This document shows, in pieces, positions 1-64,000 of a DNA stretch of 64,000 bases. A program made the translations under genes and the position numbers. Source of the DNA: Phytoseiulus persimilis (taxonomy: Eukaryota > Arthropoda > Arachnida > Mesostigmata > Phytoseiidae); NCBI GenBank assembly GCA_037576195.1, contig CM075101.1, forward strand, positions 33,542,001 to 33,606,000. The letters are read 5' to 3'. The notes below the pieces were generated by a model. The model was not told the DNA's origin. It saw only the letters and a list, made by a program, of their open reading frames with translations, and ran no database searches. How positions within the stretch are numbered: position 1 is the first letter of the stretch; each line of letters starts with the position of its first letter.

Positions 1-836
1 GATCCGTCAGGACACTTCTTTCGTGTCTCTTTATCATTGGCTCATTGCATTGGAAGTAGGCACGTCGTTTTGTTACAATCGCCTTCGAGATCTATGCTCG
101 AGAATAGCGACACGAAGAGATAGAGAAGCCGCCCTCGAAAACTGCCGTCCGGGATTCTCCCCAGGCCTGTCCCCTATGAGCTCCGTCGAAGTCATTGATG
201 TCTCGCCCTTGGTATCAGTGAGATCATTTTCTCTAGCTCTCATGAATGCCCCCAGCTCGTGGCAGACTCCTCTCATGTCAGTGGAAGCCAGAGATCCGCT
301 GAATTTTCCAGACAAGGACTCCCAATTCTTCTTTTCATCGGCAACGAATCATGCGTTAACAGGCTTTCATGGTAGAGAGCTTCGACAGGGAGTCATCGTA
401 ATCACCACAATATTCTCCAGTAGTAACGTAGTCTCTAACAATGTCACATGCGTCGAATTCGACCCGGGAAACGGAGTCGAGTCGCCCCAGGTTCCGAAAG
501 AAGCGAGGACTCGGATTCGAAAGAATCGTGCGTTGAAGAAAGCTACGAACTGCGCGATCGGAGTTGAAATGGCCGAACAGCATACCGGAACGCGCAGTAA
601 GCGGTTCGCGCTGAGGCTTATCACCCACGACGATTCTAGGGTCGTACAACGTATGATCGAATAATGGGCGCTACACGACAACCTAGATGAGGGCCTCCTC
701 GACTCATATTGAAAGGAGCGAGGGGACATGGAGAGCCATTGAGCAATTGTAACAACAATTTTCGTTGATGCCGGAACGTATCAACGATACTGAGAAACGT
801 TCGAAAATCTCGGCGCGAACCCGTCTTCAGATCTGA
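1..836. other. No recognised gene
   Basis: Nothing here is identifiable by family. The minus-strand frame at 356-649 (97 codons) has a varied, protein-like composition, while the overlapping plus frame at 23-664 is serine-rich, as an antisense shadow would be. A further minus frame at 73-315 reads similarly. This could be a fragment of an old transposon ORF or an exon of an unknown gene. No splice structure or motif decides it. Confidence 0.3.
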
Positions 837-1899
837 TTGACTTCGGCTATGATTGTGAACAAAAGTTCTCGATCGTATTCTTGGGGTCCCGTGACATTCC
901 TGAAGGATCCAGGAACGGGAGGGCGTCCCTGTTCCGGAGACCCAACTCATTATCTCACTACATATGGACCCATTACGGTTTCCGATGTCCCACATCGAGT
1001 GTTCACCAAGGCCATTCGTACACACTTGGAAAAATGGACAGATGAGCTCTCAGAGGGGCTAGCTGTTTTCAGGGACGGTCGCAGGGCAGAAAACAGCTTG
1101 CTTTTCTTCCAATTGGTAATCGAGCTCGGGAGAGCCCGCCGAGAAAGCTTGATATACGTGTTCCTTGATGCCACGGAATCTTATGATGGATTCGATCGTC
1201 GGGAGCTCAGGCATACATTGGAGGAAAGCGAAATGAATCCAGCCTCAATCGAACTGCCATGTTTGCGGGACGAGTGCAACCACGCAGTCCTTAAGCACAG
1301 GTGTTTTGTCGCAGAGCCGTTGTCACTAACAATGGGGCTCTGCTCCATACGCCTGCTCTCTCCTACGCTATTCTCCCCATACCTGCATTGCTCATCTGGA
1401 ACGACAACTCATCAACAAAAGGCTGGATTCCGGAGTTCTAAAGAAGAGGGATTGCTGGATTGTGAAAGAAGATGAATGTCTCAATACGTCGGAATTGTTG
1501 TTCGCCGACAATCTCCTCCCCGTTGCTGGCTTGGCCAAAAGGTTGATGGAAGTGGAAACGCTCATTGAAGTGGCATCGGATTTCAGGGGATGGACGTACC
1601 GAACGGTCCGAAAGATATTCCGGGACCGACTCATCTGCCGGAACTGACTGTGCCAACACTTGCGTGAATCGACAGAGAAGGCACACAAAGCTATTCGATG
1701 GCGCAGTGCGGGAAGACTCTGGGAACCCGACCGATTTGAAATTTCCGAGGCTACGGCGGTTCCGCTACTCCCCAATTGCGAAGCACTGTTAACAATGCCG
1801 GAGAGACTGAGGTGGAGAGATGCTGGAATATGGGCATCCCGAACGAGTTCATACAAGGAGAGCTCGGTCGGAGCTCCCTCGAGGCCCGGTAAACCATGA
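837..1899 (+). pseudogene. Non-LTR retrotransposon reverse-transcriptase relic
   Basis: This is a decayed LINE-type reverse transcriptase. The first frame (837-1475) contains in order a FRDGRRAENSL segment, like the FRxGRST block of non-LTR RTs, then FLDATESYDGFDR, which corresponds to the FLDxxKAYDxVDR motif A, then a degenerate GLxxxxxLSPTLF block corresponding to GxRQGxPLSPLLF. The reading then shifts into another frame, where LLFADNLLPVAGLAKRL (about 1490-1545) matches the FADD motif C region with the second Asp replaced by Asn. A stop codon at 1645-1647 interrupts this frame, which continues to about 1899 with LINE-like sequence (EKAHKAIRW). At least one frameshift and one stop, plus the altered active-site Asp, show that it is dead. 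The clade cannot be fixed by eye; no endonuclease domain or 3' tail was found. Confidence 0.65.
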
Positions 1900-4800
1900 A
1901 CGGAACGATGTGTTTCGAACGGATTCGTATTTTCGACCCACACAGGAAGACATTGGTTTCGAGTTGGTGATAACCCACGAAGTCCAAATATACGCTCCGT
2001 GTTGATTGACAGTTCTGAAACAGGAGGGGCTTTCTTTTCACAAACGATAACGCTCGTGGGAGCCCTCTCTTGGCCCTGAACACAGCCAACGTGCTGAGTA
2101 CGGGAACCAGACTGCGAAAATACGACCTTCCTGACTGCTCCTCAACCGCGGCAAGCAGAATCCACAGCAGATGTCGTTGTCGGGTGCGGAGATGAAGGAG
2201 AATTCGTACAGTTCATACTGAATTGAGGCAGTATCCGGCACCATTCGAGATGGGCAAAGCAAAGAAGCTCCGAGAGAGAGGTGATTCAAGGCCTGAGGTG
2301 GCAGAGGAACTGAATGTTTCGAATTCCTCCTCCACTCCCCTGAAAATCGCGGAACAAGAAAATCTCGATAGAGAGCGAAAGCGAAAATCCTGGTTCTCAC
2401 TGAACGACTGCTCGAAATATGACTCCGCGTCAATCGATCGCAAAGTTCGATCCGATGAGGGTCACAGATCCTTATCGCAGAATTATCGATAGCTGAACTT
2501 ATATCTTTCATCATCTATGTCTTGTATTCAGATCAGGATATACAAGGGTCTTCTGATAGAGGCTTGGAGCTCCATTATTGATTCAAGAGTGAGTCATGGT
2601 GCCCCGAACTTCTGTCACTCCGATTGGAATACTGACTGAACCACCGACAGGATGGTCCGGTTAACCGGAGCAACGATCCGACTTACCTCGATGGAGAAAT
2701 CAGGAGTGGATGTCTCTGATGCAAATAAGCGGATGATCCGGTTATCCGATCCACTTATTCGGCGGAGCTCTCCGTTGCACCTTGGGGTGTGGCAGAGCTC
2801 TTTGGACTTCTTTCCCTCTGGATTTCGGGGACGGGTTCCGCCAAGGTACATCTGAGCGCTACTGTTATTTCATGGCGCTTCACTCGACTCATCGGAAGAG
2901 AAGCTTCTTGGTGCGCATGACGGAAGGGTATTCAGCCGCCTAAGCAGCGTGTTATTTATCACACGAAACTGCGAGCTTCGCAGTCAGACGAACCCCGTCC
3001 GTCTCACTCGAATCCGATAGTTCAGCATAGACCGAGTTTCAGTCGGGCTTGCGAGACTGACTGCTACTAACCGAAGGGTTTCGACGTTGCAGAGGCTGAT
3101 TCACAGCGTCGTTTGGTTACTTGCTCGCAAGCAGGTTTGCGCGTGCCTTGTGAACCGGAAGACCTTGGCCGGATTTTTCCAGGATCAGCGTTTCTCTACA
3201 AGCGGCGTCGACTCCAATGTCCAGCGATCCTCGCTTCAGACACCTTGATCGCGATTTGATGCGATCCGGGCTGGGAATATCGACTTGTCGTCGAGCCAGA
3301 CGGATCTGATGTGACTATAATGCTTCGTCGACGATGCAGTTGGAGCGTCATGTTCCCCGGAGTGATTTCAACTTTCGAACAGCACAGAACAGAATCTGCG
3401 GATGATCCGATATGCCAGATGCGGTACCTCCAGCGTGGCGCTGAATTCGAAGCGATTCTTCCCCCGTGATTGGATCCATTAGCTGCAGAGACGCCGCGCT
3501 GCAGGTCAAAATGAACCCGGTTCATAAAGGTTCGAACGTTCCGAACCGCTGCGAAGGGCACGTGGGGAACCCCGTCCCGTGCCTCTGTGATGAGCCTCGC
3601 TCCATTCTGATGAAAATTTCGTAATGTTCCTGGAATATTTCAAACAAACCCCACGCTTTGGCTGTAGCAAAAGTTCACAAAACTCCAGCGTTCGCCGCGC
3701 CAAGGGTAGGTGTCGTAACTTCCGTGCAGCCGAGCCGGCATCTCGAAGAGACAGGATCTCCGAGAAAGGTCAGTCCGGGAAGTAGACAAGATGCGACGGG
3801 CTCCTCGGAGCAATTACATGCTCGTTGAAGTAATGATGACGCCGTTGCTTACTCATAGAACCAATATTCTGGATCTGGGAGTCCGCCGGGAATACATGCG
3901 AGGCGATGTACTCGGCGGAATCTACCCACGCGTAATTAATATACTGTGCACATACAGTGGATGCAGACGAAGGTCCCTCAGGCGTTCCGGAGGTTTGTTT
4001 TCGCTCGCAGTTTTGGCAGTTTTCTTTTTTTTGCGAAGACCATGGGAACAATCAGATCCGCGGAAGAACGTATCTGGGCTGTCGACGGCTCTCTAAGAAT
4101 GGATCAGCCTGAAAGAAAACATCGGAAACCGATTCTCTCCGGTACAAGAAAACAGAGGAAGCTCCGGACCAGCTTCATTCATCTGAGGTCAGAGTTGATT
4201 TCGAAGAACGCGTACGGTCATTCTCCCGCGCCAACTTCTACGTTTGCAACTGCCGGGGTCACACACGTCGAAGAGGACCTCAGGGTTCGCTATTCGTCTG
4301 ACCGATTTTCGACTGCAGCCTTGCGCACGAGCAGACCGAAAAGAGGGCGGGAGGGGGGCTCTCACGACGTCATAGCCATGGTGAACCATCGGAAGGACGA
4401 GGCCCCTCTGAGTGACGGGGATCGGTATCAAGGCCTTGTATATGGTTGGAAGGCCGACGGAAAGTATCGTCCTCTGAGAAAAAAAGTCGAATGGCAGCCG
4501 CGCCTCCCACGACCATTATCTCACTGTGCGGCCCCGACTCGCTGACAGCGAGATGAACTTAGTTTCTGCAAACACAGCGTCCTCTTCGCAAAAATTTTAC
4601 CTTCAATCCAGGGTTGGATCCGAGCTTTGAATAAACGAAGACGATAGAAGCATCGGAGACTCGCTAACTCAGCCGGCAGCATTGCGAAGCGAGTTAAAAT
4701 GCTTAGGACTCCCCTAATGGGAATTGGGTTGGTCACGACCAGGGCTGGACGCCGCGTCACGGGTTCGCCTTCGCTTCGGCGCGCCGCTGCGCCGCCGTGG

Positions 4801-5362
4801 CATGGTTTTCACGGCGGCGCTTCATAGAGTCGAGCCCGAATACCAGCGTTGCTCAGCCCAATCATGTCAGCAGCAAAATTCACTGTTTAGTGAATTCTAT
4901 TTTCTCCCACTATTGATTTCATTGATACCTCTGAGCGTAAACTCCGGCTTCTGGCCCTTGGCGCAACGGTTCAGTTTTCAGTGATCGCTTTTTCTCTTGA
5001 TTACCCCCTTGAATTCGGGAGGGAATGAGGTAAGCTCGAAAGCTGCCTGCTTGAAGGTTCGAACGGGGTGTTGATGAAGGGTCTTACGGGCTCCTATGAG
5101 TATCTCCTCCAACCAGGAGAACTCAACGTCATTCTCGTGATAGCCAAGCAACATCGGGTGGGTTCTGTCTGTCCGTAGTGCCGCGAGTGCATCGAGTCGG
5201 GGGGAGTGCATCCCAGTTTTAGTCAGAAGCCCAGCTGGAACGTTTCCTCGAACAGGTTTCGAGAGGCACATCGAAGCGGGAACCAGTTCGAGTAACTACT
5301 CGGGAACACGCGACTCTGTGAGAAGGGATCCTCACACATGACTAAATGTACATGGTCGAGGA
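1900..5362. other. No recognised gene; one GC-rich hairpin
   Basis: No frame in this stretch resembles a known family. The longest frame (plus, 3946-4545, 199 codons) lacks motifs and has no splice context. A GC-rich inverted repeat lies at 4789-4820 and is listed separately. Confidence 0.4.
4789..4820. repeat. GC-rich inverted repeat
   Basis: The arms gcgccgccgtg (4789-4799) and cacggcggcgc (4810-4820) are perfectly complementary over 11 bp around a 10-nt loop. No poly-T run follows, so it does not resemble a transcription terminator. Function unknown. Confidence 0.5.
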
Positions 5363-5434
5363 ATGGTTGATAATCAAATTTGGGGAATGATAGACAATCA
5401 ACTTCGACGGATGGTTGATAATCAATCAATTCAT
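5363..5434. repeat. Three-copy 24-bp tandem repeat
   Basis: Three consecutive 24-bp units at 5363-5386, 5387-5410 and 5411-5434 all begin with a version of atggttgataatcaa. The unit is eight codons long, so the plus frame reads MVDNQ / MIDNQ / MVDNQ, but the frame is short and shows no gene context. Confidence 0.65.
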
Positions 5435-7312
5435 CAATCATTCAGGGACCGGATTTCCCGGAGCACGACGACGCGCCGCGACTATCCTGGTCCACCACTG
5501 TGTGTTTTTCACAACACCCCCGCCGCGGTCGGGAGTGCCTGCGGCGCACACCTCTGGTCACGAGTCGCGATAACGAAGCCTCAGAATCGTTCGTAAACTT
5601 GAACTATTTTCCTTTAGCATTGAGGTCCCTTAAACCTTTGTACTTTTCCGGAGTCTAGTCACGACACGACGGTATGAATCCTACCTAGTATGGTGGCAAA
5701 TTGCCACTATACACCAGTGACAATACTGTTTTCAGGGGTGTCCCAAGGATTTTCTTCAGGGACCAAGCCGCAGCAGTTGATAATTATGATGGTTGGAAAA
5801 GAGCCTCATGTTGCGCACGAAAGTTCCGGAGGGGCCACAGCAACGTGGCTGTACTAATCAGTCGCTGACCTGTCTCCGCTGAATCTCTTGGCCGACGGGC
5901 AGCCGTGGAAGAACCATACATCGATTTCGCGATACTACCAGAAACAAAAGCAGCATGAGCACAGGCAACTACAGATGCATTGAATGAAGCAACGCTGGAC
6001 ATTGGAAACCTCAGGAGTCAGGGATAGAGCGGCTTTAGTTCGATGCGCAGGACTCAGAAGGGATTCCACGGTAAAGTCAGAGCGGTTGTACCACAACCTT
6101 GTTACTTCCACTCCACAAGCTTGCCCTCGTCTATCGGGGTCGCCCCCATTCCGTTGCACGCGTAAGTATATCGTTCCTCAGCTTCGCGCACGAATCAGAC
6201 ACCTGCAAGATCAAGTAGAAGGCTGGCTCAAAGTCGAAGGCTCAAACTCTGTTGGTGGAAAGCCACCATGCTGTTCAAGGAGTTCTATCTCCCCATTGTT
6301 CAAAGCTTGTGGGAACTTGGGAAAGAGGGGGGGGGAGCACAAGTTTGCGCATATCAAGTACGGAACGGTGCTGGAGCAAAACTGTGAACAAGCTGACAGA
6401 GTGTCCGAAGAGGCAATATTCGGAGGGGTCTCGGAGAAATTCGTACAGCTTGATATCGGCCTGAAGAGCCTCAACTCAGGAGAGTAATCATCCTAAAAAA
6501 ACTGCTGGGGGCGGTTCTCGAATGATAATCCATGCTCAATGACCGGGCAATCTGAGCGAAAGATTCAGACCGTTGTTCGTCGGCCCCAGCAAGAAGGCGC
6601 TAGAAGTACAGTGCTTTGCACCAAAATACGCAGTTGCGAGCACACTCGGCGACTGTTTCGAAAATAGATATCCTGCGATCGCCTCCATCCCATAGATATT
6701 CGACCCCTTTCCCTTGACAACATCATATCCGGAGCGCGAGATCATTTCGTTGAGAACGCTCGAAACTTATCCGAAGTCTGTGAGGTGGAAAAGCGACTCA
6801 ACAGGTCAGCTCCCACGACGACCGAGCTAATCTTGGCCTTGTTACAGTCGATGTGACTTTCTACCTCAGTGATTGGCGTCCCCTTGATGGGATTGTAGGG
6901 ATCTCCCGGGATCCCTCAAGGACGCTGAGAACAGTCTGTCATGCTGCATCGTAGACTTTCGCCTAGCAGCTCGATGACCCGGGACGGGAATGCTTCAGAA
7001 GCAAAGTTTGTATCGAGACTTTTCGATATGCTTTCCGGGGCGTTCTCTCATGACCGAGCGACCAACGAACAGCGAAACCATGGCTTCACTCCGCTAGCTC
7101 GCTCGCTTACCCCGATATGCCATTATCCGCATCCATGGAGCGTTAACATGCGGTACCTCAATTCTATCGTTCAATGCTTTCACTTGTTCCAGAAAGCTCC
7201 CACTTCCCTTCGAGCTAGTCCAGCTTCATTGTCGATGCTCACTCCTCAACGAACGGAGTCAACAACAGAGCTAACGGCTCGAAATGGCAGAAGAGAGTCG
7301 TCGGTACGCTCG
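5435..7312. other. No recognised gene
   Basis: Scattered short frames only. The plus frame 5984-6487 (167 codons) and the overlapping minus frame 6211-6474 are the longest. Neither shows a family motif or plausible exon boundaries. Confidence 0.4.
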
Positions 7313-7320
7313 ATATGCGC
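7313..7320 (+). repeat. Left 8-bp target-site duplication of the MITE
   Basis: The sequence atatgcgc directly abuts the left terminal inverted repeat and is repeated exactly at 7927-7934 on the other side. An 8-bp duplication is the hallmark of hAT (and P) superfamily insertion. Confidence 0.85.
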
Positions 7321-7926
7321 CAGAGTTGGGCAGATTCGAATCAAAAACCGTCGAATCAGGCTGATTCGAATCAAAAGTGATTCGAATCATTTTGATTCGA
7401 ATCAGGATCGATCATCTGATTCGAATCACACGTTTCGAATCACTCTGATTCGAATCAGAAAATGATTCGAATCAAAATTTGATTCGAATCAAATTTTGAT
7501 CATTTTCTGATTCGAATCCTTACTACATATACTCGGCTTAGTCCGGGACCAGTCTGACCATACTTTTCAAAAGCTGGAGGGGTGATTCCGAGACCAATCT
7601 GAGCATCACTTCCCAGTTGTTCCCAGAGTTGGGAAGTAATGCTCAGATTGGTCACGGAATCACCCCTCCAGAGTTGGGAAGTAATGGCCAGATTGGTCTC
7701 GGAATCACCCCTCCAGAGTTGGGAAGTAATGGCCAGATTGGTCTCGGAATCACCCCTCCAGAGTTGGAAAGTAATGTGCGGACAAACTGACAAACTAAGC
7801 CGATCATATATAGTAGGGATTCGAATCAGAAAATGATTCGAATCAAAAATGATTCGAATCAGGATCATCGAATCACATCTGATCCGATCTGATTCGAATC
7901 CAATGATTCGAATCTGCCCAACTCTG
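7321..7926. mobile_element. hAT-type MITE built from GATTCGAATC repeats
   Basis: This 606-bp non-autonomous DNA transposon starts with CAGAGTTGGGCAGATTCGAA and ends with its inverted complement, ending in TCTGCCCAACTCTG. It is flanked by perfect 8-bp direct repeats (atatgcgc). CAG-starting termini and an 8-bp duplication are typical of hAT elements. There is no transposase frame. The outer parts (7331-7518 and 7817-7916) hold 14 exact copies of the self-complementary decamer gattcgaatc in both flanks, so each arm is full of overlapping hairpins. The centre (about 7520-7820) is a different element, the 45-bp-repeat family, with its own inverted ends. Identical target duplications and intact ends suggest recent insertion. 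Confidence 0.85.
7520..7820. mobile_element. 45-bp-repeat element, inverted copy inside the MITE
   Basis: The ends TTACTACATATACTCGGC (left) and GCCGATCATATATAGTA (right) are imperfect inverted repeats. Just inside, one 45-bp unit lies in minus orientation (about 7565-7618) followed by about four units in plus orientation (7624-7780), so the element folds on itself with the centre near 7620. The plus side finishes with gcggacaaactgac and a TATATATAGTA stretch, the same tail as at 30427-30475. It is a short member of the family seen at 27991-30475, 45947-46440 and 61758-61975. There is no coding capacity. Confidence 0.7.
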
Positions 7927-7934
7927 ATATGCGC
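7927..7934 (+). repeat. Right 8-bp target-site duplication of the MITE
   Basis: An exact second copy of atatgcgc, immediately outside the right terminal inverted repeat. Confidence 0.85.
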
Positions 7935-10900
7935 GACTGGGCCCGTTGAGCCTCGCAACGGCAAGAGCCGAAGGCTGTCGGGAAGGGTCCGCGAAGGCGA
8001 TTGCCGCAGCGCCCAATCGAAAAGCTCTCAGCAGAATCGTGAAGTCGATCTCAGGAGAAGAGTTCGCCGATTGACTGATTGCGTGATCCCGGAAGCATCG
8101 GGAACTGGCGAATGAATAGGTGGAGCCGGAGAGCTGCTCAGGCGATCACGGAGTTCAATGTGACACTTTCTGATTCCCGCCTGCCGGGCTGCCGAGGTCA
8201 ATCAGCGAACACGTCATCAAACGTTGAGCGAGTCGCACTTCTTGTAGACGATACGAATGTCAGGGAGCGCAAGTTCGTGCGAACGCTGACACGCCTTGAC
8301 GATATCGAGGCGGAACGATAGGATTATGCCATCGCGGGTCCTCCGCAAACAACGTCACCAGTTCTCCAACCGATCGATGCTCCATCGAGTTCGCGGATTT
8401 CCGCCGACGAGGCTCTTCCCGCAGCCATCGATCAGCCTCCCCATAACTCGATCAAAAAGCGTTCGTTGTTTTCCGTTAGTTTTTGCCCTCGCTGAACGAT
8501 GAACCGCCACTTTGATGGTCTTCCAAGCATCCGCGGAACGACCCGGGAAATTGAACATTTTACTTGGAACGGAAGTTTGGGATCGAGGCGAGCCCAAGAC
8601 GGGTTCGAGCGGAGGATTGGAAGTCTCGGGAGTCACTACCCAATAACGGAAACATATAAACGACAGCAATGAATATTAGGATAACCAAGCAAGTTGAGAG
8701 ACGAGCTTTCTAACCAATTGCGGCCGACCGAAAAGAGAAATAAATTGTCGGAATTTACCGGCCAGCTGACCGCTCCGAGCTGTAAACCTACTCCGAGAAA
8801 GACTCGGAAGCGTCCAGAAACGCGATGAGACGCAGTTTGGCGCAGCGGGCCATATAAACGGAGAAACGGATATAGGAGGCTCTATACCGTTCGCGCGTCT
8901 TAGGGAAAGACTTGAGTTATTTCCCACCGTCTACGATGTCTGAGAACACTGTATTGTTCCGGACGTTCGGTGAAGCTTGAGCTCTCCCGGAAACCCAGAG
9001 CTTATATCGTCCCCCCAAGACAACAATCAACCCCACGAATCACGTCCGCGCTGCCTGAACCCTGTGGAGCGTTCAAGCCTAGTCCAACTACGTCGGAGAC
9101 CACAATTGCGGCGACTAGATCATCTGCTTGTTTTTCCGATGCGTGTATCAAAAATAGAGAACTATTCACGGCTCGTCTAGACCCACAGGTCTTCAAGTGA
9201 TTGCAGCGTGCTTTTGTGCAGACGTTTCGGAAGAAAGCCCTGGATCGTTGTCTGCCCCTGTTTGGTTTAACCCTCGATTTCCGAGTACCTTCCTGGCGCA
9301 TTTGGAACGTCGTGATTGACGTCTGATCCTTGGAGATCTTTTCGACATTGTTGAACCTCGATTGTATTGCGAATCTTCGGTCTGGGTCTTCGATGCTCGT
9401 AGGCGTAGATGAATCTGAACTAGAGAAAGGGACACGAGAGTGACATTGGAGCGCTGGATTCCCGCGGTTCCAGGTACAAAAATCAAGCCCAACTAAAATT
9501 TCGCCCAGGGCGCCGGCATCGCTGACTCAGGGCGAGCATAGACAATTTCCAATGGGGAACCCCGGGGTCGTCACGAGCCATTTCTCGGGGTAATGCCAAA
9601 CGGGATTTTGGGAAGAAAGAGCTCATAACGATGAAGAATGGGCTAGAATCCCCGATCTGAATCGAATCCGATGAGATCACACTCTGTTTTTCGGCCCACA
9701 AAGTCATTAGCCTCGATTTCAACGGAGATTGTCTGGTCGCAAGCTCTTCAGAATCCTGAGCATTTGACTTGAATACGCTAATCGACATCCGTGAATAGAG
9801 TTTTGTTCACGTGCAGTTCTCGAATCACAGGAAATGCGATGCAACAAATCTTCAGTATAGACGTTCATATTCCGTTCAAATCCCGAATTCGCCAACCATT
9901 CGAAACCGAGAAACAATTCGCCCGGCCCAGTACTCAACTACATCGATGTGACCTTCCTGGAGAGCGTTCAGGACCCGAGGTTACACGACTCATTCCCGTA
10001 TGATTTTACCGGATAGGCAACTTCTGAACAGGCATCTCGGAATAGTCTTCCTCGTTCCTAAGCGTCAGATTCTCATAATCATCATCCACTCAAGGGCACA
10101 ATATGTATGCATTCGAAGGTTGTGTTTATGGCCAGTTCCAACGTCTGGGATAATCAGGTATTCCATCGGGCAATCATCATCCACGGCTTCACAGAAGTTT
10201 CGCATTAATCTATCAACATGCCGAGTTAAGGCTGATTTTTCGATACGGTGTAATATCCGGGCGCACACGGTATCGTGAACTGGGATGGTTGACGCTTCGT
10301 GGGAAGGTCGCGTGCGCTAGCGGATAGCGGTGGTCAAGTTTGCGGAAGAGCCGTCGCGGTTCACACGTGAATGTTTGAAGGGGTCTCTGAGTGTGTATTG
10401 ACACAATCTGTTCGCGGAAGAATCGACTGACGAACGGGCGTCGACGATAAACGCAAACAAAATCACTATGCATGGAGAACAGCTCCGCAATTCAGTTACA
10501 CGAGCTAATCGGGACGGTGCGATCGTCGACCCAAGTTCCCTTCCAACTGCAAGCCGGCAGCTGGAGCCACTGAGTGAGATGACCGAAGATCACGGCACAG
10601 ACGGTTCCTTGAACTTCAGATTCTTGTCGCTGATTCTGGCTGGAACGATAGCATATCCACAACAACGGCAACGTTACGCGCGGTGACGTGTGTGTTCTTC
10701 GTCGTGACACAGGCATTGGGCGAACGGGAGGCGCCCGGAACATTCAGGCGGGAGCGTGTGCTCCGCTGGAGCTCAATTCAATGGAGTCGCTCCCTATGGA
10801 AATTCTCCCTTACACCTGCCGTGTAGCTCGTCGAAGCAATATATTTGGAGCTCTGCCTGGACCGATTCGTGGCTGGATACTCAGCCAGGGGAGAAGTTTC

Positions 10901-13900
10901 CGGATACCGAAACGATCTGTTTCCGATCTCCTGAAGCTGTCAGCTGACAAAGTTGACTCTATGGCCCCCTGGTGAGGCATTGACATTTTCGGCAAGGGCA
11001 TGGAGCCATGGTCGATTTTCATGGCAGCACATGTTTCCGTCGGAGCTTGGTCGGAACGTTTGTGAAATCAAATTCATGATGTTGTTGAAATCGTCACTAC
11101 ATCTCGCCAGTGACAACAGCTGGAAATATTTCCCTTGTTCTTCACAGGGAAGGAGGAGCTGGTGTAAGTTTGTCAAACGAATCAGAGCTAAAATGTGATA
11201 TTCTTCGAGCTGTTCATTGAGTTCCTGCACAACCAAAATCTTGGCCGTGAAATCAAAATTTTTCCCTGCGCGCATTCCACATTTGACCAGACGGTTCCTC
11301 TGCGTCTCTGCATGGATGGTGGATATCCGTGAGTAGCTCTATCAACGAATGTCGGAACTTTTTCTACCTCTCATCTTGACGAACTGCGTGAGTACTCGAT
11401 TTTTTCCTGAGCCACGGTGGGACAGGGAAAAATTCCGGTCATGACGGCGGGGCAAGGGGACAAATCTCCACGAAAACCCGCTCTTCGTGGAGGACGTGGA
11501 ACTCGAGCAGGAACAGCCGAATTCCAAAGACCCGCTTCGAAAACGATGGTTCGCATGCTTCCGTGGGAAATTGAATTCCTCGAGTTCCTCGCAAGGGGCT
11601 TCTTCTGCCTCCGGTGCTAGAAGACCGAGGGATTTAGCTACTCCGGCTCGCTTCTCAGGCATCGCCCGAAGAGAATGGAGAACATTCTCAAAGCTGCTCG
11701 GCAGTGGGAGATGCCTACCCTACCGCTCGGGGCAGCGTCAATGCGGCCGGGGTGCTCCTTGCGGATGTGCGCATAACGTTTGAGCAGTGCCGAATATGGA
11801 GTGGATTCGCAGCTCCCCCTGCGATGGAACAGCTAACGGCGCATTCCGGATGTAGCAAGCATCGAAGCAAGCGAAGGCATCGAGAGGGCACGGAGGACAC
11901 ACTCAACACCAGTAAGAGTCCCTCCAAAATGTGAGCCGAACACGTACTGTTCGAAGAGCCCATTAAAACACTGATCGGCGAATCAATCGTGAGATCGCTC
12001 CGCGGGCAGCTTCTCCGCCAGCTCAGAGAGCTGCGTTCGGAATTTTGGATCGTCCAGCAGATTCGACTTCGTTCCTTCGTCGAAACATGGCTTCAGAAGC
12101 TCAAAGAGATTCACCTGGTCATGCACCGAGGGGACTCTTCAGCCTGATGGGTTGGCGGGACGGATTAAAGCTACCCCCAATGCTTTAGAACAGGATAACC
12201 ACTCTCGGAGTCGTCGGCAGTAATTTCCGAAATGAGTCGTCCCGGTGGGAGGTTGCGGAGAAGACGGCAGGGGATCCGATGATCGTCACCTCGTTGACTT
12301 CTGGCATGAACACGAGCGTCGGCGATCTATCGATCGGTAGCGCGGGAAATCTATCGAATGTCTCTCACCGAAGGCCGTACAGTTTTGAAGCGAACTGCGC
12401 CGTCGAGACACCGTATCACATCGAAGCTATGCCCATATTCAGGCGACAATGTCCTCGCCTTCGAATGAGAAGTTTGCTTACGCTCGCGAATCGATTACAG
12501 GCCACGCGAGTCTCTTCGCTTGTCTCGATAACTTCCTACCTCTCGTTGCTCGGATCTTCCGTCTGCCATTGAGACAATCTTTGGCGACGACGCCGAGGGC
12601 CTGACAAATTGAGGAAAATTCGATAAGTCACCTAAGGGAAACCTGAATTCCCTCCAATAATCGATAGCTCGGAACGCGACGGTCCGAGTCCACGAAAGCG
12701 TTCAGATGGCCTCGTCAATCCCACCCCTCGTAGGCGGACGGACGAGCTGTTGTCCGCTTCCTCTGTCCACGACTTTTCCTTTACATTTCTTTCCTTCGTG
12801 TCTGTTTGATTACTTCCTTCCGGGTTCCGAAGTCGAGCTCTCGCTGGACGGTCTCCATTAAGGGGGCGGGTGGCGTGACAAAACGGGACTCGCGTCTGAG
12901 CTGTGGGTCATGAGTCCGGTGGCGACGGACCCTCAGTTTCGCTTCCCTGGTCGCGCATTCGCTGCGGCACAAATCCTATGAAGCAACCACGCTCAGTTTC
13001 AACGACCGAATCAATCAAGTTGACCTTGATGGAATCTCGTCCCATCGCGGCCGAGGGAGTTATGGTGATTGTGGCATTAAAGCACGCAGCTTGACGACTG
13101 AAACATTCCTCGCCGGCGAGCTCATCAAGCCCAATCTGATTCCCTCGATGGTCTTGTTTTCGCCCGCATCCGGCCCGCACGCTCGCTTTCACAGAGGAAA
13201 CAGCTAATCTGGCCGAGCAAAAACCGTTTGTGACGCACTGAGAGAGCTCCGCGTCATCCATACGCCCCGTGCAACCGTAACACGCAGAAAAACCGTTGAT
13301 GATCTAACGGTTCTCGAACAGTCATCTACCTCACCGCTTGGGGGAAGTCGGACGCGGATAGGATGCTGGCCGAGCTCCCTCTCCCATCAACCAGTCGAAT
13401 ATCTGTTTCACCCTGGGAAGGCGTTGATCGAGCTCGTGGCGAAAATTTCCCTGTCTTCGTGCAGAAAATATTCTCCGGTTGGCTCACGACCACACAGTTT
13501 CCATCACCAGTTGCTTGTTCTATTGCAACGACGATGCGCTTGCTCCTGTTTCCGTCGTAAACATCGTTGTACCTCGAGTGACTCGGTACAGAAACAGTGA
13601 GGGCTCTAGGGTTGGCACCAGGCTCCGATTCCAGTTGCCGAAGGTAACTCGTTGAGCGGAGTTTCCGACTTGCAGCCACTCCCCGGAACAACGAGCAAAG
13701 GAACGTTTCCTCTGTTTGTCTCACGAGTGCCACGAACTCCCTGAGAGCTCTTCATGAGCTGTAACTCCTGGCGTTTTTGAGGTTTTTCCGACTGTGAAAG
13801 AAAGCCTAGCGCTCTTTACTTTCCTTGTATTGGCAGAGCATGAGTTTCCGCGGGCACTTTCAGAAACCAGACGCACCGTGCGGTCGCCCCTTGTTCGTTG

Positions 13901-14553
13901 CTTGCTGGTTACTTCGTGCGCCTGTTCAATCGTCGGCCTACCGCAGCCCTGGAGGTGGACTTGAAGAAGATACGAGAGTCCTGAACATTCTGAGGAGTAC
14001 ACACCGACATGGCTTCCCCCTTGAGTCTCAACGCCCGCACGGCACAGAGGGCCACTCGTTGAAATGCTGCGTTTGACAACAGGGATCACCAGAGAGGAGA
14101 TAATTGACATGAGGAAGCTCGAATCACTGATATGAGTCGATTCGATGAATGTTGGTCAAAACTCGGCTAATCAGCTGAGCGAACGTCGAGCAGTCGGGTA
14201 CGCAACGCTGGTGAGAGGTTCCAATGAGAACGGTGCTGTGATCCGTCGGTGCCTCAGATGATCTTCCTTTGTTGCTTGTTCAAAATACTCTTCATTAGTT
14301 TCAGCTGAGCTGCCATCATCTCGGATAACCATCCCCGCCCAAGAATTCAAGCTCCAGGGCGGGAGGCGGGGTGACCGTACGCGCTCAACTGGCCGCTATC
14401 GCATAGACTCCACCAGTGATGAAGTTGATGTGGAACGCAATGAGTTCACTTGAAGCCTGGCTTCAAAATGATTGGTCGGATATTCTTCGCATCTTCGTCT
14501 CCCTCGATTGAGGCCATGAGCTGATATCGACAGATATCAAACACCGGGATACC
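7935..14553. other. No recognised gene
   Basis: There is no identifiable family in 6.6 kb. Minus frames at 10940-11275 (111 codons), 12908-13261 and 13326-14110 (two overlapping frames) have mixed, protein-like composition and may be eroded transposon ORFs, but no catalytic motif, zinc knuckle or splice pattern could be found. Everything else is short frames. Confidence 0.35.
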
Positions 14554-14589
14554 TTCGTTATAAGGCCACACATGTGGCCTTATAACGAA
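14554..14589. repeat. Perfect 16-bp-arm hairpin
   Basis: The arms ttcgttataaggccac (14554-14569) and gtggccttataacgaa (14574-14589) are exact reverse complements separated by the 4-nt loop acat. It lies in otherwise unannotated DNA. It could be the remnant of a small foldback element or a structured RNA; nothing adjacent distinguishes these. Confidence 0.8.
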
Positions 14590-17500
14590 CAGGTGTAAGA
14601 GTCCGGCTAAAGAAGGCTCGCTGGTTGTGATAAGGCGGAAGGCACGACCCATGTAGGACCCAAAGCCAGGAAAACACTCGACACGGGAAGAGTGATGACT
14701 TCGCGCGGCGACGCCAGGCGGTTAACGGGAACACGACGACACGATTCGCACACTAGACATCAGTGCTTAATGTGTTATTATATGCGGGTCGTGTCGTGAG
14801 CAGCCGGAGTATCCAATTCTTTCGGCTGTCCGCTCCGGGAATGTGCCCAAGGAAAACGCAGTCGGCTGTCAACATCATAGTGCCTCCCTTCCAGATGGAG
14901 AAGACTCAAATCTTCGACCTAGTCGAGCTGAAGCAATGATGGGATTTCTCCAAGAACTCATTATCCGTTTTCAGGTGAGAGGCCATTCGCGTTTTTGCAA
15001 TGTCAGCCACGGAAGTCCGGGTCCGCAAGTTTGAAACTTTCTGATCCGGAGGCGAAGCTTGCGTGCGAAGTGGACAGCGTTCCCACTTTTGCTGGTTCTC
15101 TTAGAGAAGAGGTCTTTGGTCGGAATGGAACGGAATTCGAGATACCCAACGAAGAAACCTTCTAATTCCACGTCGAGTAGGTGAGCAGGCGATGATTTCA
15201 TTTGACGGAAAGTCGCCTGACGATCGCGAATCTGCTGGGAAAACTAATTGATCTCCTGTGTCCGCGTTCCCAAGGCGCGACTGTTCGGGGGGTGGACAAT
15301 CGAACTCCCGTACGAACAATGGCTCCCGCCAACTCCGTGGTTTTTAATTGGAAAGACGTCACGGACCACGCCTCAAGCCATGCGGGATCCCGGTACGATC
15401 ATGCGCAGAGGCCCAATCGGATTCCGGGACATTCTAGTCGGAGCACCGCCAGCCGCATATACGTTCCTTCGGGATCATCGACTGAAAATTGAAGTCGATT
15501 CTTGGTGGGAAGGATCCCGCTGATCGAACATCGACAGTTCGAGCTTTACCCATGCCCCTCATCGAATGGCGGGCTCAGAGAGCTTAATCGAACCGAAGAT
15601 TTTCGAGCGCCAGCCATAGCAAATTCAACGTGGTTGACAGGTTCGTCTGAGAGCTTGCGGGCAGGTACGAGGAATCCTCAGCCGGACTCACAAGGTTTCC
15701 GATAGCTGGCTGGAAACGTTTACGGAGAACGCTCTCGTGGTGAGCTCTATACTTATCCGAAGTAATTACCTTGCACTCTATTCTTCCAACTCTTGAATCT
15801 AGCTGAACGCCGTGATTGCATTGAGCAGAAGAAGAATTGTGTGGAAAGGGAGATCTGCCAGCGTCGGCTGGAACGAGTTGGTTAGATCTGGAGCCTCACG
15901 TTTCGGAACAGATTCTAGTTCAGCCTCCAGTCGATCTTTTCCCTTGTCGAACGAACGATCTCGTTGACGTCGATTGATGAGCAGCACGTTGACCGGGTCT
16001 CAACTCAATCGGAACCTCTCCGATGGTGCTTTCTCTCAGTTAATACCAGTTTGGGAATGGGCACTCAGGCATGGAATGAGATTTCCACGACGAAATTATT
16101 TCTAGGCGTAGTTGGCTGAAAACCCAACTATACAGCTGTCAAGTGTCGCCATGGTCCAAATCGAATTTTCGAGAATCTCTCTCGAAACTCGAGGAAATGT
16201 TCCGGGAACTTTGATTCTGTCAAGTAAACACAGCAATCACAGGAACAACTTGATGTCGCTGTACCAAAAACGTGCTCGGATGAAAACATTCTTCGAATGA
16301 GGGGCTTTGTTCAGAAGTCCTTCATGTCGAGGGCTTACGTCGCGCAGATGGATGAACAAGCTGAATTGCCCATGGATACGGATCTTTTGTGCAAACCTCC
16401 AACAACAGAGATAATCCGTTCTTTTACATCTCATCCAGATATGCGTTGTCTGACGAGAGTGCGCATCTTCGGAAGTGGAACAATGAGGGAATAAGACGGT
16501 CAGAGCGACTCGGAGCTCAGAAGTCAGAACACTCTAATCCTGAGGGTTTTCGGTGGCGCCGGATGGAGTCGACGGTTTCTAACTATGATATCTCGGGAAG
16601 GCTCGCCGCACTGTTGTTCAACGTAAGAGAGTGAGGTGATTTGAGACTCATATGACAAACCCCTGGAATGAAAGGGACCATATGTGCACATGGAAGATCG
16701 AAATTAATCCAATATCAGAGAAATCGGAAACTCGTTTCTCGTGACGATTGTGTGCATCTGCACGGGAAGCTACAAGAACAAGTCTGCTCGTTCGTTGGAA
16801 GTGGAGGACTCCGCCCTGAAATTTCTCGGTTAGTGATGACAAGATTCGTGATTGACTCCTCTCTGAGGTAAGCGCAGAACGATAAAGCCACTTCGACGGG
16901 TACAGTCACGAATCGCGCGGAGACATGATAACCTGCATGGCCAGCTGGCGGAGTAGGGAATCTATTGGCGTCGGACGTTGTGATCAACAAGCCCCCAACG
17001 TTCGCGGCGATATCGAAAAGCGGAGACCATTTCAGGAAGTCTCATGGGTGGAGATCTCAGGGGGAGGATCTCTGATGACTGCACGGGTAGCTCGTTACGA
17101 GCCGGTTCCCTGATCACGACTCAGGTTCGACGGGAGATAGTTCGCAAGTAAGGAAGACGTATACATGCTATGCGCTTCAAAGTATAGCAGTCTCGTCTGC
17201 ACGAAGTTCGGAAACATCTCAGCAAATCGACCGATCACATTGTTGTAAGTTCAGCAGAGAGTCATGGATAAAGTGGTCGCAAAGTGGGTAGTGGTGCATT
17301 TCCGAACCCCGAGTCGAATGGAGATCGGGCTTACTTTCGGGTTGACATGGAATCGAAACCGAGAGTTCTTTCGAACCTACTGAGAGTTTCAGCGCATGGT
17401 GTTCGAAGAAGCTGCTCAAGGCGTAGTGTCTGATGTCGTGAAATTGTTCAACAAGATCCTCTATTCCAACCTCTTCACATCCAGATAAAAGCTTGCGCTG

Positions 17501-18142
17501 ATGAATGTTACGCGAATCCACTGTCTGTACAGACATTGAGTCATGGTCTTTCTCTAGATTCCGTTTTCTGGTCAAGATTCAATAGCTTCATTTGAATGAC
17601 AAGATGTTGAATGTTATTCCAGGGCATAAAGGACCTCGTTTGTTGAATGTCGTCTCGGACATCTCAGATTGAATGCGGGAGCCTACCGTCATTAGGACCG
17701 TAGACCACCGCAGCCGTTGGGATGACTCGAGGGAAATATTGAAAGCAAGCATCCCTCATGGAATGAATTGTGCTAAGAAAGTTGTTTTCGAGTTCCCCCG
17801 CCTTCCCGCGAAATGCATCCCAAACTCCGCACATCATGCCGATAACGAGGGAAATGCGCAATGATGAGCTTGGTTCGAGGCCACGCGTTACGAAGAGGAT
17901 ATGAAAGAGACGGAATTCCGAGGATGACGCTCTTCGGTGGATCATGCGATCTCCTTTCCCCCGGAGCTTCGGCTTCAGTGAACTGGAAGCTCCTCAACTT
18001 GAGATCTTTCCGCGACACGAGCGATATGATCCGGGAGGTCAGCTCTCCGACTCATTTACTGAAGCTAGAGCTCGAACCCATCTGATACTGCGGACGTCAA
18101 CTGCCAAAGTCGGTTGATCGGTGGAATTGCTCTTGCAAACCC
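14590..18142. other. No recognised gene
   Basis: Only short frames. The minus frame 17219-17575 (118 codons) has a balanced composition resembling a real polypeptide but no motif that identifies it. Confidence 0.35.
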
Positions 18143-18592
18143 TTGGGAGAGAGCGCGAATTTCTCGGAGAGAATTTTCGACTCGATTCGCACCAACCGAG
18201 TTTTCGCAATACGCTCGCAATTTCCGGAACACTTTGCCCTACCAGCACTTTGCAAAGCCGTAGTCGACGTTCCCAGACCGTCGGAAAAGTTTTCTGTGAC
18301 GGTACAATTACACCTTGTCATTAGCCTCGTTGCCAGTCAGCATTATTGGGCGAGCGGCTGGTCAAGACGCAACGCCCGCTTTCGAAACGGTTGTGCAAAC
18401 GAGTCGAGCGCTCTTCGGGACGTGATCGAATCTATCTCGATAGTCGAAAGACTATATGTTGATTTCCGGCGAAAGGAACTGACGTTCGTTCTCTTGGAGT
18501 ATGGCTCCCGCCACGATGTAGGAAACTTCCCAAAATTTGAGGAATGTGTCGCAAAGGCCGAGGAAACAAGTTTCGTAGTTATGGAAATGTGA
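18143..18592 (+). pseudogene. Possible second reverse-transcriptase fragment
   Basis: The 149-codon frame contains FRNGCANESSALRDVIESI (from about 18378) followed about 15 residues later by LTFVLLEYGSRHDVGNFPKF. Spacing and pattern recall the FRxGRST..AL..VIE block and the following LDxxxAFDxVxWP motif A of non-LTR reverse transcriptases, possibly R1-like. The first catalytic Asp would be Glu here, and no downstream FADD block was found, so if the assignment is right this is a dead fragment. It could equally be an unrelated protein-like frame. Confidence 0.25.
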
Positions 18593-21500
18593 TTGGTAGT
18601 ATGGATGCTTTCCACCGAGAGGAAGTCCTGAAACGGGATCCCGCGCTGCTCGGCTGGCGGAATTCCCGCGATGGTATATCACTGCCCTCCAGCGGAACTG
18701 ATCTCTGATGATGGGTCGTGATCTCATCGAGTTTTTGCGAAGCTCGCTGAACTTCTTATACCGGATGAGGTCTTACCGTCACCTTGGCTCTGGGTAGGTT
18801 CCAACATGACAGTCTGAACATCGGATATTTCAGCCATAAAACCTCGAATCCGCTTCCTGGATTGCCAGGCTCCATACTGGACGTCAGGTTCCCTACGAAC
18901 GCCATGGATATGGAGTTTGCCACGATCCCTGTCATCGATCAATCAGGCTCCTCGCTGAAAAGTCTCGAGGCTGTGACAAACCTTTCGAACAGTTTCCGAA
19001 AAGAAATTTTTCGTCATGCACGTCAGGACATCGGCGGTCCTAACCTCCAACGCGTCGTTCCCATACCGCTGCGAGGGCGACGCTGCAGCTTGACAAATGG
19101 CGGCAACGATGTCGATTTTTTGCCTTGATTCAAAGTTGAGTGTGCGCGTCCATACCCGAAAACCGGTCGCGTCATCATCACGTTCTTCGTGACGAGCAGA
19201 TTCCATGTAGCCCGCCTGGTTTCGAACAGAGGCTTGCCAGCGATCGAGAAGTTGACTCGGTCAATGTGTGACAGTACATGCCCAGCTCCTCATTATCTTC
19301 GTAAATTTGCAAGACTCGAACGGGCTTGCCTCTGTTCATTCTCTTTCGCAGCTCAGTGGGACATTCCGGATGTTCTCGAGAGAACCGAATAGTTGTGATT
19401 GGTTCCACTCGAACACGCGAAGGAGTTCATTCGGCAGTTTTGAATCGCGATGCCTTTTCGACGAACTTCGAGAGAGTCTCTGCCAGAATTCAAGGAGAGA
19501 GGTTTAGCGGAGCGTTGCGTGTGGAGACAGGGCGTCAGGGTCAATCGACCTTGAATTTCCGACACAATTGGCCGTTAATTGAGCTTGAATAGCATTCTAT
19601 TTGTGCGTTCCGAAGGAGGCGGTTTGATCGCTCTTGACAGCTGCGAGGTTTCGGTGACTAAGGGTGAGTGATGCGAGAGGTTCCGTTCCAGGCGAAGTCA
19701 ACGACAGACCCCGTAGGAGTCGGAGTTGGATGATTCTCACAGAGGAGAACGGCTCACAGTTTCAATTGGTGAGAAGAGAATCTTCAAGAGTTGGAACGTT
19801 TTCGAAGAGCTGGAGTTTCCAAAAGCTTCGTGGAATGAACACAAAAGCACAAGGTATCCGGAGTCCATGGTTTTGGAGTGCTCGGTTGGTTTTGAATAAT
19901 GCGCGGACGTGCGAATTCAGACTTTCTCGGAAGAACATCCGCCGACTTTGGTATGCTCCTGGAACGGCACGGAGTGAATCGTTTGGAAACTGGCTTTTCC
20001 GTTGTCCGCGAACTGAAACGCCCCGAAGAGACTTTTGCAGGCTCACAAGCCACACCGGCGATATTCTTGGGATGTCTCAGCGAGAAACGTGTGCGACCTG
20101 CTTGAGGAATATTGTATCACGCATGTTTTCCGGTCGTTGGCATTCCAGCCTTCTCATGCTCAATGCTCCCACCGCTCGGGGAAGATTGCGTTACACTCGA
20201 TCTCGGTGAAGCATCCAAGATTATGCCCGGAGCTTTGGGGTGACAATCGCTTCGCTGAGCTTGATATTCTTTTATGAGCGAGACCTCCTTCATGTTCCAC
20301 TTTGTCGAAGGCCGTTCCAACGTTTCTTCCGCCGGATAACGCTGAAATGGATATTCCTCTTCTGGAGGACTCACACAGTACACGTACTTTTGCTAAAACG
20401 CATAGTGCCTCCCGGTCGAATTCAAGCTCACAGACATCCGCACCTTATGATAGAACAAATTGGAAAATAGCCCTGGACGGCGGAAAACATAATTAATGAG
20501 GTTCTGACGAGAGGGGGATGACGAGAGTAAAACTTCTTGGAAGTGATTTGACAACCGGAAGGCGAACAGTTCGACATCCCCGCGAAAACACTCAGTCTGT
20601 TGCCTCTAGACGGCAATGACTGCGAAGCCTCGAGAACTAGGATCATCGCGTTAGTCGTCCCGATGACCGGGGACCGCTGATTGAAATATCTTTGAACTCG
20701 ATGCGCCGTCTGAGTATTTACATAGACTCCTATTCCATCAATCATCTCTTATATTCTTGCCTCCGTGAGACCTCATTTCCGATTCCCCGAGCGAGGAGAG
20801 CTCATTTTTGGTTCTGGAAGCTCCACCAGTCCGATATCCTCTATACGGGCTCTGTCAGGAATCCGCCTGAATGTTCCCCGCCTCAGAGATTGGTCTTCGA
20901 GTTCCCCGTCAACGGATACTATCCGAGATATTTCACACTGTTATCGTAGCGCACTCCTTTCATTGTGAGCTAAACGGGGACTCTGAGGGGACACAGGCTC
21001 AATCTAAAGTGACAATCCTGAACTGCTGAAGTTCATCTTATCTTTGGAACAGGAACTCACTCCGGATTCGCTGTCGCTGCGCTCTTAATCGGCCTCTAGG
21101 GAAGGGACTATCGACATCCAGGGTCCGTCGCACCATCTGCAGCTCAGATCGTTCACTTGTTTTCGAACGATGTGATTTCTTCAACTTGTGCCGCTCGCGC
21201 CACAGAACACGCAAGACGTGACATGGGTTCCCTCGTGTTCGTCGTCGTCCGCTCAAACCTTGTGGTTAGCAGGGCACCGGACAAACAGGAGCAAAGTCGT
21301 TGAGACGCCTGACAAACTCTACTTTAGCCTCCGTGCCCCGATTTCCTTCAGGCGCCACTGATGCTCGCGCCGCTTTTCCCGAGACCTCAACGATTCTCCG
21401 TGAACGAGCCGGAGCTGTTGTATGTTCCACGGCTCCGCGCGGCCCAAACAATTCACCGGGTCATTGAGCCCAGTTTGACTTCCCACGAAGTCGGACCAAG

Positions 21501-24500
21501 GTACAGGACCCGCTTTCACAAATACCTACTCTGTTTCCCGGAGCTCAAAAATACCCTCTGAAACTCTCTCCATCGAATTCCTTCCTATCCCTGGCGAAGC
21601 CCTCGCTGTCTCTTGCATGTTTTTTATCGTTCAGAATCTCCGGCATCCTCGACTGCTTCCGTCGCTTGTTGGTGTCTCATATCGCACTTTCCATTATTGC
21701 CGGGCTCGCCTCCACCCTCCCTTTCCTTTCTGGAACCATCCCTAACGACGCAGAGCACCACAACGCTGGCTGAACGAAACATCCTCCCGGAGGGGAGAGC
21801 GAAGAGGCTGAACGGACGTTCTCTCCGCTTGATATATTGGACCCGGTCGGAGTTAAATTTCCGTATCGTAGTTGCATTTTGATCTAAGCTCCCCTTTATG
21901 GGCGCAACCGATAAGGATTTCGAGATCCGACTGGTGGGACGTCTTTATAGACGGCGTACCTGGGATGCTCCAAATACCAACATGGGTTCGTTGGAGGAAT
22001 GAAAGAACGACCCCGTCTCTGAAATTAATGAGCTCCCCCTTCAATGTATACAGTTGCTTTCGACTTACAAGCTATAATTCGTGAACACGTGCCCGGCAGA
22101 TCAGACCTAACGAGCCGATACAGAAGAGTCGGGATTGGAGTTCTCTGCCACGCTCAAAGGATCGAAAATCAGCTCAGATACAATGGCTGCCCACAAAGTT
22201 CCTGAATTAGGGATTCAATCTCGCTGGATTGCAGGCAGCCGTAGTCTCGGAGTTTAAGTCGGAGCTTGAGTAATTTCACATTTTGAACGTACAGCATGCA
22301 AATCTAACTTCAAACCCACTCTCATGTCCGAGTTCCTTGACTTATCCTCATTAGCGAAGCCATGGATTTCCTCAATCACTCATTCCGTTGAATGATTAGC
22401 GGAAGAGTAGGACGTGAAACCTCTTCCCCGAACAAGAGGGCAGGTGGTGCGCTCCATTGTGACGCGGAAGGTAACTCAGAACAGGGCGAAACCTTTCCAT
22501 TGTTTTGCGGGATCCGAATGATCAGGCAAGAGTTCCCAAATGCGGCAGTTCCTATTTCTAGCTATGTTGTGAAATACATTTCATCTGATTTCCTTGTTGG
22601 AGTTTTTCCGCTCTGCAGCCCGAAACGAAATTTGAGTCTGGTGGCTCGGAGGAAGTTTTCAATTTTTAAATCGTTCCACAATTTTCAGCAGCGCTGCCGG
22701 AAGCTTCGAAGTCCTTTGAGGACAATTTCCGCCGGACGGCCCGATTTTTGGCGCTCTTTATACGAGGGAGAACCCTGTGCCGCAGCGGTCCGCTGGCAGA
22801 GAGAGAGAGTAAGAGAGAGTGCCCTGCCTCTTCCAACGGAGGGAGAACGGGAGAAAAGTTCCGAGCCGCGGAGGCATTACGTTAGAGAATATCGCTGCGC
22901 CTCGTCTGGCCCTTGAGATGGGGTTCATTTGTCCAGCTAACAGGGTAACATACAATCACCCGGAAGGACGATGTCATTGTCCTCGCAGAGAGTCGTCTCT
23001 TTGCCACGCAAAAAAGCAACTATGCACTCGGGACAAGGTATCCGCGAAATTTCGGTTCGCTTCTGCTCAGACGTGTTTCTGGACTCCCTCATGGAGACGT
23101 CAATCAGACGCTCGGAGAGGATTGGAGTCTCTAGTCGCAGGATAAGTTTTGCCGCATTCGAAGATTCTCCGTGCTAGCATCACCGACCAAAAGCATCAGC
23201 GAGCGTGACGAGAGTGCGCCGATGTGTTTGCTGTCGCTTGTCCAATCACTTACGTAAATGAGCGAGTTTGCGCCTTCTCACAAGATTCGTTAACTCGAAC
23301 TAAGCCTGGAAAGGAGTGTTCGGCGCTCAACCCATCACTCATATCACCTAGTTTAAGCAGTTGAAGGTCGTGGACGATTCATATTTGGAATGTGCAGAGA
23401 ATCATATTAACGCCTGGAGCAGAATCCACCGAAAGGGGTTGGGTTGGTTTCCTCTTGGGCTTCGGACACGATTCTGAGAGTTGTGGAAAAGTTTCTTGAT
23501 GTCGCCTACGAAAAGCTTCCGCTGACGTTCCCCCCATCGTCCCCTGCATTCTGATGCCTGCGACCCGGGAAAACCGTGACCTCCTTCCTTCTCTCGACGT
23601 GGCTTAACGATGGTGAGAAATTTGTGTAGTTTGTTACTGTGAGAAGTCTAAGGTGAAACTCGCAGCCGGTCTGTCCTCCTATGAAGGCATCAGGGACGCC
23701 GAGAACTTTCCTCATTCCCCAAGACACCCGATCAATGGAACTCCGGGGCGGAAGTTTTGTTTTCTGGCGGCGCTCCGTTCGACGAATTGTGCCCCTTGCT
23801 CTGATGAGGAAAACTGAGAACAAGTTAGCCGTTCGTCCCGAATGGCTCAGGGTCTGGCAGGCTCTATCATTCGGACGTTTGTTCGCCTAGCCCAAGCGTC
23901 AAGGCCACTGTTTTGCAAACATATAACGCTGAGGGCTCGACACCCGAAAGCGGCTCACCTCTTTGGACCTTCACGGAAAGAACGTTTTGGGTATATGAAG
24001 TCGAAGCAGTGGAAGTCCGCTCGCTGTGAGGTCTCGAAAAGCTACGTGCTCACACGTGCTACGTACTCGAACATGCTACGGATGCATCAGTGAGAATGAG
24101 GTCTCTCATTAACGAATCCAGAGCTCCGACCGGGCAATAGTCGAGCTACACTCTGCACATCAGCCGAACATGCGATCAGAAATTACGAGACCGGAGAGTC
24201 CGAGTGAAGAATCTCATACCTTCGAGTATCTGGTTCACCGGTTAAGTGAACAGGGGATCGAGGAAAGTGGCAGCATACCTCATTCAGAAGTTCGTCTTGA
24301 AATGGTGCTTCATCTCCTCGGAGCTGCATGGCGTACGGGGCGGAAGACATGATCACACGATAATATGCGGTCTCCGCTCACTGCAAAGGGTACTCTGGGA
24401 GGACGTCAGCGAGCCACTGCCGTTTCAGTTGACCTCAATGAAGTTTCCCTCGTAGCTGATTGTCGGAGAAGGTTATCTTCCGCGCCTCGTGAAAAATTCT

Positions 24501-27500
24501 CGAGATAAGTAAGCTCCGAAATGGAGCAGAATTGTTTATGAGGGTAACGAAGACGGATGGGATTCCCGTCCTAAAGCATCGGCCTGAGTACTCATCCCAT
24601 CGGAGAGGAGCGTCGTTATAGTGTGACATTGGTGCGCTGAATGCTCTCCACTTCAGACGAGGAACCCAGTCGGCGATTCGAGGGATAATTTGTTGCCCCG
24701 AAGAAACTCGTCAACGACCAAGAAATCGCACTCGGCAAATTGCAAGATACAGACGCTAAGGCCAGTGGCGGTGGGCCCCGGCTGCGCTCCGAGGAGCACC
24801 CTATCTACTGGCTGACACACGTCGATGAGGGCAAGCCACATCGTCATCAGGTATGGAAGCCAGAACCGATTCCCCCTCGCTTGGGTTTCAATCTACTCCC
24901 TTGATACTTGATGGCTATCTCCTGACAAAACCCAGCTCTCCTCGATACGGAATCCGGCCGTATTCCGGGCACCCGTGGTGCGGAACGGTTGCTGTTTTCG
25001 AAAACATTCCTCCTGGCGGCAGTAGCGTACCGACCTTCGACGTGCCCGGGGCGGACCTCCGGTCTGATGCCCCGGACTCCCCAACTTCTATCTCAGATGA
25101 TGTAACAGCATGATACCAATGTATTCCATATTCATGTATATGGATGTGATGACGCCACAATACGCAAGGGAGACCTCGGAATCTGAATATTCTTGAACTC
25201 ATGAGACGACTACAATATTGAGAGATCGTGGAAAAACCATCGGTCGATGCGATCATGTGTGCAGGACATTCACGATAACTTCTCTTCGAATCTCGCCAGA
25301 AATCGAATGAGGAATTTGATTGCGGAAGCTTCCACGCTCTAACTATGTATGAAACCACGAGAGCTTGTTATGGCATCCGTTGCTTCGAATTTCCGTAGCT
25401 CCCGAAACGACCAGCTTAACTATTCAACCCAGTTGCGTGATGACGGAACTATCAGCGGGGCTATGGAGAAACTTTCTCGCGGGTGAAGCGGTGTAAGGGT
25501 TTTAAAGATGAGTTCTCCAATGTTGCGTACGGGAGATCGTGATTCGGTGCTCGTATGCGCGCGCTGTTCTGGGACCACAGGTTTGCATACAAGAGAGAAT
25601 GACTCCCGAGCTTCCCCTTCCAGACTTACCAGGAGACGGTTGAAGTTATTTGACTGCGAGGAGGCCGTTCCGAAAGCTCATTTCGTGAGTGATCAGAGGG
25701 ATTATCTCACAGACTGTGTGAGCGCGTTTCTCCCACCGTCACTAGCACCCTGATGCCCCTGCAGCCTTGATGCCCAGGGCGCCCCATCGCCCCGCACGGT
25801 ACGCTATTGCCTGGCGGGCAATCGCCAAATTTACCACTGCTAAAGCTCAGGCATTACCTAACTCCTCTTCACTCCTCAGGGTACCAAGATGAAGGTCGTA
25901 CATTTCCGCGGCGTCCCGGGAAAAACGAGGGAGACAATTTTCTCGAAAACCTGGACTTCAGAAATCTTTCATGTCCTCGCAGAAGAGATCAACCTAATGA
26001 CGAATTTGAAATTCGTTCCAACAGGAGAATCGTTTCTCTTCGCCATGTTCGAAAAACTCTGTTCATCGAGCGGGCCAGCGGCGAAGGGCAACCAAAAACA
26101 ATCGCATCGGTCCTGAATCTGTGACCGCGCAGCTATCGATGCAAGGAGGGTTTCTTCCAGATTTTCACAGAATCTTTCATTTCAGAGAAATGAATTCTCA
26201 GTCAAGGTCAACGGGAACTTCATGAGCTTCTCAAATTTGAACCCAAAGTTCTGAGCGTCGAAGCCGTGAATGGTGTCGGCAGCCTTCGTCGGATCGAAAA
26301 CCATTCGGGTGCCCTTTGCGCCTTTATGTGTTTCACGCTGAGTACTCTCCTACGAAGTACCGAAGTTCTTGCTTCGTCTTGCGGTGCGCTCAGCTTTCAT
26401 ACCTACGTGTGAGGATGTATCGGGACTTAGACGCATATCTCGTATGATTCTGAATCGCGTATTTTAACTCGGTCGATGAATCCGGAGCATCTATACTCCA
26501 GGCCGACCCACAGTCATCGTGTCTTGAACTACTTGGCGCTGAATCTATGCGCCATCCACTGTGTAGCTGATGATTGAGTTTCAACAATGAATGACCTCAA
26601 TCACCTACTTAGCTTGCTTCCATAACAATATTAGCCATGGACACCTCTTTCGGGCTCAGATGGACGCATCTTTATCCGACGTAGCTCGGAGGGAAAGTCA
26701 AATACGTTCCATCGAACAGTCTCATTTCCGGATAAGTTCACTCGCAAGTGATCCTGGAACCCTCAATGGAATTCGAGGAGAGTGACGTTGTTTGGTCTCG
26801 TCGAGACGAGGATCAGGGAGAACTGCTTTGGTCCTCGCAGCCCGTTGCCGCTCTCTCACTTCTCCAGCATTTATGTCGAAGGTCAATGGCGCAGTGGCGA
26901 AATTGTCGCGCTTCGGCAAGAGTGGAGCTCAGTTCCGTTCGAATCGTTTCCCTCGTCACATGTACTCGCTTATGGCTAGGGTTGGTCACTGGTTGATCGA
27001 CGAGCATACGTTGTCGAGAAGCGAGTGACCCCCATCGTCGGCGCAGTTGAAGCCGGACTTGGGTGGAATGATTTCCTACGGTTGGGTTGTTGCTCTGAGT
27101 CAAACATACAGCGCTGTATTAAGTAGAATCTCTTCAACGAACGAGGGTCATTGCATCAATCTCGCCAAGTTCATTTCCGTGACGGCACCTGTGAGCCCAG
27201 ATGCGACTACACGACTCAAGGTTCGATGAATTTCCAGGGCTCGATTCACCCGATCCTCACAAGAGATATCTGTGATGTGGCGCGCTCTCTACGGCCACTG
27301 GCGCCGACGGAAGGCGCCACCGAGGTCCAAACGGCCCCGCCAACCGCCGCGCGCCCGAACGGAGCGCGACATCGGCGCCCAGTCTTGTGATGAGTGCCGC
27401 TACATCTGAGCGGGGGTCTCGATCTCAGAGGACAGCAGCTAACCGTCCAGCGAGACTCGAAACGGCCCGCGAGCACAGCAAACAGCATCGATTGCCAGAT

Positions 27501-27702
27501 CTCGGTGGAAGTGAGGCCACAAAGTAGCAATCAATGTCGTAAGCTCCCTCGAACAGTTGTACTCACAGCCGCTGTTAGCCTTCGCCCGAATCCGGCTTTC
27601 GCCCATTTCGGGCTTCCGCTCGAATCGGGCAGAATCCTTGTGATGGAGCGCCACAAGAATCATGTACTCAGTAACGGAGCCTCCGATCGGCGGACTCCGG
27701 CA
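18593..27702. other. No recognised gene
   Basis: Nine kilobases without an identifiable gene. Plus frames at 19664-20209 and 19899-20105 and at 25807-26124 and 25889-26116 look locally protein-like but overlap each other, lack motifs and show no convincing splice boundaries. A short (GA)n-rich patch sits at about 22798-22820. Confidence 0.35.
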
Positions 27703-27769
27703 CCAGTTACCTGTACCCCAGTTACCCGAATCCAAACTTCCCTCTCTCACCGCTAAATCCTCATGCGCT
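27703..27769 (+). repeat. Left 67-bp inverted repeat of a transposon-like unit
   Basis: This segment matches the reverse complement of 31503-31569 along its full 67 bp with roughly eight mismatches. Both copies start outside with CCAGTTACC and contain a duplicated CCAGTTACC block. The 3.87-kb interval between them contains the MULE transposase relic, so these may be its terminal inverted repeats. No matching 9-11 bp target duplication could be seen outside them. Confidence 0.65.
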
Positions 27770-28036
27770 GAAGCTCCAAGTCCGATCCGCGCGTCGACAG
27801 AACTTCGGAAGTTCGAGTCAGCCAATACTGCCTCTCCCTCGAGGATGACGTTATCCAAGAGATCTAGTCTTCTATCCCTTTTTACTGTTCTCATCCTCAT
27901 ACTTTTTCGTCAAGTTACTTGTTAAGAACCAGCCGGCCCTTGGCCTTGGAGTCGGCCGTGCAGAACGCGGTTGGACGGCGCGCCCTGCCATCGAGGCACT
28001 TTTCTCTCTCTTCACATTATGATTTTGAAAAGTATG

Positions 28037-29630
28037 GTTAGATTGGTCCCGGAATCACCCCTCCAGAGTTGGAAAGTAATGGTCAGATTGGTCTCGGATT
28101 CAATCCTACAGAGTTGAAAAGTAATGGTCAGATTGGTCTTGGAATCACCCCTCAAGAGTTGGAAAGTAATGGTTAGATTGGTCTTCGAATCACCCCTCCA
28201 CAGTTTGCAAGTAATCGTCAGATTGGTCCCGAAATCACCCCTCCAGAGTTGGGAAGTAATGGCCAGATTGGTCCCGGAATCACCCCTCCAGAGTTGGAAA
28301 GTAATGGCCAGATTGGTCCCAGAATCGCCCCTCCAGAGTTGGAAAGTAATGGTCAGATTGGTCTCGGATTCAACCCTCCAGAGTTGGAAAGTAATGGTCA
28401 GATCGGTCTTGGAATCACCCCTCCAGAGTTTGAAAGTATTCGTCAGATTGGTCCCGAAATCACCCCTCCACAGTTGGAAAGTAATGGCCAGATTGGTCCC
28501 GGAATCAACCCTCCAGAGTTGGAAAGTAATAGTCAGATTGGTCTCGGAATCACCTTTCCAGAGTTGGAAAGTAATGGCCAGATTGGTCCCAGAATCATCC
28601 CTCCAGAGTTGGAAAGTAATGGCCAGATTGGTCTCGGATTCAACCCTCCAGAGTTGGGAAGTAATGGTCAGATTGGTCTCGGATTCAACCCTCCAGAGTT
28701 GGAAAGTAATGGTCAGATTGGTCCCGGAATCACCCCTCCAGAGTGGGAAAGTAATAGCCAGATTGATCCCAGAATCACCCCTCCAGAGTTGGAAAGTAAT
28801 GATCAGATTGGTCTCGGAATCACCTCTCCAGAGTTGGAAAGTAATGGCCAGATTGGTCCCAGAATCAACCCTCCAGAGTTGGAAAGTAATGGTCAGATTG
28901 GTCTCGGATTCAACCCTCCAGAGTTGGGAAGTAATGGTCAGATTGGTCTCGGATTCAACCCTCCAGAGTTGGAAAGTAATGGTCAGATTGGTCCCGGAAT
29001 CACCCCTCCAGAGTGGGAAAGTAATGGCCAGATTGATCCCAGAATCACCCCTCCAGAGTTGGAAAGTAATGATCAGAATGGTCTCGGAATCACCTCTCCA
29101 GAGTTGGAAAGTAATGGCCAGATTGGTCCCAGAATCACCCCTCCAGAGTTAGAAAGTAATCGTCAGATTGGTCCCGAAATCACCCCTCCAGAGTTGGAAA
29201 GTATAATTTTTTACCCTCCCGCCAGAAAAAAAAAGAGTTGGAAAGTAATGGCCAGATTGGTCTCGGATTCAACCCTCCAGAGTTGGGAAGTAATGGTCAG
29301 ATTGGTCTCGGATTCAACCCTCCAGAGTTGGAACGTAATGGTCAGATTGGTCTTGGAATCACCCCTCCAGAGTTTGAAAGTAATCGTCGGATTGGTCCCG
29401 AAATCACCCCTCCAGAGTTGGAAAGTAATGGCCAGATTGGTCCCGGAATCGACCCTCCAGAGTTGGAAAGTAATGGTCAGATTGGTCTCGGAATCACCTC
29501 TCCAGAGTTTGAAAGTAATGGTAAGATTGGTGCCGGAATCACCCCTCAAAGTTCTAAAAAGTATGGTCAGATCGCTTCCGCAATCACCTCTCCAGACTCG
29601 GGAGAGTATGTTCAGATTGGTCCCGGAATC
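28037..29630 (+). repeat. 45-bp minisatellite, about 35 units
   Basis: Each unit reads approximately ggaatcacccctccagag, ttggaaagtaatggtcag, attggtctc (45 bp in total). Because 45 is a multiple of three and the unit lacks stops, frames of 342 and 469 codons run through it, encoding a 15-residue repeat. Units differ mostly at first and second codon positions (Leu/Pro, Gly/Arg, Ile/Phe, Thr/Asn), so there is no sign of protein-level constraint. A six-unit block of 270 bp is itself duplicated (28621 onward and 28891 onward). A short foreign stretch at about 29205-29235, including an A-tract, interrupts the array. Confidence 0.95.
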
Positions 29631-29639
29631 AACAATAAA

Positions 29640-30366
29640 TTCGCTCATAAATCGGTGAGAAATCATCCGGTTCTGGACTTTTTTTTTCGGCGTTCGGCAT
29701 TCGAGAGTTGGAAAGATGGCGCATTTTTTTCTCTCGATTTTTGTAAATCAGTAGAAAACTGAATTTCCCAAATCGGCTCAAATGTCGCCTTTTTTTCAAG
29801 TTTTCTCAAAAAACCTTTCGGCAAACTTCTGAAGTCGACCGATCGGATTCGAAAGTGTCAAGGTCGACGCAGGGAGGGATTCTGCTCAAACGCCCGGCAA
29901 CTCCAAATTTCTAGCTCAGGATCAGGAATTTTCCGATGGAAGAAAGTTCTTAGATTGGTCCAAACTACCCGACGAAGAAGTTCACGTCGATCCGACAACT
30001 GTTTCAAAAAATCGAGGAGGCGGGATTTTCGGGGGGAAAAAATTTGTCGGATCGACCCGTAAACTTCTTCGTCAGGCAGTTTGGACTAATCTAAGAACTT
30101 TTTGCCATTGGAGAAATCTGGAGTTGCCGGGCGTTTGAGCAGCATCCCGTCCTGCGTCGACCTTGACACTTACGAATTGGATCGGTCGACTTCAGGAGTT
30201 TGCCGACTGCTTTTTTGAGAAAACTTGAAAAAAAATGCAATATTTGAGCCGATTTGCGAAATTCAGTTCCAGGGAATATCGAGAGGAAAAAGATGCGCCA
30301 TCCTCCCAGCTATCGAATACAAAAAAAAGTCCAGAATCGGATAATTTCCCACCAATTTATGAGCAA
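29640..30366. repeat. Long palindrome, arms of about 320-360 bp
   Basis: The left arm (about 29640-29998) and right arm (about 30044-30366) are reverse complements with scattered mismatches and a few indels around a 45-nt centre (29999-30043). Easily checked pairs are cgatccgacaa (29988-29998) with ttgtcggatcg (30044-30054), caaacgcccggcaactcc on the left with ggagttgccgggcgtttg on the right, and gctcataaat near 29643 with atttatgagc near 30355. Transcripts through it would form a near-complete hairpin RNA. Confidence 0.9.
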
Positions 30367-30478
30367 AAGAAGAGCGAGTAAGAAAATTCCCGACTTACGA
30401 TGACCACCCTGTATCCTCGACGGGTGCGGACAAACTGACGAACTGACAGACTAAGCCGATTATATATAGTAAGGATTG

Positions 30479-31215
30479 TTAAAAATTGAATGCCACCAAG
30501 GGGACATACTGGATGCGGGTAATCTCTCGGAACTCGAACTGTTCTGTAAATTTTATGATGTTCTCATTGGTTCTCTCGTATTTCGGGTCCGGCTTTGGTG
30601 CATTCTGCCCGTTGCGAAGCAACAACATCTGTGCTCGGTAGATCTCCTCTTGTTCTTTGAGTCGATATATGATCTCGGGGATGTTCCCGCGTTTTTTCGC
30701 TACCAGCGAATTGAAACCGGAATGCCATCCCTCCAGATGGTTTGTGGTACGAACTCCGCAGTTGTGGTAGTGATTCCACATCGCGCGGGGAAACACGGTC
30801 TCGTTTTCGAGCCACGTAACCACGTTATAGTCTTTGAAACATAGTTTCCGCGGCCTCATGGGCTGGATGATTCACGTCGGGGGAGCGCGCATTCATTTCC
30901 AACCAAGCCTCATCCAGCTGCTGGAGGGGAACCACGGACAACGCTGTACAAGAGCGCCGCAGTTTTTTTATTTCACTGTCGTTGTTGAACTGACTGAGGC
31001 CCAACTGTTGAACTTTGCGCCAGATACATTGGGCAAAGTGAAATCTACAACCCTTGATGTCGGCCAAGGGAAACGTTTCTTGGATCGCCCTGACGGTCTC
31101 GATTTCGAAGTCGATTGGAAAAGTTCTCGGACTGAAAACTAGATCGATGGTGATCGCGTGCTGACGAGAACAGCCCGCATGTGGACCGAACAGGACAGTC
31201 GCGTCAATACTGCCA
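30479..31215 (-). pseudogene. MULE-family transposase relic
   Basis: This is a C-terminal portion of a Mutator-like transposase. Reading on the minus strand from about 31215 are FSPRTFPIDFEIETVRAIQ (the DFE block with the following AI..FP), then IKGCRFHFAQCIWRKVQQLG (matching GCxFHFxQxxWRKxQxxGL) and CTALSVVPLQQLDEAW (the LxALAFLPxxxVxxAF block). The frame is lost near 30830-30850, and the next frame carries FPRAMWNHYHNCGVRTTNHL followed at once by EGWHSGFN, the hallmark TNNxVEGWHxxF motif, ending at a stop at 30479. The N-terminal part with the first catalytic Asp is absent or unrecognisable. The frameshift and truncation indicate an inactive copy. It lies inside the 67-bp inverted repeats at 27703 and 31503. 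Confidence 0.85.
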
Positions 31216-31502
31216 TCGCCTGCTCTGCTGCGCGCGCTTTACGGGGGATCCGGCAACACACCGGAGGACTTAGTAGACCCCGCGAGTTTTGGTCGGGGGT
31301 TCCCATGATTCTCAAGCCATATTTGTATGTCGCACGTAACATCTGAGGCTGGAAATTTGTGGAAATGCACTGTACACTGCGCTGTACTTCACTGCGCGAA
31401 CACGACTTAGTAATCGTATGGGTTCAACCCTTCTCGCGTTAAAGGAGTGGATATCTCTTTCAGTCAGTTTCTATGCTTCTCCTAGGAATCCGTCGTGACT
31501 CT

Positions 31503-31569
31503 AGAGCGTGAGGATTCAGCGGTGAGAGAGGGTAGTTTGGATTCGGGTAACTGGGATTCGGGTAACTGG
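31503..31569 (-). repeat. Right 67-bp inverted repeat of a transposon-like unit
   Basis: The inverted partner of 27703-27769, with the duplicated ggtaactgg blocks on its outer side. Together they bracket the MULE relic and the 45-bp-repeat element. Confidence 0.65.
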
Positions 31570-32291
31570 GAAAGGATACGGCATCGAGCCGGCTCTGGCT
31601 GTGTGCATGGTCCGGCGTGGTTGCCGCACGCGCAATGCATCCAAAGACTCTCTTCACCGCAGTGAGCCGGAATCGAACTGAAACATCGAGGGTCGTTTAC
31701 GATCACGCGCTCCCTACGCCGCCGAGATCGTGTCCAGTGTAGTCGACGAGTATTCTTCGCTCCCACTGAAATTCATTGAAATGTGCAACGAGGATCGAAC
31801 CGCCGCCCGTTTTTCCGTTTGTTGTCGCCTCCGTCAAAATCCTCACGATGCACAGCTTTGAATGGCCGCCATGAAAAGCCAGAGCGTGCGGTTCGGCCGG
31901 AGCGTCCCCGTTGGCGACGAACGCCCACGTCCCAACGACCTGCTGAGAACAGCTCCCAGACCGCAGGGCAAACCTGCACCTGCGTTTCGAGACCAGTAAA
32001 CTTTACGGCTATCTGAGCGGTCGATTATGCGAACGGAAGGACAAGCCAGCTGGTCTGGAACTCACTCGGCCACAGCACAGACTCGTGCCGCCCATCCCGA
32101 GTGGGAATGCGGCTCACACTACAACATGACAGAAAGCCTCCGAGTTCCCCCTAATTCTTCAAGGATCTGTGTCCCCGAAGCTTCCCCAATTATCCTCTGC
32201 TCGACAGCTGGTCAGACCTCCCATCAAGCAGTTCGGGAGTGGGCACAGAAGCGCTGACCTAGGGATTACACTTTCCGGGATCCCGGGCTAT
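31570..32291. other. No recognised gene; tRNA-like boxes only
   Basis: Minus-strand matches to a B-box-like GTTCGATTCC (about 31668-31680) and GGTTCGATCC (about 31790-31800) occur, but neither has a paired T-stem, so no tRNA gene is called. They may be traces of tRNA-derived SINEs. Confidence 0.3.
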
Positions 32292-32296
32292 AACTT

Positions 32297-33108
32297 ACCG
32301 TAAACTCTCGAACATTAGGGCGGCCCGTTTATTGTTTCAAATATTCCAGACCCGCCTGTCTGTTAGAGATTGCCCGTCTATTGGAAGATGCCCGAATATT
32401 TTTTCAGATGTTTGAAGCCCGCCTGCTTGTAAGAGATCGCCCGTCTTTGGAAGGGGGGCGTCTATCTTTTACTCTATCTTGTATGAATCGGTCTTTTCAT
32501 CTTCTGCGGAATATTCGTATGATTAGATACTGGGAGCCGAATACGCCAGGATATGACTTCCTAGTTGGCATGATCGGAGTTAGCGAGAATTTCTCTAAAT
32601 CAGGCAATCGCTGGGGGAGCTGTCGGTCGGTCGCCGGAGAGGGAACAGCACACAGAATCATTTTGGATTTTTAGCGCGCATTCGCTCCAGAGAGGCTGTT
32701 TCACGTTTTGTTCTCGTCTATAACAGAATTATTGCGTGTTAGTTACACGGTCTAATTTGGTTACACGGTTAGCTCTCGCGTATCGACTCTGGTTCGGCTT
32801 CACTCATGACTTGGAACACGCCCGGAGAGGGACTCTCCATTCTTCCGCGCGGTGTCCGACAGCCAATCAGACGAATAGAACTTGCCCAATATTCGAGGAG
32901 CGTCCATCCGCGTCCTACCTGACTGTGACGAGCCCGTTCATGAGCGATTGTCCAGTTATTTCTTCAGATGGTCGATGCCCGCTTGCACGTTAGAGATCGC
33001 CCGTCTATTGGAAGATGCCCGATTATTTTTTCAGATGTTCGAAACCCGCCTACCTGTTAGAGATCGCCAGTCTGATAGAGCCCGCCCTACTGTTCGAGAG
33101 TTTACGGT
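32297..33108. mobile_element. 812-bp TIR element (MITE)
   Basis: The element begins ACCGTAAACTCTCGAACA and ends with the exact reverse complement of these 18 bases; the similarity continues inward over about 28 bp. It is flanked by direct repeats aactt (32292-32296 and 33109-33113), which can also be read as six bases, taactt. Subterminal blocks of about 55 bp containing gcccgtctattggaagatgc are repeated in direct orientation near both ends (about 32363-32430 and 32985-33055). There is no coding frame. The 5-6 bp duplication and ACCG start do not clearly match a superfamily known to me. Confidence 0.8.
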
Positions 33109-33113
33109 AACTT

Positions 33114-36100
33114 CTTTGGCAGGTAGACCGATGTCATGTCCATATGGGGAAGGCTTTCAGCTATCGCCATTGCGAATGAACAGCCCCCTCAAACGTTTTG
33201 TGGCGATCCGCGGAATTCGATTTAATAAGTGCCATCGCGGTTCGACGCCACGCCAGACCGCGCCTGATGTGATGCCGGCGACCCGCCTATTACATCCGAT
33301 TTCTGTATGGTTACGTGACGTTCAGACTCCAAGGCTAGTTTTAGCCGACGAATCGTGATTTGCTCGCGTACGAAACCGTTTGCGGATCGAGCGTGCACGA
33401 CCCGGGTCGCTACAGGCGGGTGCTGGAACTTCAAAGAGAGCTCATCCCGCACCCACGTTACCCGCAGTGGGCCGCGTCGACAGCCTGCCAATGTACGCGT
33501 TGAGAATGCCACTCTTTTTGAGAGTTCGTTCCAACGGATTCCTCGGGGCTCGGCCACAGCCATGCCTAACAAGATCCGTGGGGCTGGAAATTTATTTAAC
33601 GACGGCTCGTGAACCTCATAAAGGATTGAATCAATTACGTAGCGGCGCGCCGATACTCCGTATTGGAATATTCTACGAGGCCTCAGGGGATTGCGCTCTA
33701 TTCGTCGATTCTTCGTCACTGGCAGTGTGAACAACGTGGGAGCTGAAGAGGGCGTTTCGACTCGAGACAGCAGCTGAGAGCATTTTGAGCCTTGTGGCCT
33801 GAATCCGGAACAGCTGCATGGCGCTCCACGAGGAGGGCTTGAGCATGCGTGAGTTCCAGGATTCGCTCTCGGAATCACTGAGCGTAGGGTCGAAGTCCTA
33901 GCGCGTCTCGCGCATCAATGACCTTCATATTTACGCGAGATGTGCGATGATTCTTAGACGAACTCGGCTCAACGCTCGGCACGCTCGCAGATCTCAATAG
34001 CTTCATATTCGTCATCCCAACATTCAGAGTCAATTCCCCGGACACGACGACGGCTCGAGAGTGAAAACTTCCACCGGAAGTTGTGGAGCCTCCAAAAGCT
34101 CTCACGCTCCTTGGAGTACGCTTGTGATCTTCAATCGTCGAACGTGGAGGAAGCACGTCGTTCAATAACAGCAGGAGAAGGTATGTCTCTGAAGTTCGGT
34201 GCCCGACTTCCTTTCGCGCGCTGATAAGAGCCCTCGAAGACGAGAGATGGTCTGGGGCCTCCCTTCCAAACATTTCAAACTGGAGTCCACTCGAGGCTTA
34301 GTCCTCGAGTTCGACTTTCCGCCACCTTCCGAGCATTCATGAACAGTTCGTCAGAACAACTGGTGGACCACCAGCGTGCTTCGGCACCAATCGGGAGCCT
34401 GAATTCCAGATGCCTCGACACGACAGCGATGATCGAAATTCAAGGCCCTCCGATGGAGCCTCCAATCTCGAACTATTTGGGAAGGCCCAGTGCAGGCTTT
34501 TCCTCAGGCCCTCCGGGACTCGCTGGGCCCGACGGAACCTGCGTGCCGGTCGGAGGCCACAACGCTGACCAATCCAGCGTTCATATAACAAGACGGCAAG
34601 GTCACTCCGCTGGTCATTGGCTGTTGTGGAACTGTGGAGAGGCGCCAGAGCCAGCTCCATGACGAGTACAATCGTAAATTCGGATTCGGGCAACAGCGGC
34701 CTTCGCCAGCTACATGGACACCGAAGCGTCTGCTGCGCAGTTTCGCGACGATAGAAAGCTGCAAAAAAGCCAATCACGTCGGGGACAGTCTACCATGAGA
34801 AAGATGTTTTCTCATCCCACCCTCCCCTCATCTATGAGCCACTGGGTTCATTAGTTCACTGCGGCACCTGATGGGCTGGGCGCCGTTATCCAAGAACGGG
34901 AACAAGCGCCGATCCATCTCATTAGTATTATTGCAGCAACCGAACGAGAAACGCCCGGAGGAATGTTTCAATGTCCCCCGAACGATGTATCAAACTCTCA
35001 GGAAATAAAGCTGAACTTGGTTTCCGCGGAAACTTCGGCTCAGCGGCTCTGAACAGGAGCGAAGATGCCCCGGTGGACAGTGAGTTGTCAAAGTTGCTGG
35101 GTCGTTGTGTGACTGCGTCAGATAGGAGAACCAACGGTGTCTCTCGGGAACGCTAGACATCCACCTGGAGTGCTTCTTGACCGCTTCGAAGGGTCACCTC
35201 AGAGCAATTTTATGCGTTTCATGGAGACAACTCATTTCGGCTATCCTTGGTGGAACGCTCTTGCTGCCAGCTTCTTTCAGCCAGCTTGGCGGCTTCGGAG
35301 TCGTTCTGCTCAAATTTCGAACGCGTGCGCGAGATGACGAAGTTCATATGAGAATTGAACGCCCACGCTCGCTGCCCGAAACGGGAGCCGTGCTCTTCTG
35401 AAAGTCACCTAACCAGCGACTGATGCAAGTTGCATTTCTAGTCTACGATTCGGATCGACGCGAGAACATTTCCCCGCAGGACTACACGCTTGTAAAGCTC
35501 TTCAAATATCTCCCTCGAAACCTTCCGTTTCCCGAGAGGGCAATGCCGGAACCTTCCGACGAAGGTGCCGAGCTGTCAATGTCAGCTCGCGATCGTGCGA
35601 CTCCGGTGCGACGGGATCGCCCGTACTCAAATTGTCGAGGGAAAGCGCGACTACCAGGTATGTCCGCATGAAATAATCCGCGAACCTCGGCAGAGGACTC
35701 GTGGCTGCGGTCGCTGGTCGGAAAATGGATTCGTTGGATTTAATATTCTAATGACCATACGATACTTCAAGCCGAAAGGCGGGGTTTCAAAGTCACAAGC
35801 GCCGTTGAACCTGCTGGCACCGCCAACATCGCAAGCGCGACGCCACCGGCCGCCGCCACGTGATCCATCCTCGTGTCTGTCCTTCTGGGAGACCGCGTCT
35901 ACAGGTCAGCGATACATAGCCTTCCCTCTGTTTCGAATTTATTCTGGAATTCTGAGCGCTTCCACGACAGGGAACATGACTGAGTGATCGCTGCAGATCG
36001 TTCGAGACATAGTCCAGTGTTCTGAATGAATCATACACAGCTCGAATCGGAAGCAGGATGCGTCACCCGCTTTCGGCGAAACAATGCAGACACTGATTCT

Positions 36101-39100
36101 GGAGCGATGCGAGCGGGAACATCTCGTGAATGCTTCTGTCGATGAGGACATAACTCGTTTCTTAGAGCTCTCATCGGAAGACATGTCGACGACAACGTCG
36201 ATGATGCTGATGCCCGCCATCAAAACTTTTTTGTGGTCGGTCCGCACTCTCAGACATCTCGGAATTGCTCACAATCAGTTCGCAAAGCGTGCTCTGAACA
36301 CTCGGTCAGCCTCGATCGTCACGGATTCGGAAGGTTTCTTGGCAATCGCTCCAAGTTCCGTGGCGCCGGGCTGCAGCAATTAAGCAATCACTCAGATTAC
36401 TTGGCTGCATTGTGAAACTGTGGACGGAAATGCCGCGACCGCTCCGGACAACTCTGATTTGAATTTCATCGAGATCTCGCAACTCATCAAGATGGAACTG
36501 GATCCCATCTCGCGATTCAATGGCCCTCGCTCCACTGGGCGAGCGCGTTGGCGAGAATTGTAAAACCACTTTTTCATCCTAAGTCGTGGTGAGCCTCATT
36601 CAGGATCTGAAGTCTCGTTTCCACGCTACTGAACGGTGACACAGAGCATGCCCCGTCAACTTCCGGTAACATTTCCGGACCGCTGAAAAGAGTTTGGCAG
36701 AAGTCTTCCACAGCGCGGCAGGAAACGAGGCCGAGCAGTTTCCACAGCTCGAGCGACCAATCGTATCAAGTCAGATCTCCCGCCTAAGTCGCCCACTCCG
36801 TTCCTGGTGTTTCCTATCCAAATCCGTTTTCGACGAGCTCAGCTTGTTGCGGTGTTCTCGAAAACACCGATTCTGGCAAATATTTCTCCATTCGGCTCGC
36901 GGGAGCATCCCAAGGGGACGTCGACAATGACTGCTCTACAAGGAGCCCTTCGCATCGGGTTGCGTCTCCGTATCGAACTCGGCCAGGGCCCTTCCGCGGT
37001 CAGGGCGTCTCGTAGAATCGGGTCAGACGTCTTCCGATGAATTATTACCTCTACTTCGTCGTTTATGTTCTTGCCATTCCGTCGAAAATCCATACCAACT
37101 CGCCGCGAGCCGCATTCGATCTCACTGGGTGGACAAATGAATGCTCACTTCTGTCCCAGAACCGCTGTTCCGATGACTCGAGCGACCTATTCGCTACCTA
37201 AACGACGACCGAGGACTTCTGAACCATGACCGAGGAGCGTCCTATATTCGGAGTTCAGAATCGATGGACAACGTATCCTGTCAAATAATTCCGATGCGAT
37301 GAAGTGACATGACTCCAAACTACCGCTGCGGAATGAGCCCGTTCCACAGTTGTTTCGATCTTCAACGAGATTCTGAAATCGATCCGCTCTCGTTCGGGGG
37401 CCAGCTCTACAGAGCACAAAAACGGTGTCCGAGGATCTTGATCCGAGCTTGGCAGCTGAAACTCATTGAAAGTGTGAAGCCGCGGCTCCTCGCCTGCTGT
37501 AGTCACTCGGATAGCACGTACGTAAGCAAACGAGCAGCAAAGTCTCAGACTGGTTCGCTGATCTTCCCGCAATTCCGCTTGAGGAGTTTGTTGCAATATT
37601 CCCGTCCGACACGGGTCAACCCCGCTGAGAAAGAGTTCGCTGTCGGGATCCTGCCGGGCTGTGACCCGTTTCCTAGGAGAAAGTTACGCCTTTCTCAGAG
37701 ATGCTCACTGCGTGGTCACTAAAGGGTCTTCATCATGAATGCTGCCGTTTTCCCATTAGAGAATCATCTTTCTCCTTGCCATTCACTCGTCTGGGCGTCT
37801 AGGTCCCGGTGACAGACGGACCGCTTGATTCTTGGAGCATAACTGACAGTCATTCAATGAGAGAGATATCACTGTAATTCACGTTGTGCCACAGTTGCGT
37901 ACGCAGGGGGGCCAAGTCCACCCCCGCCCCCTTCCGAATTTCTTCGATCATATTGTGAAGGAAGTACTTCATCCGATTTCTCGAAGATTCTTCGAAGATT
38001 CAGTCCTATCGGAAACACCCTCACATGTTTGAGATCCATGTTGATTGAACGCGTGACGAAGATGGTCATCATCGTCATCCTCATCACGTCCTTGCCCCCT
38101 CCCCCCAAATAAGCTCGGTGAGCCCCTGTGCTGATCCTCACGAGCATTTTCTTGGAGCGTCCGAGCAACGGTTGGGTCTGAGCTCAGTATGAGCATGGAC
38201 AATTCAATATTTGATCTTTCTGGAGTTGGTGCTGATCTGAGCCCAATCCATAAACTCGCAACTGCACAGGGGAAACAAGTATCTCCCGTTTTCCGAAATG
38301 GAGCTCGGGCGAACTCTACGACACGAAATCGAGGAGGTAGGTAGCTTCATCCAGCAATGACACGTGGTGCTTCTACCAGGCCGCTTCCGTCGATCTGAGA
38401 TGGAAAAACTCAAGAGTTCATACTTCACGCGATCCTCACACGAGGGGCGCAATTCCGTCGGAAGATGGAGTTTGCAGTTGCTGCTGTTGCCACCATTCAA
38501 TTCGCCGCCGTTGCTACCTACCTGAATCCGTCGTGCCAATAACGCCGATTCGTACCTCGGAACCTAACGGTGGTGAGAACAATTGTGTTGTAATGCTCGC
38601 TCAGGAATCCAGAATTCCGCAGCGCGTCAACCCGTCCTTGGCGTCAACCTGGCCCCAGCGTCGAGTGGAGTCCAGGAACCGAACCATTCTGATCCGAGTC
38701 GGCCGAGCGAATCTGTCTGGTCTTTGTTTCGTACCCGAAGCATGACAGGAAAGCAAGGTGGTTCCTCGGAGCTCATGGTTCCTGATGTCTTTGTCGGCTC
38801 CATACAGAGGCTTCCTCAAGTAAAGAGAAACTGACGGGGGGACCACCTTCCCACCGTCTATGCGAACATGGAGACTTCGGCTCTAAGCTATGGTTTTGTG
38901 AAATATGAGACAACGCACACTCATTTTTCCGCCAAACTCCACCAATCGAAGTTAAATAATTTGACGAAGCGGAGCGTTATTTTTCTTACCTCAATATCTT
39001 ATCTTATCTCCTCTCGAAGACGTCCAGAACGCAGGGGCTGATTCCGGAATATTTCGGATTTGCGCGAAATTAGCGATCCTGAAAGCCTTGGGGTCGGATG

Positions 39101-42100
39101 TCTCGATGTGGAAACGGGTGCCTTTCGAGGAACTGAAGCAGGCGACACTCCTGAGCTGTCATACATTGTCACTTGGGAGCTCCGGACCCCGACTTTGCTG
39201 ATCCTGACAACCATCAGGTGAACTGACCGACTAATTTTCCCACCTCGGGGCGAAGATCCGCGGATTCCTCGATAAACCCCCCGCAGGATTGAACCTTCAA
39301 TCTTCTAGAACCTGAATTCGCTCGTTTCCTATTGAATGCTGATATTCGGATGACGACGACTTCTAGTTCCGTCTGTCCAATGTCAGAGTCGAACGCAGAG
39401 CGTTCATATTCGGATTCAGACGGAGCATTCCGCGATCCAAGACGCAATCGTCAGGTAAAAACGGTTCCCATAGCTCCCCGTTCCTCGATCCCAGGGTCGC
39501 TGACCTCAGAGTCCCACAATAATTCTTGCCGGAAACGCTGGCCACGAGATCCGGAGCATCCACTTAGGTCTCACAGTGGCGGGAAGTTCCTTCCGCGTGC
39601 CTCGGACTCCCGCACGGTCCCTGTCTGTTTCTCAACGAAATCCAGTTTTGGGACAGGGAACCTATTCAATATCCGGTTTGTTCAGTTCCATTGCATTCGA
39701 ATGTCATGCAGGACGTCCGTCAGCCACGCGAACGAACACGGCTCGAAAACTGGACTGGATTTGCATCTGACTCTGCGTGCCACAGGCCAGGACCCTAATC
39801 GAACAATTGCGCTCCGTCGAAGGCAAAAAGAAACACCCAGATGTTCGTGGGGTATGTTGGAGTCAGGGAAAGAAATGCACGTCGTAGAACAGTTCTGAAC
39901 CGCCGACTCAGATGTCGGAGAGAAGAAACTAGGCCGGTGTCACTCAGATTGATATGAAACGAAGGACTCTGCTCGGTGACCCTCACGGAATAGCTGAGAA
40001 ACTGGCCAGCTGTCAAGGGAGGAGAACGTCAGGATTGAATTTCCCGATAGACCCGTCCGCCAAAATAGGCTTGGCGCTCGGTTGCGTGCGCACCGACCGT
40101 AAAGTTTACCCTGAACAAAAGGCAGCCTGTAAATACCCGGAGTTGCTGGTCGGACCCTGCGCGGAAGGAGTGGAATTTATTCGTTGGAACATTCTGGCCC
40201 GGTCGTCACACCTAGACCGTGTGACGTATCTTCCTGATACGTTCCCCGAGATGTGTTGTTCTAGCTTTCTCACGACGACGGAAGATCGTTGGTCTGATAC
40301 TGATGTGATGCTTAGCGCGAGGGAAGTGACCCTAACGAGAACGACCGCGTTTTCCGCACTCGGGGAGATTGTCACGCGCGAAATGTAATTTCCGTGATAG
40401 GCTCCGCAGATCTGGGTGGGAAAATGCTAATCTTCACGGGAAGATAGCGTGGCATTTTAACAGGGTCCTGGTGATTGCAACCTCCGCCTAACGACCGCGG
40501 GACAGCTCGATCTTACACGCCCACACGTTCGTTCTCCGGAAGTCGTGCTCAACTGTAGTTGGTTCCGCTAGCTGCGATCAGAACGCTTGGAGCCCCAGAA
40601 TTCTCTTCTCAGGCTCAAAGCTCTCGAAAGATTTGAGTCAAGTCGAATCTCTCGCGTCTCATCATCGAAAATCCGGAGATCGGAACTCGGGCAATCCCTT
40701 CAGCGGCGCCTCCGCGGATGTTTCAAAGTGGTCGGGGAGAGAAGCCCTTCTTTTTCAATAGATCCTCCCCAGTTCCGAAATCTAGTTTCTCATCTCGGAG
40801 CAGGTGTTCATCGGCTCGGGAAATTCGCGGATTTACTCTGGAGCGGAATTTTTTCTCGCTTCGACATTGATCTGTGCCTGAGGCCATGCCGATACGCATG
40901 TTGGATTAATGTTCATCGACAGAGTGTTCTATCCAGCGAGAGACGCAACACGGGCGAAATATGCCGTCAATCATATTTACATCCGGCATTAGGGTCCCAC
41001 GTCTGATGACGCAGCCGAGAGGCTCTGGGAACGGCGTTACCTCTCTCCCTTGACACAAGGGAGGAGATAGGTACGCACCTGCTTAAGCGATACCATCAGT
41101 CGGAACAAAATATTGTGGTTACATGGACACTCTCAATGTGGAGCGTTCGGATCGATCTCTTGTGTATTCGGTGTCCCTGCTCTTCAATAGAAGAAACTCG
41201 TTTCAATGAGACGAACGGTGGATTCTTCCGTTCCTTCGATCGCGTGCCGACTCAGTCATCATTCTGGCACGGGAATCAGGCATCTGTCCATGACGTAATT
41301 ACGTTGCGAGCCTCATGCGTGACTCCTCGGTGGTCTTGACGATCCCGAGGGAGCCTTCATTCAGTGTCTAGCAGAGCCTCGCTGCTGCTTCTTCCCGGCT
41401 GCGGCGAGGCGGTGTGCCGCTCGCGCCATCTCCGACGCCAACTGAACCCTCGTGTGGCTTCCAGCATATCGAGTTGATATACGAACAGTGTCCCAACTCA
41501 CAGTTTAGCTTCCCGGCGAGAAGAAATCCGGTTTCTCAATTGAGGACGATCTCCCAAACCCCGAGAGTCTGTCCGGCCGCTCTGGTTTAGGAATTCTCGC
41601 TCGAATACGCTCCGCTCGACTTCGAACAGATGAACGGACCACTTCCGTTAGGCCAACCAAGCCCTTCACTGGAAGACTCGGCTCGCTCTTCCCGATCGGC
41701 GCCGGTGTGAACAATCATTTTTCCAGCTCTCAACTGTCTTCAAAAATATCCAAGACCAATGACATGAGCTTCGAACGAATTGTTCACGTCAATTTATATT
41801 CGCTAGATGGGAGGAAGGTGGGTGTGAAGAGATTCGATGGAGCTGCCGTTCTCACGAGCCAAGCGAATGAGCCCGCGGGGAACAGATCTACTTGGTGTAG
41901 ACCAGGAACTTCCCCCTTCGAAGCACTTTCTCGAGCGCCTCCCCGCTGCCTCGATGAGCCCCACTGGAAGTTCAATCAGTGCGGTGAGGCCGGCTTCGAA
42001 ATCCAAGAATCACCCGCCGAGTATTCGGATGCGACAGCATCGGCTTAGACTCAACAGGTTGATCGAACTGGTACGATTTTCCTTCACTAACCCGGGAGGA

Positions 42101-44530
42101 GTGAATGCATCGATTCAAGAGCTTATCTGGAAGCTCGTGACAGCATCCATAGATCATTGGAATCTCCAAAACGGATTCGACGCGGATTTGTATTCAGGTC
42201 CCGATTCATGGGGAAGTCCATAAAACCGGATCAGGATTCGAGTCATCGAATCCTAATCATGCCCATCTCTGTCTCCAAGTTGGCGAATGGTGTCAGCGAG
42301 AGCATTGAGCTTTCCAAATCGTCAACATGCTCTATTGGTCCCCCGATGCTCCCGCTCTTGTTGACTTTGGACACGAGTCCATGAGGGCGCGTACCGCGAA
42401 CCCCCGACCGGGAACGATTTTGGCAACGACCCTTCAACTCGACCGCGAGTATAGGCCAACTTTCCGATGTTTGAGCTGCATAACTCTGTTCATCGAAATT
42501 CCAACACTCTTCGTCTCGATATAACTGCCCAAAATATGTAGACGTATCGCCCTGGGCGCCAGTTGTCCGAAAGCCGGCTCGGCATAGAAACATAACACAA
42601 CCCTCGCGGTATCTGAACTGCGATTCTCGGGACAGAGGTTGTCGCGCTTTTCCGAAATGGTTCCTGGCTCGCAGCGGTCCTGGCTAGTCTGAGATCGTCG
42701 AGGATGGCCTTTGCCGTTGCGGAGGGAGTAGCTGTCCTCCATACTGTACGATACCTGTGTTATACTTGATGTGTTCTTCCCTCATCCTGAATAGATATAT
42801 TTAGCTCCGTCAGGCGAAGTTCTGAACGAGGACCCCCACGAAGAAACAGGTGAATCTCACAATTCCCACTATCTCTCGGCGCTTTTTCCCTGCTGAGACT
42901 GCAAGCCGCGTCAAGTATCTGAGAACTGTTGTGAGCCGCGGACGCACCGAGTCAATGTGGGCGCTCGTTCAGTGTCGGGGCGTCGCTCCTCATCAGCAGG
43001 AATATCCAAGATTTGTTGAGGCCGAGCACTCATGTTCTCGTCGGAAGACTCCCGGTCACTCAACTGACCCGCTCGAAACCGAATGGATTATTATGTGCAG
43101 CGCGTGTCGAGTTACGGGTCAACAAACATCTACTCCCCTCAACGTCGGAAGAACTCGAGCTGAATATGGCGTGATGAGTGCGGGCGACAACTCGTTTTCG
43201 AAATTGTGCTGGAAGCTGCGATCGAGATCAAGTCATGTCTCGATGGTCTATGCGTGCCGTCACACACCCCGAGCACGGGTCTCGAATGTGGTATACGAGG
43301 GGAGGGGGGTGTTCGAGCGCTCCGGAGGTTTTCGGGTCTCCGGAGAACAAATTCAAAATTGGTTGAGATTTGGTTCAGCCACGCTGACTCGAAGACCCCG
43401 GATATAAGTCCAAGCTGTCTTCTCACTCTTTGAACTCCTTGGGTGAATCTCGGCGTATAAATGGGAGCACGGGAGATCAATTTCACTCGTCGATTGTTCT
43501 GCTGATCTTTCAGACCAGCATGGTCCGGAAGTGCCTCTCGAATAATCGAAAGTAAATGTTCACCTGTCAGTTCGAGTCCCCCATCACCTTCTAATCCTCA
43601 TTTTCGGTGCTTGGTTTACAGCTCCGTGAATTTCCGAGGATCGAACGCCTTCTCGACTCTTCCGATAGCTTCCTGATGCCGAATCTCGTCGGCTTCAACT
43701 CTCGAGTAGAGTCGCTTCGCGCTTGTTTCCAGGTTGGATGTCGAAAACATTGAAGACGAAAGCGCCGCACCCGTCTTTGTTGATTAGAGCACGGGGAACG
43801 AACGATCTCTGAGGACCCGGGACCGATGACCGTCGCGTCGAAAAAGGAAGGTGGTCAAGAACCTCCCCGACCATACCCTGCTGCTCTGAATATCGTGGTG
43901 ATCGGATGTTTCATTGCGAAGTCTTTGCCGAATCAGGGGGACAGGGTTTGGTGATATTGTTTTCTGCGAAGGAAAGCTGAAGCTTCTCCTGGCATCTCAT
44001 CCATCGTGCAGTGTGGCTGAATGCGATTTTAGGTAGGGGAATTTTCTTTGAACTTTTCGAATTTTCCAAATCACGATTTCTTCCCAGTCATCATAATTTT
44101 CCAGTTTTCGGCATTTTTTTTCCGGAATACTCTTTCTAATCACAGGCTGGTATGCCTTCAAGTTGGACAACGTTCAGACTGGAGCCTGCGATGGGTAAGA
44201 AGTCGGTTCCAACGGTTTTGGATAAGGTTCTCAATGCGATTTCATTCGCAATTATTTCTTTCAGAAAATAGAGGCCTCAAAGCTCGTCCAGGAAATTACC
44301 AACGATCGGACTCGGAGAAGTGGATGTACACCATACCGTCCCATTGACGTCGTTGGAGAGATTCTTGAGGTTGCCTTAGAAACCGTACTTCCTATTCGAA
44401 ACGCCGGGCAATAATTCGTACCACGTGTACGCTCGGACCATCGTCGGCTCATGAATGCGATTGTCATATACTCCTCGAAATCACAGGCGAAAAAACCGGG
44501 CAGGGACTCCGAGGGTTGTGGGGTGACAGC
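33114..44530. other. No recognised gene
   Basis: Eleven kilobases without an identifiable family. Minus frames 33222-33878 (218 codons) and 33875-34273 and plus frames 39332-39898 and 39954-40388 are the longest and have partly protein-like composition, but no motif, domain or consistent exon pattern was found. They may be remnants of transposon polyproteins or chance frames. Confidence 0.35.
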
Positions 44531-44660
44531 CGGAAATACCGAAAACCGGAAAGACCGAAAACTCGAAATCTCGAAAACCGGAAATGCCGAAAGCCTGGAA
44601 TACCGAAAACCTAATATACTGGAGACCGAAAATACCAAAATCCTGAAATACCGAAAACCC
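44531..44660 (+). repeat. Degenerate short-period tandem repeat (ccgaaaa-type)
   Basis: About eight imperfect copies of a roughly 16-bp unit such as cggaaataccgaaaac, with variants cggaaagaccgaaaac and cggaaatgccgaaagc. Purines dominate the plus strand. The minus-strand frame through it is therefore Phe/Ser/Arg-rich and not a gene. Confidence 0.8.
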
Positions 44661-45946
44661 TTCTGCCCATTCGAAGGCTCGATTGGCGTGAACTAGTATG
44701 CAGGGGAGGCAGCACCTATCCAAGCCAGGAGAGGTGGGATGGGCCAGGGTCCGTTGCCGGCATTGCACACTGAGCCGTTAAATTTTGGAACCGAATGAAT
44801 ATAGAGATAAGTGTCACATTACAAGTGTGATACCGTAGGCTCCGTGGTATTCAATTAGACTGAGCGGGGCTGTAGAAGACAGTACGTCGAGTTCAAAGAC
44901 GGACAGAAACACATAATACTACTCCAACATACACAGCGCAGAGTCGCACTCCGATGGGAACCGCGCTCCAAACAACCACTGGATCAGATTGTCACCAGGA
45001 TGAGTGAGTTCTCGCACTGGGTGAGTTTCCAACTGTGGACTCGGAGAGGAGGATCTTTTCTAATGCCAGAAACTTCAGCTAGTTGAGCTGGAGAACCGGC
45101 CCGAACAATCAACTAAAGCAATGGCGAAATCGGTCTGGCTCAGCGTCGGGGTGATACTCAGACAGATCGCTCCCAGATCCCATCATCTGTAGGCGCCCGC
45201 TCCGATCGAAACCCAAGAGCAGACTCCCGATTCATCGCCCCAACCTGAACGGTATTTAGAACGAGTGCAAGCGGGTCAGTAATTGGAAAGTATAATTTGG
45301 GAAGGAGTTGAAATTCGAACCAAAAACAAGCGATGAAAATTATTTTCCAAAGAAGTTTTTTTTTCCAAAGTCAAAACTAGTTCTTTCCGCCTCGCACCGC
45401 ATTTGGCTCCCGGTGCTCCGACGCACCGTGCGGCCGCGAGCAATCCGCAAACCACTGCGGTCACTGGAGGAGCGGCAGGAAGTCTCCCATGAAGACTGAA
45501 TCTTCCGACATGATAACAATCCCAAGCAGTACACCGACGAAGTGGTTGCCTGGCCTAGGATCAATCAAATGAGAGTTCTCATGGTGCCTTCTCAATCGCT
45601 GGATTTCAAGCCGATTGAACCTCTCTGAGAAGGTCGAAATACGAGTCGGACATTAGACTGAGAACAATGAGGAATCGCGGTGTCGAAAGTTGATTCGAGT
45701 GAATGGTGCTTAGCTGCAGCAGAGCACTACATTGATCTATGTAGCCTGCATCTGATATTGCCCACTTCGCAAAGTTCGTGGGTGAGCCAATATGATCTAA
45801 CTAGCCGGCCTTCGGCAGACTACGCTGGCTGGCCCGTCCCTTGCTTCGGGAGTCTACTGCTGACAGACACACCTTGCCTAACATGTGGTGTCATCGGGAC
45901 ACCTTCGGGGGTGGCCACCGATTCTCGATAGGATTCTGACCTGGGA
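44661..45946. other. No recognised gene
   Basis: Only short frames. Upstream of the next repeat element, agccggccttcggc near 45804 resembles agccggcccttggc near 27934, suggesting that the left ends of the two large 45-bp-repeat elements extend further than the leader. Confidence 0.35.
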
Positions 45947-46440
45947 TCGAGGCACTTTTCCCTCTCTTCACTGGGTCAGCATTAAGGTTTCGAGAAGTGA
46001 TGGTCAGATTGGTCTCGGAATCACCCCTCCAGACTTGGAAAAGTATGGTCAGATTGGTCCCGGGATCACTCCTCCAAACTCGGAAAGTAATGGTCAGATT
46101 GGAGACGGAATCACCCCTCCAGGTTTTGGAAAGTACGGTCAGATTCGTCTAGGAAGCACCCCTCCGGACTCGGAAAAGTATTGTCAGATTGGTCCTGGAA
46201 TCACCCCTCCGGAGTAGGAGAGTGATGGCCAGATTGGTCTCGTAATCACCCCTCCAGAGTTGGAAACTAATGACCAGATTGGGTGGCCTATGTCCTTCCC
46301 GGTGAGTCGCCCTACATTATGCAGTTTGTTCCAAGTCGATCCGATCAATACCGGAGGAGCCTATTGAGGACAAACAAACAAACAGACAAACAAACAAACA
46401 AACAGACCCTGGATTTTTATATATATAGATATGCTCAACT
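45947..46440 (+). mobile_element. Third copy of the 45-bp-repeat element
   Basis: The leader tcgaggcacttttccctctc (45947 onward) matches the leader at 27991. About six diverged 45-bp units follow (45999-46275), recognisable by attggtctcggaatcacccc and related blocks. A (CAAA)n/(CAGA)n-type stretch starting aggacaaacaaacaaacaga (46369-46411) then leads into tttttatatatatagatatg. The order of leader, 45-bp units, GGACAAAC-type microsatellite and TATATATAG is the same as at 27991-30475 but without the long palindrome. The tail resembles 3' ends of some non-autonomous elements; no superfamily is assigned. Confidence 0.7.
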
Positions 46441-49400
46441 TTTGCGCAAGATGTTCTGTAGAGGAGCAGCAGAAAATCACGGCGAGCACTTCCGGCGATA
46501 CAGCCTTCACTTCTCTTGAAAGTCATCGAGAGCCATCATGGATGAGTCGGACGAGATTTCGAGTTTCTGAGAGTGGACTTGAAGCTTGGTCGACTTATCG
46601 ACTCATGTTCCCTGGGTCTCCGGGAGCACGCATGTTACGAGCAGGCAGTCATCTTGATTCTATATCATCCTGCTTCTGCGAAATATCACGGGTTCGTGGC
46701 ACTCCTAGTGTGGTAGCGGTCTGGGAAGGCGCAGTGAAGCACCATGCTCGATCATTTGACGTCTCTGATCCACACCAGTTGAACACCTCTGCTCGTAGAC
46801 CTCAATGCTATAGGGGGACAGTTGCTGATTCGATGCCCCCCATATTGGGTGAGCCTGGGGGACCTCTTTCACTTCTCCAGCAACCGCATGAGCCATATTT
46901 AGCGGGACGACTCACTGGCATTATCGAGAGGAGAAGAACATGACCTTTTTACTACTTCTATCGATATGAGGCCGAGGGATTGCATCAAAACATGCGCGTC
47001 TGATGGGAAAAATGCTCTCCCCTATTATGCGAAGTTCTGAGTACAGGGAGCGTGCACCATTGATGAGAATGGTGAACTCGTGTCACATGAATCACGTGGA
47101 AGGTGACAAATGGCGAGTCGGGTCAGAAGACAAGCGCGCACAACGCAATTCTCACCAAAAATTGAGTAACGTAAATGCGGTCCATGCTCTACTGCGAACT
47201 TCACGGAATGGTATATCTTCTCCGTCTGTACCCGAATCGGATCGCCGAGAAGTAGATCCTCGATAGAAGTCCTGATGAGGCACGAGACCGTCTACACCGA
47301 CGGGAACAGGTTTTACCATGGTTGGTTAGGAGCCTCGAAAAGGCCTATCGACTCCGAAAAATTTCACGCCACTGCTTAGCGATTCCCACAGAGGGACATA
47401 CTGTCGCCGATGCGCCCTACCCCAATGAGGAAGCTCAAATATGTTGCAAGGTTGATTCTGAGAGGGCCTCCTTGTGTCTATCTCACTGTCGACGGGCGAA
47501 TTCCTCCAGACTCCTTCAGACCCCGAGCCAACTGCAGGCATACTTAGAACCGCCTGGAGCGGCGCACGAGTGCACCCACCCCAAACCCGAACTCCGCCCT
47601 CCGTTGACAATGCATGGAGGTCTGCTTCTTGCCTTAGGTTGCGTTAGGCGGAGTATATGTAGGTTATTGAAGTTTCTCCGCCATGGAATCTGAGATCGAC
47701 TTCAGCGTTTGGCCACTGCGAGAGGAAACTATTATCCGAGATTCAGTTGTCAGGTATTCGCTGTAAGCGGCTTGACGATTCCGAAATGGATTCCGCCAGT
47801 TAACTCGCGCTCGATAGACGCTGCCAGAAGACTCATGGGACGCTGATCGACGATCCTAAACCCCGGCCAACCCTTCATGGGTTGTTGCGAGAATCTTCGG
47901 AGATAAGGATTTCAATTCGATGTTTTGGTTCAGTTTCGGTGTAAGCGTATCGAAACTGAACGGGCTGTCTGTGCACGAATCTCTAGTTTGAAGCGTTTTG
48001 ATGCTGCTTTTCAAACTCCGTCCAATACCTGAGCGAGCTCAGCGAGTAAGATGCCTGGATTTCCCGGCGAATCCTCAACTGACCGGTGCTACTTGTAGAG
48101 AGAGTCAAGCCTGGCGTAACGACAATCGAGTGATTTTCTAGATTTGGATGCTTCACGTGGAATTTATGCGTGAAACCGACAAAAATATTCAGCGAGGTCT
48201 CGTCGTTTCTCCACCGGAGGCTCAGTTCCCTTGCGATTCATGAACCTACGAATCATGAAGCATTTTACGAGCATTCAGGCGGAAACGTCTCGCTCCAAGG
48301 CGACGTGCTGGGTTTGGCTCCCGGAATCGACGAGAAAATTCCATCAGCCCGGAAGAAATCCCCTGAGGGATGGGGCCCAACGGTACGAAGTCGTGAATGA
48401 AATAGTGATATCGAGTCAATGCTTTCTTTGGGTTTCTCGCGCATAGTTCAAACGCTCAAGCTACTTGTGGTTTCTACATTGATCATCACGCCATGGCTGC
48501 GAGCGCGATCGAACTTGAAATAACTGTTGCCGACGTTACTTAACCACGTAGCGAGAACCAACTGCTCGTATCTTGATTTTGCTGAAAGAAGATGACAGCG
48601 TCTCAGAACTTCGTGTCGATTGAGTGTACGATAACGCTGTCTCTGTGACCCCTCGCCGGCAACTCCGCAGATGAAGACCGATTTATCAATTATCCCCGGA
48701 GCAATGATTACCAAGACTAGGTGGTCGCGAACGGCGATCGGGAGACTGAGCGGTTCGACCAACACACTTTCGATCGGTCGATCCCGACGATACTACCAGC
48801 GTATCACCTGCTCCGAGAGGTTGACAATCACATGATGCCACGCCGGGAGCACGTTTTTAGTATTGAGGGGTCCCACCACCTTCTCTTTGGGAGGGAAGCG
48901 ATCCCACGAGCGATGCCAACCCACAGCGAGCACTTCAAGGCACCTCTGGTGGAGATCACTCGAATATAAGGACCACATATCTGCGGCGACGTCCGCTGGT
49001 CCCCGAAACTCATCTCCTGAGTATGGACCTTTGTCAGACGTCCACGATCGGTACTCGTTGCACATCTTCATCCTTGCTGCTCCAAAACACATCTAGGGGG
49101 ACAAGCAGTATTCAGGAGTTGCGGGATCGTCCATTCTCACCGGATTTACAATATCCAGCATGTGTTCGACTCGACTACCATCCCCCTTCAATATGCACCC
49201 ATTAGAGCTGAGCAGGCTTTGGAGACGCGTCTTTTGAAGAGCAATCGAAGGAAAGGAAACGGACATGAAAACATTCACCAGCGGCTGAGTTACGGTCAAA
49301 AGGAAAACATCCATGATCGTCGCTCACCTTACAGCAAGCACGCTGTAGTTCAGGGAAGACTATGCGAGTTGCGGAGGAAGAGCTCCGAGTTCCAGATTTT

Positions 49401-49709
49401 TTCGGACGTATCACCACCTTCTGGATAACTTCTCGCGGATTACAACCAGAATCGCCGATAGAAGATTTCTGAACGAGAAGGAGCCTGACATTTCAGTTAA
49501 CATCACGTCAGGGCCATTTAACGTGTTATCCCCGTGGGCTGCAGTAGTTGTCGGCTCGCTTGACAAGTTTCTGTAAGCTATTGTGAAGCGACTCAAAGCT
49601 GGAACTTCTCAACAAACTGGATTTCGCTCACATAGAACACTATTGAGCGCTTCTTGTCGGATACTAACTCAACTGCGAATTCGGAAGCAATGCCGGGTTG
49701 AATGAAATC
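46441..49709. other. No recognised gene
   Basis: No family assignment is possible. Several minus-strand frames between 48448 and 49596 (48448-48765, 48793-49092, 49093-49314, 49411-49596) have protein-like composition and lie directly downstream of the acid phosphatase gene. They may be exons of an unrecognised or decaying gene. I found no signature of the phosphatase or IR families in them. Confidence 0.3.
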
Positions 49710-50839
49710 CTAAGCCAAGAGAAGCCGTCGACGAAGAAGTTGGATGACCTCGAAAACGTTCAGCGTGACTCGCTCTTCGGGCTCGCTGAAGACGTCCTGC
49801 CCCGTGAGAATCGTCACATCATCTCCTCGAGTCTCGAGCAGTATGTATCCTCCGAATTGTGGTCGGGTGTGATTGAACTGAGGTAGAAGCGAGTTGAGTA
49901 AATCGAGAACGTGGACGTCCGTCAAGCCGTAAACGCTCGCGCTCTTCCTGATGTTCCTCGGAGGAGAACTCTGTCTGCTGAATTCCTGCAGTTCCTCTTT
50001 GACTCTCCTCACGATAGCTGAGCACTGCGAAGGAACGCAAAGTTCTGTCAGCTTTGCGAAGGCTCCTTCGGGGACAAGTTTGGCTCCTTTCGGGATGCAC
50101 TGGCCCAGGTTTATTCCAAACGCTTCACCGGTGTATCCCGATTGAACCAGAGTGTCGATTGTGTCTGCTAACTGAGCTTTGAACAGCACTTCGGCCAATG
50201 CCGAATCTTTTGGCGGTAAGTTCTCCTTTGCCGGCGTGACTACTTTGGTCACAGCCTCTTGCACACAAGCCGGGAGCTGAATTCCGATGGTTTCGCTGAG
50301 AACTGGAAGCAGCAACGTAACATTGATGTCAACAAGATCGATCATATGCAGAAAATCGCTTCCAAACTTCACAATATTCAAGCCTTCGATGATAGCTTCT
50401 GCCGTTTCAATACAACGGGACTGATTCGCCGGCATCGACGTCACGGCAGGTGATGCAGCGAAGAAACTCGGGTACCACTGGCGCAGTCGTTCGCCGAATT
50501 CTTTCTCCAGACGATACCCTTGGGCCGTCAGGCCTGCAATCTACAATAGAGTTCGACAAGGCGTGACCTACATGTTCGAGATCATGCAACCATAGAACAA
50601 ACGGTGAATATTTAGAACCCCTTCACGGTACCTAGAATGTGGAGTAAGCAGTCAAGGAAATCCAGTTTCTAGAGACTCACGACAAATTCTCCGAGCTCAG
50701 GTACCGGGAACAAAGGATTCCTTTCACCGTGACGCGCCAATATTTGCAAATGATCTAACACGCTGCCGTCTCGGGCGCAGACGATCGCTCCGATGTTGAC
50801 CGAAGCCATTAATACAACGAAGAGCACGGACGAGCCCAT
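49710..50839 (-). CDS. Histidine acid phosphatase-like secreted protein, HD motif altered
   Basis: Two exons, 50681-50839 and 49710-50540, are joined across a 140-bp GT-AG intron (donor gtgagt, acceptor ttgtag) in phase 0, giving 329 residues. Residues 1-21 form a signal peptide (hydrophobic LFVVLMASVNIGAIV). Then comes ILARHGERNP, the catalytic loop of branch-2 histidine phosphatases, with His37 expected to carry the phosphate. Exon 2 opens with GLTAQGYRLEKEFGERLRQW, matching the family's QLTxxGxxQxxxLGxxLR block, and QSRC supplies the conserved second Arg (Arg95). Near the C-terminus, the usual SAHDTT segment reads GLTDVHV, so the substrate-binding His is Thr260 while Asp261 remains. The protein is shorter than the usual 400 or so residues. 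It would be secreted or lysosomal, removing phosphate at acid pH if active; loss of the HD His makes a weakened or non-enzymatic role possible. A degraded duplicate lies just upstream at 51134-52264. Confidence 0.8.
50541..50680 (-). other. Intron of the acid phosphatase gene
   Basis: This 140-bp intron has donor gtgagt (complement of 50675-50680) and acceptor ending ctattgtag. It separates the signal peptide and RHGER loop from the rest of the protein. The duplicate has an intron at the corresponding position (51956-52108). Confidence 0.75.
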
Positions 50840-51133
50840 CGAGCAACGGTCAGATTTTCGAAACTGATGTCAGGGGAGAATGGTCCACGAATCGACTGAC
50901 TTCTGATGAGTATTCAACGCACGCTGCTTGGAGAGACCACGATTGTCGTTAAGCTCGTGGATCAGCGCGGCCATCGGCTGACGATAACGGCACCGAACTC
51001 CTTCGCTAGCAGCTGTCGATGAGTTTGTCAGATATTCGAAATGGGAATCGCCAGTACTTAAAACCTTCACATGGAAAAACCGTTAATTCACCCTTTCCAT
51101 ACAAATCGAGTAAACGATTTTCGCTCGGTTGAT

Positions 51134-52264
51134 CTATGACTCATCAGCATTTGAACGGGATGGCCACTTTGAAAACTTGAGATCCACTAAGTCGCCGGGG
51201 AACGATTGTTTTCGATGTTTCAGGACTGCAAGGTTGATCCTAGTGCGAAGCAACTGTATAACCTCGTGAATATTCAGCGTAACTCGTCGTTGTGGCTCGC
51301 TGAGGAGGTTCTGCCCGGTAAGAATTGATGAGTCGTCTTGTCTTACCTCCAGCAGTATGAATCCACCGAATAGCGGTCTGCTGTGGTTGAATTGCGGTGG
51401 GAGGGATTGGAGCAGATCCAGAACATGAGAACCTGCAAGTTCGCAGACGCTGGTTCTGCGAGACACGGATCTCGGCGGTGAACTCTCCTCGATGAAGCTC
51501 TGAAGATCTTCCATTACTCTAGAGATGATGCTGACGCACTGATGGCCTTCTTTCGTCATGAGTCCCATTCCGGGCGGCACGCATGTCTCGATGTTCATCC
51601 CGAAAGCTTCCCCGTGTAACCTGCTGGAAGAGTCATTTGAAAATGCCGGTAACAATGCTCGAAAGATTCGCTCCCATTACGGGGCTCGCGTTACTCCGAG
51701 CCGCTCCCATGCATGGTGGTAACACAGTCTCATTGGCCTGTTCTATAAGCGGCGTCAAGCTGGGTACGTCATTCGGATCCCAGATGAAAATCGTTTCCAA
51801 TCACCCATGGCAGAAGAGTCTGATCGAAAGCCGGTCGAGGATCGTGACCGTGGTCTTTACACCACGAGGAAAATTGCGGGTATCGCTCTGAGAGTCAGGA
51901 GTCAGGAGCCATAGTCTTTCTCAGTCTCGTAACCGTTGGGTGTGAGCCTTCCCAGCTGGAGAAGAATCGAACAGATATTCAATCAGAGACTCCAGGGCTG
52001 CACCGGGCGGTGGCTCGTAATCCTTGTGGAGCTCTAGCTGCTGGAAGCATCGTCTCACAACCGTTGCGTCCTCCAAACGATCGGAACTCATACATAAGTA
52101 TTTATCACGACGAAGTCTCTGAACTCGCGCACCAGGAGCAAAGGGTGTCTCTCTTCATGGCGCCCGAGGACAACTGGATGATCAACTGCACCGAGCTCGT
52201 CTTCAGGAAGAGTGCGACCAAATATCCCGACGGAGGAAAGACTTGGTGCTAAAAAGATGTGCAT
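51134..52264 (-). pseudogene. Decayed tandem duplicate of the acid phosphatase gene
   Basis: Exon 1 (about 52109-52264) still reads GRHEERHPLLLVREFRDFV, aligning with ARHGERNPLFPVPELGEFV of the neighbour, but the catalytic-loop Gly is Glu and the donor is gtgata. Exon 2 starts at 51955 after a ctccag acceptor with LGRLTPNGYETEKDYGS, meets a stop where the partner has Arg, changes frame near KTTVTILDRLS, passes a second in-frame stop, and shifts frame twice more near 51610-51640 at homopolymer runs (AAA and GGGG). Downstream of this the 51134-51640 frame is open and clearly homologous (GEAFGMN, SSPPRSVSRRTSV, HVLDLLQSLPPQFNHSRPL). The HD position reads AG. Multiple independent lesions point to a true pseudogene; the two homopolymer shifts alone could be sequencing error. 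Confidence 0.75.
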
Positions 52265-52714
52265 ACGAAAGGAGAAAAATCCATCGGCTGTGAATGCTGA
52301 GATATACGACGAATGGCCTAGATAGGTGGCTTTGCAGTTTATGACGAAAAGGGAAAGTACTCGCAGCGTGTAACCCAGCTCGTCGAGCCCCATCGAAGAG
52401 TTATTGCCTTAGTCATCCGAATAAAGCTATAGTTGCGCAGACGGGTGCGTAGATTCTAAAGTTCGTCAGCTGGTGCTGATTGTATGGATTATGAATTGAT
52501 CGCTATTCGCGGAGGCGAAAATCAATCCCCGGGGGTCTCAGAGCTGAATCGTGGAGTACTTGATTCGCTGACTCAGCTTTCCCTCGCCGGGTAAAAAAAA
52601 ATACTTTTCCGGGATAATCATTAGATGGCACTCCGGAAATTGCGCCCCGCATCACCAAGCCAATATATGTTCTGGAGAATGAGGGGAGACGAACCCGACA
52701 GAGTGATTGAGGAT
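52265..52714. other. Intergenic, nothing recognised
   Basis: No motif or repeat was seen between the phosphatase pseudogene and the next frame. Confidence 0.4.
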
Positions 52715-53185
52715 CTATTCTACCGAAGTCCTCCCTGACTCTCCGGGAATTTTGTGGCTCGAAGAAACAGTTTCGAGTTCTCCCAGCAACCGCTTCTCAT
52801 GAGTTTCTGAAGTTTCTGAGCGAATGATGCATATGGACGAGCTCATTCTCCGGGGCTTAGTTTGTTGCGAATTCTTTCCTGAGACGCGAGCTACACGGCC
52901 CGCTGTCTCAACCAAGCAAAAGTTAGCGAAAGTCCTTCCACCGTGAACTGTAACGAACATTGAGCAGCGAACGTCTTTGTCGAACGCGTAGCAGAACCCG
53001 GACTTCTGTCGAAAGCATCGGCTTTCCTGGAAACGGCGAGCCGTCTCTATTGATTGCGAATATTTTCTTACAGCGCTTGTGAGGTTTTGAAACGCTTCAC
53101 GGAAATATTTATTGACCCCTTCGTAAATGACTCTATTTGTATCATACATCTGAACTACCTTACGAACTACATGGCCTTTCCACAC
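52715..53185 (-). CDS. Hypothetical protein, function unknown
   Basis: A 156-codon open frame on the minus strand with varied composition. The first part (VVQMYDTNRVIYEGVNKYF) is hydrophilic and probably helical. The middle has four cysteines in the pattern RCFRQKSGFC, DVRCSMF, NFCLV; the C-terminal 50 residues are Ser/Lys/Arg-rich. A 45-bp segment inside it begins gtaaga and ends tttccag, so it could be spliced out without changing frame. No homologous family is recognised and there is no convincing signal peptide at the first Met. It lies 65 bp downstream of the small secreted-protein gene and might belong to the same transcript. Confidence 0.3.
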   Translation of the reverse strand: MWKGHVVRKVVQMYDTNRVIYEGVNKYFREAFQNLTSAVRKYSQSIETARRFQESRCFRQKSGFCYAFDKDVRCSMFVTVHGGRTFANFCLVETAGRVARVSGKNSQQTKPRRMSSSICIIRSETSETHEKRLLGELETVSSSHKIPGESGRTSVE

Positions 53186-53250
53186 GGAACGCGATTATCG
53201 AGGAGGACTCCTCCATGTACATCAAGCAACACCTAGATTGACTACTGCAT

Positions 53251-53625
53251 CTAGAAGTATTGCGTCCTCTCGGTGTCGCTGTCGGCGTAAGCGAAGCCAT
53301 AGAAATCTCTGGCTGGCCGTCCTTTGAAAATTGATCCTATCATTGGTATTGATAACGGAAACGCTGCTTGGCCGCCTATGAGTGTCAAGAGACTCCGTCT
53401 TTGTCTTCCTGACTCCACTGTAGGCGACAAAGAACACATGACGCACAGTATCAGCAACACCTACAAACAAACGGGCCGATATCATCTTCCGCTCCGTCGG
53501 GTGACAACGGTTTTGTGGGAACGAAGTCCTCTCCCGTGGTCCATCACTTTTACAGAAAAACCCATTCAAGAATGATCGCAACTTTGAGGTTGGTTTCCTG
53601 TGCCAGGACTTACCACTTTGTTCAT
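53251..53625 (-). CDS. Small candidate secreted protein, intron inside signal peptide
   Basis: Exon 1 codes only four residues (53614-53625, MNKV) before a consensus gtaagt donor. After a 153-bp intron ending in tttgtttgtag, exon 2 (53251-53460) continues in frame as VLLILCVMCSLSPTVES. The spliced product has 73 residues. The N-terminal 21 residues form a textbook signal peptide that exists only if the intron is removed, which is the main reason for believing the gene. The mature part starts SGRQRRSLLTLIGG, with a dibasic RQRR site, and ends in an aromatic/acidic tail (DFYGFAYADSDTERTQYF); it has no cysteines. A processed peptide or small secreted effector is possible, but no family is recognised. 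Transcript data would settle it. Confidence 0.5.
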
Positions 53626-53692
53626 TTTCGTTGCGCACGAGTTCTTCAGACGAAACGAAGTCAGCTATGGAGTGTTTAGGGCGGCGACGCGA

Positions 53693-53742
53693 TCAAATGA
53701 CTTACTGACTGACTAAGCTGACTGACTGATTGTCTGACTTGC
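53693..53742 (+). repeat. GACT-type tetranucleotide repeat
   Basis: Imperfect ctga/gact units, including gactgactaagctgactgac. The core gactaagc followed by ga also occurs in the tail of the 45-bp-repeat element at 30427-30475, so this may be an isolated tail remnant or coincidence. Confidence 0.5.
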
Positions 53743-53858
53743 GAGGTGTTGGGTCGGAAACCCTTTCTGTTCGATGGTGAGAGGGGTTCTGATGGCCATT
53801 TTCGGAACATGGAATCACTGAGTTCTGTCGGATAAGATTCATAGAGCTTTTCCAGCAA

Positions 53859-54260
53859 TCATTTCAGTCGAGTGGAAAGTGAATCGGAAAGAGAAGGGCT
53901 CGCAGTTTGCAACTGCTTCTTACTCACGGGGCCAGGCATAGCCGGCTGGCTGTAAAAGTTCACATCCTTTGACAACGATCCAGTCAGAACTATTCGTACG
54001 GGACTCGAGTTTCTCCGTCGGGCGTATGACCATGGTGGAACTTGGCCACAGCTTGTGTTCCTCGAGATTCTCGTGAGGTCAGCAACGAGCGGTTCTTCCT
54101 CCAACTCTACAAGACGCGCGCGAGGAGCTTCCAAGAAGGAAATCCCGAAATTCGAAGGAAAAGAAGGGCGGAATTCAAGGAGCATTATTCTAGTCCCTTC
54201 TGGAAGGTTTGACACCTCAGAAACCACGCATAGAGAGAGACTCGTTGAACTCCACTTCAT
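53859..54260 (-). CDS. Unrecognised protein-like frame
   Basis: A 133-codon minus-strand frame with hydrophobic and charged segments (IMLLEFRPSFPSNFGISFLE and RLVELEEEPLVADLTRIS). It looks more like protein than chance, but the first Met is not convincing and likely acceptors lie inside it (tttctgag and ccttccag near 54200-54220). It sits between the two small secreted-protein genes on the same strand and could be a 3' exon of the upstream one. Function unknown. Confidence 0.2.
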   Translation of the reverse strand: MKWSSTSLSLCVVSEVSNLPEGTRIMLLEFRPSFPSNFGISFLEAPRARLVELEEEPLVADLTRISRNTSCGQVPPWSYARRRNSSPVRIVLTGSLSKDVNFYSQPAMPGPVSKKQLQTASPSLSDSLSTRLK

Positions 54261-54333
54261 TGGGGAGACTGAGGCGTTGATCCCAAGAATTCAACGATCA
54301 CAATCGAGGAGAGTATATGGAACCGAGAGGAAC

Positions 54334-54758
54334 TCATTCAGAGAGCCCAGAATCTCGGAGGCGAGCCTCGAATGAGTCTGACGACGAATACGACAATCCT
54401 GAGCTCTTGACTGCGTGAACATCCGAGCTCGATTCAACTCCGAAGACAGTGTTTCGGCGGAGTCCGCACTCGCCTAGAATCGAGGTCCACCGATGATTCG
54501 AGCTTTGGAACCTCTGCTGAAATTCGCGTGCAATTCCTCGACTGTCGGGGTTGGTGGTCGCAAAGTTGGATGTAGCGCCCACGAACGGAACCGAGTTGGG
54601 CACTTGGATAAGTCCGTTGAAGGTGTTTTTTTGTTTTCTCCCGAGACGATTTTGCCGTTAAATGTTCCGACCATATTTGCGCAACCCTCACCAACGCAGG
54701 GTTTTCTTCCTGTCACGGCCACCAAGGAAACAACGACTGCACAGGCTAACGAATACAT
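54334..54758 (-). CDS. Second small candidate secreted protein
   Basis: Exon 1 (54692-54758) encodes MYSLACAVVVSLVAVTGRKP plus CV and one further base, ending at a gtgagg donor. An 89-bp intron ends in cttatccaag, and exon 2 (54334-54602) continues in phase as VPNSVPFVGATSNFATTNPD down to a stop, giving 111 residues. Residues 1-17 form a signal peptide. The mature part is rich in Ser, Asn and Arg, has two cysteines (one in the KPC segment, one in GEC) and a Ser-rich C-terminal third. The gene layout, signal-peptide exon plus one coding exon, resembles the neighbour at 53251-53625 on the same strand, but the mature sequences are not obviously related. No family is recognised; the translation start and splice are inferred from sequence only. 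Confidence 0.45.
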
Positions 54759-55594
54759 GGTGATGACTGGAGCGTGGAAGTTCAGGCATAATTCATTGAC
54801 AATCATCGATAAATTCATGGATCTGAGAGTAGATGAATGGATACATCGATGAGTTACGCATTATTGCCATGAGAAGTGTTAAACTTAGCCGTCAGAAAGT
54901 CTTTCATCCATTTCCCCAGATATCGCATCTTGCTTGAATAAACCGGGTATTGCGATGCGGCCAGTTGACGTCCTTGGCGATATTTTTCGGAGATGAACGT
55001 CGCCTGTGGGCGTTATCCTCGCTATTTACATGATTCAACCGCATCTCAGTTTCCGTTTGGATGTTTCGTGTCGTGGAAGGATCCAGATGAACGCTTGGAA
55101 TGAAAAAAACTATGCCCGAAACCAAGCTTCGTGTGGAAATTGCTTCCGACATTTCGTGCCCGGGCAGTCTTAGCTCTCTCAATGCCCCAGCAGTGCTTTG
55201 ACTCATGCAGCAGTCAAAGATTAGAGTTTTCTTAAAATGTCCGAAAACAGTCGAAAAACTTCAGCCAAACAGTACCTGTTTAGGACAGCGTTCCCTCCGT
55301 GAGTGCAAGGTTTTCATCGGGGTGAGAACGATCCGCTCACGGATTTTTGTCCAAGGAACTCCCACACCGCGACCCCGGAACTCCGACACGCTTCTAGGGG
55401 AACCGTCAAATCAAGTGCTCGAGCTCGTTGCGCGGAGGTTACGAGGCTCATGGCGGACGTGAGCGCCCGTGGGCAACCCGCAGATACACACGATGTCGAT
55501 CGATAAAATACGTTGCGCGTCTAACAAGCATCCAACGTTACGGCCGAGTCTCATATGCCCTGCGATACCGCAGGCCACGACTAGGCATCGCAAG
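54759..55594. other. No recognised gene
   Basis: The minus frame 54904-55206 (100 codons) and plus frame 55205-55462 show no motif. No repeat was noticed. Confidence 0.35.
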
Positions 55595-55692
55595 GAACCG
55601 CAAATTTTCGGAACCGCGGTTCTCGGTTCTCTGAGAACCGCAAGTAAGAACCGCGGTCCCAGAACCGCTAGTGAGAACCGCGAAGAACCGCG
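55595..55692 (+). repeat. Cluster of GAACCGC motifs
   Basis: Seven copies of gaaccgc occur within about 100 bp, at irregular spacing, plus inverse copies (gcggttct). Two of them form the palindromic context gaaccgcggt. A related perfect 16-bp palindrome, gcggttccggaaccgc, lies at 56544-56559. Confidence 0.75.
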
Positions 55693-58344
55693 GCCAACGG
55701 CCGAAATGATAAGGGCTCGCTCAGAATTTGTCGCTCGATCCGTCGATGATGAGTCACGAGTTGGCAGTGGACTGTTTTCGTTCAATCCATGCTGTGTCCT
55801 CAAATGTTTGCTCAAAGCGCTCGACGATCTTTCTGTCTTCAATTCCTGAATTTCGAGATACGGAAACAATTAGTTACTGGGTTTGGAACTCCGAACGCAA
55901 ATGCAGCTACGGTCAGAGCTATATCTTTCGGTTCCCCCACCTGCTGGGAGTCAGTTATCTGGAGCATCCTATCTTGCGAAAACGTGTGAAATGTCTCGAA
56001 CGTTCTAGCTTTTTAAATGCCCACGCTGGAACAGACTGTGCATTTGGCTTGTAAGCCGCGTTTCAAAAACCATTTCCGAACCCAAATTTTCGGGTGCACC
56101 ACTTCAGCAAAACCACTCATCGTCGCGTCCCGTAGAGTGGGAAAGATTCCTCGTGATAGAGAACGGGATTCTCTCGGACAGAACCGGATCACAAGAGCGA
56201 GCTCAGAGAGATATTTTTGACGATTCGTGCAACGATCCGTACCATGCGACTTGCGCGGCGCGACGTGAGACGAAGCAGAGAGCATGGTGATTTTAAAAAT
56301 TTGGCGCTCTCGTTCCTTCGAGGCGTGCCCCTGGTGTGCAATGGAGTAGCATCGCCATCGTGGCTAGCTCCTCAGGGAGTGGGTGTCGGCCTGGCGGTGG
56401 CTTCAAATGATACTTCTGAACTTTCACTGAAGTTTCGGCTCCCATTCGACCATTCGAACTGAGGTCTACCAAGGCAGTTCACGGTAAAGGTCTCGGCTCG
56501 CTGATAAGGGCGCTAGATAAAAGCTTCTTCCGCGCGGCTTCTTGCGGTTCCGGAACCGCTGCGATGCCTAGCCACGACCCTTCTCGGGACGAGCCAGGCA
56601 AGAAAAACCTACCGTAGATCATTTCGCTGAGGACAATCTCTCTTGGAGTGATGGAGATCTTTCGACCTCGGAGCCGGAGATGACCACTCCTCTCAGAAGA
56701 AGATTCCCGAGGCGCGTCGCGACATCCGTTCTTCTCAGAAGCCTCAGTTTAACCGACATGCTCGCACTCCTCCCCAGAAATGAATCAAATTGTGGAACGA
56801 CTGCGCTGGTACCAGGCATAAGAATCAGTGAGTCAAGAATCGGAACGAATTGGACGAATTATTTTTGCTTCGCGCGACAAAGTCACTAAGTGTGACGAAA
56901 GAGTAGCCACAAGCCTCTTGAGCCCAGGTAGACATTTGTATTTCATTGCGGAATCAACGAATCATCAAGAAATTTCTCGGAAGTAACATTGCGGGCCGAT
57001 TTGTCCTCATATCTTCGAATAATGACAAGTCCCGGTGTAGCTGATCGCCACTTGAACATCGCCACCATTGTCAGTCAGCTTCTTTTTCGGACATTGACTC
57101 ACTTGTTCATAGACGCAACACTCAGCTCGACGCCGCGACGCGCTGGACCGCTTGCATCGGACAAGCAGTCCGACGGCAAATGAACGTCTGACGTAGCCAC
57201 CGGTTATGATTATCGGATTGCTTGATTTGTGTCTCCCCGTCCGAAATCGGGCAATTTCGAATAGCTGAGCGCCGGGGCGAATCGCAGACGCGAAGGTTCG
57301 TTCTGACCCGGTTGCGCGAACCAGGATCGCGTCAGCCATAGCTGCAGGTCCCTTGCATCGGGAGCTCGAAGCTTGCAGTTTCTCCGGAAAAGCGAACGAA
57401 GATGCTTCCGATTGATGAGCAATCGGATTCCGATATCCGAGCCTTGGTGGATTGATTTTAAGTTTTCGAGTGAAGAGAGCGGGTTTCTTATAAGTCTGGA
57501 AACCCCAACCTTGAACATTCACAGAAGCTGAGGCGGACCAGTTCAGGTGTCAGCAACGACCGAGATCCAGGGGATACTGCCCCACTCGCCTCTCAACTTC
57601 ATTGAAGGTAGGAGCGAGCCAGCGATTGCGACAGAAAGAAATGACCAAAATGGTCGCGAATGGCCTCTGGAAATCTGGGGCGCGCGAAGCGAGCGGATGC
57701 CTGATTGTCGCTAGAGCGACAATCCGAGCCCGCCGACTCGGCGAGTTACCGATTGGGAACAACTTCTTGTAAGGGGTACCACGGGAGACCTACTCGCGAA
57801 TAACTCAGCAACAGATACCAGTCTTCCAGAGTCAAATGACGCCCATACATCGAAGCAGAATTCAGAAAATGCGAAAGTTGATTCCTGAGGGAGGGCGATC
57901 CAGCTCCGCATTTTTGTCTATCGCTTCCATCCCTGTACAGTTTTCGAGAATCAAGCTGTTCAGGTGAACAGCATCTTTGGAATCTCTCAATGGTAATATC
58001 GCATATCCGAATGTCCAAGTTTTGAAACAGTCAATTCATTCGGGTATTCATAATGATCCATCTCCGAGATTGAACGAAGCCGGAACGATGTCAGATTCTG
58101 GGATCGAATCTGAAGTTTAACCGCCATCGGTTATCTGGCCGTTTTTAAGGAAACATCCTATGCAAATGAACTCTGATGCAAGGAGACATTCGCAAGAACG
58201 GGAGCAGTTCTATGGATCCGACACATATCCGGTAATCACCGTTCAAATGCGAAGGTGGCCGCTCTCCAGATCAGATTCGTTCCCCGTGCTTTATGGGAGG
58301 GCAAAGGGTAATACATTCTGAGATGCAGGAGGCGATGCGGAGAG
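55693..58344. other. No complete gene; possible BED-finger fragment and IR 5' end
   Basis: On the minus strand at about 55782-55830 the frame reads SSSALSKHLRTQHGL, which fits the SxLxxHLxxxH half of a BED zinc finger as found in hAT transposases; the cysteine pair is missing. Minus frames 57007-57522 and 57746-58018 are unassigned. The short inverted repeat gattgtcgct/agcgacaatc is at 57703-57724. The missing N-terminal exon(s) of the IR gene should lie somewhere in 57.7-58.34 kb but could not be fixed; a frame ending QFYGSDTYP at 58231 with a gtaatc donor is one candidate. Confidence 0.35.
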
Positions 58345-60447
58345 TTCTCCAAATTTATTCATCCTGAATTCGACGTCACTGACGGTGATCTCTCGTACAA
58401 AAGAGAGCTCCTCGAAGTCAAATTGTTCATACAGGAACGGACGCTGCTGAACATGAAGACTTGGAGCGGTTACGACTTGAGGATAAGTGTTGTTCCCGTA
58501 TGTATGGAGAGCAGGCGTTTCCCCGGTAGGGTTGTGAACGGGGGATCTTGGCTCCATACGATGGTGTGATCATCTGGCTCTTTATCGCAGTTCGGCCCGT
58601 TCTACTTGCTCGAGTCACAGTCCGATGGCTCCATTCAGCTGCAAGGAACTCTAGGATCCATGCTAACGAACATTACAGCCTCTCTCAATATGACGTGAGT
58701 TGTCAGCATCGATACTTCTTTTGGGATATAGAGGATTCAACCACAATTGGGGCTTCATAGCTTGGTCCTTGGCCATACCGAGCATTGATGGCGTTTCGAA
58801 CTCAGGTACAGCATTGTTCCACCGTTGGATGGCGGCTACGGAATGGTTGATGAGGAAACGGGTCGCCTGACCGGGATGTTGGACACGGTGTTGAAGAATG
58901 AAGCCGATGTAGCTGCTGGACCTTTTCCCGTCCATCCGATAATGAACGAGCTGCTGCATGACATGAGTCGCTCCCAAGATTCGTTCACGGCCTTCAGTAT
59001 CATATCAGGCATGAAACACGATTACATCCAAGCGCCAGCTTCGTTCACTGATGCCTTCGATTCTGTGGTAATGTAACCTGGTCGCGATCTACCGTACTTC
59101 GAATCGATCGAAGGGCCGAAACCGCTGGCATTATGACTGTTCACAAAATCTGAAGCTGAGAATTGATTGTTCTCAGACGTGGATACTTTTGACGGTGTCT
59201 TTGTTCTCAATTGTTGCAATCTTGGTCGCGAACAGATACGTAAGTGGCGTAGAAGTTCCGGGAACTCTGTCCGACACGACGATCAAATGGTTGTTCAGCG
59301 CTTTTGCCATTTTACTACAAGAAGGTACTCGACAAGAGCACTCCCCGATTCCTCTATACTCCGAGTAATCTACAAGTAAGAATCGCTGAAGAGCTCCTTC
59401 GACGAATCCCTCCTCTACCTGTCGAATGTTTGATTTCTAGCCACGTCCATAAAGCCGTCCAAAATCTGGTTCGAGCGCGCCATCATGCTCCTCTGGCTAT
59501 CGAATTGCATGTTGATTTCGTATTCTTTCGCCGGCTCGATGCGTGCCAATCTCGTTGTGGTCCAGCCCACGTTTCGCTTCAAAACGCTCAACGATGTTCT
59601 AAAGAGACCGGATATGACCGTTGTGTACCCCGCCAACACACCAGCGGAGAACATGATTGACGTAAGCTCCCGAAGGTTTACCGGACCAAGCGAGATGAAA
59701 GTCTCACCGGGTGGATGCGTCTGCGGCTCTTTCTCAGAGAAATTTCCCTCCCACAGAGAACTGCTGACGACCCAGTATACGGTGAGAGATTGAAAGAAAG
59801 AATGAAGAAAAACTCATTCGCTACGACGCTGCCGGCACTCCAAGACGACTGGCTGCGGGATCGGCTCGCGACGCAGACTGCAATCGTATTTATGGAGCAG
59901 AAATATCTGACCTCAAAATGTATCGCACGTTGGTGCGTCAATAGTGATTACCGCTTCTTTGTGTCGAAGCTGTTCGACATGTTCCTGGGCGTGTTCAGCT
60001 CCAGAAAGCTACCGGAAGCCCTAAACCGAGACATCGATATGCAGTACGTCCGAGCCTCCGATGAAGAATCACGGCGAAGAGCATGAAGAAACTGTCGCAT
60101 CATACCCACGCTTACTTTGTTGCAGAATACTCTGGTTGCAAGCCTATGCCGTGCCATTCATGAAAGAGAATCAGCTCCTGGATGGACACCTGGGCTGCAT
60201 TGCCGGAACCGAGAAGAAGACTTCGGATTCTACGAAGATCGTTGTGCCCGGGGATCTTATAGCGATTTGGGTGTCTCTGGCACTGGGTCTTGCGGTGAGC
60301 ACCGTGGCTTTTGCTCTGGAGATTATCCTCTCCAAGCGACACAACTCCGATGCTCCGCAGCCCCTCATTTTCCCGATCTGGAGTTTAAAGTACTCTCTAG
60401 GACCTACTCCAAAATTTCGCTCGAGAGTTATCCGGAAATCCGCATAG
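58345..60447 (+). CDS. Ionotropic receptor (IR) family ligand-gated channel
   Basis: Seven exons with consistent phases: 58345-58497, 58591-58694, 58806-59067, 59177-59324, 59441-59661, 59757-60043, 60126-60447 (about 498 residues, 5' end incomplete). In order they encode DLRISVVP / FGPFYLLES leading into the S1 ligand-binding half with LNMTYSIVPP, GGYGMVDEETGRLTGML and NEADVAAGPFP; membrane segment M1 (TWILLTVSLFSIVAILVA); the pore loop FAILLQEATS; M2 (ERAIMLLWLSNCMLISYSFA) with ANLVVV corresponding to the SYTANLAAF block; S2 with VVYPANTPAENMID and FMEQKY; and M3 (IAIWVSLALGLAVSTVAFAL) followed by a short cytoplasmic tail. The Arg that contacts the glutamate carboxylate after GPF..T..R is replaced (PVHPIMNEL), as in divergent chemosensory IRs. 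Such proteins are cation channels in dendrite membranes of chemosensory neurons, usually with a co-receptor. Introns are 82-116 bp. The ligand is unknown. Confidence 0.88.
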
Positions 60448-61675
60448 CATTGCTGTGATAAAGGTTCATTCATTTGTGACGGAGGGAATAATATCGAACT
60501 CTGAGTCGTGACAAGGTTGTAGTCCTTGTTGTCCTCCGAGTCAACGAGTTCACACTTTCTCAAGCTTTTATTACACTGCAAGACGGAAGAACAAACTCGT
60601 TGATTCTTCGCCGTTCGTTCTTCGCCCCGATCAAAATCACCATGAAGAACGGCACAACTCAGGGGGTTGGGCGGTTGGGGTGTCGAGCGCCGAAGAGGGA
60701 GATCATGTATTGGAGAACACCTCATCCGAAGAGAGCGCATGGGGTCGGGACTCGCTGGTTGACTAAATCGATGTGAGATACTCCTTGAACTGCGAACGGG
60801 TCCCACAGTCGTTCCCGAGCTCCTCGACGAGCATTTACCTGAAGTGAATTCCTCGATGTATTGATCGTTTCTCGCCCGTATTGGACCTCTCATTCCTGAG
60901 AGCAATCGATGGGGTCATTTTTGAATCGAAGACCCCATAGGCTTCCTCTCAGCATCATATACCGCGTGGAGGCAGCCAACGGACAAAGGATGCATCTCCG
61001 AAGAATCGTCGTAGAGCTGGCTTGCGCGAATAGCGCTCGCACGATGTTCGCGAATCGCAACTCCTGCTTCCATCTCTTCCTTCAGTAACTGCGCTTGGCA
61101 TTGCTCGCAAGGAGAAATGATGCTCCCACTATGATCACTTTGGATTCCCGGATCTATTGATCAAATCGGCATACGCAGACGGATCAAAAAAAATTGGTCT
61201 TCTATAGCAACCAGAGGAGTATCGGGGGCTTGCATCAACTTACGGGCAGGGATTGAAGATACAGTGTCAAGGGCTTCTTCCCACCGACGACCTGGTTCTG
61301 GTGGAGGAGAGTTTCACGGATATGGGAGCTCTTCCAGAGAGAACGTCGAACTTCTGAGACGGCAGGTCGATGAAGTTCAACCCCCGACAGAGAAGGGTGA
61401 TATTGCTCTCCCAACACACCAACGAGACACATCCACATTAGAACCTCACGATACAAGGCCCTCGAAATCCAGCAGTGAAATCATGCGAGTATCTCGAAAT
61501 CGGGCCATCCGCCGGCAATGACTTCTCGACGGTCGAATTCGACAGAAAACGCTTACATGGAAATCTAGAGACTCCTAGCAAGAACTCCTTGTGGTCTCAA
61601 CCGATTCAGAACAGCCAAAATTCCCTGGAGAGCAGCGACGGCCCTGCAACTCGCTCATGGTAATGTATTATTCAC
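60448..61675. other. Downstream of the IR gene, nothing recognised
   Basis: The long minus frame 60171-60905 overlaps the IR last exon in antisense and is not regarded as a gene. No AATAAA signal was seen close to the IR stop. Confidence 0.4.
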
Positions 61676-61757
61676 TATGCCCAGGCGACTGAGAACCCAC
61701 ATTTATACGAGTCAGTGGCACTCAAAAAAGGGCGATGGGCGGTCCTCGATTCACAGT

Positions 61758-61975
61758 GGTGATTCCGAGGCGGATCTGGCCATACTTCTCGGGATCTACG
61801 GTGGTAATTCCAGGGCCGCAGCTGTCACCAGGAAGTCGATAGCCGTCCCCCTATTTCTTGAGGTGATTTGTTCCGAGTTTTCCAGTTTTTCGTCCTCGGA
61901 GGAAAAACTGAATGGGTGACGAGCGAGAGAAGAAAGGGTCGGACAATTCCCGACTTTCGTTGACCACCCTGTACG
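61758..61975 (-). mobile_element. Fragment of the 45-bp-repeat element family
   Basis: Diverged 45-bp units in minus orientation: ggtgattccgaggcggatct (from 61758) is followed by ggtaattcc exactly 45 bp later (from 61803). About 140 bp further on is attcccgactttcgttgacc (from 61948), continuing into accctgta, which matches the end segment at 30385-30412 apart from a few bases. This places a minus-oriented unit inside the same element end and supports the inverted, foldback-like organisation of the family. Confidence 0.65.
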
Positions 61976-62409
61976 TGCACATTCAAGATGAAATGGAATG
62001 TAATCCATCATCAATTCACGTTTGAAATACCACTCTATTCTTGTTCAGGGCATCGGTTCGATTGGAGATGTCGGATTTTTAGCGACTTCAACCCAACATT
62101 CTCAATCAAAGTCGCCAAAGAGCGGTATGATCTTTGCTCCGTTGGAGAGTAGTTAGCCCAACTCTGTGGAAGATCAGAAAGATCGGAGATTGCTTCAGAT
62201 CCAACCCCGCTAGTGGCAGAGATACCGCGAGCTAGGGTCGACTCGGGCGTTTTTCCTGATCCTTCATTGTGTGATTATGAATTCGCTCGGCCCGGAAGGT
62301 CACAGCATTCTCGGAAGCCCAGTTACTCTGCCGTGGAATCTCAATTCCTCTCAATCGGAGGGGTAGAGAAGGGCATTTCTCAGCACTTGCTTTCCGTACC
62401 ACCATCTCG
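61976..62409. other. No recognised gene
   Basis: Nothing recognised. The orphan sequence gcccaactctg near 62157 equals the end of the hAT-type MITE at 7926 but has no partner or duplication. Confidence 0.35.
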
Positions 62410-63075
62410 CGCATGCAATCCTCACAAGCTTGCTCCCGTTCGAATTTCCCGCTCGAATGCTCCCCGCCATTCCTGTGTCATCTCACTTTGTCACGCTAAT
62501 ACTCCCTGCCGCTCCAACCTTCTGCGCATGTACTCCCTGCCACTCTTTCGCGCATGTGCTCCTCGTCGCTCTTTCTCGCATATGACCCCCGCCACTTTTC
62601 CGCGCATATGCGCCCGGCCCCTTTCCCTCGCATGTGCTCACCGCAAATCTTCCGCGCATTGACTTCCCGCCCTTTTTTCTCGCATGTGCTGCCCGACACC
62701 ACTTCTCAGTCGACTGCTCCCCATCCATTTTCGTCTAGCTCAATTTTCTCATTCTCTCGAGTACTCCCCTCCGCCTCCTCCTTGCGGGTACTCTCCGATT
62801 CCTCCTAGCTATCCCGTTCCCGTGTATTCGTTTCCCACCACTTTCTCGTCTTACTCTCCCGCGAATAAGACCCTCGCCCCTCATTCCCCGCTCCATTTTC
62901 GCGCATGTGATCCCGCTCCATTTTCGCGCATGTGATCCCGCTCTACTTTTCCGCACGGCTGCTTCCCGCCATTTTTCCGCGCAACTGCTCTGCGCCTCTT
63001 TTCCTCGCGAATGCTTCTCGCCGCTTCCCGCGCAGCTGAGCCTCGCAACTTTCATCCCGCTTTTTCCCCCATGTT
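62410..63075 (+). repeat. Pyrimidine-rich 25-26 bp minisatellite
   Basis: Degenerate units beginning cgcatgt and continuing with a C/T-rich stretch, for example cgcatgtgatcccgctccat followed by tttcg (25 bp) twice in tandem near 62899-62937, and cgcatgtactccctgccact with ctttcg (26 bp) near 62526. A less regular stretch (62700-62880) interrupts it. The plus strand is strongly C+T biased, which opens several frames on both strands; none is taken as a gene. Confidence 0.8.
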
Positions 63076-64000
63076 TTATGCAGGCTCCGGAGGAAGAGCA
63101 AGTCTGTTAGGATTCTCTGGCACAAACATTCTCCGCCTTCTCGTGTCGTTTCTTTTTCTCGTGGATCCAATCACCTTACTTCAGCCGCACTTCCCCTCGC
63201 CCTGGGACAAACGAGAGCATAAACGGAGTTCTCCGCAGAAACACGTTTGACGACCGGGTCGTATGATGCATTCGAGTTTCCTAGATGAGACGTTCGGAAG
63301 CTTAGACGGCTTCTACCCACCGTTAGTCACCCCGTTATCCGACTTCTGTATCACAAAACAGGACCATTCCTGCTCCTACTCTCTTGTTAGCCGAATAGGT
63401 CTCTATTTCCACTCCGAGATTTTCCGCTGCGGGAAATCATGCTCCTGAGCTTCGGCCTATATTTGATGTGGTATATCCAGCCCTCATGAGAATTCGTACC
63501 TATTAACGACCGTATCTGTCGAGGAATTTTCCCGAGGGGCCAGGTACAAGAAGGATCTCACTAGGGGTCTGCGGTTGGAAAAACCTCGGGAACCGGAGCC
63601 AGCCTCCCCTCTAATGGGCCCCGCCCCGCTTCGATAACTGGATATCAGAACGGAGAGCGTCGGAATTGTTGAATTAAATCAGTTGCTGAATTCGCGCGGA
63701 GTGGCGTCGATTATCCTTGAGGGAAGCTCACATAAAGTATCATCGGCCAACTCAAGCGCAAAACATGATGGCTCAGAAAATTCGGCGGGATTTGGATTCA
63801 AGCCAAAGAGTCCCTGAGATCGCTTCCGTTCAAGGGCTCGCTGTTGTCGCCCTCATTATCTCATACCCTACTTCGTAGGTGATGAGGGGCTCCTTCGGAG
63901 AATCGTCGGAGTGAGTGAGAGTTTCGACGATTCAAAAAGTTCGTCCATTGCGCTGCCTTCCTCCCTTCAGGAAGATCTCTTCCTCGGTTCCACGTTCCCC
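63076..64000. other. No recognised gene
   Basis: Only frames under about 80 codons; no motif or repeat recognised up to the window edge. Confidence 0.4.

Follow-up and report, generated by a model that had tools for sequence, protein, structure and literature searches.

The 45-bp tandem repeats in this region belong to mobile elements that are almost certainly non-autonomous Helitrons, with an autonomous sister that encodes a RepHel protein. We assigned the elements to this class because they have two unlike ends of the TC...CTRR type, are inserted between A and T without a target duplication, and share their structure with an autonomous copy that encodes Rep and helicase. The same evidence overturns the foldback class proposed in an initial annotation of the window (the 64,000-nucleotide stretch analysed here, C1:33542001-33606000, in a genome of 181 Mb and 127 contigs). 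This corrects an assignment that would otherwise be misleading for repeat annotation.

TRF analysis of the window identified an array of 35.8 copies of the 45-bp unit at 28025-29631 (84% matches), and arrays related to this unit at 7623-7776 and 45995-46282. The three arrays cross-matched at ~72–93% identity in a self-comparison, which also revealed a leader region common to two element copies (27984 vs 45940). The unit had been reported at four loci; three of these are arrays, and the fourth (61758-61812, plus strand) is only a degenerate remnant, one to two units long, with short matches to the family arrays.

Both ends were read for the two main copies, which lie on the minus strand. Copy 1, of subfamily A, spans 2547 bp, later insertions counted, from its 5′ end at 30475 to its 3′ end at 27929. 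It comprises a 5′ end (TCCTTACTATATATAATCGGCTTAGTC..., 30427-30475), the array of 35.8 units (28025-29631), and a 3′ region with the leader and a GC-rich end (...GGCCGGCTGG, 27929-28024) that is common genome-wide. Copy 2 (subfamily B; 629 bp, ~6.4 units) extends from a 5′ end at 46429 to a 3′ CTAG end at 45801. The shared leader and tail described initially are real, both being parts of defined element ends (the tail is the 5′ end of copy 1); the elements extend beyond the bounds first given, to 27929-30475 and 45801-46429. In a third, Helitron-derived piece (7517-7819), two 5′ ends face outward and the arrays are inverted; this piece lacks a 3′ end and is flanked by A and T. Self-comparison confirmed the inverted units noted earlier near 7.5 kb (~7535-7615 vs 7623-7776).

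Genome-wide searches showed that the family is abundant. The unit pattern had 55,712 matches at ≤3 mismatches, which at 45 bp each amounts to ~2.5 Mb, or ~1.4% of the genome. We also observed 532 matches to the leader, 336 to the subfamily A 5′ tail (≤2 mismatches), 341 to the subfamily B 5′ tail, and 841 to the family 3′ end (≤2 mismatches). Every reversed control gave 0 matches; given the counts for the unit and the leader against none in their controls, the matches are not due to chance. In most of 30 oriented leader loci, a precise common end (CYAGCCGGCCTTCGGCC) lay slightly outside the leader and was followed by unrelated flanks. The common end was recognised in 23 of the 30, the other seven having no end recognisable by the loose pattern used. 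On the side opposite the leader, these loci shared tails that fell into the two subfamilies A and B. Units were present in 29/30 leader-centred loci, and inside the tail in 60/60 loci centred on a tail (for each tail, its first 30 exact matches; some loci overlap). The units showed no sign of coding constraint: in the two most open frames, the share of units with stops was close to that of a column-shuffled control (0.072 vs 0.077 and 0.097 vs 0.109 shuffled; 927 distinct units of 2252, one control).

The ends carry Helitron hallmarks. The 5′ end begins with TC in both subfamilies (TCCTTACTATATATAA in A, TCTATATATATA in B), and the 3′ end is CTRR (CTGG in A, CTAG in B) in 22 of the 23 recognised leader loci; one departs, and the loose 3′-end pattern used for this count itself favours these letters. 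Read on the minus strand, the window copies have the form TC...CTRR with a GC-rich 3′ end. Hairpin folding used other 3′ ends of the family rather than the diverged copy 1. In subfamily A, a 10-bp stem formed right at the terminus (z −2.4 to −2.5; 5/200 shuffles as good), and by eye a GGCCGAC/GTCGGCC stem is possible 13 nt from the end. The 9-bp stem of subfamily B was not significant (z −0.66; 47/200 shuffles as good). We rejected a self-cleaving ribozyme at the GC-rich end, as Rfam searches covering ten of the 30 leader loci (E up to 5) detected none. All five matches to miRNA or lncRNA families in those ten loci scored under the gathering cut-offs, and two of the five lay on inverted units; at gathering thresholds, Rfam returned nothing over the window.

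All 21 distinct copies with both ends were flanked by A and T (22 rows, one locus appearing twice; nine pairs were joined by position, the array between them unread). Because the tail patterns ended in T, the flanking T was predetermined in 14 of the 21 copies; it was independent of the search pattern in seven (L002, L005, L024, L025, L028 and both window copies). The A before the end was present in 23/23 leader loci with a recognised end. A candidate target duplication was absent in 20/21 copies, and mismatched pairings of flanks produced candidates in 4/462 cases. The sole candidate was copy 1, whose flanks contain a 10-bp near-repeat.

Copy 1 sits in a MULE-like host transposon (27703-31571) whose inverted repeats, 67 bp each, lie at 27703-27769 and 31503-31569; the host's MULE domain match was weak (E = 0.0037, below the cut-off). 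Many partial copies of this host occur in the genome, and seven host copies span the joint. We read four of these as empty sites, and all four showed A joined straight to T, with no duplicated target sequence. In two of them, the straight join gave 44/51 and 42/51 ungapped identities, whereas a 9–10-bp duplication gave 27–29 identities of 41–42, or 20–22 if left-anchored. The remaining two of the four had the same straight join, and the other three host copies that span the joint aligned 262, 256 and 236 bases for 250 query bases. The straight joins mean that there was no duplication at the copy 1 site, and the near-repeat in its flanks is explained by the empty sites. The target duplications sought since the initial annotation were thus absent at this site, as were candidates in the other 20 copies.

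More than 30 other places matched the left 150 bp of the host transposon, and several of these had an inverted end at a distance of a few hundred bp; a MITE family probably derives from the host. At L086 (C1:27318722 region), one Helitron copy interrupts the array of a second copy, in inverted orientation. Joining the flanks of the inserted copy, ...CCGGGA and TCAATCTGAGC, gives a normal unit of the array, which again hints that insertion at A|T leaves no duplication.

We searched the genome for the enzyme domains of autonomous Helitrons. PF14214 (Rep) had 101 matches, with control matches in 0/14 named genomes, and PF05970 (PIF1 helicase) had 81, with control matches in 3/14. An autonomous copy of subfamily A was found at C3:24444749-24453759. 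Its 1951-aa open frame (C3:24450345) matched both PF14214 (1.4e-61) and PF05970 (7.2e-53). Downstream, 217 nt separate the stop codon from the family 3′ end. Upstream, 5.6 kb from the Rep match, is the family 5′ end, followed immediately by the array (L117), and the last array unit, at ~C3:24447262, precedes the coding region (L118). The claim of autonomy rests on these ends, array borders and domains, C3:24445331-24447249 and C3:24447751-24453449 being unread. The search for an autonomous copy suggested in the initial annotation thus yielded one that shares the family's ends and array, but its enzyme is a Rep/helicase of the Helitron type.

A 311-nt query made of the RepHel coding end and 3′ end gave 42 matches when the best 40 of 382 candidates were scored. 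Among the matches listed, and besides the query itself, the full query matched at 88–90% at C3:23613119, C1:1979445 and C1:21106832; at C3:23541032-23542072 and C119:27224-28262, its coding end and 3′ part matched as two pieces ~0.7 kb apart. A further RepHel locus (C3:18593592) matched positions 1-287 of 311 at 85%, so without the last 24 nt. PF14214 and PF05970 matches lay nearby on the same strand at all these loci except C1:1979445, where the only nearby domain match was to PF05970. At least 33 further places among the matches listed matched only the terminal 47–56 nt of the RepHel copy (93–98%), and seven of these are non-autonomous copies with ends read (including those in L006, L013, L016 and L017).

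Other loci were recorded alongside this copy. C2:45171039-45173463 was rejected as a partner of subfamily B, a matching 3′ end being absent from the 1.3 kb examined. At C2:6.25-6.57 Mb, many leader matches lie ~10–15 kb apart or more, five with decayed Rep domains ~1 kb away; this cluster looks like a segmental amplification. At the autonomous copy of subfamily A, four 5′ tail matches follow one another (C3:24444286-24444777). Helitron 5′ regions also occur in tandem at L035 and L041-L044, with a length of ~330 bp in subfamily B and a restart at an ATAGAT-like word.

Foldback transposons have long terminal inverted repeats that contain tandem units, and their target-site duplications are ~9 bp. 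A foldback or MULE-type foldback origin, with the arrays inside such repeats and cut-and-paste movement leaving a 9-bp duplication, would account for the presence of both array orientations at 7517-7819 and in inverted compounds elsewhere (L064, L073, L086/L087, L023), and for the position of copy 1 inside a MULE-like element with a 10-bp near-repeat at its ends. We consider this origin highly improbable. In copies 1 and 2, as in most of the loci examined, the array runs in a single orientation between two unlike ends, with no long terminal inverted repeats containing units; the duplication is absent in four empty sites; and the family 3′ end is also carried by RepHel loci. The inverted arrays, found in some copies only, look secondary. 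Tetris has internal tandem repeats able to seed satellites. The elements described here resemble it as mobile elements with internal tandem repeats but lack the defining features of a foldback transposon. Tetris itself, a Drosophila foldback transposon, is mentioned in PMC7492417.

There is likewise very little chance that the family is an SVA-like non-autonomous retrotransposon, in which the array would be a VNTR spread by target-primed reverse transcription. A microsatellite-like tail adjoins one end, and in L071 and L093 a LINE coding end lies directly beside the array, as that origin would lead one to expect. However, in L092 and L094 the 3′ end of this LINE, AATAAATCGCTATT, abuts flanks that differ, which indicates that it was merely inserted in the arrays; 20/21 copies have no duplication candidate and the remaining one has no real duplication; and a RepHel partner exists. 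We therefore rejected the non-LTR reading, in which the near-repeats flanking copies 1 and 2 were taken as duplications and the LINE of L071 and L093 as the partner. An ordinary dispersed satellite with random flanks would fit the very high unit count and the long arrays, but its probability is close to nil given precise common ends on both sides, each with hundreds of genome matches. The mobile family with common ends recognised in the initial annotation withstood this comparison, and the evidence together favours non-autonomous Helitrons.

Several unrelated elements interrupt or adjoin the Helitron copies. A separate palindromic transposon lies inside copy 1 (29640-30413), consisting of a 728-bp palindrome and one terminus (TACAGGGTGGTC...), the other terminus being missing. 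The core of this terminus had 583 genome matches, with at least 18 inverted pairs 0.6–2.5 kb apart among the 100 places listed. The terminus occupies 30361-30413 and recurs in the window at 61921-61973 (side locus ~61921-61975). These two segments had been counted as an end segment of the 45-bp family; they belong instead to the unrelated inverted-repeat transposon, a diverged relative of which occurs in L050. The array of copy 1 also contains a LINE 3′ tail remnant of ~30 bp (CCCGCCAG, then an A-run; 29204-29234, plus strand), and the same tail is found in arrays at L091 and L093. The LINE with the 3′ end AATAAATCGCTATT, which has no poly-A, was inside 45-bp arrays in 2/4 copies examined (L071, L093), one of the four having been chosen for its nearness to a tail; a target preference of this LINE for the arrays is possible. 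The Helitron piece with two 5′ ends is hosted by a palindromic element of TGATTCGAATCA repeats with CAGAGTTGGGC ends (7323-7925), which we take to be hAT-like.

The structure of the family suggests how it may have moved. The RepHel protein, with its Rep HUH nuclease and PIF1-type helicase, would nick at the 5′-TC end, and one strand would be peeled off by rolling-circle replication until this halts at the 3′ hairpin-CTRR end. The freed strand would then be joined between the A and T of a target, which would not be duplicated. An autonomous copy that lost its coding part would retain the 5′ end, the 45-bp array and the 3′ end, and this short form, presumably mobilised in trans by the autonomous sister, could then have spread to hundreds of places. 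Changes in array length may reflect replication slippage or unequal exchange.

Helitrons and Helentrons bearing tandem repeats are already known (PMC7492417, PMC4067079, PMC4683698), and, judged by the published descriptions, the 45-bp family is a new example among them. The closest parallel in these is rice Mothra (DHH_Mothra), a non-autonomous Helitron with a TC 5′ end, a CTAG 3′ end, a 16-bp hairpin 13 bp from the 3′ end, and an interior of tandem-repeat blocs of variable number (two blocs of ~six repeats each); its putative mother element carries an RPA gene and no RepHel, and it has a putative autonomous sister family (PMC4683698). The 45-bp family shares the TC and CTAG ends, the hairpin, and an interior of tandem repeats that vary in number. 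Unlike Mothra, it is built on a single 45-bp unit that reaches dozens of copies, and the array is also present in the element that encodes RepHel, at the 5′ end of that element.

The Cg_HINE Helentrons of the Pacific oyster are non-autonomous rolling-circle elements that spread satellite-like central repeats without target duplication and could not be related to an autonomous element (PMC7492417), and DINE-1/HINE elements are described as simple deletion derivatives of autonomous partners (PMC4067079). The present family resembles both as a non-autonomous rolling-circle element that spreads satellite-like repeats without target duplication. Helentrons have subterminal inverted repeats and T-rich insertion sites (PMC7492417, PMC4067079), whereas here the ends are of the Helitron type and insertion is at A|T; in place of a T-rich site flanked by Ts, an A preceded the end in all 21 copies and all 23 leader loci. 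Inspection by eye showed no subterminal inverted repeats in the present family. In contrast to the oyster elements, an autonomous element is linked to the family. The 45-bp unit was not mentioned in the available parts of the literature on tandem-repeat Helitrons and Helentrons, with which it was compared by description rather than by sequence. The family clearly illustrates the seeding of a minisatellite over ~1.4% of a genome by a rolling-circle transposon. With an enzyme-coding partner linked through both ends and the array, it offers a good system for the creation and spread of tandem repeats by Helitrons.

The array lies directly inside the autonomous 5′ end, and both subfamilies, A and B, retain it although the sequences around it differ. 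On the strength of this arrangement, the array might be a working part of the Helitron, such as a repeated protein-binding or replication-restart site, which we regard as doubtful. If so, the tandem 5′ ends and the outward-facing double 5′ ends would be traces of rolling-circle re-initiation. Elsewhere in the window, two related open frames on the minus strand (49710-51676) gave the impression of histidine acid phosphatase genes. The assembly has four large contigs (55, 52, 39 and 28 Mb), which suggest n = 4.
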